Source: Undibacterium paludis
Lineage (GTDB): Bacteria > Pseudomonadota > Gammaproteobacteria > Burkholderiales > Burkholderiaceae_D
Length of the DNA stretch: 64,000 bases
NCBI RefSeq assembly: GCF_022568815.1
Contig: NZ_JAKZHX010000008.1
Coordinates: 248,001-312,000 of the forward strand
Direction: 5' to 3'
The position numbers and the translations under genes are program-made. Below the pieces are notes generated by a model. It was not told the origin of the DNA and searched no databases. It saw nothing but the letters and a program-made list of their open reading frames with translations. Shown here one piece after another: positions 1-64,000 of the stretch; position 1 is the first letter of the stretch; every line of letters starts with the position of its first letter.

Positions 1-90
1 TCCTGACGAAGATTTTTCTATCGAAGCAATATCGAGATATTCATCGGGTGAGTGCGCATCACTGCCGATAGCGCCGAGCTTGTCAGTGCT
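1..90 (-). pseudogene. C-terminal remnant of an M20-family metallopeptidase, cut by the window edge
   Basis: Read on the minus strand, this stretch gives a peptide with the motif DAHSPDEYLDIASIE. It matches the C-terminal GAHSPDEDLDISSIE block of the intact M20 peptidase at 4783-6087 nearly residue for residue. In that family the His of this block is a zinc ligand. No start codon or upstream M20 sequence lies between it and the response-regulator stop at 154, so only the last part of the gene can be present. The rest, if any, lies left of the window. It is most simply a truncated paralog left by duplication or rearrangement. Confidence 0.6.
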
Positions 91-153
91 GGCGAGGCAG
101 GGGGGCGGGCTGGCGGCCGTTTGCACGGCAATTCTTGATGGCAGCCGCGCTGC

Positions 154-1290
154 TCAGGCGATGCTGAGTTTCTTTTCCACCGCGTTCTCGCTGTCTGCAT
201 ACAGCTTGCCTATCTTCTGGAATTCATCGCTGATGCTCATGAAGGCTTCGACGATGTCCGGATCGAAGTGGCGGCCCTTGCCTTCTTTGATGATGTCCAC
301 CGCCTGCTCATGCGGCAGGGCGGGTTTGTAGACGCGGCGCGAGATCAGGGCGTCGTAGACATCGGCCAGCGCCATCAGGCGGGCTGACAGCGGGATGTTA
401 TCGCCGGACAGGCCTAATGGATAACCGCTGCCATCCCATTTTTCCTGATGGCTGTAGGCAATTTCCAGTGCGCAACGCAAAAAGTTGCTGGATGTGCCCA
501 GCATCTGCTCGGCAGCGGCGATGGTGTCCCGCCCCAGTATGGTATGGGTTTTCATGATCTCGAATTCTTCCGGCGTGAGCTGGCCCCGCTTGAGCAGGAT
601 GCGGTCGGGGATGCCAACCTTGCCGATATCATGCAGGGGGGCAGACTTGAACAATGCTTCTATCATGTCATCATCCAGTACTTCGTAAAAGCGCGGATGT
701 GTTTGCAGCTTCTGTGCCAGCAGGCGCACATAATGCTGGGTACGGCGGATATGGTTGCCGGTCTCATTGTCGCGTGTCTCGGCCAGCGAGGCCATGGCCA
801 TGATGGTGACATCCTGCACCACCTGCACCTGGCGGGTGCGCCGTTCAACTTCCTGTGACAGGAAGCTGTTCCTGTCGGCCAGAAAGTCGGCTGCAGCCTT
901 GAGCTTCAGGTGCGTTTTCACACGCGCATGGACGATGGCAGGCGAAATTGGCTTGATGATGTAGTCGACGGCACCGGCATCAAAGCCGGCCTGTTCATCT
1001 TCCATTTCAGCCATGGATGTCAGGAAGATTACGGGAATGTCTTCCGTCAGGGCAGAATTCTTGAGTTGCCTGCACACTTCAAGCCCTCCAATGCCTGGCA
1101 TCATGACATCGAGCAGGACCAGGTCCGGCAGCGGCTGGCTGGCGATGATCTCCAGCGCCCGTTCACCGCTGTTGGCGACCTTGACCGCATACTTGTCCTT
1201 GAGCAGGCCTGTCATCAGGATGAGATTTTCCGGTGTATCGTCAACGATCAGCAAGGTTTTGCGTTCGCCATCAGCATAGCTGGTATTCAT
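154..1290 (-). CDS. Response regulator with HD-GYP cyclic-di-GMP phosphodiesterase output (RpfG type)
   Basis: This 378-residue protein joins a receiver domain (about 1-130; acidic pair D17/D18, phosphoacceptor D61, K113) to an HD-GYP domain (about 165-365). The HD-GYP domain has H220-D221, the [12 protein letters not shown] block and a C-terminal [11 protein letters not shown] stretch. Active HD-GYP proteins hydrolyse c-di-GMP to GMP in the cytoplasm, and the visible metal-ligand motifs look intact. The ATG overlaps the stop of the upstream hybrid kinase by four bases (ATGA) and has a GGAGGA ribosome site inside that gene. It is therefore almost certainly translated with its cognate kinase. 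Confidence 0.93.
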
Positions 1291-4200
1291 AAGTCCTCCT
1301 GCAAGACTGTACCGGGTTCGGCGCTCTTGCGCCGTAATTGTTCCAGCGCCGCGACAAAATCGAAATTGGTCACATTGCGATTGAATTCGCTAAAATCTTC
1401 ACCGACAAACAAGGTGCTGATGGCAGGTGCATGTTCCAGGAAGTAACTAACTGCTTCACCGTCATTGGCAGCCAGCAGGCTGGTCAGACGGTGCAGATGC
1501 AGGACGGCATCGCCATCTGCAATGTGCGCCGGATGATCTGGCTTGCCAAATGCGTCATTGAGTGCTGCCAGAGAGCGGCCAAGTTCGGATTTGAAGGCAT
1601 CCAGTTCATCACCTGTTGTACCGTAGACCCGCAGGATATGCTCGGCCGCTGCCGCACTGGCTTGCAGACGGCGAAACCCGATTGAACCGGCTACACCCTT
1701 GATGGTATGGGCAATGCGCTCGGCAGTTTGCCTGTCATTTGCCTGCAACGCTGCGGACAGGCGCGCAACTGCATCCGCTTCCTTGTCCATGAATTGCCTT
1801 AACAGACTTTCGTAAAGTATGCGATTGCCGCCGGTATGTCGCAGGCCGCTTGCCTGGTCCAGGCCTTCAATCTCAGACAGGGGGCTATCCTTGTTTTTAA
1901 TGTGGCTGTCATTGTGCCGACTGTCACTGCCGCCGCTGGCTGGCGGAGTCACTGCCTTGCCGGACTGGTCGGGCAATTTGAGCCAGCGCGCCAGGGTCTG
2001 GAACATCAGCGGCGGATCAAGCGGCTTGACGATATGATCAATCATGCCGGCTGCCAGGCAACGTTCACGTTCTACATCGAGGGCATGCGCTGTCATGGCA
2101 AAAATGGGCAGGTCGGCAAAGCGCGCATCGGCACGTATGAGCTTGACGGCTTCTATGCCATCGAGGACAGGCATCTGCACATCCATCAATACGGCATCAT
2201 ACCTTGACGGGCCTGCCGCTTTAAGCATATCCACGGCTTGCTGGCCATCGGCAGCGACGTCAATTTCTGCGCCGGCGCCTGTCAGTAACTCTGTCGCAAT
2301 CTGCTGGTTGATCTCGTTGTCTTCTACCAGCAATAGTTTCAGGCCGGCCAGGCTGGGTTGCGATTCGGCCAGGGGAACTGCCGGGGACGGTGTGCTGACC
2401 TGCTGCCCGAACAGGGTCAGCACGGTGTCAAGCAATGAGGACAGGCTGACGGGTTTGACCAGGAAGGCGTTGATCCCTGCCTGCTCGCTTTGCGCGCGCA
2501 ACTCATCCCTGCCAAAGGCCGTCACCAGCACGATGCGCAGCCGCGGGCTGATGATGCGCAGTTGCTTTGCTGTCTCGATCCCGTCCAGCCCTGGCATTTG
2601 CCAGTCCACGAATACCACGTCAAAAGGATGATCAAGTTCAGCATGCTTGACAGCCGTGATGGCATCGACGCCAGAGGTGACGGCACTGGCGGCGAAGTCG
2701 AGCGAATTCAACTGCGTCGTCAGGATTTCGCGTGCCGATGAATTGTCATCCACCACCAGCATGCGTAAACGCTTGATGTCTTCGGGCACCACCGCACGTT
2801 TTTCCTGGGACTTTGCTGATAGCTCCAGCCAGATCGCAAAGCTGAAGCTGCTGCCACGCCCAGGCTGCGAGTCGACATCAATGACGCCCCCCATCAGTTC
2901 CACCAGACGCTTGGCAATCATCAGGCCCAGACCGGTCCCGCCGTATTTGCGCGTAGTTGATCCATCGGCCTGGGTAAACGCCTGGAACAGCCGCGCCACC
3001 TGCGCCTCGTTCATGCCTATGCCAGTGTCGGTCACGGCAAAACTCAGTTGCAGCTTGTTGCCGACTTGTCCCAGGTTCTGCAGCACGATCGAGACCTGGC
3101 CCTGCTCGGTAAACTTGACGGCATTGTTGAGCAGATTAGTCAGTATCTGCCCCAGCCGCAAAGGGTCACCCACCAGGTACTGCGGTACACCAGGGGCGAC
3201 GTCGATCAGCAGCTCCAGTCCCTTGTCCGTGGCTTTTTTTGCGACCAGCGAAGAAACATGTTCCAGCACATCATCAAGGGCGAAATCAAGTGACTCGATT
3301 TCCACCTTGCCTGCCTCGACCTTGGAAAAATCCAGGATGTCGTTGATGACGCCAAGCAGAGATGTGCCTGCATTGTGGATCTTGCCGACATAGTCGCGCT
3401 GCCTGGTCGTCAGCTCCGTCTTCAGGGCCAGGTAAGACATGCCGATGATGGCGTTCATGGGCGTGCGTATCTCGTGGCTCATATTGGCCAGAAACATCGA
3501 CTTGGCCTGCGTTGCCTTTACGGCGACATCCCTGGCATCACGCAGGTCTTCATGCGCCTGGGCCAGACGTATGTACAGCATGCCGTTTTCCAGCAGCAAT
3601 ACGATCAGCACAAAATTGGCAGCCAGCAGCCCGTACAGACGGCCAGCATAAAAACCCAGGTCAAAACGCCCGCCGTTGAGCATGGCTGACAGCGCAATGT
3701 CAAACAACCAGGACAACAGCACCACCATCAACCACAGGTCCAGCACCGTATGGGGACGTCGCCGCCATAACAGCAGCAGCGCTGTCAAACTCAGTACCCA
3801 GACGCTGGAGACAATCAGCAGCATGACCGGCGTATAGCGGTTACCCTGCATGATGCTGGGCAAATAGCCATGCCCGGCCGTCGCCAGCAGGGCGAGCCCG
3901 CACACGGCAAGCATGACGGTGATGACACTCGCCAGTACCAGAAGAGCGGGATGCCGTTGGGATGATGCCGCCGTCCCTGTGCGGTCTTGATACAGCGCAT
4001 AGGCAATCAGCAGCAGGGGAAAGCCGCCATGCCAGAGCATATACAGCCAGGCGGTCGTCTGCGCCCCGCCGCCCAGAACACCTTGTGCGGCAAACAGTCC
4101 GGGAAAAGTCAGTGCGTGTACGATTGCCATGCAGGCAGTAAACAGGTAGGCGCTGGCAAGTATCAGCAACGCCCTGAAACGCAAGATGCCAAACTGGCCA

Positions 4201-4433
4201 AACAGCAGTACCGCCGTGACCAGGTCGCTGACGATCAGCGCAGCCTGGTACGCGGGGATAAAGGCCCAGACCGGTGTCAGCGCCTGTTTGGCGAACGGCA
4301 CCGCCATCGCGAAGAGCAGGGTGGACACAATTACAGTGCCCAGGGCAAGACGGCGCTGGGCTGGTGTCGCAGGCATTGTCGACAAGAAGACATAATCCCC
4401 ATCAACCATCAGTTGCGGCCTTTGTGTCTGCAC
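1287..4433 (-). CDS. Hybrid sensor histidine kinase with a MASE4-like membrane sensor, two receivers and Hpt
   Basis: The protein has 1048 residues. The first 290 hold about eight hydrophobic segments resembling a MASE4 sensor. HisKA follows with phospho-acceptor H320 in SHEIRTPMN, then an HATPase_c domain with GTGLGL, two receiver domains (each with a DWQMPGLDG- or DVQMPVLDG-type phosphorylation loop) and an Hpt domain with [12 protein letters not shown]. The last 90 residues are an unassigned tail. Translation appears to start at GTG, preceded by GGGAGG. The four-base overlap with the HD-GYP regulator suggests a phosphorelay that controls c-di-GMP breakdown. The signal sensed cannot be told from sequence. 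Confidence 0.92.
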
Positions 4434-4782
4434 CCTTGCCTCCCAGGTTGAGCATGTTGCAATTTTTCATTACATCAACGACAAAGGCGATCAGCGCAAC
4501 AGCATCAGTGGAATGGCAGCAACCCTGTTTGCCATAACGGGCGCCATCCATGGCATGGCCGGTCAAGCCTGCGATACCGAGTATGCCCGCAATTTCCCCG
4601 GAAAATGCAGATTTACGTCAATTTCGCGTTAAATATTGAGCAATACAGGTTTTAACCATTGTAGAAATGATATCTCAATAATACAAGCTGAACTGCAAGG
4701 CAGTCCACTGACCGCACATCAGGGATCGGTGTTGAGAATTGAACAGTTGCCCCTGGTATTGTTGCGCCCCTCCCGGCGTCAT
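4434..4782. other. Intergenic gap between hybrid kinase and M20 peptidase
   Basis: About 350 bases without a supported gene. It should hold the promoter of the kinase/HD-GYP pair near its left end and the 3' region of the M20 gene at its right. I see no convincing hairpin terminator, repeat or small gene. Confidence 0.4.
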
Positions 4783-6087
4783 TCAGCGTGTCAGGCGGTA
4801 CAGGTAAATCGCAGTCCTGATGGTGGCTCTTTCTATCGAAGAAATATCGAGGTCTTCGTCAGGCGAATGCGCACCCCTGCCGGTGGCGCCCAGGCCGTCC
4901 AGGCTGTCGACATAGGGCGCGACGAACTGGATGTCGCCGGCGCCGCGTTCGCCAGGAGGGAAAGCCTTGATCTCACCCAGGCCGGCATCATTGCTTGCCT
5001 TGGAATACAGGTCCAGCAGCGCATAGTTGCCAGGGGTGGGCGACATGGGCGGGTAGTTTTCGCTAAAGCGTATGGCAGCGCTGGTGCCGGGCAGGCTCTT
5101 GCTGACGATGTCTTTCATACGGTCTTTGGCGCGCTGTCCCTGCTCGGCACTGATGTAGCGCAGGTCGCCATGGACTTCTGCGCTGGGGGCGATGACATTG
5201 GTCTTGCCAAAGGCTGTGCCCCTGCTGCCCAGGCTGTCATAGCTGACTTCTGTGCCGCCCAGGATGTTGCCAGGGTTGAAGGTCAGGTCGGGTTCGATCA
5301 ATTGTTCGCGAAAGCTGTTGAGTATGCGTGCTGTTTCATAAATAGCGCCATAGCCGTTGTAGCCAAACACGCCGGCAGAATGCCCCTGCTTTGCCTTCAC
5401 ATCCAGCACAAAACCGCCCGATGCGCGGCGGCCGACAGTGCCGGTGGCATTGCCATTTTTATCGAGCGCCGTGCCTTCAAAGGCCAGGGCCACATCGCTG
5501 CGTTTGGCCGCATTGACCAGGTCGGCGCGGGCGATGGCAGTGGGGTGGCCCACGCTTTCTTCATCACCAGAAAAGATGACCTGTATGCGCGTGTTGTCGA
5601 GTGCGCCCATGGCATGCAGGGCGCGCAGTGCTTCTATCATGATGACGTCACCGCCCTTCATGTCGTTGACGCCCTGGCCGCGCACCCGGTTGCCTTGCCT
5701 GTCCCACAATTGCACCGGGCTGTCTTTTTCAAAGACGGTGTCCAGGTGGCCTATCATCAGCACGCGTTTACCCTGTGTGCCTTCACGCTCTGCCAGCAGG
5801 TGCCCGGCGCGATTCATGGCGGCTGGCATGTCCGACCAGCTGGTCTTGAAACCCAGGCCATCCAGTTCAGCGCGGAACAGCTTGCCCACCTCACGTACAC
5901 CCGCATGGTTTTGCGTGCCGCTATTGATGTTGACACTGCGCTCCAGCAATTGCAGCGCCGCTTCGGAGCGCGCCTTGATGGCATTGATGATTTGCTGCTC
6001 GGTCGCTGACAGCTCGCGTGCCTGTGCAGGCGCGTTGCAAAGCAGGGCGGCAAGACAGGCAAGGGTGATTCGTGGTTTGGTCAACAT
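4783..6087 (-). CDS. Exported M20 metallo-carboxypeptidase (glutamate carboxypeptidase-like)
   Basis: This is a 434-residue zinc hydrolase with a signal peptide (about residues 1-23, ending NAPAQA). Family motifs are present in order: GHLDTVF (H114, D116), GVNDMKGG (D142), SGDEESVG (catalytic E176 and metal-bridging E177) and the C-terminal GAHSPDE. CPG2-like enzymes of this group release C-terminal glutamate from folate-like or peptide substrates in the periplasm. The actual substrate here is unknown. A GAGGAAAA ribosome site precedes the ATG. It stands alone, between two signalling operons, and a fragment of a paralog lies at the left edge of the window. Confidence 0.9.
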   Translation of the reverse strand: MLTKPRITLACLAALLCNAPAQARELSATEQQIINAIKARSEAALQLLERSVNINSGTQNHAGVREVGKLFRAELDGLGFKTSWSDMPAAMNRAGHLLAEREGTQGKRVLMIGHLDTVFEKDSPVQLWDRQGNRVRGQGVNDMKGGDVIMIEALRALHAMGALDNTRIQVIFSGDEESVGHPTAIARADLVNAAKRSDVALAFEGTALDKNGNATGTVGRRASGGFVLDVKAKQGHSAGVFGYNGYGAIYETARILNSFREQLIEPDLTFNPGNILGGTEVSYDSLGSRGTAFGKTNVIAPSAEVHGDLRYISAEQGQRAKDRMKDIVSKSLPGTSAAIRFSENYPPMSPTPGNYALLDLYSKASNDAGLGEIKAFPPGERGAGDIQFVAPYVDSLDGLGATGRGAHSPDEDLDISSIERATIRTAIYLYRLTR

Positions 6088-6235
6088 GGCGTTTTCCTCA
6101 GGCTGGTTTGATCAGTGATGAGGTGTGAATGTACATGGTTTTTTGCGGGTTTGCTGGGTGAATGTATGGACATCAGCATCATCGCACTTGCCTGCGGCGG
6201 CTTGCGGATAAAGCCGTTCCTGAATAGGGAGAGGG

Positions 6236-6419
6236 TAATGAACACAATGCACACCAAACCGTCATTCCCGCCTGCTTTTAGCGGGAATCCATCGTTGATC
6301 AATCGGGCAGGCAGTAAGGCGGGCGAGGCTGATCAGGCCTGGATACCCGCCTGCGCGGGTATGACGAACCGCAAAGTACGGTAAGCTGCAACACAGCTGG
6401 GGCGGTTTGCGTAAGTCCT
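6236..6419. repeat. Copy A of a dispersed palindromic element (left end missing)
   Basis: It shares with the copies at 37647 and 44862 the core CGTCATTCCCGC...GCGGGAATCCATC...GATACCCGCCTGCGCGGGTATGACG and the right end GGCGGTTTGCGTAAGTCCT. The left terminal inverted repeat seen in other copies is not recognisable here. No coding capacity. It fills most of the gap between the M20 gene and the next CDS. Confidence 0.75.
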
Positions 6420-6420
6420 G

Positions 6421-7095
6421 TCAAGAAAATATCTTCCACCATGGTTTTTTTAAAGACTCAGCTTGACGGTAGATAAATGCGGGCAGGGTTTGCATTTCAC
6501 TGGCGACTGTCAGCGTCTGTTGTATATCGCGCAGATAGAAGCGTACCCGGCTCAGGGGATGATCGGGAAACAGGCTGTCATGACTTTCGTCATCGGCTGC
6601 ATTGCGCATGAAATCTGCCTCGTGCACAGGGTCATAAGGATCACGCATCCAGTTCTTCATCTTGCCCGTTTCTTCATCAAAATGAAAATCACCATTCGCC
6701 ATGACGACGGTTTCACGCATGCCAGTCGGGTTGCCTTCGAGGGATTGAAATTTGATGACGTATGAGCGGTCGCTGAACGGCAGGGTGATCGCGCCAATAA
6801 ATGCCAACCCGCTGGGCTGCATGCGCACTTTGATAATGCTGCGTATGGCCGCTATTTCGCAGATGCGCAAGGTGTCGAGTTCGATAAAACCGGCCCCACC
6901 TGCTTCTGACATCTTGCGGTAATAATTTCTCAATGCGGACAGGTCGTCAAGTGAAGCGTCAATATCCGGGACCAGTGCAAAGAAATTGATGGATAACATG
7001 TCACCATTAGGGTGTCTGTAACAGGCGATGTTGCCATCTTCTTTGTCAAGCTGCCAGTCGGCACCGGGCTGAAATAGCTCGCTGATTTTCTTCAT
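6421..7095 (-). CDS. Conserved-looking hypothetical protein, 224 residues
   Basis: I do not recognise a family. It is a soluble, acidic protein without signal peptide or membrane segment, with a mixed alpha/beta look. It starts MKKISELFQPGADWQLD, contains a run of beta-strand-like segments around 90-150 (VRMQPSGLAFIGAITLPF) and ends in a Trp/Lys-rich tail. The reading frame is uniformly open with codon use like its neighbours, which supports a real gene. It is separated by about 100 bases from the GGDEF regulator and could be a monocistronic unit. Confidence 0.65.
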   Translation of the reverse strand: MKKISELFQPGADWQLDKEDGNIACYRHPNGDMLSINFFALVPDIDASLDDLSALRNYYRKMSEAGGAGFIELDTLRICEIAAIRSIIKVRMQPSGLAFIGAITLPFSDRSYVIKFQSLEGNPTGMRETVVMANGDFHFDEETGKMKNWMRDPYDPVHEADFMRNAADDESHDSLFPDHPLSRVRFYLRDIQQTLTVASEMQTLPAFIYRQAESLKKPWWKIFS

Positions 7096-7197
7096 GGTTG
7101 TCGTAATTGGGGGATGATGCCCCTATACCTGTCTGTGATAAGACAGGCAGAATAACAGTGATTAATTACTTTTTGTGCTGATTCAGGTCACTTCAGC

Positions 7198-8154
7198 TTA
7201 CTTCAGCTCAATGAAGCAAGCCCGCGCCCGGCCATCTTTCTTGGCCTGGTAAAGCTGCTTGTCGGCCGCTTCTATCAGGTCGGCGGTGTTGTCGATGACG
7301 CTGCCGGGGATGGTGGTGACCACGCCCATGCTGATGGTGACATGGGGGCTGACGCCGGATTCTGCGTGCGGTATTGCCAGGCCGTGTACGCTGGTCTGTA
7401 TCTGGCTGGCGATGAAGGCGGCGCCGTCGGGGGCGGTCTTGGGCAGGACGCAGGCGAATTCTTCGCCGCCGTACCTGGCCACCAGGTCGTACGGGCGTTG
7501 CAGGCTGGTCTTGATGGCATGGGCGACGCGGCGCAGGCATTCATCGCCTTCCGGGTGACCATAGTGATCGTTATAGCGCTTGAAATAATCGACATCTATC
7601 ATGATCAGCGACAGGTCGGATTTTTCGCGGTTGGCCTGCTGCCAGTGTACCTGTATGGCCTGGTTGAACTGGCGGCGGTTGGCGATGCCGGTCAGGCCGT
7701 CGATCAGGGCGATGGAATGCAGCAGGTCGGTCTGGCGTTTCAGGGCGATCTGGTTGCTGACCCTGGCCTTGGTGATGACGGCATTGATGGGCTTGTGGAT
7801 GAAATCGGCGGCGCCCAGTTCAAAGCCGCGCACCTCGTCGACTTCGTCAAAGTGGGCAGTAATGAAAATCACCGGTATGCCTGATGTCAGCGGATTGCTT
7901 TTGAGTTTTTCACAGACGGTATAGCCATCCATGCCATCCATGACGATGTCGAGCAATATGACGTCGGGTAGCAGGGATGCGGCCTGTTCCAGTGCATGCT
8001 CGCCATTGGTGGCCATGAATACATCGCAATCTTCCTTGAACACTTCATTGAGCGTCAATATGTTGATCATCTGGTCATCGACGAGCAAAATGCGCGGTCG
8101 CGGCGAATCTGCTCTGAAAGCGTCAGGGAATAAGATATTGAGACTGGTCTTCAC
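7198..8154 (-). CDS. Response regulator diguanylate cyclase (REC-GGDEF)
   Basis: The 318-residue protein has a receiver (phosphoacceptor D69 in DVILLDI, K121) followed by a GGDEF domain with an intact active-site GGEEF at 229-233. An RxxD inhibitory site (R220-D223) lies exactly five residues upstream. It should make c-di-GMP from two GTP, under product feedback. It starts at GTG with a GAGGGA ribosome site and follows the giant kinase gene by only 12 bases, so it is the likely output of that kinase. It is the functional opposite of the HD-GYP regulator at 154-1290. Confidence 0.93.
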   Translation of the reverse strand: MKTSLNILFPDAFRADSPRPRILLVDDQMINILTLNEVFKEDCDVFMATNGEHALEQAASLLPDVILLDIVMDGMDGYTVCEKLKSNPLTSGIPVIFITAHFDEVDEVRGFELGAADFIHKPINAVITKARVSNQIALKRQTDLLHSIALIDGLTGIANRRQFNQAIQVHWQQANREKSDLSLIMIDVDYFKRYNDHYGHPEGDECLRRVAHAIKTSLQRPYDLVARYGGEEFACVLPKTAPDGAAFIASQIQTSVHGLAIPHAESGVSPHVTISMGVVTTIPGSVIDNTADLIEAADKQLYQAKKDGRARACFIELK

Positions 8155-8166
8155 GAAACTGTTCCC

Positions 8167-11100
8167 TCAATCTGTTAATAAGGTGGTGATGGTTTGCGCT
8201 GCCGATGGAAAATCGAGGGCATTGATCTGTTTCACCAGCAGTGTCAACTTTTGTTTGTCTTGCTCGCCGGCCCGGCTATACAAGGCGTCCATTTTATCAA
8301 GCACGCTCAGGTTATTTGATTTTACTAGCGGTAACAGGGCTGTCAATTCCTGTTTGATATTGCTTGTTGCATCTGCCATTTGCGGCTCTTGCGCTATGAT
8401 GTCTGTTGATGCTGCTGTTGTCGCCATCACCGGCGCTGTGGGGGGCATGGAGCTCTTGTAAGCTTGGGTGGCGGCATTCAACGCTACCAGGCTGCTGTCG
8501 AGCAGGTTACGCAGTTCGGTCACCGTGCTGTCGCTGAACATGCTGTTGACGGCCCTCTCAGGATGTAACTTGAGCATGCTTTCCAGCTCGCCCGCCCGCC
8601 TGGCCAGGCCGCTGGCGCCTACGGTTGCCGCCACTCCCTTGAGCGAATGCAGGGCCACCTTGGCATGATTGTTGTCGACCTGACGGATGGCAACGATCAG
8701 GTTGCCGAGCAGGCGATGGACTTCCGGCTCAAACAGCTCGAAGATGCTCTGGTACATGGGGAACTGGTTGGAAAAGCGTTTCAGTACGGTGGTCAGTTCT
8801 TCAATCTCAGCGTAGGTGTCGGTATCGGTATCGGTGTTGGTCGATGCCCGCAGGGCAGCCAGTTCTGGCCCGGCCTGGCTGCTTATGACCCCTGGCTTGG
8901 GTGGTTGTCGCGCCTGGTCTTGCTGCGGTTGAGGTGGCGATTCATTGCGCCCCAGCAATTGCAGGATGGCGGGGACGATGGTCTCAAGGTCTATCGGCTT
9001 GCCGATATGGGCGTTCATACCTGCGGCCAGGCAGGCGTCCCGGTCTGCCGGTGCGGCGTCGGCGGTGACGGCCAGTATCGGCAGGTTGGCAAAGCGGCCA
9101 TCAGCACGTATGTGGCGGGTGGCTTCGCGGCCATCCATGTCGGGCATTTGTACGTCCATGATGATGACATCATATTCACGCTGTCTGCCTGTGACCTTGG
9201 CGACGCCTTCGGTACCGCCTTCGGCCAGTTCGACAATAGCGCCCTGGTTGCTCAGCAGTTCAAAGGCGACCTGGCGGTTCAGTGCATTGTCTTCCACCAC
9301 CAGCAGGCGGATACCGTCCAGGCGGCGGGTTCCGGCCGGTGTCGGCAACAGGGCTTCAGTCGCCGCTGGCGTACCGGACACGGCACGCTGTACGGACTGC
9401 AATAATTGCTGTGGTGTGACAGGTTTGGTCAGCAGCTCATAAAATGGCGCCGCTGTGCCGCCCCTGGTTTCACTGAGTATCTCGCTGCCATAGGCGCTGA
9501 CCATGATAATGATGGGGGCGTCGTGCGAGTCGGTCAGGCTTTGTATCTGCCGGGCGGCGGCAAGACCGTCAAGGTCAGGCATGCGCCAGTCCATCAGTAT
9601 CAGCTGGTAAGGGCGCTCGCTGGCCAGTGCAATGGCGCACATCGCCACTGCATGGTGGCCGCCGTGCGCCTGGTCGGCATGCCAGCCCATGGCTTTGATG
9701 GTATGCAGCAGGATGTCTGCAATCACGGGATTGTCATCCACCAGCAATATGCGCAAATCCTGCATGGCCGGGCTGCTGTCAGGTACGGCAGGGCGTGCAT
9801 CGCTGACCGGCAGGCGAAGGTCAAAATGAAAACGGCTGCCTTCACCCGGCGTGCTGTCGACCTGCAATTCTCCGCCCATCATGGCGATCAGGCGCTTGCT
9901 GATGACCAGGCCCAGGCCTGAGCCGCCGTAGCGGCGCGTGGTCGATGTTTCTGCCTGCACAAAACCGTCGAAGATGCGGGCCAGCTGTTCTTTGCTGATA
10001 CCGATGCCGGTATCGCTGACGGCGATACGTATGCTGACTTCAGCATCGCTGAGTGCCAGCAGCTTGACGCTGACAACGACATGGCCTTCGTGGGTGAACT
10101 TCAAGGCATTGCCAGCCAGGTTGAACAAGACCTGTTGCAGACGCAGGCGGTCGCCGACCAGCACGGCTGGTATGTCCGGCGACAGGTCAAACATGACTTC
10201 GACGTCTTTGTCACCCTGGTTGCCGGACAGGACCACGCCGAGGTCACGCATCAGTTCTTCAAACTCAAACGGGTGCGCGTCCAGTTCCAGCTTGCCGGCG
10301 TCAATCTTGGAAAAGTCGAGTATGTCATTGAGCAGACCCAGCAGGGATTTGGCTGCCGTATGCGCCTTGACGATATAGTCCTGCTGGCGGCTGGTCAACT
10401 GGGTTTGCCGTATCAGTTGCAGCATGCCAAGCACGGCGTTCATGGGGGTGCGGATTTCATGGCTCATGTTTGCCAGGAAGCGTGACTTGGCGGCGCTGGC
10501 ATCGTCAGCGTTTTTCTTGGCCAGCCGCAACTGGGTTTCCAGCTCGCGCTGGGCGGTGATGTCGCGGTTGATACCGGTTACACGGGTGGCGCGGCCCTGT
10601 TCGTCCCGTTCCACCAGGCCACCGGCCTGGATGTACTGGATCTGCCCGTCCGGCCGGCGCAGGCGGAACACCACGTCATAGATGCCACGACCGGCCACGG
10701 CCTCTTGCAGATTGGTTTCGGCGGCGTCGACATCATCTTCATGCACGCGGGTTCGCCAGTGCTGGTAATTCAGGCCGTGTTCTTTCAGCGACAGGGGCTG
10801 GTGGTACATGTCAAACATACGCTCGTTCCACTCCAGGCTATCGTCTTCGATGTTCCAGCTCCATACCCCCAAATCGGCAACCTTGGCCGCCTTGACCAGC
10901 TGTTCGCTGGCGAAGGCCAGCTTTCTTTGCTGTACATGTTGCTGGGTGACGTCAATCGCCAGTCCCAGATACCCGGCCAGCTGACGCTGGTCATCATAGA
11001 TTGCCGTGACTGCCAGTGACACGGTAAGGAGGGAGCCGTTTTTGCGTACATAAGTCCATTCGCGGACTTCAGCGCCTTCCAGTTCCGGTTTATACACAAA

Positions 11101-13539
11101 AGTGCGGAAACCCTGTATGGGCTGGCCATATTCAGCCGATAATTCTTCACTACGTGCTTTGACCTCTTCTTGCAGATGCAACACAGACGGCGTGGCTTTA
11201 CCGACCATCTCATCCGCACGATAACCGAGCATGCGTTCGGCCCCTGCATTGAAAATGCTGATGATGCCGTGGATATCAGTAGCGATGATGGAAATCTCTG
11301 AAGCCGCCTCGAGCACATTGCTGAACAAGATGTTGAGACGCTTGATTTCGTCTTCGGCCGCTTTCTTGAGTGTGATATCGCTGTACAGGCCGACATAACG
11401 CTCCACTTTGCCATTGGCGTCAAGAAAAGGCGAGACTACTGCTTCCAGCCAGAAATGACTGCCGTCCTTGGTGCGGTTGCAGATTTCCCCCTGCCAGCTC
11501 TGGCCCTTCACCAGGATGGACCAGATGCTTTTCCACATCGCCGGCGGGTGCACGCCAGAATTGAGGATGATGTGGTTCTGCCCCACCAGTTCCTCCTGGC
11601 TGTAGCCGCTGGCCTTGCAGAAATTCTCATTGACCGACAGGATGGTGCCATCTGCCGCCGTCACCGATGACAGCATTTTTTGATTGATGGTGCTGAGCAG
11701 GGCTTCATTCTCGCGCATGGCTGCATCAAGCTGCAGGCGCTTGTTGGTGATTTCGGTGATGTCATACATCAGTATGTAAAAGCCGCGTACTTCACCCTGT
11801 TCAATATCCGGCAGGTACTGCACCAGTGCATGCCGCATACCCTGGCCGTCTGCTCTTGGCATGGTGCGCTCAAAGGTCTGGATTTCACCGGCCAGGGCGG
11901 CTTCTATGTAGGGCAGACTGGTGGCATAGGCTTGCGGTCCGATCAGCTCGCGTACAGGGGTGCCGGGTACAGTTGCCGGGTCCCGGCCAAACCAGTCGAT
12001 AAAGGCCTTGTTGGCGACCTGGTTGATCAGGTCCTTGTCGCAATAACCGATGACGGAAGGCACAGCATCAAGCACCGTCTGCAGGGTGCTGCGTGCTTTT
12101 TCCAGGGCAAGGGTACGCTCTGCAACCTGCTGTTCGAGCATGATGTTCATGTCCAGCATGCGCTGTTCGGCTTCTTTTTCAAGACTGATATCGCGTACCG
12201 TCTTGGATGCGCCGATGACACGGTTGTCACTGTCAAAGATAGGCGATACATTGACAGATACGTCGAGCATGCTGCCATCCTTGCGCTGGCGGCGGGTCTG
12301 GAAATGCGTGACTTTTTCACCCCGGGCGATGGCCTCCAGAATGTCTTTTTCCTGATAACGTAGTTCTGTCGGCACGATCAGGTCAACCAGTTTTTTGCCG
12401 ACTGCTTCGGCCGCAGTATAGCCAAACAAATCGGTAGCCCCGCTGTTCCAGCTGGTGATCTCGCCCTGCAAGGTCTTGCTGATGATGCCGTCGCTGGAAC
12501 TCGACACGATGGCGGCCAGGTGCGCCTGTTCCGCAATCAGCACCTCCCTTTGTTCTTGTGCGCGCCGCCAGACTTCCAGCAGGCAGGCCAGCAAGATGCT
12601 GATCAGCGCGCCCAGTATGAACAGCCAGTCTGGCCGTATCAGGTTTTGCTGGTCGACAAATTCGGGGCGCAGGCCGACTTCGACCTGCCAGTGACGGCCA
12701 AACACTTCAATCTGGCGTGTCTGGACTGAACTCAACAATTCGGGTTGCTGTGTCGTGTCCGAATCAAAAATCACGCTGGCAGTACCTGCCGTATGCATGT
12801 CACTGAGGCGCAATTCCGCACGGTGACCATGGGCATCAAGTCCCGCCAGCACTTCCGGCATATACAGTGGCGCATAAGTCCAGCCTATCAGGTCGTTCAT
12901 GCGCCCTTCGTCAGTGGACGGGGTGCCCGCTGTCTTGTAGACCGGCAGCAGGAGCAGAAATGCCTGATTCAGCGTACCCTGGGGCTGGACCAGCGTGATC
13001 GGGCCGGTCAATTGCGCCACACCGCTGTGCATGGCTGCATGGGCGGCATTGCGGCGCTCGGTTTCTGAGGCGATGTCCAGTCCCAGCGCCGACTTGTTGG
13101 GTTCTTCTGGCTCGATGAACTGTATCAGGTATTGGTCGCCCGCATGCGGCTGCATCTGGTGTGCGTGATAATCACTGGCGTCGTCAGCCCGCACGGTTTC
13201 TACAAAACGCGCCACGTCGGTTTCTTTGACGCGCCGGATGAAGCCCACGCCGCGCGCACCAGGGAATTCAGTCTTGAGGTCGCGGCTGCGGCTATAGCGC
13301 AAGAAGGTGTCGCGCGTGATCACATCCGGACTGACGCTCAGGATCACACCGCGCGCGCCGCGCAGGCCATATTGATAACGTTGTAGCTGAAACTGGATCT
13401 GGCTGGACAGTTGCTCGGTCAGGTAGCTTGCTTCTCCATCCAGAAATAGCCGGTTCTGGCGAGACTGGTGCCAGGCCAGCAAGCCGCTGAGCAGTAAGCC
13501 CAGTATCAGGCTGAACGTGAAAAGCCTGGGGAATCTCAT
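8167..13539 (-). CDS. Giant hybrid sensor kinase: CHASE, five PAS, HisKA/HATPase, two REC, Hpt
   Basis: About 1790 residues. A first membrane helix (PRLFTFSLILGLLLSGLLAW) and a second near residue 300 flank a periplasmic CHASE-type domain. Five PAS/PAC units follow, then HisKA (SHEIRTPMN, near residue 1050), HATPase_c (GSGLGL), two receivers (DWRMPDLDG, DVQMPDMDG), a linker with a TDTDTDT run, and an Hpt domain (LHSLKGVAATVG). I chose the ATG at 13539 rather than the longer frame from 13686. It lies just before the membrane helix and overlaps the preceding stop by four bases (ATGA). The CHASE domain suggests recognition of a small extracellular molecule, not identifiable here. Confidence 0.93.
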   Translation of the reverse strand: MRFPRLFTFSLILGLLLSGLLAWHQSRQNRLFLDGEASYLTEQLSSQIQFQLQRYQYGLRGARGVILSVSPDVITRDTFLRYSRSRDLKTEFPGARGVGFIRRVKETDVARFVETVRADDASDYHAHQMQPHAGDQYLIQFIEPEEPNKSALGLDIASETERRNAAHAAMHSGVAQLTGPITLVQPQGTLNQAFLLLLPVYKTAGTPSTDEGRMNDLIGWTYAPLYMPEVLAGLDAHGHRAELRLSDMHTAGTASVIFDSDTTQQPELLSSVQTRQIEVFGRHWQVEVGLRPEFVDQQNLIRPDWLFILGALISILLACLLEVWRRAQEQREVLIAEQAHLAAIVSSSSDGIISKTLQGEITSWNSGATDLFGYTAAEAVGKKLVDLIVPTELRYQEKDILEAIARGEKVTHFQTRRQRKDGSMLDVSVNVSPIFDSDNRVIGASKTVRDISLEKEAEQRMLDMNIMLEQQVAERTLALEKARSTLQTVLDAVPSVIGYCDKDLINQVANKAFIDWFGRDPATVPGTPVRELIGPQAYATSLPYIEAALAGEIQTFERTMPRADGQGMRHALVQYLPDIEQGEVRGFYILMYDITEITNKRLQLDAAMRENEALLSTINQKMLSSVTAADGTILSVNENFCKASGYSQEELVGQNHIILNSGVHPPAMWKSIWSILVKGQSWQGEICNRTKDGSHFWLEAVVSPFLDANGKVERYVGLYSDITLKKAAEDEIKRLNILFSNVLEAASEISIIATDIHGIISIFNAGAERMLGYRADEMVGKATPSVLHLQEEVKARSEELSAEYGQPIQGFRTFVYKPELEGAEVREWTYVRKNGSLLTVSLAVTAIYDDQRQLAGYLGLAIDVTQQHVQQRKLAFASEQLVKAAKVADLGVWSWNIEDDSLEWNERMFDMYHQPLSLKEHGLNYQHWRTRVHEDDVDAAETNLQEAVAGRGIYDVVFRLRRPDGQIQYIQAGGLVERDEQGRATRVTGINRDITAQRELETQLRLAKKNADDASAAKSRFLANMSHEIRTPMNAVLGMLQLIRQTQLTSRQQDYIVKAHTAAKSLLGLLNDILDFSKIDAGKLELDAHPFEFEELMRDLGVVLSGNQGDKDVEVMFDLSPDIPAVLVGDRLRLQQVLFNLAGNALKFTHEGHVVVSVKLLALSDAEVSIRIAVSDTGIGISKEQLARIFDGFVQAETSTTRRYGGSGLGLVISKRLIAMMGGELQVDSTPGEGSRFHFDLRLPVSDARPAVPDSSPAMQDLRILLVDDNPVIADILLHTIKAMGWHADQAHGGHHAVAMCAIALASERPYQLILMDWRMPDLDGLAAARQIQSLTDSHDAPIIIMVSAYGSEILSETRGGTAAPFYELLTKPVTPQQLLQSVQRAVSGTPAATEALLPTPAGTRRLDGIRLLVVEDNALNRQVAFELLSNQGAIVELAEGGTEGVAKVTGRQREYDVIIMDVQMPDMDGREATRHIRADGRFANLPILAVTADAAPADRDACLAAGMNAHIGKPIDLETIVPAILQLLGRNESPPQPQQDQARQPPKPGVISSQAGPELAALRASTNTDTDTDTYAEIEELTTVLKRFSNQFPMYQSIFELFEPEVHRLLGNLIVAIRQVDNNHAKVALHSLKGVAATVGASGLARRAGELESMLKLHPERAVNSMFSDSTVTELRNLLDSSLVALNAATQAYKSSMPPTAPVMATTAASTDIIAQEPQMADATSNIKQELTALLPLVKSNNLSVLDKMDALYSRAGEQDKQKLTLLVKQINALDFPSAAQTITTLLTD

Positions 13540-13946
13540 GTCAGTCTCTGTTCTTTCAGGGCCAGGCGTATCGGATTGTGCGGGCGGTAATTCAGGTTGC
13601 CCTCTTCCCCATGTCTGGCTGGCAGCTCCACTTGTGCATACCGCACAGGGCCATGCTGATATTTTGCATCGTCTATGAGGCGGCACAGTTGCAGGTGGGC
13701 CAGTATGCGGGCGTGGGCGACCGGGATAGGTAGCGGTTTTTGCAGAAAATCAACGCCGTCATCGCGCAGGGCCTGCAACGCGTGCGATGCAGACTCGCTT
13801 GGCGCCACAAAAATGACCATGGTATCTGCCATTTGCAGGTCAGCCATATCCTGGACAACACCACGCAGTAAGTGGATATTGCTGGCAATATCGTCCACAA
13901 TCAGGATGGAACCACAAGAGTTCGTCGCGTCCGGGAACATATTCAT
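13536..13946 (-). CDS. Degenerate receiver-domain protein lacking the phosphoacceptor region
   Basis: It begins like a response regulator (ILIVDDIASNIHLLRGVV) and ends like one (ALRDDGVDFLQKPLPIPVAHARILAHLQL). The middle, where the phosphorylatable Asp and its MPxMDG loop belong, is missing: the protein jumps from the first helix to a VIFVAPSES strand. A 3' tail of about 50 residues is unlike REC. The start at 13946 (MNMFPDATN) fits a normal receiver N-terminus; an in-frame start at 14015 is possible. It is translationally coupled to the giant kinase. It may be a non-phosphorylated partner or a decaying regulator. Confidence 0.65.
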   Translation of the reverse strand: MNMFPDATNSCGSILIVDDIASNIHLLRGVVQDMADLQMADTMVIFVAPSESASHALQALRDDGVDFLQKPLPIPVAHARILAHLQLCRLIDDAKYQHGPVRYAQVELPARHGEEGNLNYRPHNPIRLALKEQRLT

Positions 13947-14142
13947 TACCAGAAAGATAAAAGGAATAGCCGATTGACCAATGCTACGATAATTTTGAGT
14001 TCCTGCAAAGAACAATCAGGATGGCCGGATTCAATGCCAGGTATTTTGCATCTTGCTGACGTTTTCCCGGCCGGGCGTCCCCAGATGAAAGACAGTCAGG
14101 CGCTGTCTTTCACTCTGCCGCCGACAACATTCCCCCTGCGTC

Positions 14143-15036
14143 TTATCCTCGCATTTTATCTTTATACTTTGCCAGAAAACCCATTCCCGCTATGGCCAGC
14201 AATACACAAGCCATGCCAGAAATCTGCCTGCCATTGAGCACCTCGCCGAGCAGGCAGACCGCCAGCACCAGGGCAGAAACCGGGGCCATTGCCGTAAACA
14301 AGGCGGCTTCACTGCCACTGACCCTGGCGATGCCGGCATACCACAGCAAGAACCCGGCGACCGTCGGCACCATGGCATAGTAGACGGCAGCCCAGATGGC
14401 CAGGCTGTCAAAGGGAATGTTCCAGGGCGTTTCAAACAGGGCCGGGACCAGGGACAGCACCAGCCCAAAACCGGTCATGACAGTGGACAATGCCAGTGGA
14501 GTAAGGTCGGCCTGAAGGCGCTTGTTGAGAAGAATGAACAGGCCCTCACAAATGATGGCGGCAAACACCAGGCCATTGCCGAGCAGGGAATGGCCGTCAC
14601 CGCCCGCAGGCTGGACGGCGATAGACAGCACACCCGCACCTGCCAGCAGCACAGCCAGCAACTGGCTGACTTGCGGCCTTTCGCCCAGCAAGACAATCGC
14701 AATCACCGCAGAGACGATGGGCAGGGTACCGATCATCACGCCCGCATCCGCAGCAGAAGTCAGATGCAAACCCGCAATCAGCAAGGTGGTATAACCGACA
14801 CTGCCCGCACCCGCCTGCAAGACCAGCAAGAGCCAGTCACGTCTGCTCATCTTGGGCAGGCGTACGCCAAACACACGCATCAGCAGCAAAAAACAGGGGA
14901 AGGCAATCGCAAAGCGCAGCGCCGTGGCAGAAAACACCGGCAAGCCATTGCCCATGATCTTGCTTGCTACCACCGTACTGCCAACCAGCACCATCGCCAG
15001 CGCCAGGTACACATATCCCCATAATCTGTCCGACAT
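14143..15036 (-). CDS. EamA-family (DMT superfamily) inner-membrane exporter
   Basis: The protein has 297 residues and ten hydrophobic segments in two EamA halves (about 5-140 and 150-290), with the typical LLGERP and LLGEVL motifs closing each half. Such proteins export metabolites or amino acids. The start at 15036 (MSDRLWGY) has an AGGAG ribosome site six bases upstream, so I prefer it to the upstream in-frame start at 15063. An AraC regulator lies just upstream on the same strand, a common arrangement for exporter and regulator. The substrate is unknown. Confidence 0.9.
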   Translation of the reverse strand: MSDRLWGYVYLALAMVLVGSTVVASKIMGNGLPVFSATALRFAIAFPCFLLLMRVFGVRLPKMSRRDWLLLVLQAGAGSVGYTTLLIAGLHLTSAADAGVMIGTLPIVSAVIAIVLLGERPQVSQLLAVLLAGAGVLSIAVQPAGGDGHSLLGNGLVFAAIICEGLFILLNKRLQADLTPLALSTVMTGFGLVLSLVPALFETPWNIPFDSLAIWAAVYYAMVPTVAGFLLWYAGIARVSGSEAALFTAMAPVSALVLAVCLLGEVLNGRQISGMACVLLAIAGMGFLAKYKDKMRG

Positions 15037-15129
15037 GATCTGCTCCTCTGTTTTAAAAAACAAAAGAGTGCCAGCGGGAAGAGCAGGGGTCTTGAATAAA
15101 ATTGCAGCCTTGCTTAGGCTCGGTCTGGT

Positions 15130-16038
15130 CTACCCCAGGCTGGCATAGCTGCCGGGTGACACGCCAAAATTGCGCACGAACATGCGCGTCAGATGACTCT
15201 GGTCAGCAAAGCCGCATTCCATCGCCACCTCCACCAGCGGCACACCCTTGCTGATCAGACGGCGGGCAAGTTGCAGGCGGCGCTGCAAAATATAGGCATG
15301 CGGCGTCATCCCCGTGACCCTGGCAAAGGCGCGCAAGAGCTGGAAGCGGCTCAGCCCGTTTTGCGCTGCCAGCGTTTCCAGGCTCAATGCAGCGGCCGGG
15401 TTGTCATCAATCAGGCTGCGCGCATGATGGATGGCAGGCATTGCCACCTGACCGGGGGCCGTTGACTGTTGCATGACACGGGCAAACAAAAACAGCATCT
15501 GCTCCTCGGCAGACAGGGCGCTGGCATGTGGCGCTGTCAGCGTGGCAAACAGTTGCGCCACACTGCGGCTGATCAGCTTGTCAGCAATCACCGGCAGCCT
15601 GAATTCGGCCTCGCTGGTTTTGCCTTCACTCAGGTCAGCCATGAGGCTGCTAATCAGTTCCGGCTCAAAATACAGCATCTGCCACGACCGCCCGGCGTCG
15701 CCCAGCGGCGCGCCATCGTGGATTTCACCGGGGTTGACCGTAATGGTATCGCCCGCCACAGCCTCGACCATACCCACGCCGCTCAAGGACTTTTGCGCAC
15801 CTTGCAACACCACGCCTATGCCAAACTGCGCATGCATATGCCGCCCGAAAGAATGCTTCGATTGCGCCTGCACCGCTTCTACACCCGGCAGATGGCAGCG
15901 CAACATGACAAATGGTTTTTGAGCTGGTACAGACACAGGCAGGACTTGTATTTGAATGAAAATCAGGGCAGTTAGTGGCTGTAACAGTGTAGCGCGACCG
16001 TCAGATTCCGGCAACGACACATGCCGGCGGCTGAACAT
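15130..16038 (-). CDS. AraC-family transcriptional regulator with cupin sensor domain
   Basis: A cupin-like AraC_binding domain (HAQFGIGVVLQG...PGEIHDG) is followed by a C-terminal double helix-turn-helix (LSLETLAAQNGLSRFQLLRAF and VAMECGFADQSHLTRMF regions). It probably controls the adjacent EamA exporter. The N-terminus is unclear. The frame opens at 16038, directly abutting the lipase stop (TGA-ATG), but the first 44 residues do not look like the family. ATG at 15906 (MLRCHLPG) is an alternative start. No strong ribosome site is seen at either. Confidence 0.88.
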   Translation of the reverse strand: MFSRRHVSLPESDGRATLLQPLTALIFIQIQVLPVSVPAQKPFVMLRCHLPGVEAVQAQSKHSFGRHMHAQFGIGVVLQGAQKSLSGVGMVEAVAGDTITVNPGEIHDGAPLGDAGRSWQMLYFEPELISSLMADLSEGKTSEAEFRLPVIADKLISRSVAQLFATLTAPHASALSAEEQMLFLFARVMQQSTAPGQVAMPAIHHARSLIDDNPAAALSLETLAAQNGLSRFQLLRAFARVTGMTPHAYILQRRLQLARRLISKGVPLVEVAMECGFADQSHLTRMFVRNFGVSPGSYASLG

Positions 16039-16887
16039 TCACAAATTCAGCACGGCCCGCACATAATTGACCGGCGCATGGTCAGCCAGGGAACGAAAGC
16101 CGACATTGGCACTCTTCCAGCTATATTCAAGCAGGTATTCTGCCCTGGCAATCGTCTGGTCCTGCAATATGTCCAGCTCGCTGGCAGCGACAATCAGGCG
16201 GGCATGGCGGTTCAGGTAATGCAAACCCCTGACATGCTCATAGTATTCCGACTCCGGCGGCAGGCTCGTGACAATATCGGTACAGTTGACATAGCGGTCC
16301 ACCGCCCGGCCAGTGAAGGCAGCGACGAAGGCGGCGTCACCCACGCGCGGCGAGCCAAACGTCACCAGGTGGCTGCCATTAGTACAGGCCGCCGCCAGCG
16401 TGGCCAGCGCCGCGCCCAGACTATGCCCGGTCAGGTACACCCTGCTGGTTGCAGGCTGGCCCGCCAGCCAGTCATCGAGAGCGGCGGCAACACTGTTGTA
16501 GGCACGCAAAAAACCATCATGCACCCGCCCCGGCCCCTGCCACTGCACTGGCAAAAACAGGGCGTCGGTCAATACATCTGTCGGGTCATCCGGCTGCGTC
16601 CCCCTGAAGGCCACATACACCGAGCCAGCCTTGCTGGTGGCAAAACACTGGGTGCCGCTGTCAGCATTGACAAAAAACACCGGCACAGCAAACCCCGCCT
16701 GCGCCAGCACCGCTGCCAGCTTGTCCCTGACATTCGCTGACGCCTCAAACCGCCAGTAAGCCAGCCGCGCCAGTTCCGCACACAGGGCATGCGTCGTCCA
16801 CGGCAAATCCTCCCCCAGCAGCGCAGGCTGCTCTTCAGGGTGGAACAGGGCGGTCTTGCTGGGGTCGTAAGCTGTATCGTGTGACAT
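16039..16887 (-). CDS. Class 3 lipase-like serine hydrolase
   Basis: A 282-residue alpha/beta hydrolase with the lipase_3 pattern: oxyanion strand YVAFRGTQPDD, nucleophile elbow TGHSLGAA (S156), acid D204 in NCTDIVTSLPP and H270 in LADHAPVNY. No signal peptide is seen, so it may act in the cytoplasm or be secreted by another route. The start at 16887 (MSHDTAYD) fits the family better than the longer frame to 16935. A remnant copy of its 5' third plus upstream DNA lies at 18921-19150. Confidence 0.88.
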   Translation of the reverse strand: MSHDTAYDPSKTALFHPEEQPALLGEDLPWTTHALCAELARLAYWRFEASANVRDKLAAVLAQAGFAVPVFFVNADSGTQCFATSKAGSVYVAFRGTQPDDPTDVLTDALFLPVQWQGPGRVHDGFLRAYNSVAAALDDWLAGQPATSRVYLTGHSLGAALATLAAACTNGSHLVTFGSPRVGDAAFVAAFTGRAVDRYVNCTDIVTSLPPESEYYEHVRGLHYLNRHARLIVAASELDILQDQTIARAEYLLEYSWKSANVGFRSLADHAPVNYVRAVLNL

Positions 16888-17033
16888 GTGTTTTCCGCAA
16901 AGGTGAATCGGCACTAAATGGATACGATTTAACACGCTAATTCATGATTAAAATTTTTGCAAGTAATTCTGTTGTGTCGCTGCCATGCTGCTGACGCTCG
17001 TTCGAGACGACCTGAGTGAGACATTTAATAGCA

Positions 17034-17295
17034 GCACTTACGCAAAATTGTCCCAGCAAGGCTATCGCTTTAGGAAACATCCCTTGCAAGGGATGTTCGT
17101 TTCGTTGGCGGACAACATGTTGTCCGAAACCCCAACTACACCTATCGCTTTAAAAACCACCCTTGCAGGGGTGGTTCGTTGCGTCGGCAGACAATTTATT
17201 GTCTGAAACCCCGACTACACCGTAGCGACGAAGACAGTACTTTAGTACGGCTAGGAGCTAACAACGCAGCTGGGGCGGTTTTGCGTAAGTCCTAA
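17034..17295. repeat. Copy B of the dispersed palindromic element, with a different interior
   Basis: The left end CTTACGCAAAATTGTCCCAG and right end (reverse complement CTTACGCAAAACCGCCCCAG) form a terminal inverted repeat of about 20 bases with three mismatches. These are the same ends as copies C and D. The interior differs: instead of the CGTCATTCCCGC core it holds two tandem 80-base units, each with two hairpins. It sits immediately upstream of the TetR promoter. MITE-like; no open frame. Confidence 0.75.
17062..17218. repeat. Two tandem 80-base units, each with two hairpins showing paired base changes
   Basis: Unit 1 has perfect 18-base palindromes at 17078-17095 (CATCCCTTGCAAGGGATG) and 17109-17126 (CGGACAACATGTTGTCCG). 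Unit 2 has the equivalents at 17157-17174 (CCACCCTTGCAGGGGTGG) and 17188-17205 (CAGACAATTTATTGTCTG). Between units, stem bases change in matched pairs so that pairing is kept. Both units begin CTATCGCTTT and end GAAACCCC-ACTACACC. Confidence 0.85.
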
Positions 17296-17303
17296 ATAGC
17301 TTG

Positions 17304-17353
17304 TTGACAGGATAGGACATTTGTCCTAATATGATTTAGGACAAATGTCCTAT
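17304..17353 (+). promoter_or_regulatory. Promoter and perfect palindromic operator of the TetR-family gene
   Basis: TTGACA (17304-17309) and TAATAT (17327-17332) are spaced by 17 bases. Overlapping the -10 is a perfect inverted repeat: ATAGGACATTTGTCCTAA (17312-17329), six bases, then its exact reverse complement (17336-17353). Each arm is itself nearly palindromic (AGGACAnnTGTCCT). Such a site overlapping the promoter is what an autorepressing TetR dimer pair would bind. Confidence 0.85.
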
Positions 17354-17374
17354 TTTTGCCAACTACTCATCAAA

Positions 17375-17953
17375 ATGCCAACACGCGACCACATCCTGGA
17401 AGCCGCTGATCAGTTGTTCTATGAGCACGGTTTCGACAACACCTCGTTTGCCGATATTGCCGATGCGGTAGGTATATCTCGTGGAAATTTTTACTACCAT
17501 TTCAAATCCAAAGACGACATCCTGACGGCTGTCATCGCGTTGCGCGCTGAGAAAATCCAGACCATGCTCGAACAGTGGGACGTCGAGGGCGGCTCGCCGG
17601 AAGAGCGCATCCGTTGTTTCATCCGCATTCTGATCACCAACCGTGCCAGCATCATGATGCATGGTTGCCCGGTTGGCACACTGACCAGCGAACTCGCCAA
17701 GCTGGACCACGCCTCACAATCACAAGCCAATTCTTTGTTCACTTTGTTCCGGGCCTGGCTGACGCGTCAATTCGTCGCGCTGGGGCAGAAGAAAGATGCC
17801 GACATGCTGGCCATGCATCTGCTGGCGCGTAGCCAGGGTGTGGCAACAATGGCGAACGCCTTCCATGACGAGGCTTTCATCAAATCAGAAGTCGATCAAA
17901 TGTATCGTTGGCTGGCCGCAGTCGTGGCGGGCAAACGCGGACCAAGATCGTAA
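17375..17953 (+). CDS. TetR-family transcriptional repressor
   Basis: About 192 residues. The N-terminal helix-turn-helix (ILEAADQLFYEHGFDNTSFADIADAVGISRGNFYYHF) is classic TetR; the C-terminal helical domain would bind the inducer. I chose ATG 17375 (MPTRDHILEAAD) over 17345 because the latter lies inside the operator arm. It heads a short operon with a YciI-like protein and the DNA glycosylase Tag, and probably represses it through the palindrome just upstream. The inducer is unknown; the presence of Tag hints at alkylation or electrophile stress, but this is inference. Confidence 0.92.
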   Translation: MPTRDHILEAADQLFYEHGFDNTSFADIADAVGISRGNFYYHFKSKDDILTAVIALRAEKIQTMLEQWDVEGGSPEERIRCFIRILITNRASIMMHGCPVGTLTSELAKLDHASQSQANSLFTLFRAWLTRQFVALGQKKDADMLAMHLLARSQGVATMANAFHDEAFIKSEVDQMYRWLAAVVAGKRGPRS

Positions 17954-17977
17954 ACAGGTTCTAAGAGGAAAACTGTT

Positions 17978-18265
17978 ATGCATATCGTACTACTCAAGTT
18001 CGCTGAACACAAAGATCAGGCAGCCCTGCACATGGATGCGCACAATGCCTGGCTGAAGCAGGGTTTCGATGACGGTGTTTTTATAGTGGCTGGCAGCTTG
18101 CAGCCGCGCCGTGGCGGTGCAATCGTCGCTCACGGCTGTGCGCTGGATGCGCTGCAGGCGCGTGTCGCTGACGACCCTTTCGTCGTTGCCAGGGTGGTCG
18201 AGGCGGAGATTCTTGAGATATCTCCATCCAGGGCTGATGACCGCCTCTCCTTCTTGCTGGGGTGA
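17978..18265 (+). CDS. YciI-family small protein
   Basis: A 95-residue protein of the YCII fold (MHIVLLKFAEHKDQA... AHNAWLKQGFDDGVFIVAGSLQPRRGG). The family's conserved His/Asp pair is represented by the H-x-x-W and D-D-P-F segments. YciI-like proteins are small alpha/beta-barrel dimers, some acting as dehalogenase or lyase-like enzymes; most have no known role. AGAGGAAAA precedes the ATG. It lies 24 bases after the TetR gene and 3 bases before tag, so it is in the same operon. Confidence 0.85.
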   Translation: MHIVLLKFAEHKDQAALHMDAHNAWLKQGFDDGVFIVAGSLQPRRGGAIVAHGCALDALQARVADDPFVVARVVEAEILEISPSRADDRLSFLLG

Positions 18266-18268
18266 GGG

Positions 18269-18877
18269 ATGGATAAGACCATAGTCTGCCCTGACGGCCT
18301 TAAACGCTGTCGCTGGTGCGCCAGCGCGCCCGAGTTCCTGCGTTACCATGATGACGAATGGGGCTTCCCGGTTGCTGACGACCGACGCTTATTTGAAAAG
18401 CTCTGCCTGGAAGGATTTCAGTCAGGCCTCAGCTGGCGGACCATCCTGGCAAAGAGGGAGAATTTCCGCGCTGCTTTTTGCGACTTCGACTTTCATCAGA
18501 TAGCCAATTTTGGTGACAACGACGTGCAGCGACTCATGCAGGACGAAGGCATCATCCGCCATCGTGGCAAGATTGAAGCCGTGATTAACAACGCCAGACT
18601 CGCCAGGCTGATCGTGGAGCGGGAAGGATCGCTGGCTGCCTGGTTCTGGCGCTACGAACCAGCACCAGACGAGGTAGCTGTACCGCAAACCGTTTCTACC
18701 TCAGCAGCGTCGATCGCGCTATCGAGGGATATGAAAAAAATGGGCTGGAAATTTGTCGGGCCGACGACGGTATACGCCTTCATGCAGGCGATGGGCCTGA
18801 TCAACGACCACGCCGAACACTGCGTGACCCGTGCCAGCGTCCAGCAAGCGCGGGAGAGGTTCAAGCTGGGTAAGTGA
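18269..18877 (+). CDS. tag: DNA-3-methyladenine glycosylase I
   Basis: A 202-residue protein with the full Tag signature: zinc-site CRWC near the N-terminus, YHDDEWG, the EGFQSGLSWRTIL helix, and the C-terminal zinc pair in NDHAEHC. It removes 3-methyladenine from alkylated DNA. It follows the YciI gene almost directly and shares its TetR-controlled promoter. Constitutive Tag is usual, so control by a TetR repressor is somewhat unusual. Length and motifs match functional enzymes. Confidence 0.95.
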   Translation: MDKTIVCPDGLKRCRWCASAPEFLRYHDDEWGFPVADDRRLFEKLCLEGFQSGLSWRTILAKRENFRAAFCDFDFHQIANFGDNDVQRLMQDEGIIRHRGKIEAVINNARLARLIVEREGSLAAWFWRYEPAPDEVAVPQTVSTSAASIALSRDMKKMGWKFVGPTTVYAFMQAMGLINDHAEHCVTRASVQQARERFKLGK

Positions 18878-18920
18878 GATTAATGCACTGCAGGAATACC
18901 CCCCACCCGTCTGCCCTAGA

Positions 18921-19150
18921 CATCCACCGCCACCTCAAACCGCCAGCAAGCCAGCCGCGCCAGCTCCGCACACAGGGCATGCGTCGTCCACGGCAAATCC
19001 TCACCCAATCAACGCAGGCTGCTCTTCAGGATGAAACGGGGCGGTTTTGCCGGGGTTGTAAGCTGTATCGTGTGACAGTGTTCTCTGCAGAGTTGAATCG
19101 ACACTGAGTCACACGCTAATCCATGATTAAAAATTTTGTGTCGTCGCCAG
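18921..19150 (-). pseudogene. Remnant duplicate of the lipase gene's 5' end and upstream region
   Basis: This stretch matches 16731-16985 in the same orientation over about 230 bases: the region encoding residues of the N-terminal third of the lipase, its start region and upstream flank. The equivalent of the lipase ATG has lost a base (GTGTGACATG becomes GTGTGACAG), a three-base gap occurs in the coding part, and everything downstream of the N-terminal third is absent. The TetR-YciI-Tag block lies between the intact gene and this remnant. Confidence 0.8.
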
Positions 19151-19179
19151 CAAGAAAAACCAGCATCCGAAAAACTTAT

Positions 19180-19310
19180 CCACCATGGTGGTAGGATTCA
19201 TCGGTTCTGTCATTAATAATCATGATGTCGCACTCTACAGACATGACGTCTTTCTTGAAAAATACAAGCTCATAATGAGCCTCTGGTCCTCGAAAATTGA
19301 GAGTTGAACT
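19180..19310 (-). pseudogene. Remnant duplicate of the 3' end of the small exported-protein gene at 20633
   Basis: It matches about 20636-20790 in the same orientation (shared CCATGGTGG, GGTTCT, AATAATCATGAT, ACAAGCTCATAATGAGCCTC). A deletion of roughly two dozen bases lies between TACAA repeats, and other small changes break the frame. Only the C-terminal part of the parent gene is represented. Confidence 0.7.
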
Positions 19311-19318
19311 CAAGTTTT

Positions 19319-19930
19319 CTACATATGTTCGATTTTTTTAGAGTCACATAAAATGTAAATTCGAGAATTCTCATCTGATGTTTTTTCAGGAAAAAAAGTA
19401 AAATGAGCTCCTGATACAAGCAAGCAGTCAATGACATCTTTGAACTTTCCTCCTTCAGATAATATCTCAACACACCCTGATCCGGAATATGAGCTATCTG
19501 GAAGAAAATAAATTTGCTTGGATGAAAGTGATTTAGCAAACACGCCAATCGTTTTAATAAATCGCTCCTGAAAGCTTACATTATCTTTAAACTCTCGCCA
19601 TCTTGTATCATGTTCAAAAATAATTGAATCTTGAAACAGTTCTGCACTAAAGCCATAAGGGCCTCTTAAAGAAAAGGCTATAGAATTCGTTTCTACTGAA
19701 TTGACAATACAGTTTCCCCCTTGACGCCCAAGTACGCTCCAGTTCTGAGTATATTCATCTTTAAATCGATGAGTATCTAACGCTTTTAAGCCTGCATTAA
19801 CTGGAATTTCAAACGACGAATCCCATAAATCAATCACGTCCAAATGAGTTGCCTGAAGTCGCACAAGTATCTCGCTTACTTCCAAACAAGCAAGCTCAAC
19901 ATCCATCAATACCTCAATATTTACGCCCAT
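19319..19930 (-). CDS. Hypothetical protein, 203 residues, AT-rich gene
   Basis: I do not recognise a family. A soluble protein with alternating short strands and helices (DSSFEIPVNAGLKALDT, IIFEHDTRWREF, VFAKSLSSKQIYFLPDSSYSG). No signal peptide or membrane segment. GC content is clearly below that of the flanking chromosome, as for the Sel1-like, exported and CPBP genes next to it. It follows the Sel1-like gene by about 30 bases and may be co-transcribed. Size, AT-richness and setting resemble immunity-type genes, but no diagnostic motif is present. Confidence 0.6.
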   Translation of the reverse strand: MGVNIEVLMDVELACLEVSEILVRLQATHLDVIDLWDSSFEIPVNAGLKALDTHRFKDEYTQNWSVLGRQGGNCIVNSVETNSIAFSLRGPYGFSAELFQDSIIFEHDTRWREFKDNVSFQERFIKTIGVFAKSLSSKQIYFLPDSSYSGSGCVEILSEGGKFKDVIDCLLVSGAHFTFFPEKTSDENSRIYILCDSKKIEHM

Positions 19931-19959
19931 ATTTAACTTTAGCTATACTTAACCGAAAA

Positions 19960-20454
19960 TTATTCGCCCAGTACTAGTAGTGAAATCGTATTCAAGTCAT
20001 ACGCAGTGACATCACCATTATCGTCAACTGCTTGACGAAGAAACTCTATTCCTAGTGTTTTGTCTTGGGGGACACCATTTGAACCATAGAAAAGATCTAA
20101 TCCATACAATGCTTTCGCTTTCGAATTTCCACTTTTTTCTGCCCGCTTAAATAAATTGGAGGCATTCACCAGGTCTTTCACAAAAAAGTCCTCAGCATCG
20201 TATTTGACGCCGAGACGGTGTAGAGCTTCAGGATGCCCTAAATTGGCAGTTTCAGTCAGCAGATTGACTGAGCGCTGCTCAAAATCCTCATCAGTTTCTT
20301 TGCGAAGAAAACTAAATGTCGAGTATAAATATAAAGCTTCAGGACATTTAGCTTTTATTAGTGGTACCAGTATCTTATAAGCCGCTCGGCAAGAGCCCGC
20401 CTCGACTTTTGTTCGCGATTTTTGCAATAAATCATTTTGCTCTGAATTATTCAT
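19960..20454 (-). CDS. Sel1-like/TPR-type repeat protein
   Basis: About 164 residues from the chosen ATG 20454 (MNNSEQNDLL). It holds two or three Sel1-like helical hairpins: GHPEALHRLGVKYD, KDLVNASNLFKRAEKSGNSKAKALYGLDL and VPQDKTLGIEFLRQA. Such solenoids mediate protein contacts. The open frame continues to 20679, but the extra 75 residues have unlike composition and run into the preceding gene's coding end, so I did not use them. No clear ribosome site is seen for either start. Same strand and AT-rich patch as its neighbours. Confidence 0.6.
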   Translation of the reverse strand: MNNSEQNDLLQKSRTKVEAGSCRAAYKILVPLIKAKCPEALYLYSTFSFLRKETDEDFEQRSVNLLTETANLGHPEALHRLGVKYDAEDFFVKDLVNASNLFKRAEKSGNSKAKALYGLDLFYGSNGVPQDKTLGIEFLRQAVDDNGDVTAYDLNTISLLVLGE

Positions 20455-20632
20455 GAATTGTGATTGGCTGTTGATTTGCAGGCTGATCATGGCGTATTCG
20501 CCGGCAGACAGATTAAGAACACCTGTCAAGGTTTTGGCGGGAGCAGGGTCTGGCCGGCGCAAGTGACGGCAAGTTGCCCACCCCCATTCTACATTTCCCC
20601 TCATCCTCAAAGAAGTCAAATCCCGAAGGACT

Positions 20633-20971
20633 CTACCCGCCATGGTGGAGGTAGGACTCACTGGTTCTATCGTTAACAATAATCATGATATCGCCATCGA
20701 CAGACATTACTTTTTTCTTAAAGAATACAACCCAGGATTGATCCTTATGTACAAGCTCATAATGAGCCTCAGGTTCTTGAAAATCAGCTAGTCTGAGGCC
20801 ATTTATTTTTGCAATCTGCCGAGCTATCAATAAAACTTTTTTCTCGGTGAGTTTCGTTTTTGACTTGATTTGAGATGAAACTGTAGACTGTATCTTTGCA
20901 TTTCCAGCATCTGCTATTGACAAACAAAACATCGATGCACCAAGTACCAGAAAATATTTTTTGAAATACAT
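20633..20971 (-). CDS. Small exported hypothetical protein (113 residues)
   Basis: A signal peptide (MYFKKYFLVLGASMFCLSIADA) is followed by a short mature domain (KVLLIARQIAKINGLRLADF...SWVVFFKKKVMSVDGDIMIIVNDRTSESYL). The helix-then-four-strand pattern recalls PepSY-like or NTF2-like small periplasmic proteins, without firm assignment. An alternative GTG start at 21031 would overlap the stop of the upstream small exported gene by four bases (GTGA); the signal peptide favours 20971. A broken copy of the 3' end lies at 19180-19310. Confidence 0.6.
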   Translation of the reverse strand: MYFKKYFLVLGASMFCLSIADAGNAKIQSTVSSQIKSKTKLTEKKVLLIARQIAKINGLRLADFQEPEAHYELVHKDQSWVVFFKKKVMSVDGDIMIIVNDRTSESYLHHGG

Positions 20972-21027
20972 GGTTTTTACCAAGTGAGAAAAACAATTGC
21001 CCTTTGAAAGCCTATCAATTCTTGTGC

Positions 21028-21345
21028 TCACATTCCTGGCTCTATCTCAACTCTGCCATTTTCTTTCTGTACAAATACAATCGTAACTGCCCCTATCGGA
21101 AGGTCCAAGTCTCCTTCTTCGCATCCAAAAGCCCACCCTTTTTTATTTTCTTCAACTAACCTGCAGGAAAAAAGTTCTGCTTTTTTATGCGAATACCTGG
21201 CAACTGCTTCAATCGAAATTTTCTCTGCCTCTTTTAAGGTCGTAACCTTTTTATTGTTGTTATTGCCGCCTTTTGCTAAAACGGGGCCAGGCAACGCAAA
21301 AATTCCGACTGATAAAAACATAAAAAGATATTTTGCAAAACGCAT
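21028..21345 (-). CDS. Small exported hypothetical protein (105 residues)
   Basis: The signal peptide MRFAKYLFMFLSVGIFALPGPVLA is followed by a KGGNNNNKK linker and a mature domain (LKEAEKISIEAVARYSHKKAELFSCRLVEENKKGWAFGCEEGDLDLPIGAVTIVFV) with two cysteines that could form a disulfide. The helix/strand order parallels that of the following gene, so the two may be distant relatives. A second in-frame ATG exists at 21369. It is adjacent to the CPBP protease gene on the same strand; all are AT-rich. Confidence 0.55.
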   Translation of the reverse strand: MRFAKYLFMFLSVGIFALPGPVLAKGGNNNNKKVTTLKEAEKISIEAVARYSHKKAELFSCRLVEENKKGWAFGCEEGDLDLPIGAVTIVFVQKENGRVEIEPGM

Positions 21346-21403
21346 AGTTGATTTCTCAAAAAAACGCATAGGTGTGGTTAGTGTAAGGTAATTTCACACA
21401 TGT

Positions 21404-22165
21404 CTATTCTTGCAGTGTATTTGCAAAAGGATTGAATTCGCTCTCAGAATGGCGCTTCCGAATTTTGTTGAATATCCGAGCAATTGCGATGCTCAGCAAT
21501 AAGCAAAGCATTGAAATGATTAAGGCAAATCCACTGGTAGTTCGGAACAATTCAGAAATGCTGATGGTGTCGTTTATTTTGTATGCCTGGAGCGCTGCAT
21601 TTTTACTGCTGAAACCGACAATATCGTACATGGCATGCAATGTGACCGCTGCCACGATGGATTGATAACGTAAGGTTAGATACCCCAAAAAAAGTCCAAA
21701 TAAAAAAAATGTTGGCAAAGTCGAGAAATGGGCAGCAAAAAATGCCAGGGAAGTTAAAACAAGTGCCTTTTGTTTCGACATTGTTTTTTGAAATAAATCC
21801 AGCAAGAATTTTCTGAAGAAAATTTCTTCAGCAACTGCTGCACCCACTGCAATTGCAACGATGTTTATCGCCAGTCGAAGATCAATATGCTTTGATACTT
21901 CGAATGAAATTTCTGCGACATATCCCGAAAAATACAAAAACAAAGAGAAGCTGACAAGATAAATGAATGGATACAAGCTTTGCCAAAGTTGGTTTAACCT
22001 GAATTGAAATCGCTTTTCTGCCCTCACAAATGCAATCGCAGATACCAGCAGCAACAAGCAAGCTGCCCACAGAGGTATTTTCTCTATCGGGAACTCAACA
22101 AAGATAACATTCAATGCAAAAACAAAAAACGTTGCAAAGAACAGCAAGTGATCATTCTTTTCCAT
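21404..22165 (-). CDS. CPBP-family intramembrane metalloprotease
   Basis: This 253-residue membrane protein has about seven hydrophobic segments and the Abi/CPBP motifs: EEIFFR (E113, E114, R118), an FFAAHFST His motif and a C-terminal LHAMYDIVGF His motif. Bacterial relatives include bacteriocin-immunity and processing proteases; substrates are mostly unknown. It heads a minus-strand run with two small exported proteins, which could be substrates, but nothing shows this directly. AT-rich compared with its chromosomal surroundings. Confidence 0.85.
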   Translation of the reverse strand: MEKNDHLLFFATFFVFALNVIFVEFPIEKIPLWAACLLLLVSAIAFVRAEKRFQFRLNQLWQSLYPFIYLVSFSLFLYFSGYVAEISFEVSKHIDLRLAINIVAIAVGAAVAEEIFFRKFLLDLFQKTMSKQKALVLTSLAFFAAHFSTLPTFFLFGLFLGYLTLRYQSIVAAVTLHAMYDIVGFSSKNAALQAYKINDTISISELFRTTSGFALIISMLCLLLSIAIARIFNKIRKRHSESEFNPFANTLQE

Positions 22166-22229
22166 TTATCTGACTTCTATGGCGAATTTAAGTGCGAACT
22201 ACATTTTTCAATACTTGGCTAATGGAAAC

Positions 22230-22296
22230 GGTCAGGTTTAAATTGCAGGATGAGGTTGAACTTTGTAAAGCATTGCGAATCTCCTAAAACCTGACC
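22230..22296. repeat. Inverted repeat GGTCAGGTTT / AAACCTGACC
   Basis: Two perfect ten-base arms (22230-22239 and 22287-22296) separated by 47 bases, upstream of the CPBP gene. It could be a weak regulatory or structural element or the relic of a mobile end. No coding content. Confidence 0.5.
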
Positions 22297-22323
22297 TGAC
22301 TTGAAAAGCTGGCATTGATTTGA

Positions 22324-22640
22324 TTACTTTGATCCTTCGACAATCACACAATGGTCGAGCGGGTTTTCTAACGATGCGGTTACATCGGTACCAAAATCCA
22401 TTACGCGAAACGGTACTTCTTTTGAAAATTCTGAATATTTTTTTTATTGCTTTCTACGATTTTCAACGCGATCAACACTGATGTTGCGGGCACCCAAAAG
22501 GGTAACCCAATGCCATGGCATTCGTACTTTGTGGTTTGATTCGGCCAGTAAGCAAAGTGCCTTTTGCAGCTAACACCACTCTTTGCGCCAATTTTTCTGA
22601 TGTAAGGTTTTACGTAGCAAGAAAATCATAAACGAAAGGC
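22324..22640 (-). other. Coding-like stretch open in more than one minus-strand frame, with an A8 tract
   Basis: No CDS is called in 22166-22836, yet the minus strand between about 22640 and 22324 reads like protein. One frame gives KIGAKSGVSCKRHFAYW, later LPFWVPATSVLIALKIV. After a run of eight A (22438-22445) a shifted frame gives EVPFRVMDFGTDVTASLE and a stop at 22324. A second frame gives MPWHWVTLLGARNISVD. It may be a decayed gene or a conserved repeat whose several frames are incidentally open. No start with a ribosome site. Confidence 0.35.
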
Positions 22641-22836
22641 AATTTAGACTGCAAAATAAAGTTAAATATGTATTATTTGCAATTATCAACTTTCCCTAAA
22701 AAGTCATTGCTAAAATCGTGCGCACTTGGGTATTGCTGAATGGCAACGTACTTTTTAGATTTATTTGCAAATGCTTTGTCATGTACGGTGACTTGGGACT
22801 GTAAGCACGTGGTGTACGTCGATGTACATACCCAAC

Positions 22837-23658
22837 TCACCCCAAACTCCTCTCATACTCCCCCGGCGACATGCCGACCAGCTGGCGAAAGTCGCGTACG
22901 AAGTGGGCCTGGTCGAAGTAGCCTAGTTCCAGGGCCAGGTTGGTCCAGCTCAGGGTTTTGCCGGCTTGTACTTGCGCGACGGCTTCGTGCAGGCGGTAGC
23001 GTTGTATGACCCATTTGGGGCCTATGCCTACGTATTTCTGGAACAGTCTTTGCAGGGCGCGTTTGTCCATGCCTGTGATGTCCATCAGCTGTTCGACGGC
23101 GATGATGCTGCGGTCCTGCTCGATGTTTGCCAGCAGTGCGCTGACGCGGGCGACCTGTTCGTCTGGCGGGGGCAGGTGCTGCAGCAAAAATGCTTCGGCC
23201 AGCGTGCACATGTCGGTATGGCTGTGGGCGGCCAGTATCTGCTGGCAGAAATCTGCACCGGCCTGGCCAAAGCAGTCGGTGATGGCGATGGAGCCGTTGC
23301 CCAGCGTGGCGATGGCCTGGCGGTAAAACGGGTAGAAGCCGCCTGCCTTGAACTTGATGCCGAAGACTCTTTCCTGCCCTTGTAGCTGGCGCATGAAGCG
23401 GCCGCTGTGTACGCCCCAGATGCGGGCTTCACCGTTTTCCACCACCAGGTGGATGTTGGGGTGGGGCAGGGTGGCTTGCTGTTGGGCAGGCAGGCCGCGC
23501 AGGTCCCAGGCCACGTACCAGTAATGCTCGACCAGGCCAGCGAGCGCAGGTGAGGGGGCTTGCCGGTGATGCTGGAAATCACCCTGGGCAAAGCTGGGCC
23601 GCAAGACGCCACGCGGTTTGCCTGTCGGCTCTGCTTGCTGGGCCGGGTCAGTGTTCAT
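22837..23658 (-). CDS. AraC-family regulator with an N-terminal DUF6597-type domain
   Basis: From ATG 23658 (MNTDPAQQAEP; AAGGTG upstream) the protein has 273 residues. The N-terminal half (LAGLVEHYWYVAWDLRG... FGIKFKAGGFYPFYRQ) is the domain commonly fused to HTH_18 regulators. The C-terminal half has the AraC fold (SWTNLALELGYFDQAHFVRDFRQLVGMSPGEY). The upstream in-frame extension to 23835 looks non-coding and would cover the promoter of the divergent DUF3224 gene. Likely target: that divergent gene. Confidence 0.9.
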   Translation of the reverse strand: MNTDPAQQAEPTGKPRGVLRPSFAQGDFQHHRQAPSPALAGLVEHYWYVAWDLRGLPAQQQATLPHPNIHLVVENGEARIWGVHSGRFMRQLQGQERVFGIKFKAGGFYPFYRQAIATLGNGSIAITDCFGQAGADFCQQILAAHSHTDMCTLAEAFLLQHLPPPDEQVARVSALLANIEQDRSIIAVEQLMDITGMDKRALQRLFQKYVGIGPKWVIQRYRLHEAVAQVQAGKTLSWTNLALELGYFDQAHFVRDFRQLVGMSPGEYERSLG

Positions 23659-23804
23659 GCCTGCACCTTGCTGATACCTATATCTATGTCTGTCATATGG
23701 TTTGTCGGCCTGTCGCGTTTTTCCTATCATCGCCCTGTCTGTTGCTGGTCTAATCTGTCCTGTGCTGTTCACAGAGGGGACAGCCTCTTGTCCATGAGGA
23801 TGCC

Positions 23805-24329
23805 ATGAAAAAAAATTTATCCGGGTCGGGTGCAATCAGCATCATCTTGTGCGCCTGCCTGTACACTGCCATGTCGCCTGTTGCGGCAGGCCCGTCTTCA
23901 CCAGCCATTATTGTAAAGGAGCAATCCATGCAACACAGTCAGCATGCCAGCGGCAGTTTCCAGGTCAAGCTTGCTCCCCAGCCAGCCACTGCGGGCATAG
24001 AAGCCGCCAAACTGGGCCGCATGAGCATAGATAAACAATTCAGTGGCGACCTGGATGCGCACAGCCTGGGTGAGATGCTGTCTGTCGGTACTGACGTTAA
24101 GGGGTCTGCCGGTTATGTCGCCATTGAACGGGTGACCGGCAGCCTGCAAGGCAGGAAGGGCAGTTTTGTGCTCATGCACACCGGTACCATGAACCGGGGT
24201 GCGCCTGAGCTGCTTATCCAGGTCATCCCTGATTCCGGCACCGGTGAGCTGACCGGTATCAGTGGCAACATGGGAATACAGATTACCAATGGCCAGCATT
24301 TTTATACTTTTGACTATAGCCTGCCTTGA
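23805..24329 (+). CDS. DUF3224-domain protein with signal peptide
   Basis: The protein has 174 residues. A hydrophobic signal segment (about 8-28, ending VAAGP) precedes a DUF3224 domain recognisable by SGDLDAHSLGEMLSV, SAGYVAIERVTGSLQGRKGSFVLMHTGTM and SGTGELTGISG. DUF3224 proteins are small beta-barrels of unknown role; most are cytoplasmic, so the signal peptide is noteworthy. An internal ATG at M42 (MQHSQHASG), preceded by AAAGGAGCAATCC, could give the usual leaderless form. Divergent from an AraC gene. Confidence 0.85.
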   Translation: MKKNLSGSGAISIILCACLYTAMSPVAAGPSSPAIIVKEQSMQHSQHASGSFQVKLAPQPATAGIEAAKLGRMSIDKQFSGDLDAHSLGEMLSVGTDVKGSAGYVAIERVTGSLQGRKGSFVLMHTGTMNRGAPELLIQVIPDSGTGELTGISGNMGIQITNGQHFYTFDYSLP

Positions 24330-24498
24330 CATGCAGAAATGAAAACCAGGGTGATTGTTGTATTTGTCATTTACTCATGATTTTGTCTTGATCTTTTAAT
24401 AATCCATCATTAAGCTGATGTGCATTTTACAAGAGAATATAACCAGACTTGTCTGGCTATGGGCACATTTTCAGCACATCATCATGAGGATTTGAAGC

Positions 24499-24975
24499 AT
24501 GGATACTGTCAGCGCGAGCAACACGGTCATTATCACGATACCAGTCGGCACCGTTACCAGCTATGTCGGGTCCAACCCGCCAGAAGGCTGGCTCTTGTGC
24601 AACGGGCAGACGATAGATCAGGCGACTTATCCCAACCTGTTCCCGCTGCTGAGCGGTGGCAAGGTGCCTGACCTGCGCAGCCGCTTCATCGTTGGGGCGG
24701 GGCAGGGCGACAACCTGAGCAGCTATCCGATCAACCAGACCGGCGGGCTTGAGTCGGTGACGCTGACGGTGGACCAGATTCCATCGCATTCACACCAGAT
24801 CAATAACGGCAATTTTGGCCTGCATTACCAGTCCTTCCAGGGGGAAAGTGACGACGACATCCCGTTTGAGAGCAATCCCAACACCAACCTGGGCGGCACC
24901 AATAATACCGGTGGCGGCAAGTCGCATGAAAACCGTCCGCCATTTTATGCCCTGACTTATATCGTCAAATACTGA
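24499..24975 (+). CDS. Phage tail-collar-domain protein, stand-alone
   Basis: This 158-residue protein has the tail-collar fold signature (VGTVTSYVGSNPPEGWLLCNGQTI, PDLRSRFIVGAGQ, VTLTVDQIPSHSHQI, ENRPPFYALTYIVKY). Such proteins occur in phage tails and as free-standing microcystin-dependent-type proteins. No other phage gene is nearby, so a prophage is unlikely. GAGGATTTGAAGC precedes the ATG. It is followed within about 70 bases by an AraC regulator, which may or may not be related. Confidence 0.85.
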   Translation: MDTVSASNTVIITIPVGTVTSYVGSNPPEGWLLCNGQTIDQATYPNLFPLLSGGKVPDLRSRFIVGAGQGDNLSSYPINQTGGLESVTLTVDQIPSHSHQINNGNFGLHYQSFQGESDDDIPFESNPNTNLGGTNNTGGGKSHENRPPFYALTYIVKY

Positions 24976-25046
24976 AGCGGCCAAGGCGGTCAGGCCGGTG
25001 TGCAGCGGCCATTGCCTGTACGGCGCTGAGCCGCTATGCTGCACGC

Positions 25047-25811
25047 ATGACTGCCCTCACTCCCGCTATTGCCTACCAGGTGCGGCAACCGCCGCCCCAT
25101 CTTGCCGAATTTATTGAAAGCTACTGGTCCGTCACCTGCATCAGCGACATCCCCAAGAACGTGGTCGTCATGCCGGATGGCCGGGTGGACTTGCATTTTT
25201 TTTCGTCACCGCATGAGCCCTACCATGCTGCCCTGGCCGGGCTGGAGTGTGAGCTCTCGCCCGTCACGGTGATGCCGGGTTCACGCCTGACATCGGTCAG
25301 CTTTAAACTGCTGGCCATGGAATATGTGCTCGGCTCCAGCGTTGCCCATTTACTGGATGACCGCATGCTGGTCGATCCGGCAGAGTGGGGCATCTGCATG
25401 GCGGACGCGGCTGATTTTGATGTGTTCTGCGGCAAGCTCAACGACAAGATCAGCAGCCTGGTCAAACCCGGCGTGGATGAGCGCAAACGCAGGATGTTTG
25501 ACCTCATCTACAGCAGCAAGGGCAGTGCGACGGTAGCGGATATTGCTGACGCAGCGCAGTGGAGCAGCCGGCAGATTAACCGCTATTTCAACCAGTGGTT
25601 TGGCATGTCGCTCAAGGCCTACTGCAGCATATTGCGCTTTCGCGCCAGCCTGGTGCAGATCAAGGAAGGCAAGTTCTATCCGGAAGATTTCTATTTCGAC
25701 CAGGCCCACTTCATCAAGGACATCAAGAAATATTCCGGCATGACGCCCAAAGAATTGCATAAGAACCGGGATGACCGATTTATACAATTACTGGCGCTCA
25801 AAAAACCCTAA
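25047..25811 (+). CDS. AraC-family regulator (DUF6597-HTH_18 type)
   Basis: The 254-residue protein has the same layout as the regulator at 22837-23658: an N-terminal sensor-like half (LAEFIESYWSVTCISDIPKNVVVMPDGRVDLHF) and a C-terminal AraC domain (SSRQINRYFNQWFGMSLKAY ... YFDQAHFIKDIKKYSGMTPKEL). It is followed after 44 bases by a FAD monooxygenase gene on the same strand, a likely regulatory target or operon partner. The ligand is unknown. Confidence 0.9.
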   Translation: MTALTPAIAYQVRQPPPHLAEFIESYWSVTCISDIPKNVVVMPDGRVDLHFFSSPHEPYHAALAGLECELSPVTVMPGSRLTSVSFKLLAMEYVLGSSVAHLLDDRMLVDPAEWGICMADAADFDVFCGKLNDKISSLVKPGVDERKRRMFDLIYSSKGSATVADIADAAQWSSRQINRYFNQWFGMSLKAYCSILRFRASLVQIKEGKFYPEDFYFDQAHFIKDIKKYSGMTPKELHKNRDDRFIQLLALKKP

Positions 25812-25855
25812 TCTTGCTCCATTGCAGTCCACGCATGGACACTAACGGAGCAAGA

Positions 25856-27007
25856 ATGAGCAACAACAGAATGATAGACAACAAGACCATCGCCATCATC
25901 GGCGGTGGCCCTGGCGGCCTGACGCTGGCCCGCCTTTTACAAATCCAGGGCGCCAGCGTCAGGGTGTATGAACGTGACGCCAGCCGGGACGTGCGGGTGC
26001 AGGGCGCAACCCTGGACCTGCATGCAGAATCCGGTCTCAGGGCCTTGCAGGCTGCCGGCCTGATCGCTGACTTCAGGGTCAGCTACCGCCCTGATGCCGG
26101 GCGTTTTCGCCTGATGGACAAGCATGCCCGCATCATTGCCGACCAGCATGCACAGACGGACTACAGCGAAGACAGGCCAGAGATAGACCGTGGCCCCTTG
26201 CGCGACATACTGCTCAATTCACTGGAAGCCGGCACGGTGGTCTGGAACAGCCAGTTCAAGGCCATGCAGCCAAAGGGGGCAGGCTGGCAGATCGGTTTTT
26301 ACAATGGTGATACGGTTTATGCCGATATCGTCATCGGGGCAGACGGCGCCAATTCCCGGGTGCGGCCCTACCTGACCACCATCAAACCGGTCTTTGCCGG
26401 CCTGACGGCTATTGAAGGCGCAGTCTGCGACGCACAAGAAAATGCACCTGGCCTGCACGCTCTGTTAAAAGCTGGCAAAATATTTGCCTTTGGCGATGAC
26501 AAGAGCCTGATACTCAGCGCCAAAGGGGATGGCAGCATCAGCTTTTACGCTGGCTTCAGGTCGGGCGAAAACTGGCAGCAGCAATGCGGTATCGACTTTG
26601 CCGATGTACGGCAAGTGCAGGACTGGTTCATGACGGACTTCCCCGGCTGGCACACTGTCTGGCATGAACTGGTGACGCAAGCCAGTTACCCGCTGATCGT
26701 CAGGCCGCAATACAGCATGCCGACCGGTTTGCCCTGGCCCAGCCAGCCCAACCTGAGCCTGCTGGGTGATGCCGCCCACCTGATGCCGCCTTATGCCGGA
26801 GAAGGCGTCAACATGGCCATGCAAGATGCGCTGGAACTAAGTATTTGTTTGGGTGGTCTACAATATCCTGACGCCACAACCGTCATCGCAGGATATGAGC
26901 AGGCCATGCGAGCCAGGGCGACGATCGCCGCAGACATGACACATGAGTCCATGGCGGCCCTGCATTCGGCAGAAGCGATCAGCTACATGTCCAGGCTGGT
27001 GGCCTGA
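25856..27007 (+). CDS. FAD-dependent monooxygenase (TetX/aromatic hydroxylase-like)
   Basis: The protein has 383 residues: an N-terminal Rossmann motif IIGGGPGGLTLAR, a mid-chain IGADGANSRVRPY, and the GDAAHLMPPYAGEGVNMAMQDA block that binds FAD in group A flavoprotein monooxygenases. Overall it resembles TetX-like enzymes that hydroxylate aromatic or polyketide substrates. The start at 25856 (MSNNRMID) has ACGGAGCAAGA upstream and is better than 25814. It is adjacent to an AraC regulator and an MFS transporter gene, a pattern seen for drug or xenobiotic detoxification. Confidence 0.88.
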   Translation: MSNNRMIDNKTIAIIGGGPGGLTLARLLQIQGASVRVYERDASRDVRVQGATLDLHAESGLRALQAAGLIADFRVSYRPDAGRFRLMDKHARIIADQHAQTDYSEDRPEIDRGPLRDILLNSLEAGTVVWNSQFKAMQPKGAGWQIGFYNGDTVYADIVIGADGANSRVRPYLTTIKPVFAGLTAIEGAVCDAQENAPGLHALLKAGKIFAFGDDKSLILSAKGDGSISFYAGFRSGENWQQQCGIDFADVRQVQDWFMTDFPGWHTVWHELVTQASYPLIVRPQYSMPTGLPWPSQPNLSLLGDAAHLMPPYAGEGVNMAMQDALELSICLGGLQYPDATTVIAGYEQAMRARATIAADMTHESMAALHSAEAISYMSRLVA

Positions 27008-27258
27008 AAACAGGCCGTGCCAGCACGGAGCACAGGCTGTCGGCGTCAAAGATCACCACTCTGGCTGACAACCAGAAACCAGTGCTGACTGCTTCCTGTC
27101 TCTGACAAGCCAGGGGGCAGCAAGCATATTGACAATTGACTCAACAACCAAACCAGGGAGGATACAACCATGAACACCACGCCAACAATCCGCACCACGT
27201 GTGTAGACATCCATACAAAAAAATACGCGCCACCACTGACATCGACAATAAGAAAACT

Positions 27259-28536
27259 ATGAAACCAGAATCCACATCCAATTCCGCAAATTTTACCAGC
27301 TATCAAAAAATCATCCTGCTCCTGCTGGGGCTGATACAGTTTTCCGTCATCCTTGATTTTGTCATCATCGCGCCTATCGGCGACATCCTGATGAAATCGC
27401 TCTCCATCAATGTTGAACAGTTTGGCCTGGTGGTATCGTCCTATGCCTTCAGCACAGCCCTGTCCGGCATTGCCGTGGCAGGCTTCATCGACAAGTTCGA
27501 CCGCAAGAAAGTGCTGCTGTTTTTCTTTACCGGTTTTATCATCGGCACCGTCTGCTGCGCCCTGGCCAGCACCTATACGCAAATGATGGCGGCGCGCATA
27601 CTGACCGGTGTGTTTGCCGGTGTTACCGGCTCGGTCGTCATGACGATTGTGTCTGACCTGTTCGTTCCCCAGGTCAGGGGCCGTGCCATGGGCTTTGTAC
27701 AAATGGGCTTTGGCGCGGCGCAGGTCATGGGCGTGCCGATCGGCATCTTCATCGCCACCCACCTGGGCTGGCACATGACGTTTTTGTCCATCGTTGCCGT
27801 TGCCATCGTCATGCTGGCCGCCCTGTTCTTTGTGCTCAAGCCCATGCAGGACCATATGAAGATACAGAGGGACAAAAATCCTTTCCTGCACCTGTGGCAT
27901 ACCGTCATCAACAAGGACTACCAGGTTGGTTTTCTGGCAGTCATGTTCCTGACCATAGGCGGCTTCATGATCATGCCTTTCAGCTCGATCTTCCTGATCA
28001 ATAATGTGCACCTGACGTATGAACAACTGCCCTTTGTCTTCATGTTCACCGGTCTTGCCAGCATGATTTCCATGCCCGTCATCGGCAAGCTCAGCGACAA
28101 GTTTGACCGCTACAAGCTGTTTGTCTTTGGTTCCGGCCTGGCAGCCATCATGATTCTGATCTACACCAACCTGCACGTCACACCGCTGTGGATGGTGGTC
28201 ATCATCAATATCCTGGTGTTTGTCGGCATCATGTGCCGCATCTCACCGGCGCAGGCGTTGAATTCCATGGTGCCGCAAAAAGAAGACCGTGGTGCATACA
28301 TGAGCATCTCGGCCTCCCTGCAACAGACCGCAGGCGGCCTGGGTTCTGTCATCGCCAGCATGATCGTCTTCCAGCAGACCAAGACCAGCCCGCTGCAAAA
28401 CTTTGATGTACTCGGCTACGCCATCGTCTGCATCTTTGCCATGTGCGTATTCTTTGTCTACCGCGTCAGTGTCAATGTGAAGGCGCAAGCCGCACAGGCG
28501 GCACAGACAAACCTGACGCCACAGGCAGCGCGCTGA
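27259..28536 (+). CDS. Major facilitator superfamily transporter
   Basis: From ATG 27259 (MKPESTSNSANF) this is a 425-residue protein with twelve predicted membrane helices. MFS motif A appears as GFIDKFDRKKVL between helices 2 and 3, and again as GKLSDKFDRYKL in the second half. It resembles drug or metabolite efflux carriers. The longer frame from 27136 adds a His/Asn-rich hydrophilic start without a ribosome site. It lies 250 bases downstream of the FAD monooxygenase and could act with it. Confidence 0.88.
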   Translation: MKPESTSNSANFTSYQKIILLLLGLIQFSVILDFVIIAPIGDILMKSLSINVEQFGLVVSSYAFSTALSGIAVAGFIDKFDRKKVLLFFFTGFIIGTVCCALASTYTQMMAARILTGVFAGVTGSVVMTIVSDLFVPQVRGRAMGFVQMGFGAAQVMGVPIGIFIATHLGWHMTFLSIVAVAIVMLAALFFVLKPMQDHMKIQRDKNPFLHLWHTVINKDYQVGFLAVMFLTIGGFMIMPFSSIFLINNVHLTYEQLPFVFMFTGLASMISMPVIGKLSDKFDRYKLFVFGSGLAAIMILIYTNLHVTPLWMVVIINILVFVGIMCRISPAQALNSMVPQKEDRGAYMSISASLQQTAGGLGSVIASMIVFQQTKTSPLQNFDVLGYAIVCIFAMCVFFVYRVSVNVKAQAAQAAQTNLTPQAAR

Positions 28537-28986
28537 TTTGCTGATGCGTTAGTAAAAGTATTGCCGTCATGCCGGGCTTGAACCGGCATCCAGTGCCGTT
28601 CATGTCGCCAATGTCACTAACTTGCCATGTTGGTTGGCGCAAGTCGCTGGATGCCAGATCAAGTCTGGCATGACGCAAAGAAGAGCCGGGGACGTTCGCC
28701 TCTGCAACTCTCTGCCCCCATGCGACCTGGCATGAATTCCGCACACCATACATCATATTCCATCTTGTTTATCTGCAAACAGTCCACCTGAGCTGCACAA
28801 GGGATGTCCAGATCCTGTCCGTTTTATGTCATTGCGTCATTTATTGAACGCTGACTATTCGCTATCCTTGCTTTATTCCCCAAAAACAGCGTTTGTCGGC
28901 CTGGTACTGCGTTTATCGCAAGCTGGCCAGTAAGAGGCAATATGCCGTCACAATGAAGCCATCTTGACTATGATGAGACAGGAAAA
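28537..28986. other. Intergenic region holding an inverted pair of CGTCATGCC repeats
   Basis: At 28566-28595 (CGTCATGCCGGGCTTGAACC...) and, inverted, 28648-28676 (...AAGTCTGGCATGACG) lie two copies of a common proteobacterial palindromic repeat, closing a large stem. A related single copy is at 46172-46203. The right part (28800-28986) is AT-richer and should hold the promoter for the four-gene operon that follows. No gene seen. Confidence 0.6.
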
Positions 28987-29568
28987 ATGAAACCTTATTT
29001 TGTGACAATTCCGGCAACTGTGACCTTAATCCTTGCTGCCTTCATGGGAAGCGCGTCCGATAACCTGCCCGCAGGCTGGGAACTTACCGGCGATTCACCG
29101 GCGCTATATGTGGCGGGAATCGATGACAAGGTTGATGGCGGCACCGGTGACAGCAAGTTTCTCAAATTTACCGAAGGGAACAAAGTCTCCTGGGCGATAC
29201 TGAAGCAGAGTATTTCGGCAAAACAGTATCTGGGACAGCGCGTGCGCTTTCAGGCCAGGATGAAGACCAGGGGTGTTGATGAGTACTGGGCCGGGATTTA
29301 TTTTCAGGTCAAGAAGGACAATGGCCGGAACGCCTTGTTCTATAACAGCTGGGATGCCCCTATGAAAGGAGACAACGACTGGCAGGTCAGGAATGTGGTG
29401 TTTGATATTCCTGACGATGCCGGTACGATTTCCTATGGTTTCATGGACGGAGGGCAGGGTCAGGTCTGGGCAGACAGCATGAAGTTCGAAATTGTCAGCA
29501 AGGACGTGCCTGTATCCAGGGTACAGAAGGTACCCGGACCTCTGAAAAAAACACCAAATCTGTTATAA
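28987..29568 (+). CDS. Exported beta-sandwich (carbohydrate-binding-like) protein, paralog 1
   Basis: This 193-residue protein has an N-terminal signal segment (PYFVTIPATVTLILAAFMGSA) and one all-beta domain of the CBM/galactose-binding type: GWELTGDSPALYVAGID, QYLGQRVRFQARMKT, YWAGIYFQV, DNDWQVRNVVFDIPDDAGTISYGFMDGGQGQVWADSMKFEIV. A tandem paralog follows directly. Both precede, and the second overlaps, a LytS-type kinase gene, so they may be extracytoplasmic ligand-binding partners of that kinase. This role is inference. Confidence 0.75.
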   Translation: MKPYFVTIPATVTLILAAFMGSASDNLPAGWELTGDSPALYVAGIDDKVDGGTGDSKFLKFTEGNKVSWAILKQSISAKQYLGQRVRFQARMKTRGVDEYWAGIYFQVKKDNGRNALFYNSWDAPMKGDNDWQVRNVVFDIPDDAGTISYGFMDGGQGQVWADSMKFEIVSKDVPVSRVQKVPGPLKKTPNLL

Positions 29569-29593
29569 GCACCATGCAGAAAGATAAAAGAAA

Positions 29594-30181
29594 ATGAAAC
29601 CTTTCATGGCATCGATTGCTGCAACAATCGCCCTGGTGCTCACAGCGGTGGCTGGCAAAATTCCTGAAAAACTGTCATCAGACTGGCGCGTTACTGGCGA
29701 TTCTCCAAAATCTTATGAGGCTGGCATTGATTCACAGGTAAAGGGTGTGCATAGGAATGCCAAGTTCCTGCGTTTTGTTGAGGGGAACGGCACGTCCTGG
29801 GCGGCACTGACTCAGAATATCTCTGCCGAAAATTATCTGGGCCGCAGAGTGCGCTTCCAGGCCAGGCTTAAGACCAGGAATGTCGATCAAAACTGGGCCG
29901 GTATATGGTTTCGTGTCGCCGGTGAGGACGGGACTTCAAGAATTTTGTATAACTGCAGTGATGTGCCCCTGACAGGTGACAACGACTGGCAGGCAAGAGA
30001 GGCTGTTTTTGATATACCTGAAGATGCAATCATGATTTCGTTCGGGTTGCTGGTCGGCGGCAAGGGGCAGGTCTGGGCAGACGATATGAAGTTTGACATC
30101 GTAGGCAATGAAGTCCCGGTATCGCAGCAATACCGGGACAGGCCGACAGAGAATAAAACATTGGAAAAACCCCACCTATGA
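29594..30181 (+). CDS. Exported beta-sandwich protein, paralog 2
   Basis: A 195-residue tandem duplicate of the previous gene, clearly related along the whole length (TGDSP.SYEAGIDSQV, YLGRRVRFQARLKTR, DQNWAGIWFRV, GDNDWQAREAVFDIPEDA, GKGQVWADDMKFDIV). It has its own signal segment (FMASIAATIALVLTAVAG). Its stop overlaps the kinase ATG by four bases (ATGA), tying its expression to the two-component system. Divergence between paralogs is spread over the domain, suggesting they bind different things or form a heteromer. Confidence 0.75.
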   Translation: MKPFMASIAATIALVLTAVAGKIPEKLSSDWRVTGDSPKSYEAGIDSQVKGVHRNAKFLRFVEGNGTSWAALTQNISAENYLGRRVRFQARLKTRNVDQNWAGIWFRVAGEDGTSRILYNCSDVPLTGDNDWQAREAVFDIPEDAIMISFGLLVGGKGQVWADDMKFDIVGNEVPVSQQYRDRPTENKTLEKPHL

Positions 30182-31290
30182 AGATGAAGAAATATTATTC
30201 GCTGGTTTTTGACAGCGGCCATGACAGTGCATTTGGCGCTGCCAATGATGACAGCCATCGAACCGTGCCGGAGCAGGTCAGCGAAGCACTGGGTTTTACC
30301 TGGCGGCAGGCTGGCTTCACGCTGAGCGCGACACTGGTACTGTGGGGGCTGAGCATATGGCTTCAGATGGAAAACTGGTTTGCCCTGTATGCATTGATGT
30401 TTCTCCCCGCAGCAGCCAGTTGCCTCATCATTCTGGCCAGCCAGAAATGGCGTATGCTGGGCAGGAACTGGATTACCGTCTGGGTGTTGCTGATCGTGCT
30501 GGTACTGGCCAGCAGTTCTGCGGCGACCGCCCTATACTGGTCGTGGACAAAAGAATGGCACTGGGTCAGGCCGTCGATGATAAGCTGTCTTTTGCTGACG
30601 CTGGTATTCAGTTTTCTTGGCCTGGGCCTGCCCTTGTGGAAGGTGCAGATGCAGACCCGGGCTTTTCAGATCGCCAACCTGAAAAGCGCCATACTGAGTG
30701 CAGAACTCAAGGCGCTGCAGGCGCAGATCGAACCGCATTTCTTGTACAACACGCTGTCCAATGCACGCTATCTGGCGCGCCATGATGCAGAAAAAACGGT
30801 GTTCATGCTCGATCACCTGATCTCCTACCTGCAATGTCTGCTGCCGGACCTGCGCAGCCAGACTGCCAGCCTGGAGCGCGAGTTTGAACTGGCCGGACAC
30901 TACCTGGCGCTGATGTCGCTACGTTTTGGCGACAGGCTGGAATACCAGATCCATTTGCCCGAAGAGCTCAAGGCAGTGCAGATTGCGCCCATGATGCTGA
31001 TGACCCTGGTAGAAAACGCAGTGCAGCATGGCGTTGAACCCACACCCGGCCAGGTGGCCGTGCGGCTGATCGCAGAGCGGCGGCATGGCAAGTTGCGCAT
31101 CATGGTGACAGATAGCGGCGCCGGGCTGGGGCAAAAAATCCTGGGGACGGGGGTGGGATTGCGCAATCTGCGTGACCGTCTGTGCGCCATGTACGGCAAG
31201 GCCGCTGATCTGAGCCTGCACCGGCTGGATTCGCAGGTAACAGTGGCAGAACTGACATTGCCCATGACTGAACTACAGGTGACAGCATGA
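30178..31290 (+). CDS. LytS/AlgZ-type sensor histidine kinase
   Basis: The 370-residue protein has four hydrophobic segments between about 45 and 160, a short coiled coil, a His_kinase domain with LQAQIEPHFLYNTLSNARYLA (phospho-His) and an HATPase with LVENAVQHGV and GTGVGLRNLRDRL. There is no periplasmic sensing domain of its own, which fits a model in which the exported paralogs encoded upstream supply sensing. It overlaps the LytTR regulator gene by four bases. Confidence 0.92.
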   Translation: MKMKKYYSLVFDSGHDSAFGAANDDSHRTVPEQVSEALGFTWRQAGFTLSATLVLWGLSIWLQMENWFALYALMFLPAAASCLIILASQKWRMLGRNWITVWVLLIVLVLASSSAATALYWSWTKEWHWVRPSMISCLLLTLVFSFLGLGLPLWKVQMQTRAFQIANLKSAILSAELKALQAQIEPHFLYNTLSNARYLARHDAEKTVFMLDHLISYLQCLLPDLRSQTASLEREFELAGHYLALMSLRFGDRLEYQIHLPEELKAVQIAPMMLMTLVENAVQHGVEPTPGQVAVRLIAERRHGKLRIMVTDSGAGLGQKILGTGVGLRNLRDRLCAMYGKAADLSLHRLDSQVTVAELTLPMTELQVTA

Positions 31291-32039
31291 GACCACACAG
31301 TACAAACATACGCATTCTCATCGCTGATGATGAACCCATGCTGCGGGCAGAATTGCGCGAATCACTGAGCCTGCTCTGGCCAGAGGCGCAGATCGTCGGC
31401 GAGGCAGCTGATGGCATCGAAGCCCTGCGTATGGCGCGCGAACTGTCGCCGGATGTCGCCTTTCTCGATATCCGCATGCCCGGCATGAGCGGCATGGACG
31501 TGGCCCGCACATTCGGCTCGCGCACCCATGTGGTGTTTGTGACGGCATACCAGGAGCACGCCGTGGCCGCCTTTGAAGAAGGTGCACTCGACTACGTGGT
31601 CAAACCCGCCAGCGCCGCACGCCTGGCACGCACGATCAACCGCGTGCGCGAACGCATCATCACACCGCCGCCCGATCTGTCAGCCGTCATGCAAAAGCTG
31701 GACCCCAAGCCGACAGCGCCGACCTGGTTGCAGGCGTCGGTGGGCAATACCATTCATTTCATCGACCTGTCAGACGTGATCTATTTCAAGTCAGAACTCA
31801 AATACACCCGCATCGTCACTGACAAGATGGAAGCGCATATCCGCACACCTATCAAGGACCTGGCGGCCTCACTGGAAGAAGCCGGCTTTTGGCAAATCCA
31901 CCGCAGCTATGTGGTTGCTGTCAAGCGCATCGCCAGCGTCATTCGCGACCAGGACGCCGCAGTCTGGCTGAACCTGCGCGACCATGCCGTTCGCCTGCCT
32001 GTCAGTCAGCGATATCAGCATCGTTTCAAGGGGATGTAG
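31287..32039 (+). CDS. LytTR-family response regulator
   Basis: This 250-residue protein has a receiver domain (IADDEPMLRAEL, phosphoacceptor in AFLDIRMPGMSG, K in DYVVKPAS) and a C-terminal LytTR DNA-binding domain (SVGNTIHFIDLSDVIYFKSELKYTRI ... FWQIHRSYVVAV). It is the cognate partner of the LytS-like kinase, coupled by an ATGA overlap. LytTR regulators bind direct repeats; none was identified upstream of this operon. Confidence 0.93.
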   Translation: MRPHSTNIRILIADDEPMLRAELRESLSLLWPEAQIVGEAADGIEALRMARELSPDVAFLDIRMPGMSGMDVARTFGSRTHVVFVTAYQEHAVAAFEEGALDYVVKPASAARLARTINRVRERIITPPPDLSAVMQKLDPKPTAPTWLQASVGNTIHFIDLSDVIYFKSELKYTRIVTDKMEAHIRTPIKDLAASLEEAGFWQIHRSYVVAVKRIASVIRDQDAAVWLNLRDHAVRLPVSQRYQHRFKGM

Positions 32040-32520
32040 AAGCGGCCTCTGATAGCGCCCCCTGACGGCGCGCCCTCATCCCGTGAAGAACGCACAGACT
32101 TTGCCGCCTGCAATCTGTAGCGGCCGTAAGCCAGAATCATTTCAACGCCATCTCAAACCGCATCTCAGCAAAGGGCTGTGGTGCGGTTTGCTGTTCTTGT
32201 GCTGATCCTCGTCTCACATGCATTGCACCTGCCTGTACCTGAAGCGGGCGAGCAGGTGTGTTTCTTCGGTAGTTCTTCTCGCTCTTGCCCGGATTAAACA
32301 TCGTCAAATGCAGGAATAGTGCAAATTTAACAAAATAATACTGGTAAAATTGTTAACATATAGTAAAGTCATATTATTAATTTTTACCTGAACTGTAAGG
32401 CGGTATTGCAAGCCGATATTGCAGGGCGGGGCCGCTGTGGGGATTGCGCTGGTTTCATGGAACCGCAATCCCTTTTTCATCCTTGTTGCAATTCACCATC
32501 CAGTCACAGGAGAGACGTAA
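32040..32520. other. Long intergenic region upstream of the split VioB-like operon
   Basis: About 480 bases without a supported gene. The right half (about 32310-32400) is strongly AT-rich (AACATATAGTAAAGTCATATTATTAATT) and is the likely promoter zone. A purine-rich AGGAGAGACGTAA just before 32521 is a strong ribosome site for a tiny leader frame. The left half shows no clear structure. Confidence 0.45.
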
Positions 32521-32574
32521 ATGAACACGCCATTGGCTCTTGCCAGCTACACAGCCCGCGGGGAGCAAGCATGA
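32521..32574 (+). CDS. Short 17-codon leader ORF coupled to the ferritin-like gene
   Basis: ATG at 32521 is preceded by CAGGAGAGACGTAA, one of the best ribosome sites in the region. The frame encodes MNTPLALASYTARGEQA and stops in an ATGA overlap with the ATG of the ferritin-like gene at 32571. It contains no obvious regulatory codon run. It may be a translational-coupling leader, or the remnant of a longer N-terminus. Translation is plausible but unproven. Confidence 0.5.
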   Translation: MNTPLALASYTARGEQA

Positions 32575-33578
32575 TACGATTACACCTATCCCCCATCACC
32601 AGCGTTGCCGATGCACAGGCGATGTTGCAGACCGCCATCAATGTTGAATTTGGCACGCTGCCACCTTATCTGTATGCACAACTGACGCTGCTGCCGGACA
32701 GTAATGCAGCAGCCAAGGCGCGCCTGCAGACGATTACCCATCAGGAGATGATCCATCTGTGCCTGGGTGCAAACATCCTCAATGCCCTCGGTGGCAGTCC
32801 CAAGCTGGTGCCGCCGGTTTATCCCGGCCCCTTGCCTGGTGATATCGGCTTTGATGGCAAGGTGTTGACCTTGCACCTGCTGCCGTTTGGCAAGCCAGCG
32901 ATGAAGCAGGGCATGGATATAGAAATGCCTGAGGACCCGATAGATTTTCCGCAGCTCAAACTGGCGGCGGCGCCTTTGGCTCAGCCTGTCACCATAGGCC
33001 AGTTTTATGAGGCGCTCGACGCCTATCTCAAGACCCTGCCTGCCACAGCCTGGCAGGGGGGCCGTCACCAGATTGTCGACAAGCAGTTCTTTCCCGGCCA
33101 GCTGTTTGCCATCAACAATTATGATGATGCGCACAAGGCCATACAGATCATTGTCTCTGAAGGTGAGGGGGCGAGTACCAGCCCGCTGGACTTCAGCAAT
33201 GAACTGGCGCACTTCTACCGTTTTGAAGAAATGTACCGCAACCAGGTACTGACCAGCAGCGATTCCAAACAGGGTTTTTCCTGGGGTGGGCCGTTGGGCG
33301 TCGATTACACTAAAGTCTATCCGGCCATTGCCGACCCGCAGTTGCTTGATTATTCCAAACAGCCCGATGCCGCCAGACTGGCGCAGCAGGCCTGCACCAC
33401 TGCCTACACGGCCATGGTCGACAGCCTCAATCTGGCGCTCAATGGTGAGATCACCCAGTTGGGCATTGCCGTGCGCAAGATGTTTGATTTGCGTATGGCG
33501 GCAATTCACGCCCTGCAGACGCCGCTGGCAGACAAGAACACCGTCGCCGGCCCGGCCTTCATCTACAAAAAAGCCTGA
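32571..33578 (+). CDS. Ferritin-like (VioB/RebD C-terminal-type) iminophenyl-pyruvate dimer synthase homolog
   Basis: The protein has 335 residues. Helical motifs match the ferritin-like domain of VioB: E26 in INVEFGTLPPYLYAQL, ITHQEMIHLCLGANILNALGG (E59, H62), the SEGEGASTSPLDF loop, and LAHFYRFEEMY (H214, E219/E220). These would supply a metal site. In VioB/RebD this domain oxidatively couples two imino acids from tryptophan. Here it is a separate protein without the VioB N-terminal half, which is encoded by the next gene. The start at 32571 has GGGAG upstream. Substrate unknown. Confidence 0.82.
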   Translation: MIRLHLSPITSVADAQAMLQTAINVEFGTLPPYLYAQLTLLPDSNAAAKARLQTITHQEMIHLCLGANILNALGGSPKLVPPVYPGPLPGDIGFDGKVLTLHLLPFGKPAMKQGMDIEMPEDPIDFPQLKLAAAPLAQPVTIGQFYEALDAYLKTLPATAWQGGRHQIVDKQFFPGQLFAINNYDDAHKAIQIIVSEGEGASTSPLDFSNELAHFYRFEEMYRNQVLTSSDSKQGFSWGGPLGVDYTKVYPAIADPQLLDYSKQPDAARLAQQACTTAYTAMVDSLNLALNGEITQLGIAVRKMFDLRMAAIHALQTPLADKNTVAGPAFIYKKA

Positions 33579-33615
33579 GTGCATCTCAAATAAACCTGAA
33601 TCGGGAGAGAACAGC

Positions 33616-35466
33616 ATGAGTATCCTGCAAACGCCGCGCATCCATTTCAAGGGGCAGATATCCTGGGACCCCATCGTTACCAATAATTACCAGAGTTTTT
33701 ATAACGAAAACGCTTCGCAATCTGTCATCACGCCAGCAGAAAGCATGAACCAGTTCCGCCAGGCCGCCATCGAATCGGCCAAAGCGGGTAACTGGAATCC
33801 GCATGGCACCCACAGATCACAATTCTTTGAAACTGCCGTGTCGGCAGTCGACTTGGGAAAGGGCCTGGTCACCACGGACAAACTCTGCGGTGCACCCGCC
33901 ACATTGAACGCCATGCTGGTTGACCTGGAACCGTATGGGGTGTGCAGTTCGCAACTCTATTTTGACAGACTCAACTTTGGCATTGATGGCGGCTGCCGCA
34001 TTGTCGCTTCGCGCAATGAACGTTTCACGGCGCGCTACATCAACTTTGCCCGTAATCCTGGCCGTTTCAGTGCTGGTGTTGCGTCGGTCAACTGGCAAAC
34101 TACCTTTGCCAAGGATCACCTGATCATCGACGCCCACAAAAGCGAAGCGCTGGTTGCGCTGCAACACGCCTTGAGCGAGCCCGACGCCCTGGGCCTGGTA
34201 GTCAGCTTCAATGCCTACCGCACCGTGTATTTTGATGATGCCAGCTTGATCAAGGGTGACCCGGTGCCTGTCCAGGTGCAAAAAGGCATTCTGTACCGCA
34301 AGCTGCTTGCTGGAGGCTTTCAGCCCAATCCGGCACGTAGCCTGATTGTTGGCACCATTGGTATCTGGCGACAGGGTGAACCCAGACACGAGCCTGGTGA
34401 CCGCGCCCTGCTGCCTGACGCTAACGCCAAGGTATTTGTCGGCACCGCCCATGCCCGCATCGACAGGAAACATGTCACGCTGGACTTGTCCAACAGCATC
34501 AGCGAAACCGGGGCCGACCTGCAAAAACAGGATCTGGGCACCCTGCAAGTGTATGCTGTGGACAAGGCCAAAAAAGAAGAGCAACTGCTGGGCAGTTTCG
34601 ATTATGCCAAATATGATCGCGCTGCCTACGAGGCCAGTGCCGGTATCGTCAGCTTCCCCATCAGCGATATCCACACGACGTATGCCGAAAAAACCGACTG
34701 GGAACTGCGCAGTTCCACCCAGGGCATACTGCTGTCAGAATCGGCCTTGCGCATCATCCCCGCTTCTCCCAATCTCTATCTTGACGAGGGGCAAACCGGC
34801 GCCAGCAAGTTCCAGGTCTACAAACATGGCAAACCCCTGCATCAGGTCAGTGATGTCAGCTTTGTCCAGACATCGGCGGATGGTTCAGACATCACCACCA
34901 CCCTGCAACTGAAAACCAATGCCGAAGGCCAGGTCACCATCAACCCTTCCACCACCACGGGGAAAGTGTTTGCCTATGTGCCGTTTGCAGGCAAGGACCT
35001 GCCTGCGCCCGACCAATGGCAAGGTATTATTAATAATACCCAGACCTACACTTATGCCTATGTGCGCGTGCTCGGAGCCGACAGCGATATCGCCGCGCTC
35101 TCGCCTACCTGGACCAATGTGTACAACAACGTGCTCATCAACTGGAACGCCATGGCCCCCTGCATGGACAACTGGCTGGACCTGGCCAACCCGGTCGACG
35201 TGCATGCCTATGACAAGATAATCCGCCGCCTGACCGACCCTGCCGCCTTTGAAAGCTACATGTACATGCCCGTCACCCGCGACCTGACGGCAGGCCAGCG
35301 CACGCTGCTGTACAAGTTCCTCAACAGTACGCCAGCACATCTGGCAGAAGCAGGCGAGGCCGCAGCCCCGGTACTGGCGGCAGCGGTGCAATCTGAGGAT
35401 GAGAAAGCCGTCCCGGCCGATTTTGCCAAAATCAGCCGTTCACTGCGCAACCCGGACAGTCATTAA
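33616..35466 (+). CDS. Large protein resembling the N-terminal half of VioB/RebD
   Basis: This 616-residue protein begins SILQTPRIHFKGQISWDP, very like the SILDFPRIHFRG start of VioB. It shares further landmarks from memory: a GLVTTDKLCGAPATLNAML-type block, PARSLIVGTIGIWRQGE and a C-terminal YMPVTRDLTAGQRTLLYKFL that matches the YYMPSTRELS segment before VioB's ferritin domain. No signal peptide. GGGAGAGAACAGC precedes the ATG, 37 bases after the ferritin-like gene. Together the two genes equal one VioB-like protein, split and in reverse order. The precise role of this half is unknown. Confidence 0.75.
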   Translation: MSILQTPRIHFKGQISWDPIVTNNYQSFYNENASQSVITPAESMNQFRQAAIESAKAGNWNPHGTHRSQFFETAVSAVDLGKGLVTTDKLCGAPATLNAMLVDLEPYGVCSSQLYFDRLNFGIDGGCRIVASRNERFTARYINFARNPGRFSAGVASVNWQTTFAKDHLIIDAHKSEALVALQHALSEPDALGLVVSFNAYRTVYFDDASLIKGDPVPVQVQKGILYRKLLAGGFQPNPARSLIVGTIGIWRQGEPRHEPGDRALLPDANAKVFVGTAHARIDRKHVTLDLSNSISETGADLQKQDLGTLQVYAVDKAKKEEQLLGSFDYAKYDRAAYEASAGIVSFPISDIHTTYAEKTDWELRSSTQGILLSESALRIIPASPNLYLDEGQTGASKFQVYKHGKPLHQVSDVSFVQTSADGSDITTTLQLKTNAEGQVTINPSTTTGKVFAYVPFAGKDLPAPDQWQGIINNTQTYTYAYVRVLGADSDIAALSPTWTNVYNNVLINWNAMAPCMDNWLDLANPVDVHAYDKIIRRLTDPAAFESYMYMPVTRDLTAGQRTLLYKFLNSTPAHLAEAGEAAAPVLAAAVQSEDEKAVPADFAKISRSLRNPDSH

Positions 35467-35474
35467 GACGGGAA

Positions 35475-35508
35475 GGGATGCGGGCAATGCCAGTGTTGCC
35501 CGCATCCC
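35475..35508 (+). terminator. Strong hairpin after the VioB-like operon
   Basis: A perfect 13-base stem (GGGATGCGGGCAA / TTGCCCGCATCCC) with an 8-base loop begins 8 bases after the stop codon. It is not followed by a clean T-run (GTATTGATC), so it may stabilise the 3' end or be a factor-assisted terminator. Confidence 0.65.
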
Positions 35509-35775
35509 GTATTGATCAAGCCGCCTTGTTGGCATCTGCTTTGATATTCGTGCACAAGACAATAGCTGAAAACTGTCAGTGACAGGCAATGATAAAGGCG
35601 GCAATGTTTTTGCTGTGGTACTTGAGCAGTTCATGCCAGGCCGGGGACGCGCACCTGCCTATGCATGCCCGCCAACAGAAAAAACTTCGCTTTCTCTGTG
35701 TATTCTCTTCGCCACCTCTGTGTCTCTGTGGTGAGCTTCTCGGTCTTGAATTGGTTTTAATTTTGACCGAAAACC
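35509..35775. other. Intergenic region with a CTCTGTGTCTCTGTGGTGA repeat
   Basis: At about 35694-35740 lies a CTCTGTGT...CTCTGTGTCTCTGTGGTGAG stretch, found again at 44814-44842 (inverted) and 45187-45217. No gene is supported between the VioB-like operon and the convergent cupin gene. Confidence 0.5.
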
Positions 35776-36237
35776 TCAATCCACAAACACAATATCCCCC
35801 TTGGCCTGCGGCGGTATCTTGATCGCTATCGCCTTCACCGGTCCGCTGCTGACGATACTGCCGGCATGCGCTGTACCCTTGGGGATGACGATCAGGCTGC
35901 CAGCTTTAAAATCTTTGCGTTCACTGCCCAGCCACATGCTGCCGCTGCCTTCGATGATGTACTGGATTTCATCGGTCTGCGGGTGGATATGCTTCGCGAC
36001 ATTGCCCGACTGTATGCCCACGGTGGCATGGTCCGTCGTCACCAGCGTGCGCGCATTGAGGTCGGCATTGGTGGTCTTGGGCAAGTCATCATGTTTGATC
36101 GCCAGCAGATCGATCACCGCCGCCGACAGCGCAGGTGCATCAGCACGGGCATCGCTGACGGCGTGCTGTATCAGCGGCGAGGCGACGATGCCGGCAAAGA
36201 AGGCGAGGGCGATGGCGGGTGTCTTGGCGATGCGCAT
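35776..36237 (-). CDS. Exported single-domain cupin protein
   Basis: The 153-residue protein has a signal peptide or anchor (about 1-32) and a cupin fold with metal motif 1 HIHPQTDEIQYIIEG and motif 2 PKGTAHAG. Small cupins of this kind bind metal and may act as dioxygenases, isomerases or binding proteins; the substrate cannot be told. AGGAG precedes the ATG. It converges with the VioB-like operon and is probably monocistronic. Confidence 0.85.
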   Translation of the reverse strand: MRIAKTPAIALAFFAGIVASPLIQHAVSDARADAPALSAAVIDLLAIKHDDLPKTTNADLNARTLVTTDHATVGIQSGNVAKHIHPQTDEIQYIIEGSGSMWLGSERKDFKAGSLIVIPKGTAHAGSIVSSGPVKAIAIKIPPQAKGDIVFVD

Positions 36238-36683
36238 GGAGGGCTCCTGTTCAGGGTGATGTGATCTGACGAAGAATCAGTGTGCAATACAAAGCCATTG
36301 CAATCAACTAACGGCATTCCCAGATTAGCGAAATAATGTGCTGGCGGTGTTTTGTAACAACATGGCGGTGCAGGGACCATGTACTCCTGACCGAATTTGC
36401 AAAGCAGTGTCGTAGGTTGGGCTGGGCTTTATCGAGCCCAACTCCTGGTCCTTGACTGGTTGATGCCGGTTATTTGTGTGGGTGCTCAAGTGACAAAATT
36501 TTAGCCTATATGACCGGTCACAAGCTGCGATACAGAATCGGTGCGCACGGCGCACCCTACGTAGACCGTAGCCTGTAGGGTGCGCCATGCGCGCCGATGA
36601 AGACAAATTTTCTTTGAAAATTTTTCCCGCACACCCATCGCATTCCGGCATCCATGTAGCAGGTTTTTCCGTTTTCCCACATC
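36238..36683. other. Intergenic region with two palindromic repeats
   Basis: At 36417-36444 GTTGGGCT...AGCCCAAC forms a hairpin. At about 36548-36590 GGCGCACCCTAC...GTAGGGTGCGCC forms a perfect 12-base stem of the GCGCACCCTAC repeat type widespread in betaproteobacteria. The region separates the cupin promoter from the 3' end of the LysR gene. No coding frame is supported. Confidence 0.6.
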
Positions 36684-37586
36684 TTACTCTACAAACTCCC
36701 GCGCCAGTTTCACAAAGGCGTCAACCAGGGGCGCCCGTTCGCCCTGGCGTTGCACCAGCAGCAGGGCGGTGGTGGCGGCAGCGTCCGCAATGGGCACGTA
36801 GCAGACACCTTCCAGATGGATACGCTCGAAAGAAGCCGGCAGGATGGAGATGCCGCAGCCAGCCGCCACCAGGCCGATGATGGTCGATGATTCACCTGCC
36901 TCTTGCGCTACCCGGGGGGCAAACCCGGCATCGCGGCACAGGCCGACAATCTGCGGCACGATGCCAGTTCCGGCGCTTTGCGGGAACAGTACAAAGTCTT
37001 CCTGCGCCAACTCTTTGATGGCAACCTTGCGCCGCGCAGCGAATGGGTGATCGTGTGATAACACCAGCACCAGCCTGTCCTTGAGCAGGCGCGTCACCTT
37101 GAAGGTGTTTGCCGCCATACTGGCCACGCCCCCTGCCGGTGGACGGATAAAACCGATGTCCATCGTCCGCTGGCTGATGGCGTCCAGTTGCGGCTGGGTC
37201 GCCATTTCATGCAGCTTTAAGCTTACCGCCGGGAACTGCTGGCGATAGCGGTTGATGAGCGCTGCAAACAGCGGCGTAAACGGAATGGAGAAGGTAAAGC
37301 CTATACGTAATTCACCAGCCTCGCCGCGCTCGGCGCGCCGGGCCGTCTCACTGGCCTGCTCCGCCAGGGCCAATATGCGGCGGGCATCCGCCAGGAACAG
37401 TTTGCCCGCTTCCGTCAGACGTACCCAGCGTTTGCTGCGCTCAAACAGTTGCGCACCGATGTCGGCCTCCAGTACCTGTATCGCCTGACTGAGCGGTGGC
37501 TGACCGATGTGCAGCCGTTCTGCCGCCCGCGAGAAATGCAGCTCTTCAGCAACGGCGACAAAATAACGCAGATGACGTAATTCCAT
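36684..37586 (-). CDS. LysR-family transcriptional regulator (BenM/YnfL-like)
   Basis: The 300-residue protein has an N-terminal winged HTH (MELRHLRYFVAVAEELHFSRAAERLHIGQPPLSQAIQVLEADIG) and a LysR substrate-binding domain. It is divergent from an YnfM-like MFS transporter gene with a shared intergenic region of about 380 bases, the same arrangement as ynfL/ynfM in Escherichia coli. It probably regulates that transporter. The inducer is unknown. Confidence 0.92.
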   Translation of the reverse strand: MELRHLRYFVAVAEELHFSRAAERLHIGQPPLSQAIQVLEADIGAQLFERSKRWVRLTEAGKLFLADARRILALAEQASETARRAERGEAGELRIGFTFSIPFTPLFAALINRYRQQFPAVSLKLHEMATQPQLDAISQRTMDIGFIRPPAGGVASMAANTFKVTRLLKDRLVLVLSHDHPFAARRKVAIKELAQEDFVLFPQSAGTGIVPQIVGLCRDAGFAPRVAQEAGESSTIIGLVAAGCGISILPASFERIHLEGVCYVPIADAAATTALLLVQRQGERAPLVDAFVKLAREFVE

Positions 37587-37646
37587 GATGCTCAGATGAG
37601 TGATAGGGAAGCTTAATAAATGAATTTTTCACAAAATACACAAGCC

Positions 37647-37887
37647 AGGACATACGCAAAATTGACCCAGACGGCTTTTGTGTCGGCCATACATGCATAC
37701 ATTGCAATGAACACAATGCACCCCCAAAACCGTCATTCCCGCGTGCTTTTAGCGGGAATCCATCGTTGATCAAGCGCGCAGACTTAAGACAGGCGCGGCT
37801 GATCAGGCATGGATACCCGCCTGCGCGGGTATGACGAATTGGAAAGTACGGTAAGCAATAAGCTCTGGGGTGGTATTGCGTCAGCTC
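37647..37887. repeat. Copy C of the dispersed palindromic element
   Basis: The left end AGGACATACGCAAAATTGACC and the degenerate right end (CTGGGGTGGTATTGCGTCAG) frame the core CGTCATTCCCGC...GCGGGAATCCATCG...TACCCGCCTGCGCGGGTATGACG. It lies between the divergent LysR and MFS genes and thus within or near their shared promoter region. Confidence 0.75.
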
Positions 37888-37967
37888 TGCAAGTAAATAA
37901 ATAATCGATTTTTTATATTATAAACGTCAGAGATATATATTGGACAGTATAAATATCCAATCTTAAG

Positions 37968-39275
37968 ATGGCCATGTCGTCACACAGCAAGGCCATCATG
38001 AACAGCACAGCGGTCAGCCACACAACTGGTCATTCAGACAATATCAACACCGGTGTCAGCAAAGGCGGAGCAGGTCTGTCCGCAGTCCCCAAAATCACCG
38101 CAGGCACGCCAGAATTCAGGCGCATCAACCGCGCCATGGTGTTTGGCGGCTTCTCGGTATTTGCGCTCTTGTATTGCATACAACCATTGATGCCGGTGCT
38201 GGCTGCAGAGTTCAGCCTGAGCCCGGCGCAAAGCAGCTGGGTCTTGTCGATATCGACACTGACGCTGGCCCTGTCCCTGGTCATCAGCAGCGCCGTCAGT
38301 GAAAAACTCGGTCGCCAGCCCCTGATGGTGTTTGCCCTGGGCTTGTCCGCCTTCACTACCGTACTGTGCGCCTTTGCCCATAACTTCGAACAACTGCTGC
38401 TACTGCGCGGCATCATGGGCATTGCCCTCGGCGGCATGCCCGCCGTGGCCATCGCCTATCTCGGTGAAGAGATTGAAGCCAAATCCCTGGGCCAGGCCAT
38501 CGGCCTGTATATCGCCGGCAGCGCCCTGGGCGGCATGCTGGGGCGCTTGCTGGTGGCGGTGGTGACGGACCATTTCTCCTGGCGCGTCGCCATGACGGTG
38601 ATGGGGACGGCGGGCCTGTATGCCGCATGGGAATTCTGGCGCAGCCTGCCTGCCGCACGCCACTTCAAACCGGCCAGCCAGGTCTGGGGCACGATAGCCG
38701 GCGGCCTGCGCCTGCATTTTGCTGATGGCGGCCTGACACTGCTGTTTGGTCTGGCGTTCCTGCTGATGGGCTGCTTTGTCAGCCTCTACAACTACATGGG
38801 TTATCGCCTGCTGGCCGCACCCTATGGCCTGAGCCAGAGCAGCGTCGGTGCGATTTCTGTCATGTACCTGCTGGGCATGGGCAGCTCGGTCTGGATAGGC
38901 AGACTGGTGGACAGGGTAGGCCGTCGCGGTGTCTTGTGGATCGTCATGCTGACCATGTTTTGCGGTCTGCTGCTGACGCTGTTCAATGCACTGCCGCTGA
39001 TATTGCTGGGCACCGCCATCTACACCTTCGGTTTTTTCGCTTCGCATTCCGTCGCCAGCAGCTGGGTGGCCCGTCGCGCCACCGCCCCAAAAGCGCTGGC
39101 ATCGGCGATCTACCTGTTCTTTTACTATCTGGGTTCCAGCCTGATCGGTTCCTTCACCGGCATCATGTGGGCCAGCCACGGCTGGCACGGCGTGGTCGCC
39201 GTACTGGGCGCCATACTCAGCGCGGGTTTGCTGATTACATTAAAGCTGCGCAAGCTGGAGCCGTTGGCAGCGTAA
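37968..39275 (+). CDS. YnfM-like MFS transporter
   Basis: This 435-residue protein has a hydrophilic N-terminus of about 55 residues and then twelve membrane helices. MFS motifs include SSAVSEKLGRQPLMV after helix 2 and GRLVDRVGRRGVLW in the second half. Sequence style (YCIQPLMPVLAAEFSLSPAQSSWVLS) is that of the YnfM/arabinose-efflux-like group. A later start at 37998 is possible; neither has a convincing ribosome site. Divergent from its presumed LysR regulator. Confidence 0.9.
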   Translation: MAMSSHSKAIMNSTAVSHTTGHSDNINTGVSKGGAGLSAVPKITAGTPEFRRINRAMVFGGFSVFALLYCIQPLMPVLAAEFSLSPAQSSWVLSISTLTLALSLVISSAVSEKLGRQPLMVFALGLSAFTTVLCAFAHNFEQLLLLRGIMGIALGGMPAVAIAYLGEEIEAKSLGQAIGLYIAGSALGGMLGRLLVAVVTDHFSWRVAMTVMGTAGLYAAWEFWRSLPAARHFKPASQVWGTIAGGLRLHFADGGLTLLFGLAFLLMGCFVSLYNYMGYRLLAAPYGLSQSSVGAISVMYLLGMGSSVWIGRLVDRVGRRGVLWIVMLTMFCGLLLTLFNALPLILLGTAIYTFGFFASHSVASSWVARRATAPKALASAIYLFFYYLGSSLIGSFTGIMWASHGWHGVVAVLGAILSAGLLITLKLRKLEPLAA

Positions 39276-39298
39276 TGTCTCGTGTACGTTGCCCTGGT

Positions 39299-39808
39299 TC
39301 AGGCATGCCCATGCATCAGCCGCATGGCAAGGCTTTGTACTTCTGCCCAGCTGATTCCCTGTTTTTGTTGCAGATACAAAGGGTGATCGCACTCCTGCAA
39401 TTCTATGCAAGGCCGTTCACCGACCGGCCTGGTATGCAGCTTGGCTTTCAAGTGCAGTGTTGTCGTTTCGTAGGGCAGGGCGGATGAAAACCAGGCAAAA
39501 TACGGTGGTTCATTCTCGCGTCCCTGCTCTTCCCATAGCTCATGGGTCCGGACAAAATTCTCTTTGCTCAAGGACACCCAGGCCAGCCAGACAAACATGT
39601 CGTCTGAATCTATGATCGGTATCTCGACACAGCCAAGTACAAAATAATGATCGTCATCGACCATGCATACTTCTGGCGACAGCAGGCAGCGCTGCTCGCG
39701 TTCTGCTTCCGGTATATTAAACCAGAGCTGCGGTGCAGGCGGTCCGTAGCATAAGGGATAGCCTTCATGAAATTCACCACAGGTGGTGCATTGAAAACCG
39801 GCTGGCAT
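39299..39808 (-). CDS. DUF2199-domain protein
   Basis: The 169-residue protein starts with a CxxC motif (FQCTTCGEFHEGYP) that could bind zinc and continues with the DUF2199 pattern (YFVLGCVEIPIIDSDDMFVWLAWVSLS, FAWFSSALPYETTTLHLKAKLHTRP, LYLQQKQGISWAEVQ). No known function. The start at 39808 is preceded by an AGGAGG ribosome site; the frame opens further up at 39838. Confidence 0.85.
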   Translation of the reverse strand: MPAGFQCTTCGEFHEGYPLCYGPPAPQLWFNIPEAEREQRCLLSPEVCMVDDDHYFVLGCVEIPIIDSDDMFVWLAWVSLSKENFVRTHELWEEQGRENEPPYFAWFSSALPYETTTLHLKAKLHTRPVGERPCIELQECDHPLYLQQKQGISWAEVQSLAMRLMHGHA

Positions 39809-39913
39809 GGATGATTCCCTCCTCTTAGCTTGCATCAAAGTTGAGCATGTGCGGGTAATTCACATGTTGATGCAAGCACCTCGTGAACCCGTTGACGTAC
39901 CTTGCCCGTAGCA

Positions 39914-40576
39914 TTAAATCTGCGCGGAGAGTCCAATAAAGTCAGCGAGCATGTGAGCAAACACTACCGGCCACAACTTGCGACTGCGCCAGTAATACGC
40001 CGTAAAGATAACGCCGAAAACAAGGATAGACACTGCACCTACCGGCCCCTGGTAAAGGTGGTAAAGCAGTCTGACCAGCACGCTGATGCCTATTGCCGTT
40101 GATGCCCCCAGTTTGTTGACAGCAGTCATCAGATAGGCCAGGAGGAATGTCTCTTCATACCAGCCATTGATGATGGACATCAACAGTACGCCCGTCATTG
40201 TCGGATGCGATTGCAAAGCCATTTTTTCGATGGGCTCTCGCATATAATGTGCGGCATTAAAGAACTGGCACACGAAAGCCCAGGCCAGGTAAGCCACCAA
40301 CAGTAAAAGGCAGCCAGTACCACTGTCACGCCAGTCTGGCGCAGCTAGCAGAGACTTTAAGGGATAGGCTTGCCAGCGCAAGACCATCATCGCCAAAAAA
40401 GTGAGCACGCATTCTGTTAATGCTATGTTGATCAGGTAGCTATCACTAAACCCGGCCCCACTGGGAAATCCGGCAGAGACAGCCTGCAAGGACCAGTAGA
40501 TGAATATACCAAAACAAATGGTGGTAACGATGATGACTTCTGTTGCACTGGACTGCCGGGCTTGTATTTCTTTCAT
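39914..40576 (-). CDS. CPBP-family membrane protein with a non-canonical first motif
   Basis: The 220-residue protein has about seven hydrophobic segments. CPBP-like motifs are WYEETFLLAYL (E141, E142), RLLYHLYQG and FAHMLADF. The Arg normally found five residues after the first Glu (EExxxR) is replaced by Leu (L146), so proteolytic activity is uncertain. It is unlike the CPBP protein at 21404-22165 in sequence and composition. It may be co-transcribed with the exported protein gene upstream (about 70 bases away). Confidence 0.75.
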   Translation of the reverse strand: MKEIQARQSSATEVIIVTTICFGIFIYWSLQAVSAGFPSGAGFSDSYLINIALTECVLTFLAMMVLRWQAYPLKSLLAAPDWRDSGTGCLLLLVAYLAWAFVCQFFNAAHYMREPIEKMALQSHPTMTGVLLMSIINGWYEETFLLAYLMTAVNKLGASTAIGISVLVRLLYHLYQGPVGAVSILVFGVIFTAYYWRSRKLWPVVFAHMLADFIGLSAQI

Positions 40577-40647
40577 GCGGTATTTTTTTGTGTGAATGTC
40601 GGGGCAGTGCGTGGGTTTGCTGATAATGCCTGAGTGTCAGCGATAGC

Positions 40648-41106
40648 TCAGCGATGGGTATCCTCATGGATTGTCATGACCTGCTTTTGTTCAACAAGCG
40701 GTTGCTCAAAACGGCCTGCGACGATGGGCTCGAAGTTTTCACCTTTGAGCAGGAACAGCCTGGTCTCATGATTCTGTGATTCAACGGATTGCACATTCCC
40801 CAGACTGTAATGCATGAACGGGTCCAGCGGTATGATCAACATCTTCGGCACATCTTTGGCGCTGGTGACCAGGACCTTTTCAACACGGACATGCAAGCGT
40901 ATGGTATTGCGCAAACCCGGCCCGGTCATTTCTTGCCTGCTGGTGATTTTCTTCCCCTCACCATCGATCATGTCGACATCAACGACTTTGCCGGTCAGTA
41001 TGTGATCTGCCTGACTAGCCATTTCTTTCTGTGTGATCTGGAGTGGGACCGATGCCTGGGAGTAGCTGGTGACGAGCGTAAAGATGATGGCGATGATTGA
41101 TTTCAT
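40648..41106 (-). CDS. Exported hypothetical protein, 152 residues
   Basis: I do not recognise a family. A short signal peptide (MKSIIAIIFTLVTSYSQAS) precedes a beta-rich mature domain (HILTGKVVDVDMIDG, NTIRLHVRVEKVLVTS, KMLIIPLDPFMHYSLG, TRLFLLKGENFEPIVAGRF). The strand pattern resembles an OB-like or lipocalin-like small barrel, but this is only an impression. It precedes the CPBP-like gene on the same strand. Confidence 0.65.
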   Translation of the reverse strand: MKSIIAIIFTLVTSYSQASVPLQITQKEMASQADHILTGKVVDVDMIDGEGKKITSRQEMTGPGLRNTIRLHVRVEKVLVTSAKDVPKMLIIPLDPFMHYSLGNVQSVESQNHETRLFLLKGENFEPIVAGRFEQPLVEQKQVMTIHEDTHR

Positions 41107-41290
41107 GACAATGAATGCTTTTGGCTTGCTGCAATGGTGTGTTCAGTATAACAGTTCAGCCAGGCGTAAACTGGCGCAGCGACATAGAACAAGGTCGGCA
41201 CTGAGCTCAAGTGCACAGGGGGGCTGATTTTTATTCGGGCAGACTGTTGGTGTGAGACAGCATGCTTGTCGACATCAGGTGTTGCAGTAT

Positions 41291-42430
41291 TTAGGTTATT
41301 TCATTCGCAGGCATCGCCATTGATAAGCGTTCAGGCAACAGGCACTCGCTCAGCCATAGCGTTGATCGGGATGCCAACGTACTGCCAAAAAGCTGTTTTC
41401 TTAACCAGGTAATCATCGCAGGGACGATGCGGACCATGCCTTCTGCTGCGCAGTGTGTCATCCCCCGCATGAGCCAGACTTGGTTGCCAGGATATTGTGC
41501 AAAAATGGTACTGTCGCGTTGAGGGATGTATTGATCAAGTTCTCCGTTGATGAGCAGCATGGGGGCACAGGTACTTTGTTCGAGCAGGCCCTGGCCCCTG
41601 AGTGAAAAGGCTTGCATGCGTGAATTCAGATCTTCATCATCCGGCATGGCGTCAAGCCCCCAGGCATTGGCGATAATGCCTGGCATACCATTGGGAAGTG
41701 CGCGGGCGAAATCACTGCCAGCATCAAAGACGACAGAAGGTCCGCCAAGATTGACCGCAGCGTCCACAGCCCCGAGCAGGGCAAGTTTGGCTGCCCAATG
41801 ACCACCGAAGCTGACGCCGATGATCGCTTTGCGTCCGGTGGGTGCAAGCGTGGCAAGCAGATCCCGGTAGATGTTTTCCGCATCTGCTGTGAGCGCCATC
41901 CGGTTTTCACCCGTCCCTGGCATGTCCATGGCTGCGACGCGAAATCGCCCTATTTTGGCGAGCAGGTAGGCGAGCCGGTGCAACTCCATCTTGCCGGTAT
42001 CGACGCCGCCTGAGAGCAGAACCAGGGGCTGATCACCTGCGGAAGATGGGGCATACAAATGAATCGGTATGATGCCATCGATAGAGCGTTTGAGCTTGAC
42101 CTGGCGTCGTTCGAAATGAACAGGCAAGCTGCGCATGGCCTTTTCAAAGCAGGCAACCTGACAGCTAAGCGCATGTTCGCGCATGGGGGTGACGATGACT
42201 GGGAACCGCGCCGCACCATACAGCATGGCAGCCCGCAAGAAGCGCCCTTCTGCTTCTGCTTTCTCTGCTTCTCGCAGCCATTCATCAGTCCAGCCACCGG
42301 GGCCTTCATGCCAACTGTCGCGTACTTGGGCCTGTACGCGAGCGATGGTGTTGCGGGGGATGCCCCAACTGGCAAATTGTTGGCTACGCTCCAGAAAAAG
42401 CTCGTCAGGGTCGAGAGGGAAGGTGAACAT
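41291..42430 (-). CDS. Alpha/beta hydrolase (DUF1100/FrsA-like)
   Basis: This 379-residue protein has a helical N-terminal region (to about 115) and an alpha/beta hydrolase domain with nucleophile elbow GVSFGGH (S207), acid D299 in INGELDQYIP and H326 in GMTHCAAEG. The layout matches FrsA/EstA-type esterases that carry an N-terminal cap. No signal peptide. Substrate unknown. Confidence 0.85.
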   Translation of the reverse strand: MFTFPLDPDELFLERSQQFASWGIPRNTIARVQAQVRDSWHEGPGGWTDEWLREAEKAEAEGRFLRAAMLYGAARFPVIVTPMREHALSCQVACFEKAMRSLPVHFERRQVKLKRSIDGIIPIHLYAPSSAGDQPLVLLSGGVDTGKMELHRLAYLLAKIGRFRVAAMDMPGTGENRMALTADAENIYRDLLATLAPTGRKAIIGVSFGGHWAAKLALLGAVDAAVNLGGPSVVFDAGSDFARALPNGMPGIIANAWGLDAMPDDEDLNSRMQAFSLRGQGLLEQSTCAPMLLINGELDQYIPQRDSTIFAQYPGNQVWLMRGMTHCAAEGMVRIVPAMITWLRKQLFGSTLASRSTLWLSECLLPERLSMAMPANEIT

Positions 42431-42641
42431 GCGGCGTTCCGATCGTTTTTGAGGTGATACCAGTCAGGATAATAGCAAAGACGGATGCAATATGGTGGCG
42501 GCTCTCCTTGCCAGACGAGGCCAGGGCAGAGTTTGGACGCCTGGCCTGTATTGATGATGTGCAACAACGTTATGCAATTTTGCGTAACCTCTTGAAAAAA
42601 GTGCGGCGGGAGTGATGGGGCTGCCCAAACAATCACAGGCA

Positions 42642-43319
42642 TCACTCAATTGATAGGGAGCTCACCTCACATCTTGGCCAAACGGCGTGCAGTGCCAATG
42701 ACAATTCGGTAGCCAGGCACGACAGATCATCTGCGGCTGTTTCATGTAAAGCTTCAGCGACGATCAGGGCGGAGGTGGTGGCCTTCTGTACAGCCGAATA
42801 GCCGCTTTGCCGGTTCGACCATCTTCTTGCATGCGCGCGCCCGTGTTGATCAGCAAAAATAATTTCCCCCGCTTCAGGGTTTTCCAGCTTGCCTGAAAAG
42901 GCCTCGTAGGTTTCCCGCCCGGTTGCAGGGCGTACTTCCAATCCGTTCCCGATTTGTTCCGAGTCAAAAACTGCGATGGGGATACCATAGGCAAGCGAAG
43001 CCGTATTGCAAAGATCAACAAGGGGATGCAGGCTGGGTAGCATGCCCTCCTTGCGAAAACGGCGTAACAGCGATTCGGACGCGCACCTGTATTGTGTTGG
43101 TTTCAGTCCCATTTTAGAGAAGGTGCGCCTCCATGCCTGTATTTCGATGAAATTGCCCTCATTTGATTGCGATAGCCGCTCAGAGGCAATGGTGGTGAAT
43201 CTTTGGGATACACTAAAAATGTCCGCAGTAGCGTCAATATGTTGTACATGCAAGGTACGTGTGGATAACTCAGGAAAGGCGGAACGGATGGGAGCCGCAT
43301 AGCGGAAAAAAATACTCAT
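42642..43319 (-). CDS. B3/B4 tRNA-binding-domain protein
   Basis: This 225-residue protein is built around the B3/B4 domain otherwise found in the beta subunit of phenylalanyl-tRNA synthetase. Motifs include KMGLKPTQYRCASESLLRR, HPLVDLCNTASLAYGIPIAVFD, GEIIFADQHGRAHARRW and STRQSGYSAV-like NRQSGYSAVQ. Free-standing proteins of this type are thought to edit misacylated tRNA or act on small amino compounds, mostly by analogy. Monocistronic. Confidence 0.85.
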   Translation of the reverse strand: MSIFFRYAAPIRSAFPELSTRTLHVQHIDATADIFSVSQRFTTIASERLSQSNEGNFIEIQAWRRTFSKMGLKPTQYRCASESLLRRFRKEGMLPSLHPLVDLCNTASLAYGIPIAVFDSEQIGNGLEVRPATGRETYEAFSGKLENPEAGEIIFADQHGRAHARRWSNRQSGYSAVQKATTSALIVAEALHETAADDLSCLATELSLALHAVWPRCEVSSLSIE

Positions 43320-43603
43320 TTAACTAGTCCATGATGATGAGGTCGGATACCTGCTATTTTCTGCCCTGAAAATCCGCTTGTCTTGAACAAAATTGCAGGC
43401 GGAGTATATGCCTGCGGTTTCTGCCCTGGTACTGCCGATGCATCGCTACGGTCAGGAGGATCGCTCATCCCCTCCCGCCATTCGTTCCCCTCAATCGTGT
43501 CCCAGACAGCGCAGACCGTCACTCATCGCAAGGCACTGGAGAACGCCCCGGGCTTTGCTTACAGTGCATGGCGATCAGACTTTATTTGCCAGAAAGGATA
43601 ACC

Positions 43604-44794
43604 ATGCATTCCCCCGTATCAACATCCCCAACAAGCTTGCAGGCCCAGCCTGGGCCTGTGCGTGACTGGGCCGGTTTTGCTTTCAAGCACACCACCCGCC
43701 TGTGGTGGACCGTCACCCTGGCCGCACAACTGCTGTTTGCCGTGACGATTGCTGCATTCTATGGCCGTGCAGCAGCGCGCGGCGACATCGCCGCCTGGAA
43801 CCGTTACATGCAGCATGGCTATGACCGGGGCGATGCATTCGGTAATACCCTGGTGGCGATACACCTGTTGATGGCGCTGCTGGTCATCATTGGCGGCGCC
43901 CTGCAACTGAGCACGACGCTGCGTGCCCGTGCGCCGCGTTTCCATCACTGGCTGGGGCGCAGCTATATTGCGGCGGCTTACCTGATCAGTCTCAGCGGCC
44001 TGTACATGATGTGGGTGCGCGGCACCATAGGCGGGCTGGCCCAGCACATGGGCATGACGATACTGGCGCTGATCATCATGTTCTGCGCAACCAGGGCCAT
44101 ACAGGCCGCTATGGCGCGCAACTTTGTGCTGCACAGGCAATGGGCGTTGCGCCTGTACCTGTCCATGAGCACGGCACTGTTCCTGCGTGCCGGCCTGTTC
44201 CTGGCATTCCTGATACCGGCAGATTATCAGGAAGCCTATGCCATCGTCGTCAACTATGCCCAGTTTGTGCTGCCTTTGACCATGCTGGAAGTTTACTTGC
44301 GCATCAGTCACCAATCCGGCAATGCCAGACGTTACGCCATTGCCGCCAGCATGCTGGTGCTGACCCTGGTGATGGGCGGCGGCCTGGCGGTCGTGACCCA
44401 GGCAAACTGGCTGCCACAGATCAGAATGGCGATGGCCAATCGCCCCGCGCTGACCGAGCAGATCGATGTCACCATCCGTGCCGAAGGCGTTGATGCAGGC
44501 ATTGCGCAATACCGAACATACAAGGCCAACCCGGCAACAGCGGCTGACATCAAGGAGGGCGACATCAACCGCCTCGGCTATCGCCTCATCACCGCCCAAA
44601 AATACCAGGACGCCATCCGCATACTGCAATTGAATGTTGACGCCTACCCGCAATCAGGCAATGCCCATGACAGCCTGGCCGAAGCATATATGCTGGCTGG
44701 TGACAAGGCGAGGGCGGTAGCTCACTATCAGCAATCCCTGCGCCTGAAGCCGGACAATGACAATGCGGTGGCGATGTTGAAGAAGTTGAGATGA
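43604..44794 (+). CDS. DUF2306-like membrane protein fused to C-terminal TPR repeats
   Basis: From ATG 43604 (AGAAAGGATAACC upstream) the protein has 396 residues. The N-terminal 250 hold about seven membrane helices of DUF2306 type (FGNTLVAIHLLMALLVIIGGALQL, RFHHWLGRSYIAAAYLISLSGLYM, FVLHRQWALRLYLSMSTALFLR). The C-terminal 110 hold tetratricopeptide repeats (YRLITAQKYQDAIRILQLNVDAYP, NAHDSLAEAYMLAGDKARAVAHYQQSLRLKPDN). Topology would place the TPR part after the last helix. Function unknown. Confidence 0.85.
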   Translation: MHSPVSTSPTSLQAQPGPVRDWAGFAFKHTTRLWWTVTLAAQLLFAVTIAAFYGRAAARGDIAAWNRYMQHGYDRGDAFGNTLVAIHLLMALLVIIGGALQLSTTLRARAPRFHHWLGRSYIAAAYLISLSGLYMMWVRGTIGGLAQHMGMTILALIIMFCATRAIQAAMARNFVLHRQWALRLYLSMSTALFLRAGLFLAFLIPADYQEAYAIVVNYAQFVLPLTMLEVYLRISHQSGNARRYAIAASMLVLTLVMGGGLAVVTQANWLPQIRMAMANRPALTEQIDVTIRAEGVDAGIAQYRTYKANPATAADIKEGDINRLGYRLITAQKYQDAIRILQLNVDAYPQSGNAHDSLAEAYMLAGDKARAVAHYQQSLRLKPDNDNAVAMLKKLR

Positions 44795-44861
44795 TTTGAG
44801 GGAAGACCTGACAGCTCACCACAGAGGCACAGAGACACAGAGAAAACCAAGAGAAAACCAA

Positions 44862-45098
44862 TAGGACTTACGCGAAATTGCCCAGACTTTTTTGCGTCGG
44901 CCATGCCTGCATCTCATTGAGCACGATACACCCAAAACCGTCATTCCCGCGCGCTTTCAGCGGGAATCCATCATTGATCAACCGAGCAGACAGTAAGACG
45001 GGCGAGGTTGGTCAAACATGGATACCCGCCTGCGCGGGTATGACGAATTGGAAAGTACGGTAAGCTGCAAGCTTGATGGCGGTTTTGCGTAAGTCCTA
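44862..45098. repeat. Copy D of the dispersed palindromic element (most complete)
   Basis: The ends TAGGACTTACGC and GCGTAAGTCCTA are perfect 12-base terminal inverted repeats. The core is CGTCATTCCCGCGCGC...AGCGGGAATCCATC...ATACCCGCCTGCGCGGGTATGACG. It sits within a stretch of AACCAAGAGAAAACC short repeats and is flanked by inverted copies of the CTCTGTGTCTCTGTGGTGA repeat. No open frame. Confidence 0.8.
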
Positions 45099-45235
45099 AC
45101 CAAGAGAAAACCAAGAGAAAACCAATTTGAAATTGGGTTTACATTACCGAATATTTTCTTGCGTATCTCTCGTCCTTCTCTTGAATTTCTCTGTGACTCG
45201 GTGTCTCTGTGGTGAGATTTTTGGTCTAAGAATTT

Positions 45236-46009
45236 TTATGTCCGGTTGATCGACACCCCACCATCAACCAGCATCGCCGCCCCCGTCATGAAGGACGAGG
45301 CATCCGACGCCAGGTACAACACAGACTGCGCGATTTCTTCCGGCTGCGCCAGGCGCTTCAAGGCATGCAGGCTGGCGACCTGGGCCAGCGCTTCGGGCGT
45401 GCCATTCATCTGCTGCGCCATCGGTGTCATCGTGCCGCCAGGCAGGATGGCATTGACGCGTATGCCCTGCGGGCCAAATTCAGCCGCCAGCGCCTGGGTC
45501 AGCCCGACCAACCCCGCCTTGCTGGCCGCATAGGCAGCCGCACCAGGGAAGCCTGCCGTATGGCCGACAAAGGTCGACGTAAAAATCAGCGAACCACCAC
45601 CGCGTTGCTGCATGGCCGGCAGCTGGTATTTTGCACCCAGAAAAGCACTGGTCAGATTGGTTTCCAGCGTGTCGCGCCAGCCAGTTGCAGACACATCCGG
45701 TGTCGCGCCCAGCTCACCCAGGCAACCGGCATTATTGAAGGCGATGTCGAGACCGCCAAATTCCTTCACGGCCAGTTCCACCAGCGCCTGTGCATAAGCT
45801 TCGTCCCTGACATCACCGGCCAGGCAGATAGCCCGCCCGTCTTCTTTGCGGATGTCTGCCACCAGATCCGCCAGCTCTGCCTGCCGCCTGGCCGCAACGA
45901 TGACGCTGGCGCCCATGCGGGCAAACAGCAAGGCCGTTGCGCGGCCTATGCCAGAACTGGCGCCGGTGACGATGGCGACTTTGTTGTGTAGTGAATGGAT
46001 GGTGTTCAC
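45236..46009 (-). CDS. Short-chain dehydrogenase/reductase (classical SDR)
   Basis: The 257-residue protein has cofactor motif TGASSGIG (residues 15-22), NNAG (92-95) and the catalytic S145-Y160-K164 set (TSTFVG, YAASK). It reduces or oxidises a carbonyl/alcohol with NAD(P); the substrate is unknown. It starts at GTG (46007-46009) with AAAGGAC upstream. Monocistronic; no neighbour suggests a pathway. Confidence 0.9.
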   Translation of the reverse strand: MNTIHSLHNKVAIVTGASSGIGRATALLFARMGASVIVAARRQAELADLVADIRKEDGRAICLAGDVRDEAYAQALVELAVKEFGGLDIAFNNAGCLGELGATPDVSATGWRDTLETNLTSAFLGAKYQLPAMQQRGGGSLIFTSTFVGHTAGFPGAAAYAASKAGLVGLTQALAAEFGPQGIRVNAILPGGTMTPMAQQMNGTPEALAQVASLHALKRLAQPEEIAQSVLYLASDASSFMTGAAMLVDGGVSINRT

Positions 46010-46171
46010 GTTTGTCCTTTTCTGTGGTGTTCAACAAGAGCAGGCAGTATTGGTTTTTAGTGTGTGACTGTCTCGCTGCAAACGGACGCGAGATTGTCGA
46101 TGTCTGCTTGGCAGGCAATCAGCCTGCAGGTCTTGAGTCAGATGCAGCCAATCGACGCAAGTCTTTGCGCC

Positions 46172-46203
46172 GTCATGCTGGACTTGATCCGGCATCCAGT
46201 GTC
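46172..46203. repeat. Single copy of the CGTCATGCTGGACTTGATCC repeat
   Basis: A CGTCATGCTGG...CCGGCATCCAGTG unit related to the inverted pair at 28566-28676. The stem is internal (GCTGGACTTGATCCGGC). Confidence 0.55.
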
Positions 46204-46293
46204 GTTAAACCCGCGAATATGACGCCAGAAGACGGTGCTTAAAAAATCGACGACAGTTTCCTTATCATCGGCCTGTTGCAATATGTACGCACT

Positions 46294-46336
46294 AATTTGA
46301 ATAAATTCGTCATTGCATGCTTGATTTATTCAAATT
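46294..46336. promoter_or_regulatory. Perfect AT-rich inverted repeat upstream of the small ORF and tRNA array
   Basis: The arms AATTTGAATAAAT (46294-46306) and ATTTATTCAAATT (46324-46336) are exact reverse complements, 17 bases apart, 100 bases before the small gene at 46436. Such AT-rich dyads are typical binding sites for dimeric regulators; an unannotated promoter element is equally possible. Confidence 0.5.
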
Positions 46337-46435
46337 CATGTGGCAAGATGCTTTCACTGTAGACAGCAGCAAGTGCGTTGCAGTCGCCTGAAACCGCAGG
46401 CAATATCAATGAATCGCAGCATCAGAGAAAAGAGA

Positions 46436-46705
46436 ATGATCGTGAAAACCACTGCACAACAACACAGCCAGAACGTGCGCCAGCGTGCGCAGGGCGCGTT
46501 GCGTGTGTGGCAGAACCTGGCACTGCTGCCGGGCGATCAACTGCGGCCCGCCACACAATGCAAGAGTGTTTTTATACAAGCAGATTTGCCGGCCCAGCCG
46601 TCGCCGTCTGATTTGATCAACTTTGCCTTGCCCACGACTTTATCGGGCACAGACTTACAACCCAGCATCCGGGGCGCAAGCCCGCAGGTTTTTGCCCCGC
46701 ATTGA
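46436..46705 (+). CDS. Small hypothetical protein (89 residues) before the tRNA array
   Basis: The frame starts MIVKTTAQQHSQNVRQRAQ and has no recognisable family or signal peptide. Three things favour a real transcript: a purine-rich leader (GAGAAAAGAGA), a good intrinsic terminator 26 bases after the stop, and a second, truncated copy of its start at 47816 after the tRNA array. The protein could still be incidental to a non-coding RNA. Confidence 0.4.
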   Translation: MIVKTTAQQHSQNVRQRAQGALRVWQNLALLPGDQLRPATQCKSVFIQADLPAQPSPSDLINFALPTTLSGTDLQPSIRGASPQVFAPH

Positions 46706-46730
46706 CGGCGCACAACACCTGAAGCGACCA

Positions 46731-46767
46731 GCCCGGATGCCCTGAAAAGTATCCGGGCTTTTTTATT
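46731..46767 (+). terminator. Intrinsic terminator
   Basis: The stem GCCCGGAT / ATCCGGGC (8 perfect pairs, 12-base loop) is followed by TTTTTTATT. It closes the small transcription unit that ends at 46705. Confidence 0.85.
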
Positions 46768-46922
46768 GCCAGCAAAAATGCAGCGGCAAAAAACAGCAAA
46801 AGCCCAGCAGTGAAACCCGCGCAAGCGGTCACGGCCAGCGCATGCTCGTCATGTATGCGACGACCGTGGTAACACGATCACACCGTTCCGCTCTGCTGAC
46901 CGGCGTGATCAAAAAGAACAAA

Positions 46923-47010
46923 GGAAGCGTGGCAGAGTGGTTTATCGCACCAGTCTTGAAAACTGTGAGGCCGCAAGGTTACGTGAGTTCGAATCTCACC
47001 GCTTCCGCCA
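46923..47010 (+). tRNA. tRNA-Ser (anticodon TGA)
   Basis: The acceptor stem GGAAGCG/CGCTTCC, discriminator G and encoded CCA are intact. The anticodon loop CTTGAAA is flanked by CCAGT/ACTGT and there is a long variable arm as expected for serine. The T-arm GTGAGTTCGAATCTCAC is perfect. Confidence 0.92.
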
Positions 47011-47113
47011 GTTTTAAAAGAACAAAAAACTCGTTAAAAAAATACAGAGTCAAAAGAAAGTACAAAAGAGAGAAAAAGAGAAGGGCGGAAATCCGTTCAT
47101 CGATTTTTACAAC

Positions 47114-47188
47114 AGGGGATTAGCCAAGTGGTAACGGCAACCGGCTTTGAACCGGTCATCCGGGGTTCGACTCCCCGATCCCCTTCCA
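47114..47188 (+). tRNA. tRNA-Gln (anticodon TTG)
   Basis: Acceptor AGGGGAT/ATCCCCT with discriminator T and encoded CCA; anticodon stem-loop ACCGG-CTTTGAA-CCGGT; T-arm CGGGGTTCGACTCCCCG. Clover-leaf complete. Confidence 0.88.
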
Positions 47189-47203
47189 GTTTTTTGAAGT
47201 AAT

Positions 47204-47267
47204 CGGTGTGTAGCGCGTCTGCTTTGGGAGCAGAAGGTCCGAGGTTCAAATCCTCGCACGCCGACCA
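47204..47267 (+). tRNA. tRNA-Pro-like (anticodon TGG) lacking the D-arm
   Basis: Acceptor CGGTGTG/CACGCCG (one G-T pair), discriminator A with CCA, anticodon stem-loop TCTGC-TTTGGGA-GCAGA and T-arm CGAGGTTCAAATCCTCG are all good. The gene is only 64 bases including CCA. Where a normal tRNA-Pro has TAGCGC, a D-loop and a second GCGC, this one has a single TAGCGCG. The D-arm seems lost by deletion between the GCGC repeats. Probably non-functional unless a true D-armless tRNA. Confidence 0.7.
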
Positions 47268-47284
47268 GAATTTTTGTAGCATAA

Positions 47285-47370
47285 GCACGTGTGGTGGAAC
47301 AGGAAGACACACTGGTCTTAAACACCAGTGCCAACATGGCGTGCGGGTTCGAGTCCCGCCACGTGCACCA
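47285..47370 (+). tRNA. tRNA-Leu (anticodon TAA)
   Basis: Acceptor GCACGTG/CACGTGC, discriminator A, encoded CCA, anticodon loop CTTAAAC within CTGGT/ACCAG, long variable arm (class II) and T-arm GCGGGTTCGAGTCCCGC. Intact. Confidence 0.92.
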
Positions 47371-47401
47371 GCTTGTACAGTAGCAGCAAACATCCAAATA
47401 T

Positions 47402-47485
47402 GAAAACGTGGCAGAGTGGACCAATGCACCTGCTAACATACAGCATCGCTGTCGGGGGCCGTGAGTTCGAATCTCACCGTTTTCA
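47402..47485 (+). tRNA. tRNA-Ser-like (GCT loop) with a broken anticodon stem and no encoded CCA
   Basis: The acceptor GAAAACG/CGTTTTC, the D-arm TGGCAGAGTGG (as in the Ser-TGA gene) and the T-arm GTGAGTTCGAATCTCAC are serine-type. The CTGCTAA loop would carry anticodon GCT, but its flanks (GCAC / CATAC) do not pair, and the CCA is absent although all upstream genes encode it. Likely a decayed tRNA gene. Confidence 0.6.
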
Positions 47486-47815
47486 GTTTTTGGGATGAAC
47501 ATATTCCGGTCGGTGGTGATACGGATGCCTGCCACACATAAAAAAGTTGCATGCTGTCAGGATGCTTTGCTGCGAACGGTACATGTAACGGCGCGCAAAA
47601 CTTTGCACTGGCTTGCGAATAAATTTGAATTTTTATCCTCCCCCAAAAAAACCGCTATTGCGGGTTAAATCCCAGTTGACCAATGTGTAATTTGACGCCG
47701 ACTTCACCCCTCATTACGCGATAGAGTATTTGATTATCTGTCGGTAAGTCTGTTGTAAGCTTATTAATTCACTGGCAATGCCAGGCTAAATCGACAACGG
47801 CAGCAGAAAAAAGGA

Positions 47816-47920
47816 ATGATCGTGAACCACACTCCGCTACAACAACCTAAACAGAGCCTGCGCCAATGTGCACAGAGTCCGTGGTGTGTTGGTTTTCCGA
47901 TCCGCGAAAATTGGAACTAA
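47816..47920 (+). pseudogene. Truncated duplicate of the small gene at 46436
   Basis: It starts with the same ATGATCGTGAA and follows the parent (CAACAAC.CAG...CGCCAGTGTGCACAG vs CGCCAGCGTGCGCAG) for about 75 bases. It diverges abruptly near 47890 and ends after 34 codons. The break point coincides with the change in sequence character. Confidence 0.6.
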
Positions 47921-48006
47921 AATGGTTATATCTACCTAAAAGTGTAAACAACAAAATTTCCTCTATGAGAAATATTGATTGCTTAGCTGTGCAGATAAAT
48001 TAAGGC

Positions 48007-48095
48007 ATCTCTGATTAAGTCCAAAATCGTAAAATTAATGCTCGAAAAATCAATAACTTACAAATGGTATGCTGGAGTTAATCAGAGGTTCCTTA
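48007..48095. repeat. 89-base palindromic element, copy 1
   Basis: It begins ATCTCTGATTAAGTCC and ends ATCAGAGGTTCCTTA. It differs from copy 2 at three positions. The ends (CTCTGATTAA / TTAATCAGAG) are inverted repeats like the tips of insertion sequences. No coding frame; MITE-like. Confidence 0.75.
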
Positions 48096-48650
48096 AATAG
48101 ATCACTATGAAAGATTAATATGACAACGGCGGAGACTTGCCTATCATGTACTCCGATCGTGGCACCACTATCATTGGTTTGGGTAATATTCGTGGGTGCA
48201 CAACGCAAAGTCGATTCCTTCGATGTCGCGCAAAGTGGCACGAATTTATTTGCGCGCCACTTTTGTGGCACGAAAACATTACACTATTGAAAGTCTGCAG
48301 ACTCAACTAATTTCCCGCCCACGATACGCGATTCGAATTCTCCATATGCATTGGACCGCAAAAAAAACTTGGACCGCCAGCAGTGTGTATCCAACCAGAG
48401 ATTGGCACTTATGTCTTTTTCTCTGGTGCAGTACCTCATGCGGTTACACCTGTGTCCTCTGTTGATCGCATATTGTTGGATTGATTGCCGACATTTTCAA
48501 TGTAAAAGCAGCTTTTGAAGTCATGATTGGCGGGCTTGTTGTGCTCGGCTTCGTTTTTGCTTTGCACGCGCCCGTGCCGAAAAGGGATGGGCAAGTGGCG
48601 ACCGGTTGAATTGATCAACCGGCATAATATTTCGACCAGAATCGTCGACG

Positions 48651-48724
48651 CCACTATGCATCTTGGTAAAGGCATGTCGACAACGAGTCATTTTCCACTT
48701 AAACATGCGCATGCAATAATGTGA
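48651..48724. repeat. 74-base dispersed repeat, copy 1
   Basis: CCACTATGCATCTTGGTAAA...CATTTTCCACTTAAACATGC...GCAATAAT. The partner at 53561-53634 differs at about a dozen positions. Function unknown; it may be the end of a lost mobile element. Confidence 0.6.
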
Positions 48725-48754
48725 CCAAGAAATATCAGTCGCTAAAATTATAGA

Positions 48755-48843
48755 ATCTCTGATTAAGTCCAAAATCGTAAAATTAATGCTCGAAAAATCA
48801 ATAACTTACAAATGGTGTGCTTGACTTAATCAGAGGTTCCTTA
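48755..48843. repeat. 89-base palindromic element, copy 2
   Basis: Same orientation as copy 1, about 660 bases away. Here the terminal arms CTCTGATTAAGTC and GACTTAATCAGAG are perfect 13-base inverted repeats. It lies 90 bases before the binding-protein gene. Confidence 0.75.
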
Positions 48844-48935
48844 GATTTAGCAATAAAAAGTGGCATTACGACAACGTAGGCATTAGCGCGTTGGACAGTA
48901 TGCAATTCACCGCCGTTTAATTCTGGGAGTCATTC

Positions 48936-50519
48936 ATGTTCCGATACACTAGGTTTTTCATTACGGCAGCCGTAGCCATGGTAGTCGCGCCACCTGTCTT
49001 GGCTCAGGAAATTACTATCGGTATGTCGTCCGAGGCCTCCTCGATGGATCCGCACTATCATCTATTAACTCCCAATGAGCAGCTCAGGAAACATATTCAT
49101 GAATCGCTGACAGGATTTGACCTGCTGCGCCGGGTCAAACCGGTATTAGCCGAATCATGGAAAGAGACCGAACCTGGAACATGGGAATTCAAGCTTCGCA
49201 AAGGCGTCAAGTTTCAGGACGGCAGCCCGTTCACCGCGCAAGATGTGATTTACTCTTTATGCAGAATACCTAAGGTCGTCAATAGCCCGGGGTCGTATTC
49301 CATCGCTATGCGTAAAATTGTAAACGCAACAGCAAAGGATCCCTTGACTGTCGTGCTGAAAACCGATGGCGTCTATCCTTTGCTGCCGAACGAGTTGTCG
49401 AAAATCGGCATCATCTCTGCAACGGTTAATAAAGGCGAGAACGTCATATTCAACCATGAAGGATGCGCCGCACCATCTTGGCCTGCAACCAAGGATTTCA
49501 ATAACGGCAAGCTTTCAATCGGAACCGGCCCTTACAAATTCAGCGAATTTTCTCCTGGAAGCCGTATTGTGCTTACTCGAAACGACCAATATTGGGGAAC
49601 CAAACCGCAATGGTCGAAAATCACTTTTCGTCCTTTAGTGGCTGCAGGGCCGCGTGTCGCGGCACTTTTGTCGGGTGATGTGGACTTAATTGAAGCGCTG
49701 TCGCCCCAGGACGCCGCGCGGCTGCGCAGCGATCCGCGTTTCAAGTTGGTGAGCGAAAAATCCGCACGCGTCATTTTTCTTGGGGCCAATGTCAGTGCCA
49801 GCAATCCTGCGGTCGCGGGTCCCAATCCTTTCAAGGATGTTCGCGTAAGAGAAGCAGTCAGCCGCGCGATTGACCGTTCCGCCATTACCAGCAAAGTGCT
49901 GGGCGGTTTCGGGGTGCCTGCAGGTCAATTGATGTATGGGAGTGAAGATGGCATCAGGCTCAAGGATTGGTACGACGTTGCCAAGGCAAAAGATCTGTTG
50001 ACCAAAGCGGGATATCCGAACGGATTTGAAGTGACCTTGTCCGGTCCAAACGATAGTTCGCTCAATGACTCGCAAATTGTCCAAGCCATCGCGCAAATGC
50101 TCAGCGCAGTCGGCATCAAAGCCAAAGTCAATTTGATGACATCCAGCGTCTTCTATTCGAAGAAAAACGAGGGATCGCTTGGTTTTTATATGGGGGGATG
50201 GTTGGCAGCCACCGGCGAAATGTCATATTCATTGCGGTCGCTGGTGGCGACAAAGGATAAGGAAAAAGGTTACGGCAATGCCAATCCCAACAAATACTCG
50301 AACCCGGCTTTGGACAAACTGCTAGACGAAGCTTTGTTGACGAGGGATGATATGAAGCGGCATGACATTCTGCAACGGGCAAGCAATCTCGCCATGGACG
50401 ATTTTGCAGTCATACCTCTTCACTATGAAGTCAATTTGTGGGCAATGAAAAAAAATATCGACTACAAAGGCCGGTGGGATCGGGAAACTCATGTTCCGGA
50501 AATCACACTAGGGAAATAG
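48936..50519 (+). CDS. ABC transporter periplasmic binding protein, dipeptide/oligopeptide type
   Basis: The 527-residue protein has a signal peptide (about 1-23, ending APPVLAQE) and a family 5 solute-binding fold (LTPNEQLRKHIHESLTGFD, LAESWKETEPGTWEFKLRKGVKFQDG). A GGGAG ribosome site precedes the ATG. It should deliver peptides or related amides to the permease/ATPase set at 56127-59971, from which it is separated by 5.6 kb. A ghost of a second copy lies at 55867-56057, directly before the permease genes, which is the normal place for this gene. Confidence 0.92.
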   Translation: MFRYTRFFITAAVAMVVAPPVLAQEITIGMSSEASSMDPHYHLLTPNEQLRKHIHESLTGFDLLRRVKPVLAESWKETEPGTWEFKLRKGVKFQDGSPFTAQDVIYSLCRIPKVVNSPGSYSIAMRKIVNATAKDPLTVVLKTDGVYPLLPNELSKIGIISATVNKGENVIFNHEGCAAPSWPATKDFNNGKLSIGTGPYKFSEFSPGSRIVLTRNDQYWGTKPQWSKITFRPLVAAGPRVAALLSGDVDLIEALSPQDAARLRSDPRFKLVSEKSARVIFLGANVSASNPAVAGPNPFKDVRVREAVSRAIDRSAITSKVLGGFGVPAGQLMYGSEDGIRLKDWYDVAKAKDLLTKAGYPNGFEVTLSGPNDSSLNDSQIVQAIAQMLSAVGIKAKVNLMTSSVFYSKKNEGSLGFYMGGWLAATGEMSYSLRSLVATKDKEKGYGNANPNKYSNPALDKLLDEALLTRDDMKRHDILQRASNLAMDDFAVIPLHYEVNLWAMKKNIDYKGRWDRETHVPEITLGK

Positions 50520-50589
50520 AAATGTCATCACCGATAAGCGCTGCAAATTGCTGCAATGTTGAATACGATTTAATTTCTTGGGAGGTTGT

Positions 50590-51960
50590 ATGGAGGTGAC
50601 CCGTCATTTGGGTAAATGGGCAGCGGAAGTGTCGCCCCAGTGGTCCGAGTCCGTAATAGATTTGGCGTTGCATGCATTGGAAGATACCTTTGCCAGCGCC
50701 GTTTCCGGCGCGACCGATTCCGGTTCCGCCATTATGCGCGAGACGATTCAAGGTCAGGGACGTGCCACCGTTATCGGCAGCACGCAACGTGTCCCCGCAA
50801 CAGTAGCCGCGCTCGCCAACGGCTATATAGCCCATGCCAGCGAAATGGACGATAATTTTCTTCCCGGCTTGGGCCATGCCGGATGCGTCATTTTTCCGGC
50901 GCTTTGGGCGCTGGGCGAAGAGATCGACGCTTCGGGCAAGGCAATCCTCGATGCCTTCATTGTGGGAACCGAGATCATGGCCCGAATCGGTGGCGGCATA
51001 GGACGGGCACATACCGACCGTGGCTGGCATGGCACCTCGACGGTCGGCGCGCTGGCCGCAGCCGCCGCAAGCGGCAGGCTGTTGAAACTCGATGCGGCAA
51101 AAATGACGGCGGCAATCAGCCTGGCCGTGAGCATGAGCGCAGGCGCAAAGGGACAGTTCGGCACGGCGGCCAAACCGCTGCAAGCGGGCCTTGCCGCACA
51201 GTCCGGCGTGCTGTCTGCGAAACTGGCTGCCAACGGCCTTGCAGGGAACGAAGCGATCTTGGAAGGACAATCCGGCTTCGGCGATCTGTACGCCGGCATT
51301 GTTCCGCCCGACTGGTCATTCGCCGAAATACAATCGAACGAATCACTTGCAATTGAAAAATGGGGATTTTCGTTCAAACGCCATCCCTGTTGCGGATCAA
51401 CGCATCGCGCCGTCGATGCCATTCTTGAACTGCGCCATGAACATGGTTTCTCGGCAGCCGATGTCGCAAACGTAGTCGTGTATGTCGGTTATGGAAACAT
51501 GCTCAATCTCCGTTACCCCGAGCCGCACGACGCGTTGGAAGCGCGCTTTTCGATGCCGTATTGCGCTGCCGTGGCTCTGCTCCGTGGCCGGCTCGGTTTG
51601 GCGGATTTCACCAATGCGGCCGTGCAGGACCCGACGACACGCGCATTGATGGCAAACATCGACATGCGGCTGCTTCCGCATGCCAAAGAAGGCATAGAGA
51701 GCAACGATCCCGCTACGCATCTCTCGCATTCAGCGGTGGTCACATTGAAGAATGGCAAATCTTTTGAGCGCAGCGTGCATTTTGCCAAAGGCACATTACA
51801 GAATCAGTTCGACGCCGCCGACCGGCGTGCAAAGTTCGACGATTGTTGCATCGGTATTCTTCCTGAGAACAGCATCGAACCAATACGATCGGCGCTCGCC
51901 AATGCAATGGCGCTACCGACGATCTCCGATCTGATGCGGCATGTCGCTTTCGAGGTATAA
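50590..51960 (+). CDS. MmgE/PrpD-family protein
   Basis: The 456-residue protein belongs to the 2-methylcitrate dehydratase-like family (HALEDTFASAVSGATDSGS, GYIAHASEMDDNF, GTSTVGALAAAAASGRLL, HPCCGSTHRAVDAIL). Members dehydrate or isomerise small tricarboxylates and related acids. ATG 50590 is preceded by TTGGGAGGTTGT; the frame opens at a TTG at 50578, which I reject. It lies 70 bases after the binding-protein gene and is probably co-transcribed, hinting that the imported compound is catabolised. Substrate unknown. Confidence 0.88.
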   Translation: MEVTRHLGKWAAEVSPQWSESVIDLALHALEDTFASAVSGATDSGSAIMRETIQGQGRATVIGSTQRVPATVAALANGYIAHASEMDDNFLPGLGHAGCVIFPALWALGEEIDASGKAILDAFIVGTEIMARIGGGIGRAHTDRGWHGTSTVGALAAAAASGRLLKLDAAKMTAAISLAVSMSAGAKGQFGTAAKPLQAGLAAQSGVLSAKLAANGLAGNEAILEGQSGFGDLYAGIVPPDWSFAEIQSNESLAIEKWGFSFKRHPCCGSTHRAVDAILELRHEHGFSAADVANVVVYVGYGNMLNLRYPEPHDALEARFSMPYCAAVALLRGRLGLADFTNAAVQDPTTRALMANIDMRLLPHAKEGIESNDPATHLSHSAVVTLKNGKSFERSVHFAKGTLQNQFDAADRRAKFDDCCIGILPENSIEPIRSALANAMALPTISDLMRHVAFEV

Positions 51961-52097
51961 CGAATACCGCATAGCAGCATCGACCTCGAATGCAGGCCGC
52001 AGCGCTTGGAGGGGGAAATGCGACGGACGGCATTTCTTGAAGCTACCCGGTCCAAGCGCTGTTCATGCATTACCCCGAACGCACGGTTGGCCACTCC

Positions 52098-53422
52098 TTA
52101 TGCCTCTATCGGACGAGCGCAAACTTTATTGCGCCCTGCCAGCTTCGCTTCGTAAAGCGCTTTATCGGCATTGCCGAACAGCGACTGCGCATCGTCGACA
52201 GAATTGGGAATGGCGGTCGAGGCGCCTATACTGACGGTGATCGGTATTTTATTCCCGTCAAAAAGAAATTCCAACATGTCGACCTGACGGCGAATAAGTT
52301 CGGCAATGTGGATAGCGCCGTCTAAATCGGTATTGGCAAGCAGTACCACAAACTCCTCTCCGCCATAGCGGAATACCTCGTCACAGGAACGGCGCAATGT
52401 CTGTTGAATTGTATTTGCGACACACCGCAAGCAAACGTCGCCGCAAGGATGGCCATAATTGTCGTTCACTTTTTTAAAATGGTCGATATTGACCATCAGT
52501 ATGCTGATCGCCGTTTTAGCCCGGTGCGCCCGCCGCCATTCCGTATCGAATCGTTCGTTGAAATAGCCCCGTGTTATGGACACCGGTCAGCGCATCGTAG
52601 CGACTCAAGTCGCGCAACTTCTCGTATGCGGTCGACAGACAACTCATCATTTCCTTGAGCGCCTGCATCAGTTCGCCCACTTCGTCTTTTCCAACCACGG
52701 AAAATGTGGTGGAAAACCCGCCGCTTGCCACTTCCTTAGCAATGGCCACGGCTTGCAACAGTGGGGAAATGATGTTGAGGGTGATGATCTAGGCAATGGC
52801 CGCGCCGATAACGACTGCGATAGCGCTACTAAACAGCAGTAACAGTTTCAGTTTTGAGTCGTCTTCGTTATATTTCAGCAGCACTTCGTCCTCGACGGTC
52901 TGCTGGTTATCTACGAGCGCATTAATTTGCCTGATTACTTTCTGATTCAACGAATCGACGCGGTCGGTCAGGATTTTCGCTGCGCCGTCGGGATTGAATG
53001 CGAGATCTTGCGTTACCGCCTATTTGACCGACTCCCGAAGTAGCTCATCGATTTCGGAAATGTTGTCGACAATACCTTTTTTCATCTTGGTTAAGCACAT
53101 CGCGACAAAACTGTTCCTTGTCCAGACGAATATCGCGCGTTCCCCTTCAGCCACTTTTTGGATTTTTTGGAGTAAATCCAGGTCGGAGGTCAGTCCAATG
53201 TTGCGCAGGGATATGCCGCCTTCGAGCAACGCGCCTTTCATTGTTATCGCCAATCAACTTTTACGTTCAACGATCTTCAACCCTTCCAACAATTTGGCTT
53301 TACTTTGGGCATGCAGGACGCGATCGATTCCCGTCATCGCAACCAAGATCAACAAAATCGCACCAAACCCCAGGATCAATCGCGTGCCGATACGGAAATC
53401 CCGCAAGCCGAACACATCTCCA
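52098..53422 (-). pseudogene. Broken membrane sensor diguanylate cyclase (helical sensor-HAMP-GGDEF)
   Basis: Read through, the minus strand gives an N-terminal membrane helix (RLILGFGAILLILVAM), a four-helix sensor region, a second membrane helix (AIAVVIGAAIA), HAMP (LLQAVAIAKEVASGGFSTTF), and a GGDEF domain with RYGGEEFVVLL. In-frame stops occur near 53253 (TGA), 53020 (TAG) and 52790 (TAG). One extra A near 52573 (CATAACACGGGGC) shifts the frame at the start of GGDEF. Motifs are otherwise well kept, so decay is recent. No ATG is seen; a GTG near 53416 may have been the start. Confidence 0.85.
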
Positions 53423-53799
53423 TTTTTAAAGTTTGATCATCCATCCTCCTGGATATGGGTTTTTCTGAAATTCGCCAGCAAATATTTTCAACAGCGCGTT
53501 CAACCCACTATTGCGGCGCTCTCAATCCAACAAGCACTGGCCGCTAAAAATTGTCTGTAGCACTATGCATGTTGGTAAAGGCGCGTCGACAACGGGTCAT
53601 TTTCCATTTGAACGCGCACGGGCAATAATCTAGCCTACGAAACACGGAAAATGCGATCGAGTGGCAATGCTGACTGCGAATGAAGAATTTCCAATCACGG
53701 CTTACCCTCCTTTACAAGCTCACAATATGCAACACAGTCGGCGCAATTATTGGGGGGCTGCCGTGACCAATCTGTTGGATTAAATGATATCAAACACAT
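53423..53799. other. Intergenic region with the second 74-base repeat
   Basis: The 74-base repeat copy lies at 53561-53634. The rest holds short meaningless frames and the presumed promoter of the amidohydrolase pair. No gene supported. Confidence 0.5.
53561..53634. repeat. 74-base dispersed repeat, copy 2
   Basis: CACTATGCATGTTGGTAAAG...GGTCATTTTCCATTTGAACG...GGCAATAAT, same orientation as the copy at 48651-48724. Confidence 0.6.
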
Positions 53800-54669
53800 A
53801 TGAGAATTTTGATGCATAAAAACTACACACTGGTGCAACCGGATGACGCTGTTCCGCTAGTGATGGATTCGCCACACAGTGGCGTAGATTACCCGGCGGA
53901 TTTCGAATATGCTTGTTCGCTTGCGGATTTGCGTTATGCTGAAGACACTCATGTCGAAAAGTTATGGCAAAACGCGCCTTCAATGGGCATACCGCTCCTG
54001 GCTGCAAATGCGGCGCGCACATACATCGACTACAATCGCAGCCTTGACGATCTCGACGTTAATATGCTTTCCGACAAATGGCCTAATGCGATCAATCCCG
54101 GCGAAAAGTCTAGCCGCGGTTTTGGTTTGATTTGGTCGAATATCGCAGAGGGAAAGCCGATCTATGCTACCAAACTTTCCTCCAGTGCCGTATCAAAACG
54201 CATTGAAGAATATTATTTACCATACCATAGTCAGCTCAACGAATTGCTGGATAGCCTGGCCGATCGGCACGGCGGTGTCTGGCACCTGAATCAGCATTCA
54301 ATGCCGGCTGCTGCGTACGCCAGGATGGGATTTTCGGGCGACAGGGTACTGGCCGACTTCGTACTAGGTACGCGAGATGGCACAACCTGCGATCCGGAAT
54401 TTGCGGATTTGATCGCAAACGTATTAAGGGGTCTCGGCTATTCCGTCAGCATCAATGAGCCATACAAGGGCGCAGAGTTGGTTCGCCTGCACGGCAGGCC
54501 GCTGGAAAATCGCCATAGCCTCATGATTGAAATCCACCGTCGCCTTTATATGAGCGAGCTCACCCGTGAAGTCCATGACGGCTTCGGTGTCTTGCAAAAG
54601 GATTTGGATCGCCTGTCGCAGACGCTGGTCGAATACGTCAAGCATAAGATTTCGCGCACCGGAGAATGA
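53800..54669 (+). CDS. N-formylglutamate amidohydrolase family enzyme, paralog 1
   Basis: The 289-residue protein has the family's conserved blocks intact: VMDSPHSGVDYP (H26), EDTHVEKLW, DYNRSLDDLD, HLNQHSMPA and HSLMIEIHRRLYM. Members hydrolyse N-formyl-glutamate (last step of one histidine pathway) or similar N-acyl amino acids and are metal dependent. The start could also be ATG 53812 (MHKNYTLV). Its stop overlaps the next paralog's ATG by four bases. In this setting it may deformylate an imported compound. Confidence 0.88.
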   Translation: MRILMHKNYTLVQPDDAVPLVMDSPHSGVDYPADFEYACSLADLRYAEDTHVEKLWQNAPSMGIPLLAANAARTYIDYNRSLDDLDVNMLSDKWPNAINPGEKSSRGFGLIWSNIAEGKPIYATKLSSSAVSKRIEEYYLPYHSQLNELLDSLADRHGGVWHLNQHSMPAAAYARMGFSGDRVLADFVLGTRDGTTCDPEFADLIANVLRGLGYSVSINEPYKGAELVRLHGRPLENRHSLMIEIHRRLYMSELTREVHDGFGVLQKDLDRLSQTLVEYVKHKISRTGE

Positions 54670-55598
54670 ATGTGCAATTATCCGTGAAAATCATTGAGAC
54701 GCGAAGCTACGTACTGATCCAGCCGCGGCATGCGGTCGCATTGATCATGGATTCACCAAATAGCGGTGCGACCTATCCCGATGATTTCGGTTATACGTGC
54801 CGCTTGGAAGACTTGTGTTCCGAAGAAGACACGCACGTCGATAAATTGTGGTCGGTAGCGCCAAGTCTCGGGGTTACTTTGCTCGCAGCCAATGCTCCGC
54901 GATCCTATATCGACTGCAATTGCAGTTTGACGGATGTCGATTGTGAAACGAATGACAACCGATGCGGCGTTTCCGTCCATCAAGCGGATCTTACCGATAT
55001 GCGGCATGGCGTCGTTTGGAGAAATTTGAGCGGAGGATCGCCCATATATTCCGTCAAGCTGTCGCCGCTGGCGGTGCGCAGCCGCATCGAAAGCTACTAT
55101 CTTCCGTACCACGATGCACTGAGGAAGACGATTAAGTCACTGCGCAGGAAGCACGGCGTGGTTTGGCACTTGAACCTGCATTCCGTAACGGCGAACGAGC
55201 ACGGGCGTTTTGGTACGGCGTCAAACAAGCCGCTGACCGATTTTGTTTTAGACGACTGCGACGGAACAAGCTGCGCGTATCAATTCACAAAAATTGTGAC
55301 CAAACTCTTGCGCGAACTGGGCTACACGGTAAGCATCAACAAGCCGGGCAACCTGACGGAGATCGTGACGCGGCATGGCCGGCCGCGACAGAAGCGGCAT
55401 AGCTTGCAAGTGGGCGTAAGACGTAATCTATATATGGATGAGCGGACCAGGGAGCCTAACGCTGGATTCGAACTGCTAAGGGCCGACTTGGCACTGGTCA
55501 CCAAGTCATTGGTGTCAACTTTGTCGGACTTGACGAAAAAATTGTACAAACCAAAAGTGCCTAGTAAAAGAAGTATTGGAAAAGTGCGGAACTCTTAA
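54666..55598 (+). CDS. N-formylglutamate amidohydrolase paralog 2, active-site residues lost
   Basis: This 310-residue tandem paralog of the previous gene is coupled by ATGA. Several residues conserved in paralog 1 are changed: SPHSG to SPNSG (H to N32), DYNRS to DCNCS, QHSM to LHSV, and IEIHRRLYM to VGVRRNLYM (Glu to Gly). The frame is nevertheless intact to a basic C-terminal tail (KKLYKPKVPSKR). It is probably a catalytically dead partner or a gene losing constraint. Confidence 0.8.
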   Translation: MNVQLSVKIIETRSYVLIQPRHAVALIMDSPNSGATYPDDFGYTCRLEDLCSEEDTHVDKLWSVAPSLGVTLLAANAPRSYIDCNCSLTDVDCETNDNRCGVSVHQADLTDMRHGVVWRNLSGGSPIYSVKLSPLAVRSRIESYYLPYHDALRKTIKSLRRKHGVVWHLNLHSVTANEHGRFGTASNKPLTDFVLDDCDGTSCAYQFTKIVTKLLRELGYTVSINKPGNLTEIVTRHGRPRQKRHSLQVGVRRNLYMDERTREPNAGFELLRADLALVTKSLVSTLSDLTKKLYKPKVPSKRSIGKVRNS

Positions 55599-55866
55599 CA
55601 TGCGACATCATATCCGGTCATGCCTTTTGCAAGGTATCTCCTCGCAGTAAGCCGCGAAGTATCAAGACAAAATTAATTACAAGAATGAACGCATCAAGGC
55701 GCGGGGCAACGTCACCCAAAGAGATAAAATTGACGATCAAATAGTTTCGCTCGCTTATGAAATAACGAAGTTAGATGTAGCAATAAAAAGTGGCACTACA
55801 CCGACGCCGGCATTAGGGGCGTAGAACAGCATGCAATTCACCGTTTTTCAATTCAGGAAGTCAATC

Positions 55867-56057
55867 ATGTTTCGACTCGCTAGATTCTCATCACCGCTGC
55901 CGCAGCCATGCTGGTCCCATTACCCGTCTTTGCGCAGGGAATCGCCATCATCCCGATTCACTATGAAGTCAATTTGTGGGCAATGAAAAAGAATGTCGAC
56001 TTCAAATACCGCTGGGATCAGATAACGTATGTCCCAGAAATGGCATTGGCCGAATAG
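55867..56057 (+). pseudogene. Ghost of a second peptide-binding-protein gene (large internal deletion)
   Basis: The upstream 90 bases (from TTAG.TGTAGCAATAAAAAGTGGCA) and the start copy those of the binding-protein gene at 48936. A one-base deletion shifts the signal-peptide frame, which then reads LITAAAAMLVPLPVFAQG. After that the sequence jumps straight to the last 40 residues (IIPIHYEVNLWAMKKNVDF...PEMALAE, stop TAG 56055-56057). Nearly 490 codons are missing. It lies 70 bases before the permease gene. Confidence 0.88.
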
Positions 56058-56126
56058 AAAAATTAGTCAATCACAACAAGTAAATTGAAACTATCCGCAT
56101 TGCGGATAGCTTGGAGGAGGAAAAAA

Positions 56127-57107
56127 ATGTTGGCGTATCTTTTGAGGCGGCTTTTGCAAAGTATGGCGGTTTTGCTTGCAATGGCCACAATCGTATTTCT
56201 GGGCATCTATGCGATCGGCAATCCGGTAGACATCATGCTCAGCCCGGATGCCGATCAATTGGAGCGCGATCAGCTGGTTCAACGGCTGGGCCTGGACCAG
56301 CCGCTGTATATGCAGCTGGGGAGGTTCCTGGTGCATGCGGTACAGGGCGATTTGGGCAATTCCTTTGTGTACGGCGAACCGGCGATGACACTCATCCTCC
56401 AACGGCTCCCCGCAACGCTGGAACTGGCTGTCGCTGCCATGGTGATCGCGATTTTCATCGGCGTGCCTTTGGGTATCATGGCCGGTTTGAAGCCCGATGC
56501 ATGGACATCGCGCACCATCATATCCGGTTCCATCCTGGGTTTTAGCTTACCCAATTTTTTGGTGGGGATGATTCTCATCATGTTCTTTTCCGTGTATCTC
56601 GGTTGGTTTCCATCCGGCGGTCGCGGGATGACGGTGCAGGCACTGGGTGCAGACACCTGGAGCATATTTTCCGTCAGCGGCTTGCGGCATATGTTTCTTC
56701 CGGCATTAAATCTTGCGATTTACAACCTGGCCTTAATCATTCGCCTGGCCCGGGCGAGTACCCGTGAGGTCGCTTCCCAGGATTACATCAAATTTGCGCG
56801 TGCAATCGGATTGTCGCAGAGACGCATTGTCGGTGTCCATGTTCTCAAGAATATTATGATTCCCCTCGTCACGATCATCGGTCTCGAATTTGGTTCGCTC
56901 ATGGCATTTGCCGTGGTCACCGAGCGCGTGTTTGCATGGCCAGGGATGGGGAAACTTCTGCTTGACAGTATCCTCCACTTGGATCGTCCGGTTGTCGTCG
57001 CGTACATGATGTTCACTGTATTTCTGTTCGTGTCCATTAATTTTTTGGTCGACGTGCTTTACGCGGCGCTCGACCCTCGTATCAACTTGCAGGGGAAAAG
57101 CGTATGA
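56127..57107 (+). CDS. ABC transporter permease, DppB type
   Basis: The 326-residue protein has six membrane helices and the binding-protein-dependent transport motif near the C-terminus (EVASQDYIKFARAIGLSQRRIVGVHVLKN). ATG 56127 is preceded by GGAGGAGGAAAAAA. It forms the inner-membrane channel with the next gene's product. The first of a tight four-gene run (permease, permease, ATPase, ATPase) with ATGA or short junctions. Confidence 0.93.
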   Translation: MLAYLLRRLLQSMAVLLAMATIVFLGIYAIGNPVDIMLSPDADQLERDQLVQRLGLDQPLYMQLGRFLVHAVQGDLGNSFVYGEPAMTLILQRLPATLELAVAAMVIAIFIGVPLGIMAGLKPDAWTSRTIISGSILGFSLPNFLVGMILIMFFSVYLGWFPSGGRGMTVQALGADTWSIFSVSGLRHMFLPALNLAIYNLALIIRLARASTREVASQDYIKFARAIGLSQRRIVGVHVLKNIMIPLVTIIGLEFGSLMAFAVVTERVFAWPGMGKLLLDSILHLDRPVVVAYMMFTVFLFVSINFLVDVLYAALDPRINLQGKSV

Positions 57108-57994
57108 GCACCAAACGCGAAGAGAATCCATGGGGCCGTTTCGCAAGTAATTTTTGCGCTAGCCGGCTCGCAATAGTCAGTCTAGTCGTATTGGTTGCAT
57201 TGATCGTTTCGGCATTGTGTGCCCAATGGATCACGCCGCAAAATCCGTACGACCTGACCCAGATCAATATCATGAGCAGCACTTTGGAGCCCGGCACACC
57301 GGATCCTGGTGGCCACTACCGCTTTGTGCTCGGCTCCGACGATCAGGGGCGTGATATTCTGAGCGCAATTATCTACGGATTGAGAATCAGCCTTGGGGTC
57401 GGTATCGTCGCTACGCTCGGCGCCTTGGTCATCGGTCTTTTTTTGGGACTACTGGCCGGATACGTCGGAGGTTGGGTAGATAGTTTCATCATGCGTTTGG
57501 TCGATTTCCAGCTTTCGTTTCCGGCAGTGTTGATCGCATTGATCTTGCTGTCCCTGTTGGGGAGCGGCATCGATAAAGTGATCTTTGCCTTGATTGCCGT
57601 CCAATGGGCTGTCTATGCCCGCACTGTGCGCAGCGCGGCGCTGGTGGAACGCTCGAAGGAATATGTGGAGGCCGCAGTTTGCCTGGGCCTTTCCGGCTGG
57701 CGCATCGTTACCCGCCATCTGCTGCCGAATTGCCTGCCGTCGTTAATGGTGATCGCGGCGGTCAACGTCGGTCACGCAATTGCGCTGGAAGCGACGCTTT
57801 CTTTTCTGGGTCTCGGCGTCCCGGTCACCGAGCCTTCGCTCGGGATGCTCATCGCAAATGGGCAGCAGCATATGCTTGCGGGCGCTTTTTGGATCAGCCT
57901 ATTCCCGGGACTCGCACTCCTGCTGACGGTGATCAGCATCAATCTTGTCGCGGATCAGTTACGCGATGTCCTCAACCCACGCTTGCAACGTTAG
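57104..57994 (+). CDS. ABC transporter permease, DppC type
   Basis: The 296-residue protein has six helices, the N-terminal DppC-like element (FASNFCASRLAIVSLVVLVALIVSALCAQWITPQNPYDL, HYRFVLGSDDQGRDILSAIIYG) and the EAA-type loop (EYVEAAVCLGLSGWRIVTRHLLPN). Start overlaps the previous stop by four bases. Channel partner of the DppB-type subunit. Confidence 0.93.
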   Translation: MSTKREENPWGRFASNFCASRLAIVSLVVLVALIVSALCAQWITPQNPYDLTQINIMSSTLEPGTPDPGGHYRFVLGSDDQGRDILSAIIYGLRISLGVGIVATLGALVIGLFLGLLAGYVGGWVDSFIMRLVDFQLSFPAVLIALILLSLLGSGIDKVIFALIAVQWAVYARTVRSAALVERSKEYVEAAVCLGLSGWRIVTRHLLPNCLPSLMVIAAVNVGHAIALEATLSFLGLGVPVTEPSLGMLIANGQQHMLAGAFWISLFPGLALLLTVISINLVADQLRDVLNPRLQR

Positions 57995-58004
57995 GAGCAT
58001 CTCG

Positions 58005-58985
58005 ATGTCTGGCACATCTTCAACACTCGAAGTACGCAATCTGCGCACCTACTTCGACACGCGCGACGGCGTACTCAAAGCAGTGGACGATGTCAGTCTC
58101 ACTGTAGGGCGCGGCGAAGTCGTCGGCCTGGTCGGCGAATCAGGCTCCGGAAAAACCGTGACCGGCTTTTCCATCGTCGGCCTAATCGACCAACCCGGCC
58201 GCATCGCCGGCGGCCAGATCCTGTTCCATGGAGAAGACTTGGTCAAAGCATCGCCGGAACGCCTGCGGCAGTTGCGTGGCGCAAAAATTTCCATGATATT
58301 TCAAGACCCGATGATGACCCTCAACCCAGTGCTGCGGATCGACACGCAAATGATCGATGCCGTGCTGGCGCATGAAAACGTCAGCCGCGCGGTCGCGCTC
58401 GACCGTGCGCGGGAGACACTCGACAAGGTCGGCATACCATCGCCGGACGAGCGCCTGTTCTCCTATCCCCATCAATTTTCCGGTGGCATGCGTCAGCGGG
58501 TCGTCATCGCGATCGCCATGCTGAACAAGCCTGACCTGATCATTGCGGACGAGCCGACCACCGCGCTCGATGTCACGATCCAGGCACAGATATTGTACGA
58601 GGTGCAAAAACTGGTGAAAGAAACCGGTACCGCGCTGATTTGGGTCACCCACGACCTTTCCATCGTGGCCGGCTTGGCGGACCACATCAATGTCATGTAT
58701 GCCGGCAAGATCGTAGAAAGCGGAACTGTGAACGCAGTGTTGCATCATCCGCGCCACCCGTATACACAGGGCTTGCTCGCTTCGCTGCCAAGCAACAATC
58801 AACGCGGACAACGGTTGAAACAGATTCCTGGCATGACGCCCTCGCTGGTGGGCCTGGCGCCCGGCTGTGCATTTCGCAACCGCTGCGAGCATGCGACGGA
58901 TACGTGCAAGACCCAGCCGGAATCCCAAGCAAGTGTAACTGGCCAGATGGTCCGGTGTTTTCATCCTCTAGGGGGCCACGCATGA
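58005..58985 (+). CDS. ABC transporter ATPase, DppD type
   Basis: The 326-residue protein has Walker A GESGSGKT, Q-loop MIFQDPMMTLNP, signature FSGGMRQR, Walker B LIIADEPTTALDVT and the switch His in VTHDLS. The C-terminal oligopeptide-transporter extension has a Cys pattern (GCAFRNRCEHATDTC) that can bind an iron-sulfur cluster in relatives. TTAGGAG precedes ATG 58005; the frame's earlier start at 57945 lies inside the previous gene. Confidence 0.94.
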   Translation: MSGTSSTLEVRNLRTYFDTRDGVLKAVDDVSLTVGRGEVVGLVGESGSGKTVTGFSIVGLIDQPGRIAGGQILFHGEDLVKASPERLRQLRGAKISMIFQDPMMTLNPVLRIDTQMIDAVLAHENVSRAVALDRARETLDKVGIPSPDERLFSYPHQFSGGMRQRVVIAIAMLNKPDLIIADEPTTALDVTIQAQILYEVQKLVKETGTALIWVTHDLSIVAGLADHINVMYAGKIVESGTVNAVLHHPRHPYTQGLLASLPSNNQRGQRLKQIPGMTPSLVGLAPGCAFRNRCEHATDTCKTQPESQASVTGQMVRCFHPLGGHA

Positions 58986-59971
58986 CTACCCTTCTTCAAT
59001 TGAGCGGCATAAGCAAACATTTTTCCAAAAAAAGCGATGTGGTTCAGCGTCTTTTAAACCGGGTTGGCGGGCGTTATGAAACCGAGGTGGTTCGTGCCGT
59101 CGATGATATCAGCCTTGCGATCAAAGCTGGAGAAGTAGTCGGATTGGTCGGTGAATCGGGCTGCGGAAAATCGACCCTGGGGCGCATCGTGAGCGGCATA
59201 TTGCCGGCAACCGCGGGGCACGTCCTGTATCGCGGAAAAGAAGCCGCGCAAATGTCCCGGGCTGAACGCGACGCGATGAGTTTGGAGGTCCAGATGATTT
59301 TCCAAAATCCGATGGCCTCGCTGAACCCGCGCATGAAAGTGCGCGACATCATCGGGGAAGCTCCGGTCGTGCATGGCTTGATCAAATCGTCCGAACGCAC
59401 CGACTATGTCAACAACTTGTTGAGGCAGGTTGGACTCGATCCCGCTTATGCCAACCGGTATCCTCATCAATTTTCCGGCGGGCAGCGACAACGCATTGGC
59501 ATCGCCCGAGCACTCGCGGTCCAACCAAAAATCATTGTTTGCGACGAATCGATCGCTGCGCTTGACGTTTCGATTCAAGCGCAGGTGCTCAATCTGTTCA
59601 TGGACCTGCGCGAACAGCTCGGTCTCACCTATCTTTTCATCAGCCACGACCTCGGCGTAGTTGGGCATCTATCGGACCGAGTAGCAATCATGTATCTGGG
59701 CCGCATCGTGGAATTCGGCAAAACAGAGGAGCTGTACGCCAACCCGCAGCATCCTTATACAAAGGGATTGCTGGCGGAATTGCCCAGCGTGCGCTCGACT
59801 CGGAAGCAATACATCCCTATCAAAGGCGAGATGCCGTCTCCGCTGCACCCGCCGCCAGGGTGCCATTTCCATCCACGCTGCCCGTACGCAATGCCGCGCT
59901 GCGAAACCGAACGCCCGGAACTGCGTGCACTGTCGCCGGAAAGATCGATGGCTTGCCATTTGGAGGCCTGA
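58982..59971 (+). CDS. ABC transporter ATPase, DppF type
   Basis: The 329-residue protein has Walker A GESGCGKS, Q-loop MIFQNPMASLNP, signature FSGGQRQR, Walker B IIVCDESIAALDVS, switch His in ISHDLG, and the C-terminal GCHFHPRCPYAMPRC motif. In Walker B the usual DEP is DES, a Pro-to-Ser change adjacent to the catalytic Glu. Starts in an ATGA overlap with the DppD-type gene. Last intact gene of the transporter operon. Confidence 0.93.
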   Translation: MTTLLQLSGISKHFSKKSDVVQRLLNRVGGRYETEVVRAVDDISLAIKAGEVVGLVGESGCGKSTLGRIVSGILPATAGHVLYRGKEAAQMSRAERDAMSLEVQMIFQNPMASLNPRMKVRDIIGEAPVVHGLIKSSERTDYVNNLLRQVGLDPAYANRYPHQFSGGQRQRIGIARALAVQPKIIVCDESIAALDVSIQAQVLNLFMDLREQLGLTYLFISHDLGVVGHLSDRVAIMYLGRIVEFGKTEELYANPQHPYTKGLLAELPSVRSTRKQYIPIKGEMPSPLHPPPGCHFHPRCPYAMPRCETERPELRALSPERSMACHLEA

Positions 59972-60153
59972 AAAAAGAGCGGCCCGAAATATCGCGCCGC
60001 ACTTCCCCATGCAATGGCAATCAATATTTTCGGAAAGAAGCGCGCGGTAGAACCCTGTCCTGCCGCATCCACATCGGATGCGGAAAGAAAAAACTTGTAC
60101 ATGTCAAACCAACACTAAATTCCTTCATATCTCACCCTGCGCGGCCTCGGCCC

Positions 60154-61251
60154 ATGACGCAATTACCTCGAACAAATCGACCGCGTCACACCGCATCTGG
60201 GCTCGCTCGTCCACTGGGTCGAAACCATTAAGCACCCCAAGCGCATCTTGATCGTCGACGTCCCGATCGAACGCGACAACGGCACCGTCGCACACTTCGA
60301 AGGCTACCGCGTACAGCACAATACGTCGAGCGGCCCCGGCAAAGGCGGCGTCCGTTTCCACCAAGATGTGACTCTGTCCGAAGTGATGGTCTTGTCGGCC
60401 AGGATGACCGTCAAGAATGCCGCCGTCGACCTGCCATACGGCGGTATCAAAGGCGACATCCGGGTCGATCCGAAGAAGCCCTCTCGACCGGCGAACTGAA
60501 GCGCATGACGCACCGCTACACCAGCGAAATCGGCATCGTCGTCGGACCAACCAAAGACACTCCCGCGCCGGACGTCAATACCAACGAAAAAGTCATGGCC
60601 TGGATGATGGATACCTATTCCATGAATCAGGGCAGCACCGCATCCGGTGTCGTGACCGGCAAACCGATTTCATTGAGAGGTAGCCTCGGACGCCAGGAAG
60701 CCACCGGGCGCGGCATGAAGATCAATGGCGCGCGCATTGCCGTGCAAGGTTTCGGCGACGTCGGCGGCATCGCCGCGCGCGTGTTCGTCGAGGCCGATGC
60801 CGAAGAGATTCGAGACCGGTACCAATTCCGGGCGCTCGATTGCAATATCTTGATCCCGGCTGCGTTAGAGCAGCAGATCACCGAAGACAATGCAAACAAG
60901 TTTTTCGCCACCATCATTCTCGAAGGGGAAAATGGTCTGACCACGCCAGAGGCCCACGACATTCTGTGTGACAAAGGAGTGCTGGTGGTACCGAAGGTGA
61001 TCGCAAATGCGGGCGGCGTCACGGTCGGTTACTTCGGGTGGGTGCAGGATATCTCCAGCTTCTTCTGGACCGAGGACGAAATCAACTTGCGCCTCAAACG
61101 CATCGTGCACGAAGCCTTTTCCGCTGTGTGGCCAGTGGCCGAAGACAAGAAAGTATCGCTCCGCACTGCCGCGTTCATCATCTCCTGTACCTGGGTACTG
61201 CAAAGGCGCGAAATGCGGGGCTTTATCCCTGATTCGGAACGGGCATACTGA
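60154..61251 (+). pseudogene. gdhA: Decayed glutamate dehydrogenase gene
   Basis: Conserved GDH blocks are readable in order: [60 protein letters not shown], then after a frameshift near 60480 [60 protein letters not shown] and RTAAFIISC. Besides the frameshift, segments after ATGRG and after FVEADA are deleted, removing part of the NAD domain. The N-terminus is also disturbed. Functional enzymes convert glutamate to 2-oxoglutarate, so the original island probably channelled glutamate onward. Confidence 0.85.
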
Positions 61252-61280
61252 TCTTCAACAGGATGAAAGGGGTTAACATG

Positions 61281-61975
61281 ACCGATGTCATGGAGATGCC
61301 CGTTTTGCCGACTAGGATTTCGATACGAAATTATGCGACGCAATTCGAATTGCATCGGCTGTATACGGTACGCGACCCGGTCTCGACACAGAGCACGATA
61401 AAAAATACGGCATGTGACCCCGCGCCTAAAATTTTATCTACCGGCGCGGCGCCCTCTGTGGTGTTTGTGCCTGAAAATGCAATAGAACGGATTTTCAGCC
61501 TGCAGCCAGTCATGCAATGCCACCTTCAAATCGGCCTGGTCGTTGCCATCCGTAAAAGCCAGCGCCGTATCGTCGCAGCATCGGTCTTGGATCATGTATT
61601 CGGCTACGCGATCGGTTTCCATATGGTGCGCGCAGAAGAACCGGATGCGCATTGCGCGAGCATGGTCGATAACACCGCCAACACGCACACCTGGTCAGGC
61701 CGATTACTGCCGCGGCGCAATTCGACCCAACGCCCGTTGCCAAAACACTGGCATTCGGCATTAATCGTGAAGCAACACAGCAGCGCGGCACGACGATCGC
61801 ATCGCCAGGACTGTGAGCGAGGCGTTTGCGCGTCTGTCGCAGCGATCCACGGCGGCGTCCGGTGACCATATTTTTATCAGGCCATTGGAACAGTACATTA
61901 CGACCCGGTCCGGCGATACCTTTTTGTTGGCGGAAATCGACGGCTTGGACATACTGCGCGCAAAGACAGTGTAAG
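61281..61975 (+). pseudogene. Decayed fumarylacetoacetate-hydrolase-family gene
   Basis: It opens with ATG (MTDVMEMPVLPTRI) and contains an FAH-like core: LQIGLVVAIRKSQRRIVAASVLDHVFGYAIGFHMVRAE resembles the IELVVAIGKGG...ALDHVYGYAVGLDMT block. The C-terminal SGDTFLLAEIDGLDIL resembles the GDTV-AEIDGLG end of the family. The two parts lie in different frames, and the metal-ligand Glu-x-Glu is only partly kept (IGL for IEL). I judge it a pseudogene; exact limits are uncertain. Confidence 0.5.
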
Positions 61976-62020
61976 TATTTGTGCGCACAGTGTGACTTGG
62001 GTATGAAGGACAAAATATAA

Positions 62021-62134
62021 ATGAACAAGCCCCTGCGGAATGCGCTGGCCTACCACGCCACGCGACAACCCGGCAAAATCGCCATCCACGTTACAAGAGC
62101 CGGGTCAGACCTTGATTTGAAACACCGGATTTGA
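62021..62134 (+). pseudogene. Short frame resembling a malic-enzyme N-terminus
   Basis: ATG-initiated 37-codon frame (MNKPLRNALAYHATRQPGKI...) that recalls the ALDYHRxPTPGKI-x-VTPTK start of NADP-dependent malic enzymes, then loses similarity and stops. Likely one more truncated remnant; the assignment is weak. Confidence 0.25.
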
Positions 62135-62188
62135 AACATCGGAACAGACGGAGAAAATACCGTTTCTCGCATCCTCTTGTAATCGACC

Positions 62189-63097
62189 TTATTTGCTCTC
62201 GCCAATGGCGCTGCAATATTTCGCAACCTCGTCCATCAACCAATCTTTGAAAGTAATCAAGCCGGCCATATCGCTTTTTGCCTTTGGATAGCACAGATGG
62301 AAACCCCGCTTGGATTCTATGGACAGGTCAAAAGGCGTCACCAACCGGCCCAATTCCAAGGCCTGTTCCAACAGGCAGCGCGGCAGAATGGCAACCCCAA
62401 GTCCCGCAACGGTCGCTTCGATCAAAATGCTGACATAATCAAATTCGCGCCCGAGCGCCGGTTCCTCGTCAGCCAGTCCCACCTCTTTGAACCACGCCGA
62501 CCAAATGCCGGGCGCACTCCTATGGCAAAGCAATTGCTGGCTCAAAAGGTCGCGCGGCGTCTTAAGCCCAAGCGCCGTCTTGGGACTACAGACAAGGATA
62601 TTTTGTCGGCCGATTACATAATCGCAACAGACCAGCGGGATATCCAAGGGTTTTGCCGAAATTACCACATCCGGGGTCTGGTCTGAAAAGTCGCATCCAT
62701 CGTAGTTGTAATGGACAAAACGCAAAGTGATATCCGGATGTAGCGCTTCATATCGATAAAGCCTTGGCACCAGCCAATTGCTGAAAAAAGTAGGCGCGAC
62801 GGATAAGGTCAATTCTTTTGTGCGCGATGCCATACGCAATTGGCTAGAAACACTCTCGATCACGTTCAGTGCGGGACCGACCTTATCCAGAAACGCCTTG
62901 CCTGTTTCGGTCAGTTCGGTCCGACGATTCCCGCGCACCAATAACGGGCAACCGAAATGATCTTCCAGGCGCGTAATGGCTCGGCTGACTGCACCTTGCG
63001 TCACGCTGAGTTCATTGGCTGCGAGCGTTACGCTACCTAACCGGGCTACGGTGGCCAGTGCATGCAGTTCTGTGATCGGAGGAGAGTGTAGCCGCAT
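62189..63097 (-). CDS. LysR-family transcriptional regulator (GcvA-like)
   Basis: From ATG 63097 (MRLHSPPITELHALATVARLGSV) the protein has 302 residues: winged HTH (TLAANELSVTQGAVSRAITRLEDHFG) and a GcvA-type ligand-binding domain (APTFFSNWLVPRLYRYEALHPDITL). The longer frame from 63190 adds a hydrophobic stretch without a ribosome site. Divergent from the binding-protein gene at 63275 and probably its regulator. Confidence 0.9.
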   Translation of the reverse strand: MRLHSPPITELHALATVARLGSVTLAANELSVTQGAVSRAITRLEDHFGCPLLVRGNRRTELTETGKAFLDKVGPALNVIESVSSQLRMASRTKELTLSVAPTFFSNWLVPRLYRYEALHPDITLRFVHYNYDGCDFSDQTPDVVISAKPLDIPLVCCDYVIGRQNILVCSPKTALGLKTPRDLLSQQLLCHRSAPGIWSAWFKEVGLADEEPALGREFDYVSILIEATVAGLGVAILPRCLLEQALELGRLVTPFDLSIESKRGFHLCYPKAKSDMAGLITFKDWLMDEVAKYCSAIGESK

Positions 63098-63274
63098 TAT
63101 GATTGTTGGGAATGGCTTGCCGACAATAGGTCGCTTTTCTTTCCCCACCCCTAAGACAATAATTAAACCAATCGCTGCATACGCCAACAAGGCTGTGAAT
63201 AAAAGCGAACTTTACTAAGACAAAATAGTACACGAAAAGTGCTGCCTTGGGAAAAAACGGAGGAGTGAAAAATC

Positions 63275-64000
63275 ATGAAGAACCTGCAGAAAAAACAAGA
63301 AAAAAAATGTTTGACACATAAAATCACAATTGGCTTTTGGCGCAGCAAATTGCGTTTGATGAAATTACTGGCATGCACATGGGGCTTGGGGCTGGCCGCA
63401 TTCTCGAGCGTAGCTTACGCCGAGATCGGCGTAAGCGATTCTCAAATTCTGTTGGGTCAATCTGCAGACCTGAACGTTAACGGCCTGACCGGTCAAGCGA
63501 TTACTTTTCGCGATGGCGCGCTACTCTATTTTGACAGCGTCAATCAGGCGAGCGGCATTTACGGCCGCAAGATCAAGTTGATTTCCTTAGACGACAATAA
63601 CAAAAGTCTAGTGCAGTCTGCGGAAAATACCAGGAAATTGATCCATGACGAAAAAGTATTCGCATTGACGCATTACACGGATACGGCACCCTCAATGCAG
63701 GCAATGATCATGGCGGAAAAGGCCAATGTCCCCTTTTTTTCTCCAAACGTCGGCGCCGAAGAATTCTACGCGTACAGGAAAAATGTATTCACCTTCCGTG
63801 CAAGTTTCAAAGATGAGTTAAGAAGAATTATCCGTCATTTGGCGACGCTAAAAATCGATCGTATCGCGATAGTTTATAACGACTTGAATTCCGGCAAAGT
63901 ATTACTTGCCCAAGCCAACGAGTTGCTAGCCGTTGAAAATCTCAAATTGGTGTCGCAAGGCATGATGAAATTTAATTCCAACGATCCGACTGATGCAGTA
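63275..64000 (+). CDS. Branched-chain amino-acid-type ABC binding protein (Peripla_BP_6), 5' part
   Basis: Runs off the right edge after 242 codons. ATG 63275 has a GGAGGAG ribosome site and gives a long N-region (MKNLQKKQEKKCLTH...) before the hydrophobic core LLACTWGLGLAAFSSVAYAE; ATG 63359 would give an ordinary signal peptide. The mature start IGVSDSQILLGQSADLNVNG and RDGALLYFDSVNQASGIYGRKIKLISLDDN are typical of the Leu/Ile/Val-binding-protein group. It is divergent from the LysR gene. Confidence 0.9.
   Translation, partial: MKNLQKKQEKKCLTHKITIGFWRSKLRLMKLLACTWGLGLAAFSSVAYAEIGVSDSQILLGQSADLNVNGLTGQAITFRDGALLYFDSVNQASGIYGRKIKLISLDDNNKSLVQSAENTRKLIHDEKVFALTHYTDTAPSMQAMIMAEKANVPFFSPNVGAEEFYAYRKNVFTFRASFKDELRRIIRHLATLKIDRIAIVYNDLNSGKVLLAQANELLAVENLKLVSQGMMKFNSNDPTDAV

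Follow-up and report, generated by a model that had tools for sequence, protein, structure and literature searches.

The window analysed here, a stretch of 64,000 nucleotides from Undibacterium paludis, contains two neighbouring genes, termed A and B, each equivalent to one half of VioB (Table 1). The stop codon of A and the start codon of B overlap in 19 of 30 A-B pairs (the window and 29 relatives, with the B start set at the aligned methionine), by 4 bases in 14 pairs and by 1 base in 5. The mini-ORF upstream of A is a possible translational coupling leader, judging from its sequence; counterparts were recognised by eye in loci L005, L006, and L007. A sequence-only reading of the window had named VioB landmarks in both proteins, and those of A, namely EMIH (59-62), EGEG (197-200), and HFYRFEEM (214-221), were all recovered, as was PRIHFKG (7-13) in B. 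The same reading let B end with a YMPxTRxL motif, which is present but loosely described, as about 60 residues still separate it from the terminus.

Table 1. Features of the A-B locus, given as positions in the window.
Feature	Positions	Strand	Remark
Mini-ORF, 17 codons plus stop, upstream of A	32521-32574	+	Shares ATGA with the beginning of A
Gene A	32571-33578	+	335 aa; stand-alone ferritin-like (PF12902) half, VioB C-terminal half
A Glu26 codon (helix 1)	32646-32648	+	Putative metal ligand; identical in 44/44 ferritin-like halves
A Glu59-Met-Ile-His62 (ExxH) codons	32745-32756	+	Putative metal ligands; Glu and His identical in 44/44
A Glu118 codon	32922-32924	+	Putative metal ligand; identical in 44/44
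A Glu199 codon (EGEG motif)	33165-33167	+	Putative metal ligand; identical in 44/44
A His214 codon	33210-33212	+	Putative metal ligand; identical in 44/44
Intergenic spacer, A to B	33579-33615	+	37 bases
Gene B	33616-35466	+	616 aa; VioB N-terminal half as its own protein
B motif APCMDNW (514-520)	35155-35175	+	Identical in 21/21 aligned B proteins
B motif YMPVTRDL (550-557)	35263-35286	+	VioB equivalent just precedes the ferritin-like half

Protein A matched the full PF12902 profile (1-221; E 4.4e-49, 167.8 bits, curated cut-off 22.3). In a tblastn search of the window with true VioB, A and B were the sole two matching places at E < 1; A aligned with VioB 610-833 (3e-10), and B with VioB 1-582 (9e-10). 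Profile-profile comparison (hhalign) equated A with VioB 604-834 (E 2.8e-12) and B with VioB 81-589 (E 6.9e-24), the latter placing the 616-residue protein with VioB and not in an unrelated family. The matched regions of VioB are complementary and do not overlap, which agrees with the earlier proposal that the two proteins are the halves of VioB in reversed order. No Pfam family was matched by B above its cut-off, so that the link between B and VioB rests on NCBIfam TIGR04492 (3.2e-11, a match far under the model cut-off), hhalign, and BLAST. Both proteins fail the TIGR04492 equivalog cut-off of 1250 bits (A 22.6 bits, B 41.8 bits), and their identity to VioB is only 21-26%. Chance similarity was rejected on the E-values of the PF12902, tblastn, and profile-profile matches, and a phage origin of the pair on the lack of any match to B in 50,697 phage records.

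VioB and RebD dimerise an indole-pyruvate imine and have an L-amino-acid oxidase partner, VioA or RebO. Like VioB (iminophenyl-pyruvate dimer synthase, TIGR04492), the A-B pair possesses both halves and the same ferritin-like ligand-type residues; its start (MSxLxxPR) and its junction segment (MPxTRxL) are also similar. Unlike VioB, it consists of two proteins, the ferritin-like half comes first, and no VioA, D, or E lies nearby. RebD/StaD-type chromopyrrolic acid synthases have the same two-part content; their stand-ins in this analysis, which assigned the RebD label, are three genes on plasmids of Pseudonocardia, Nocardiopsis, and S. clavuligerus, fused in 3/3 of these actinobacterial cases. 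Each immediately follows a gene for an FAD-dependent oxidoreductase, and genes for a P450, a monooxygenase, or a glycosyltransferase are close by. No violacein cluster accompanies A-B, as the sequence-only reading had stated. Its further statement that the window holds no VioA, C, D, or E homolog stands for VioA, VioD, and VioE (no match at E < 0.05); VioC gave one weak match, to an FAD monooxygenase-like gene (25856-27007; 22.5% identity, E 2.5e-6). Three RebO-like oxidases also gave no match in the window at E < 0.05, and for these and VioA none appeared even at E < 0.5. VioA matched the U. paludis genome only partially (residues 3-85, E 2.6e-7), and eight amine-oxidase-family matches were counted in this genome.

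Relatives were found with patterns from one protein only, so the 32 loci obtained are a lower bound (at least 32). In 29 of them, from several phyla, A lies directly upstream of B on the same strand, bearing out the two genes as conserved neighbours; the B frame is enlarged in one of these 29, L028. A survey of 399 genomes of the order for PF12902 gave a match in 18, and six such loci were used as tree rows. In quick trees that included 19 ferritin-first pairs (the window and 18 of the 29), with SH-aLRT as the only support and long branches flagged, these pairs were monophyletic for both halves (SH-aLRT 99 and 100); RebD-like rows, included in the N-half tree only, fell outside this group. The distances of A and B were correlated across the 19 pairs (Mantel r 0.81, 0/2000 permutations). 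These comparisons indicate that A and B have been passed on together in widely differing bacteria. The co-inheritance of A and B partly mirrors the common descent of the host species.

Of the 13 window genes tested, A and B alone recur at the corresponding place in three related Undibacterium loci. A local operon was rejected both with the upstream LytS/LytTR-like pair and with the downstream cupin-, LysR-, and MFS-type genes, neither set being retained beside A-B in these loci. One other window gene, encoding an MFS transporter, showed a weak and partial match at another place in L005. It is extremely unlikely that A-B represents a broken VioB, in which a fused gene has been split, rearranged, and left to decay: VioB is indeed a single chain in 21/21 matches above the TIGR04492 cut-off, as are the RebD-like proteins, but the halves stay adjacent across phyla, the alignments of 21 A and 21 B proteins hold many invariant columns, and the pairs form one group in the trees.

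The split seen in the window is not unique: several phyla have another split type, in which the N half precedes the ferritin-like half. Such pairs occur in Azospirillum, Mycetohabitans, Gloeothece, Aureibacter, and genomes holding Lysobacter-type pairs, and are annotated as 'hypothetical protein' and 'ferritin-like protein'. Like A-B, they form a two-gene VioB-like unit; unlike A-B, they have the opposite gene order and are not part of the ferritin-first group in either tree. Recurrent neighbours of both split types are ebo genes or C, a conserved protein family without a named family: at the N-half-first loci, ebo genes adjoin in 6/12, and C adjoins or lies within about 3 kb in 7/12. A fused VioB-like relative is located inside the ebo cluster of the U. 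paludis genome, and such fused relatives, VioB included, are a natural sign that the two halves work together.

The identical residues E26, E59, H62, E118, E199, and H214 of A are putative metal ligands. The closest solved fold to the model of A is PDB 3hl1 (Caulobacter ferritin-like protein CC_0557; TM 0.65/0.74, 20-22% identity), which was solved as a single protein; A and B were each modelled alone. The model of B is predicted to have strand-rich domains and C-terminal helices, and its best 50 of 1975 PDB matches are mostly multi-domain beta-sandwich proteins with TM <= 0.16 over the query, for which reason no fold family is claimed. With the C-terminal tail excluded, invariant residues of B are denser in the low-confidence parts of its model (28/94 vs 78/483, p 0.003). 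Residues 514-519 lie in such a region, and the APCMDNW motif is a candidate contact site with A. A nine-protein VioB profile searched against the PDB gave just two weak matches, to leukemia inhibitory factor, and a VioB structure is described as missing in a 2021 review (PMC9705886). The same review reports haem b in VioB, so the cofactor of A-B could differ, and also mentions catalase activity.

EboE or C is present in 27/32 pair-bearing genomes (31 relatives and the U. paludis genome; L034 was left out as it shares a genome with L030), and the five genomes with neither are all MAGs. EboE was found in 12/32 of these genomes, compared with 3/349 of a phylum sample that includes U. paludis. All 6/6 Undibacterium genomes with B also have EboE (p 1.1e-6, ignoring relatedness). 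In U. paludis, EboE lies on contig C1 and the window on contig C75 of the draft assembly; the pair in the window stands without ebo genes, C, or an amino-acid oxidase, and neither the window (64 kb) nor any of L005, L006, and L007 (17.8 kb each) gave an ebo-type match. In the ebo cluster of this genome, EboE (443 vs 250 bits) and the 3-dehydroquinate synthase at the EboD position pass their curated cut-offs and EboC stays under its own (117 vs 250), while EboA, EboB, and the ebo phosphatase are labelled by likeness and position. Most ebo loci were reached via VioB-like queries, and only the three from the phylum sample are unbiased; VioB-like genes occur in the cluster in two of these (U. paludis and G805) and are absent in G859. 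An ebo-containing cluster of L125 carries two B-like genes and C but nothing A-like within 20 kb, so an adjacent ferritin-like half may be dispensable for the N half; a 72% match of aruC to a P. aeruginosa record suggests that L125 could stem from a Pseudomonas. The ebo cluster of L127 gave no match to A, B, or C in 20 kb.

Protein C is often secreted-looking in the relatives and accompanied by a TonB-dependent receptor. It adjoins the pair in 13/32 loci and is present in the genome of 18/32, compared with 2/349 of the phylum sample; its profile was built from 12 copies beside the pair, which account for 11 of the 18 positive genomes and leave 7 as new finds, and the background of 2/349 is independent of these copies. 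This association is compatible with A-B being a post-translational modification system acting by oxidation of residues in a partner, for example protein C, comparable to the maturation of LodA-like proteins that has been suggested for LodB-like ones. Fungal PF12902 genes near lodA-like genes, as indicated in one study (PMC4417212), and a PF12902 gene beside a GoxA-like gene in the U. paludis genome also fit. Nevertheless, we consider this quite improbable, as the pair persists in U. paludis and three other Undibacterium genomes, in all of which the search for C was negative, and C stands apart from the ferritin-first pair in several genomes (L128-L131). We know of no maturation of C.

Since its hosts often have an ebo cluster or the companion protein C, the pair points to an uncharacterised oxidative natural-product pathway. 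We favour, as the probable explanation, a VioB/RebD-type oxidase with A and B as its two subunits, serving an export-linked pathway distinct from that of violacein. Protein A, with its ferritin-like fold and its E, ExxH, E, E, H set, would probably hold a non-haem iron centre, and B would provide the remaining half, which in VioB continues through its C-terminal helices directly into the ferritin-like half. As products of neighbouring genes in a fixed order, the two would assemble into an equivalent of single-chain VioB, and a physical complex is highly probable. By analogy with VioB and RebD, the complex would oxidise an alpha-keto- or imino-acid-type metabolite with O2 or H2O2 and might also couple it; oxidase activity is likely, a coupling reaction has somewhat less than an even chance, and an aromatic-amino-acid-derived substrate is a still more tentative assignment. 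In the relatives, an export-linked pathway, formed by the ebo genes or by C and a TonB-dependent receptor, may receive the product. No description of the pair was found in the literature searched, in line with the earlier suggestion that the system is undescribed.

Alternatively, A-B might be a binary system with a non-biosynthetic job, in which A stores iron or detoxifies peroxide and B is a structural partner. The catalase activity reported for VioB, the lack of an obvious biosynthetic neighbour of the window pair, and the PF12902 proteins that occur without an N half, next to a propeller-like or GoxA/LodA-like gene, are in keeping with such a function. It is nonetheless unlikely, because B matches the greater part of the VioB N half, also over the segment that enters the ferritin-like half, and because both split types recur in ebo clusters, which are treated as metabolite clusters in two studies (PMC6282210; PMC5133447).

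The preferred two-subunit oxidase would offer a natural version of VioB in smaller pieces for expression, mixing, and mutation, and the recurring link between VioB-like genes, ebo genes, and C would assign a testable role in biosynthesis to a conserved export cluster with mostly unknown products, described as serving the traffic of precursors to the periplasm (PMC6282210). On a broader and rather doubtful view, VioB-type enzymes, often of two subunits in either order, might generally serve ebo export clusters and C as biosynthetic partners, giving a widespread family of metabolites that derive from tryptophan or aromatic precursors and are finished in the periplasm, and that perhaps deter grazing as the EDB indoles of P. 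fluorescens do; the window pair would then be a mobile two-gene module, and violacein and rebeccamycin a specialised fused offshoot. The EDB cluster is an ebo-containing cluster with published chemistry, according to a review (PMC9655573), whereas the window pair itself lies outside the ebo cluster of its genome. The same ebo gene set as in U. paludis is named in the annotation of the Mycetohabitans and Aureibacter records.

Gene A encodes a stand-alone PF12902 ferritin-like protein of 335 aa, gene B a 616 aa protein corresponding to the N-terminal half of VioB, and the two are separated by 37 bases in a genome of 6.5 Mb and 76 contigs. Gene A matched PF12902 in the Pfam search (E 4.4e-49), in which no family passed its own cut-off for gene B; the latter matched the NCBIfam VioB model (E 3.2e-11).

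The ferritin-first gene pair in the window
Gene	Position	Strand	Assignment
A	32571-33578	+	PF12902 ferritin-like
B	33616-35466	+	VioB N-half

When profiles were compared with that of nine VioB proteins of the same bacterial family, B corresponded to VioB residues 81-589 (E 6.9e-24) and A to residues 604-834 (E 2.8e-12). The same split was obtained by tblastn with one VioB (1-582 and 610-833), which gave no further window match at E < 1 beyond A and B. Because the profile and tblastn matches are complementary, A and B are, judged by sequence, two VioB halves with their order exchanged. The split, order-swapped VioB-like pair proposed by the sequence-only reading is thereby borne out, with B placed in the VioB N-half and not in an unrelated family. 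Its location outside any violacein cluster was also upheld: VioA, VioD, VioE and three RebO-like oxidases had no window match at E < 0.05, and VioC matched one FAD monooxygenase-like gene (25856-27007, 22.5% identity, E 2.5e-6). The only VioA match in the whole genome covers 83 N-terminal residues of another amine-oxidase-type gene.

Scanning the genome collection with a single protein yielded 32 loci that contain B relatives, and the survey of gene order found A as the next upstream gene on the same strand in 29 of them. In two of the three misses (L027, L031) the sequence starts within B, the contig ending there or close by; the third, L026, has about 8 kb of upstream sequence without A and without a run of N, and its B match lacks the first 133 residues. 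An enlarged B frame of 873 aa is present in L028. According to record titles, the hosts include alpha-, beta- and gammaproteobacteria, Acidobacteria, a planctomycete, Verrucomicrobia and an Acidimicrobiales MAG. The stop of A overlaps the start of B by 4 bases in 14/30 pairs and by 1 base in 5/30, and gaps of 1 to 37 bases separate the remaining 11. The pair itself is the unit, because 11 other window genes tested had no same-place counterpart in the loci of three related Undibacterium (L005, L006, L007); the window MFS gene had one weak partial match elsewhere in L005. The pair is rare, with B-profile matches in 4/398 genomes of the phylum, this one included, and in 6/43 of the genus.

By eye, a mini-ORF of 17-20 codons (32521-32574 in the window) overlaps the start of A by ATGA in 4/4 Undibacterium loci and has its own ribosome-binding-like site. 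Further upstream, 28987-30181 encodes in tandem two secreted-looking proteins that resemble each other (193 and 195 aa), ahead of a LytS/LytTR-like two-component pair; they are not retained beside the A/B pair in the three relatives.

The tree of ferritin-like halves had 44 members and that of N halves 42, with 19 ferritin-first pairs among them (the window and 18 of the 29). These pairs formed one group in both trees (SH-aLRT 99 and 100), and the N-half group persisted when three RebD-like proteins were added (SH-aLRT 100). Distances of A and B were correlated (Mantel r 0.81, 0/2000 permutations), as expected of a unit with joint inheritance, to which shared host descent also contributes.

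Six residues of A (E26, E59, H62, E118, E199 and H214) were identical in all 44 aligned ferritin-like halves, including four VioB, and, by comparison with ferritin-like enzymes in general, look like a putative carboxylate-histidine di-iron site. The predicted structure of A is of good confidence (pLDDT 86) and resembles PDB 3hl1. That of B is of moderate confidence (pLDDT 73), strand-rich and then helical, with only weak resemblances by fold and no solved relative at E 0.1 by sequence profile search. In the lone-B model, invariant residues were enriched in low-confidence parts (28/94 versus 78/483 in the rest, p 0.003, tail 578-616 excluded), which suggests that these parts may be surfaces needing the absent partner; other readings, such as a shallow alignment, are possible.

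The same genome also encodes a fused VioB-like protein of 892 aa (L094, 9825-12503) among genes of ebo type, a metabolite-export-type cluster. There, EboE and 3-dehydroquinate synthase passed curated models, and a UbiA-type gene matched the model of EboC with a score under its cut-off; the cluster also has genes resembling EboA, TatD and a phosphatase. Beside this cluster (225-2599), a radical-SAM-like gene lies by eye between two similar small proteins, possibly a peptide-modification locus. N-first pairs, with the N half preceding the ferritin-like gene, occur in 12 loci: L041, L126, L128 (order inferred from frame ends, since the frames overlap), L129 (two pairs) and plasmid records H6-H13, the latter being the 8 among 171 records in which a single place accounts for 80% or more of the fused query. 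Six of the 12 adjoin ebo genes (L041, Gloeothece, Aureibacter and three Mycetohabitans), as do 6/32 ferritin-first loci (L011, L012, L014, L016, L030, L034); a TonB-dependent receptor adjoins another 6/32 (L010, L017, L024, L025, L031, L035).

We use the name C for a protein of roughly 320 aa that adjoins the ferritin-first pair in 13/32 loci and adjoins or lies within about 3 kb of 7/12 N-first loci. It had no Pfam family (two copies tested), NCBIfam family (one copy) or PDB relative (profile search), and several copies have by eye a signal- or lipoprotein-like start. Members such as L013 5680-6804 and its relatives are tied to VioB-like genes, and some of the loci have a TonB-dependent receptor as a further neighbour. 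Genome-wide, C was found in 18/32 pair-bearing genomes, EboE in 12/32 and either in 27/32, the other five being MAGs by record title; the phylum sample gave EboE in 3/349 (this genome included) and C in 2/349, a rough yardstick only, as pair-bearing genomes span several phyla. In both C-positive genomes of that sample a VioB-like gene adjoins C (L125, L126). Within Undibacterium, EboE occurs in 7/43 genomes and B in 6/43, with EboE in all six B genomes (p 1.1e-6, ignoring relatedness). Two loci count against a strict two-half rule: L125, from the same class as the window, combines ebo genes, C and two B-like (VioB-like) genes with no A-like gene within 20 kb, and L127, where ebo genes occur with no A, B or C match in 20 kb. 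A second, probably secreted protein of about 430 aa (L014 5128-6447, without Pfam match; L016 5328-6599; L125 8453-9745) neighbours additional B-like genes of ebo clusters.

In the literature, VioB is described as dimerising the indole-pyruvate imine that VioA produces, as containing haem b and as showing catalase activity (PMC9705886), and RebD homologues as dimerising indole-3-pyruvate imine (PMC3158105). By analogy, A and B together probably catalyse a related O2- or H2O2-dependent oxidation. According to PMC6282210, the ebo cluster transports precursors to the periplasm during scytonemin synthesis, and a full ebo cluster forms part of the P. fluorescens EDB cluster. The EDB cluster is stated in part of a review to convert external tryptophan to indoles repelling C. 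elegans (PMC9655573), and passages of two older papers call its product or mechanism unknown (PMC5736907, PMC4406715). A search of largely open-access literature brought up nothing on a split VioB, in line with the suggestion that the system could be undescribed, nor on ebo clusters containing VioB-like genes; the main text of three ebo papers was included, searched by term.

Finally, three other loci stood out. In L096 (8368-15038) of the same genome, a GoxA/LodA-like gene, which matches the GoxA model weakly, comes after a PF12902 gene, and an FAD gene that looks LodB-like by eye lies beyond it, so that the locus looks, by sequence, like a ferritin-like protein within a bacterial quinoprotein-type cluster. 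In L095 (6246-8975), also of this genome, a stand-alone PF12902 protein adjoins a beta-propeller-like gene (PQQ-type by eye). On a Mycetohabitans megaplasmid (L134, 5498-8559), a LodA/GoxA oxidase and a tryptophan 7-halogenase, both by annotation, lie a few kb from a split VioB-like pair and an ebo cluster.
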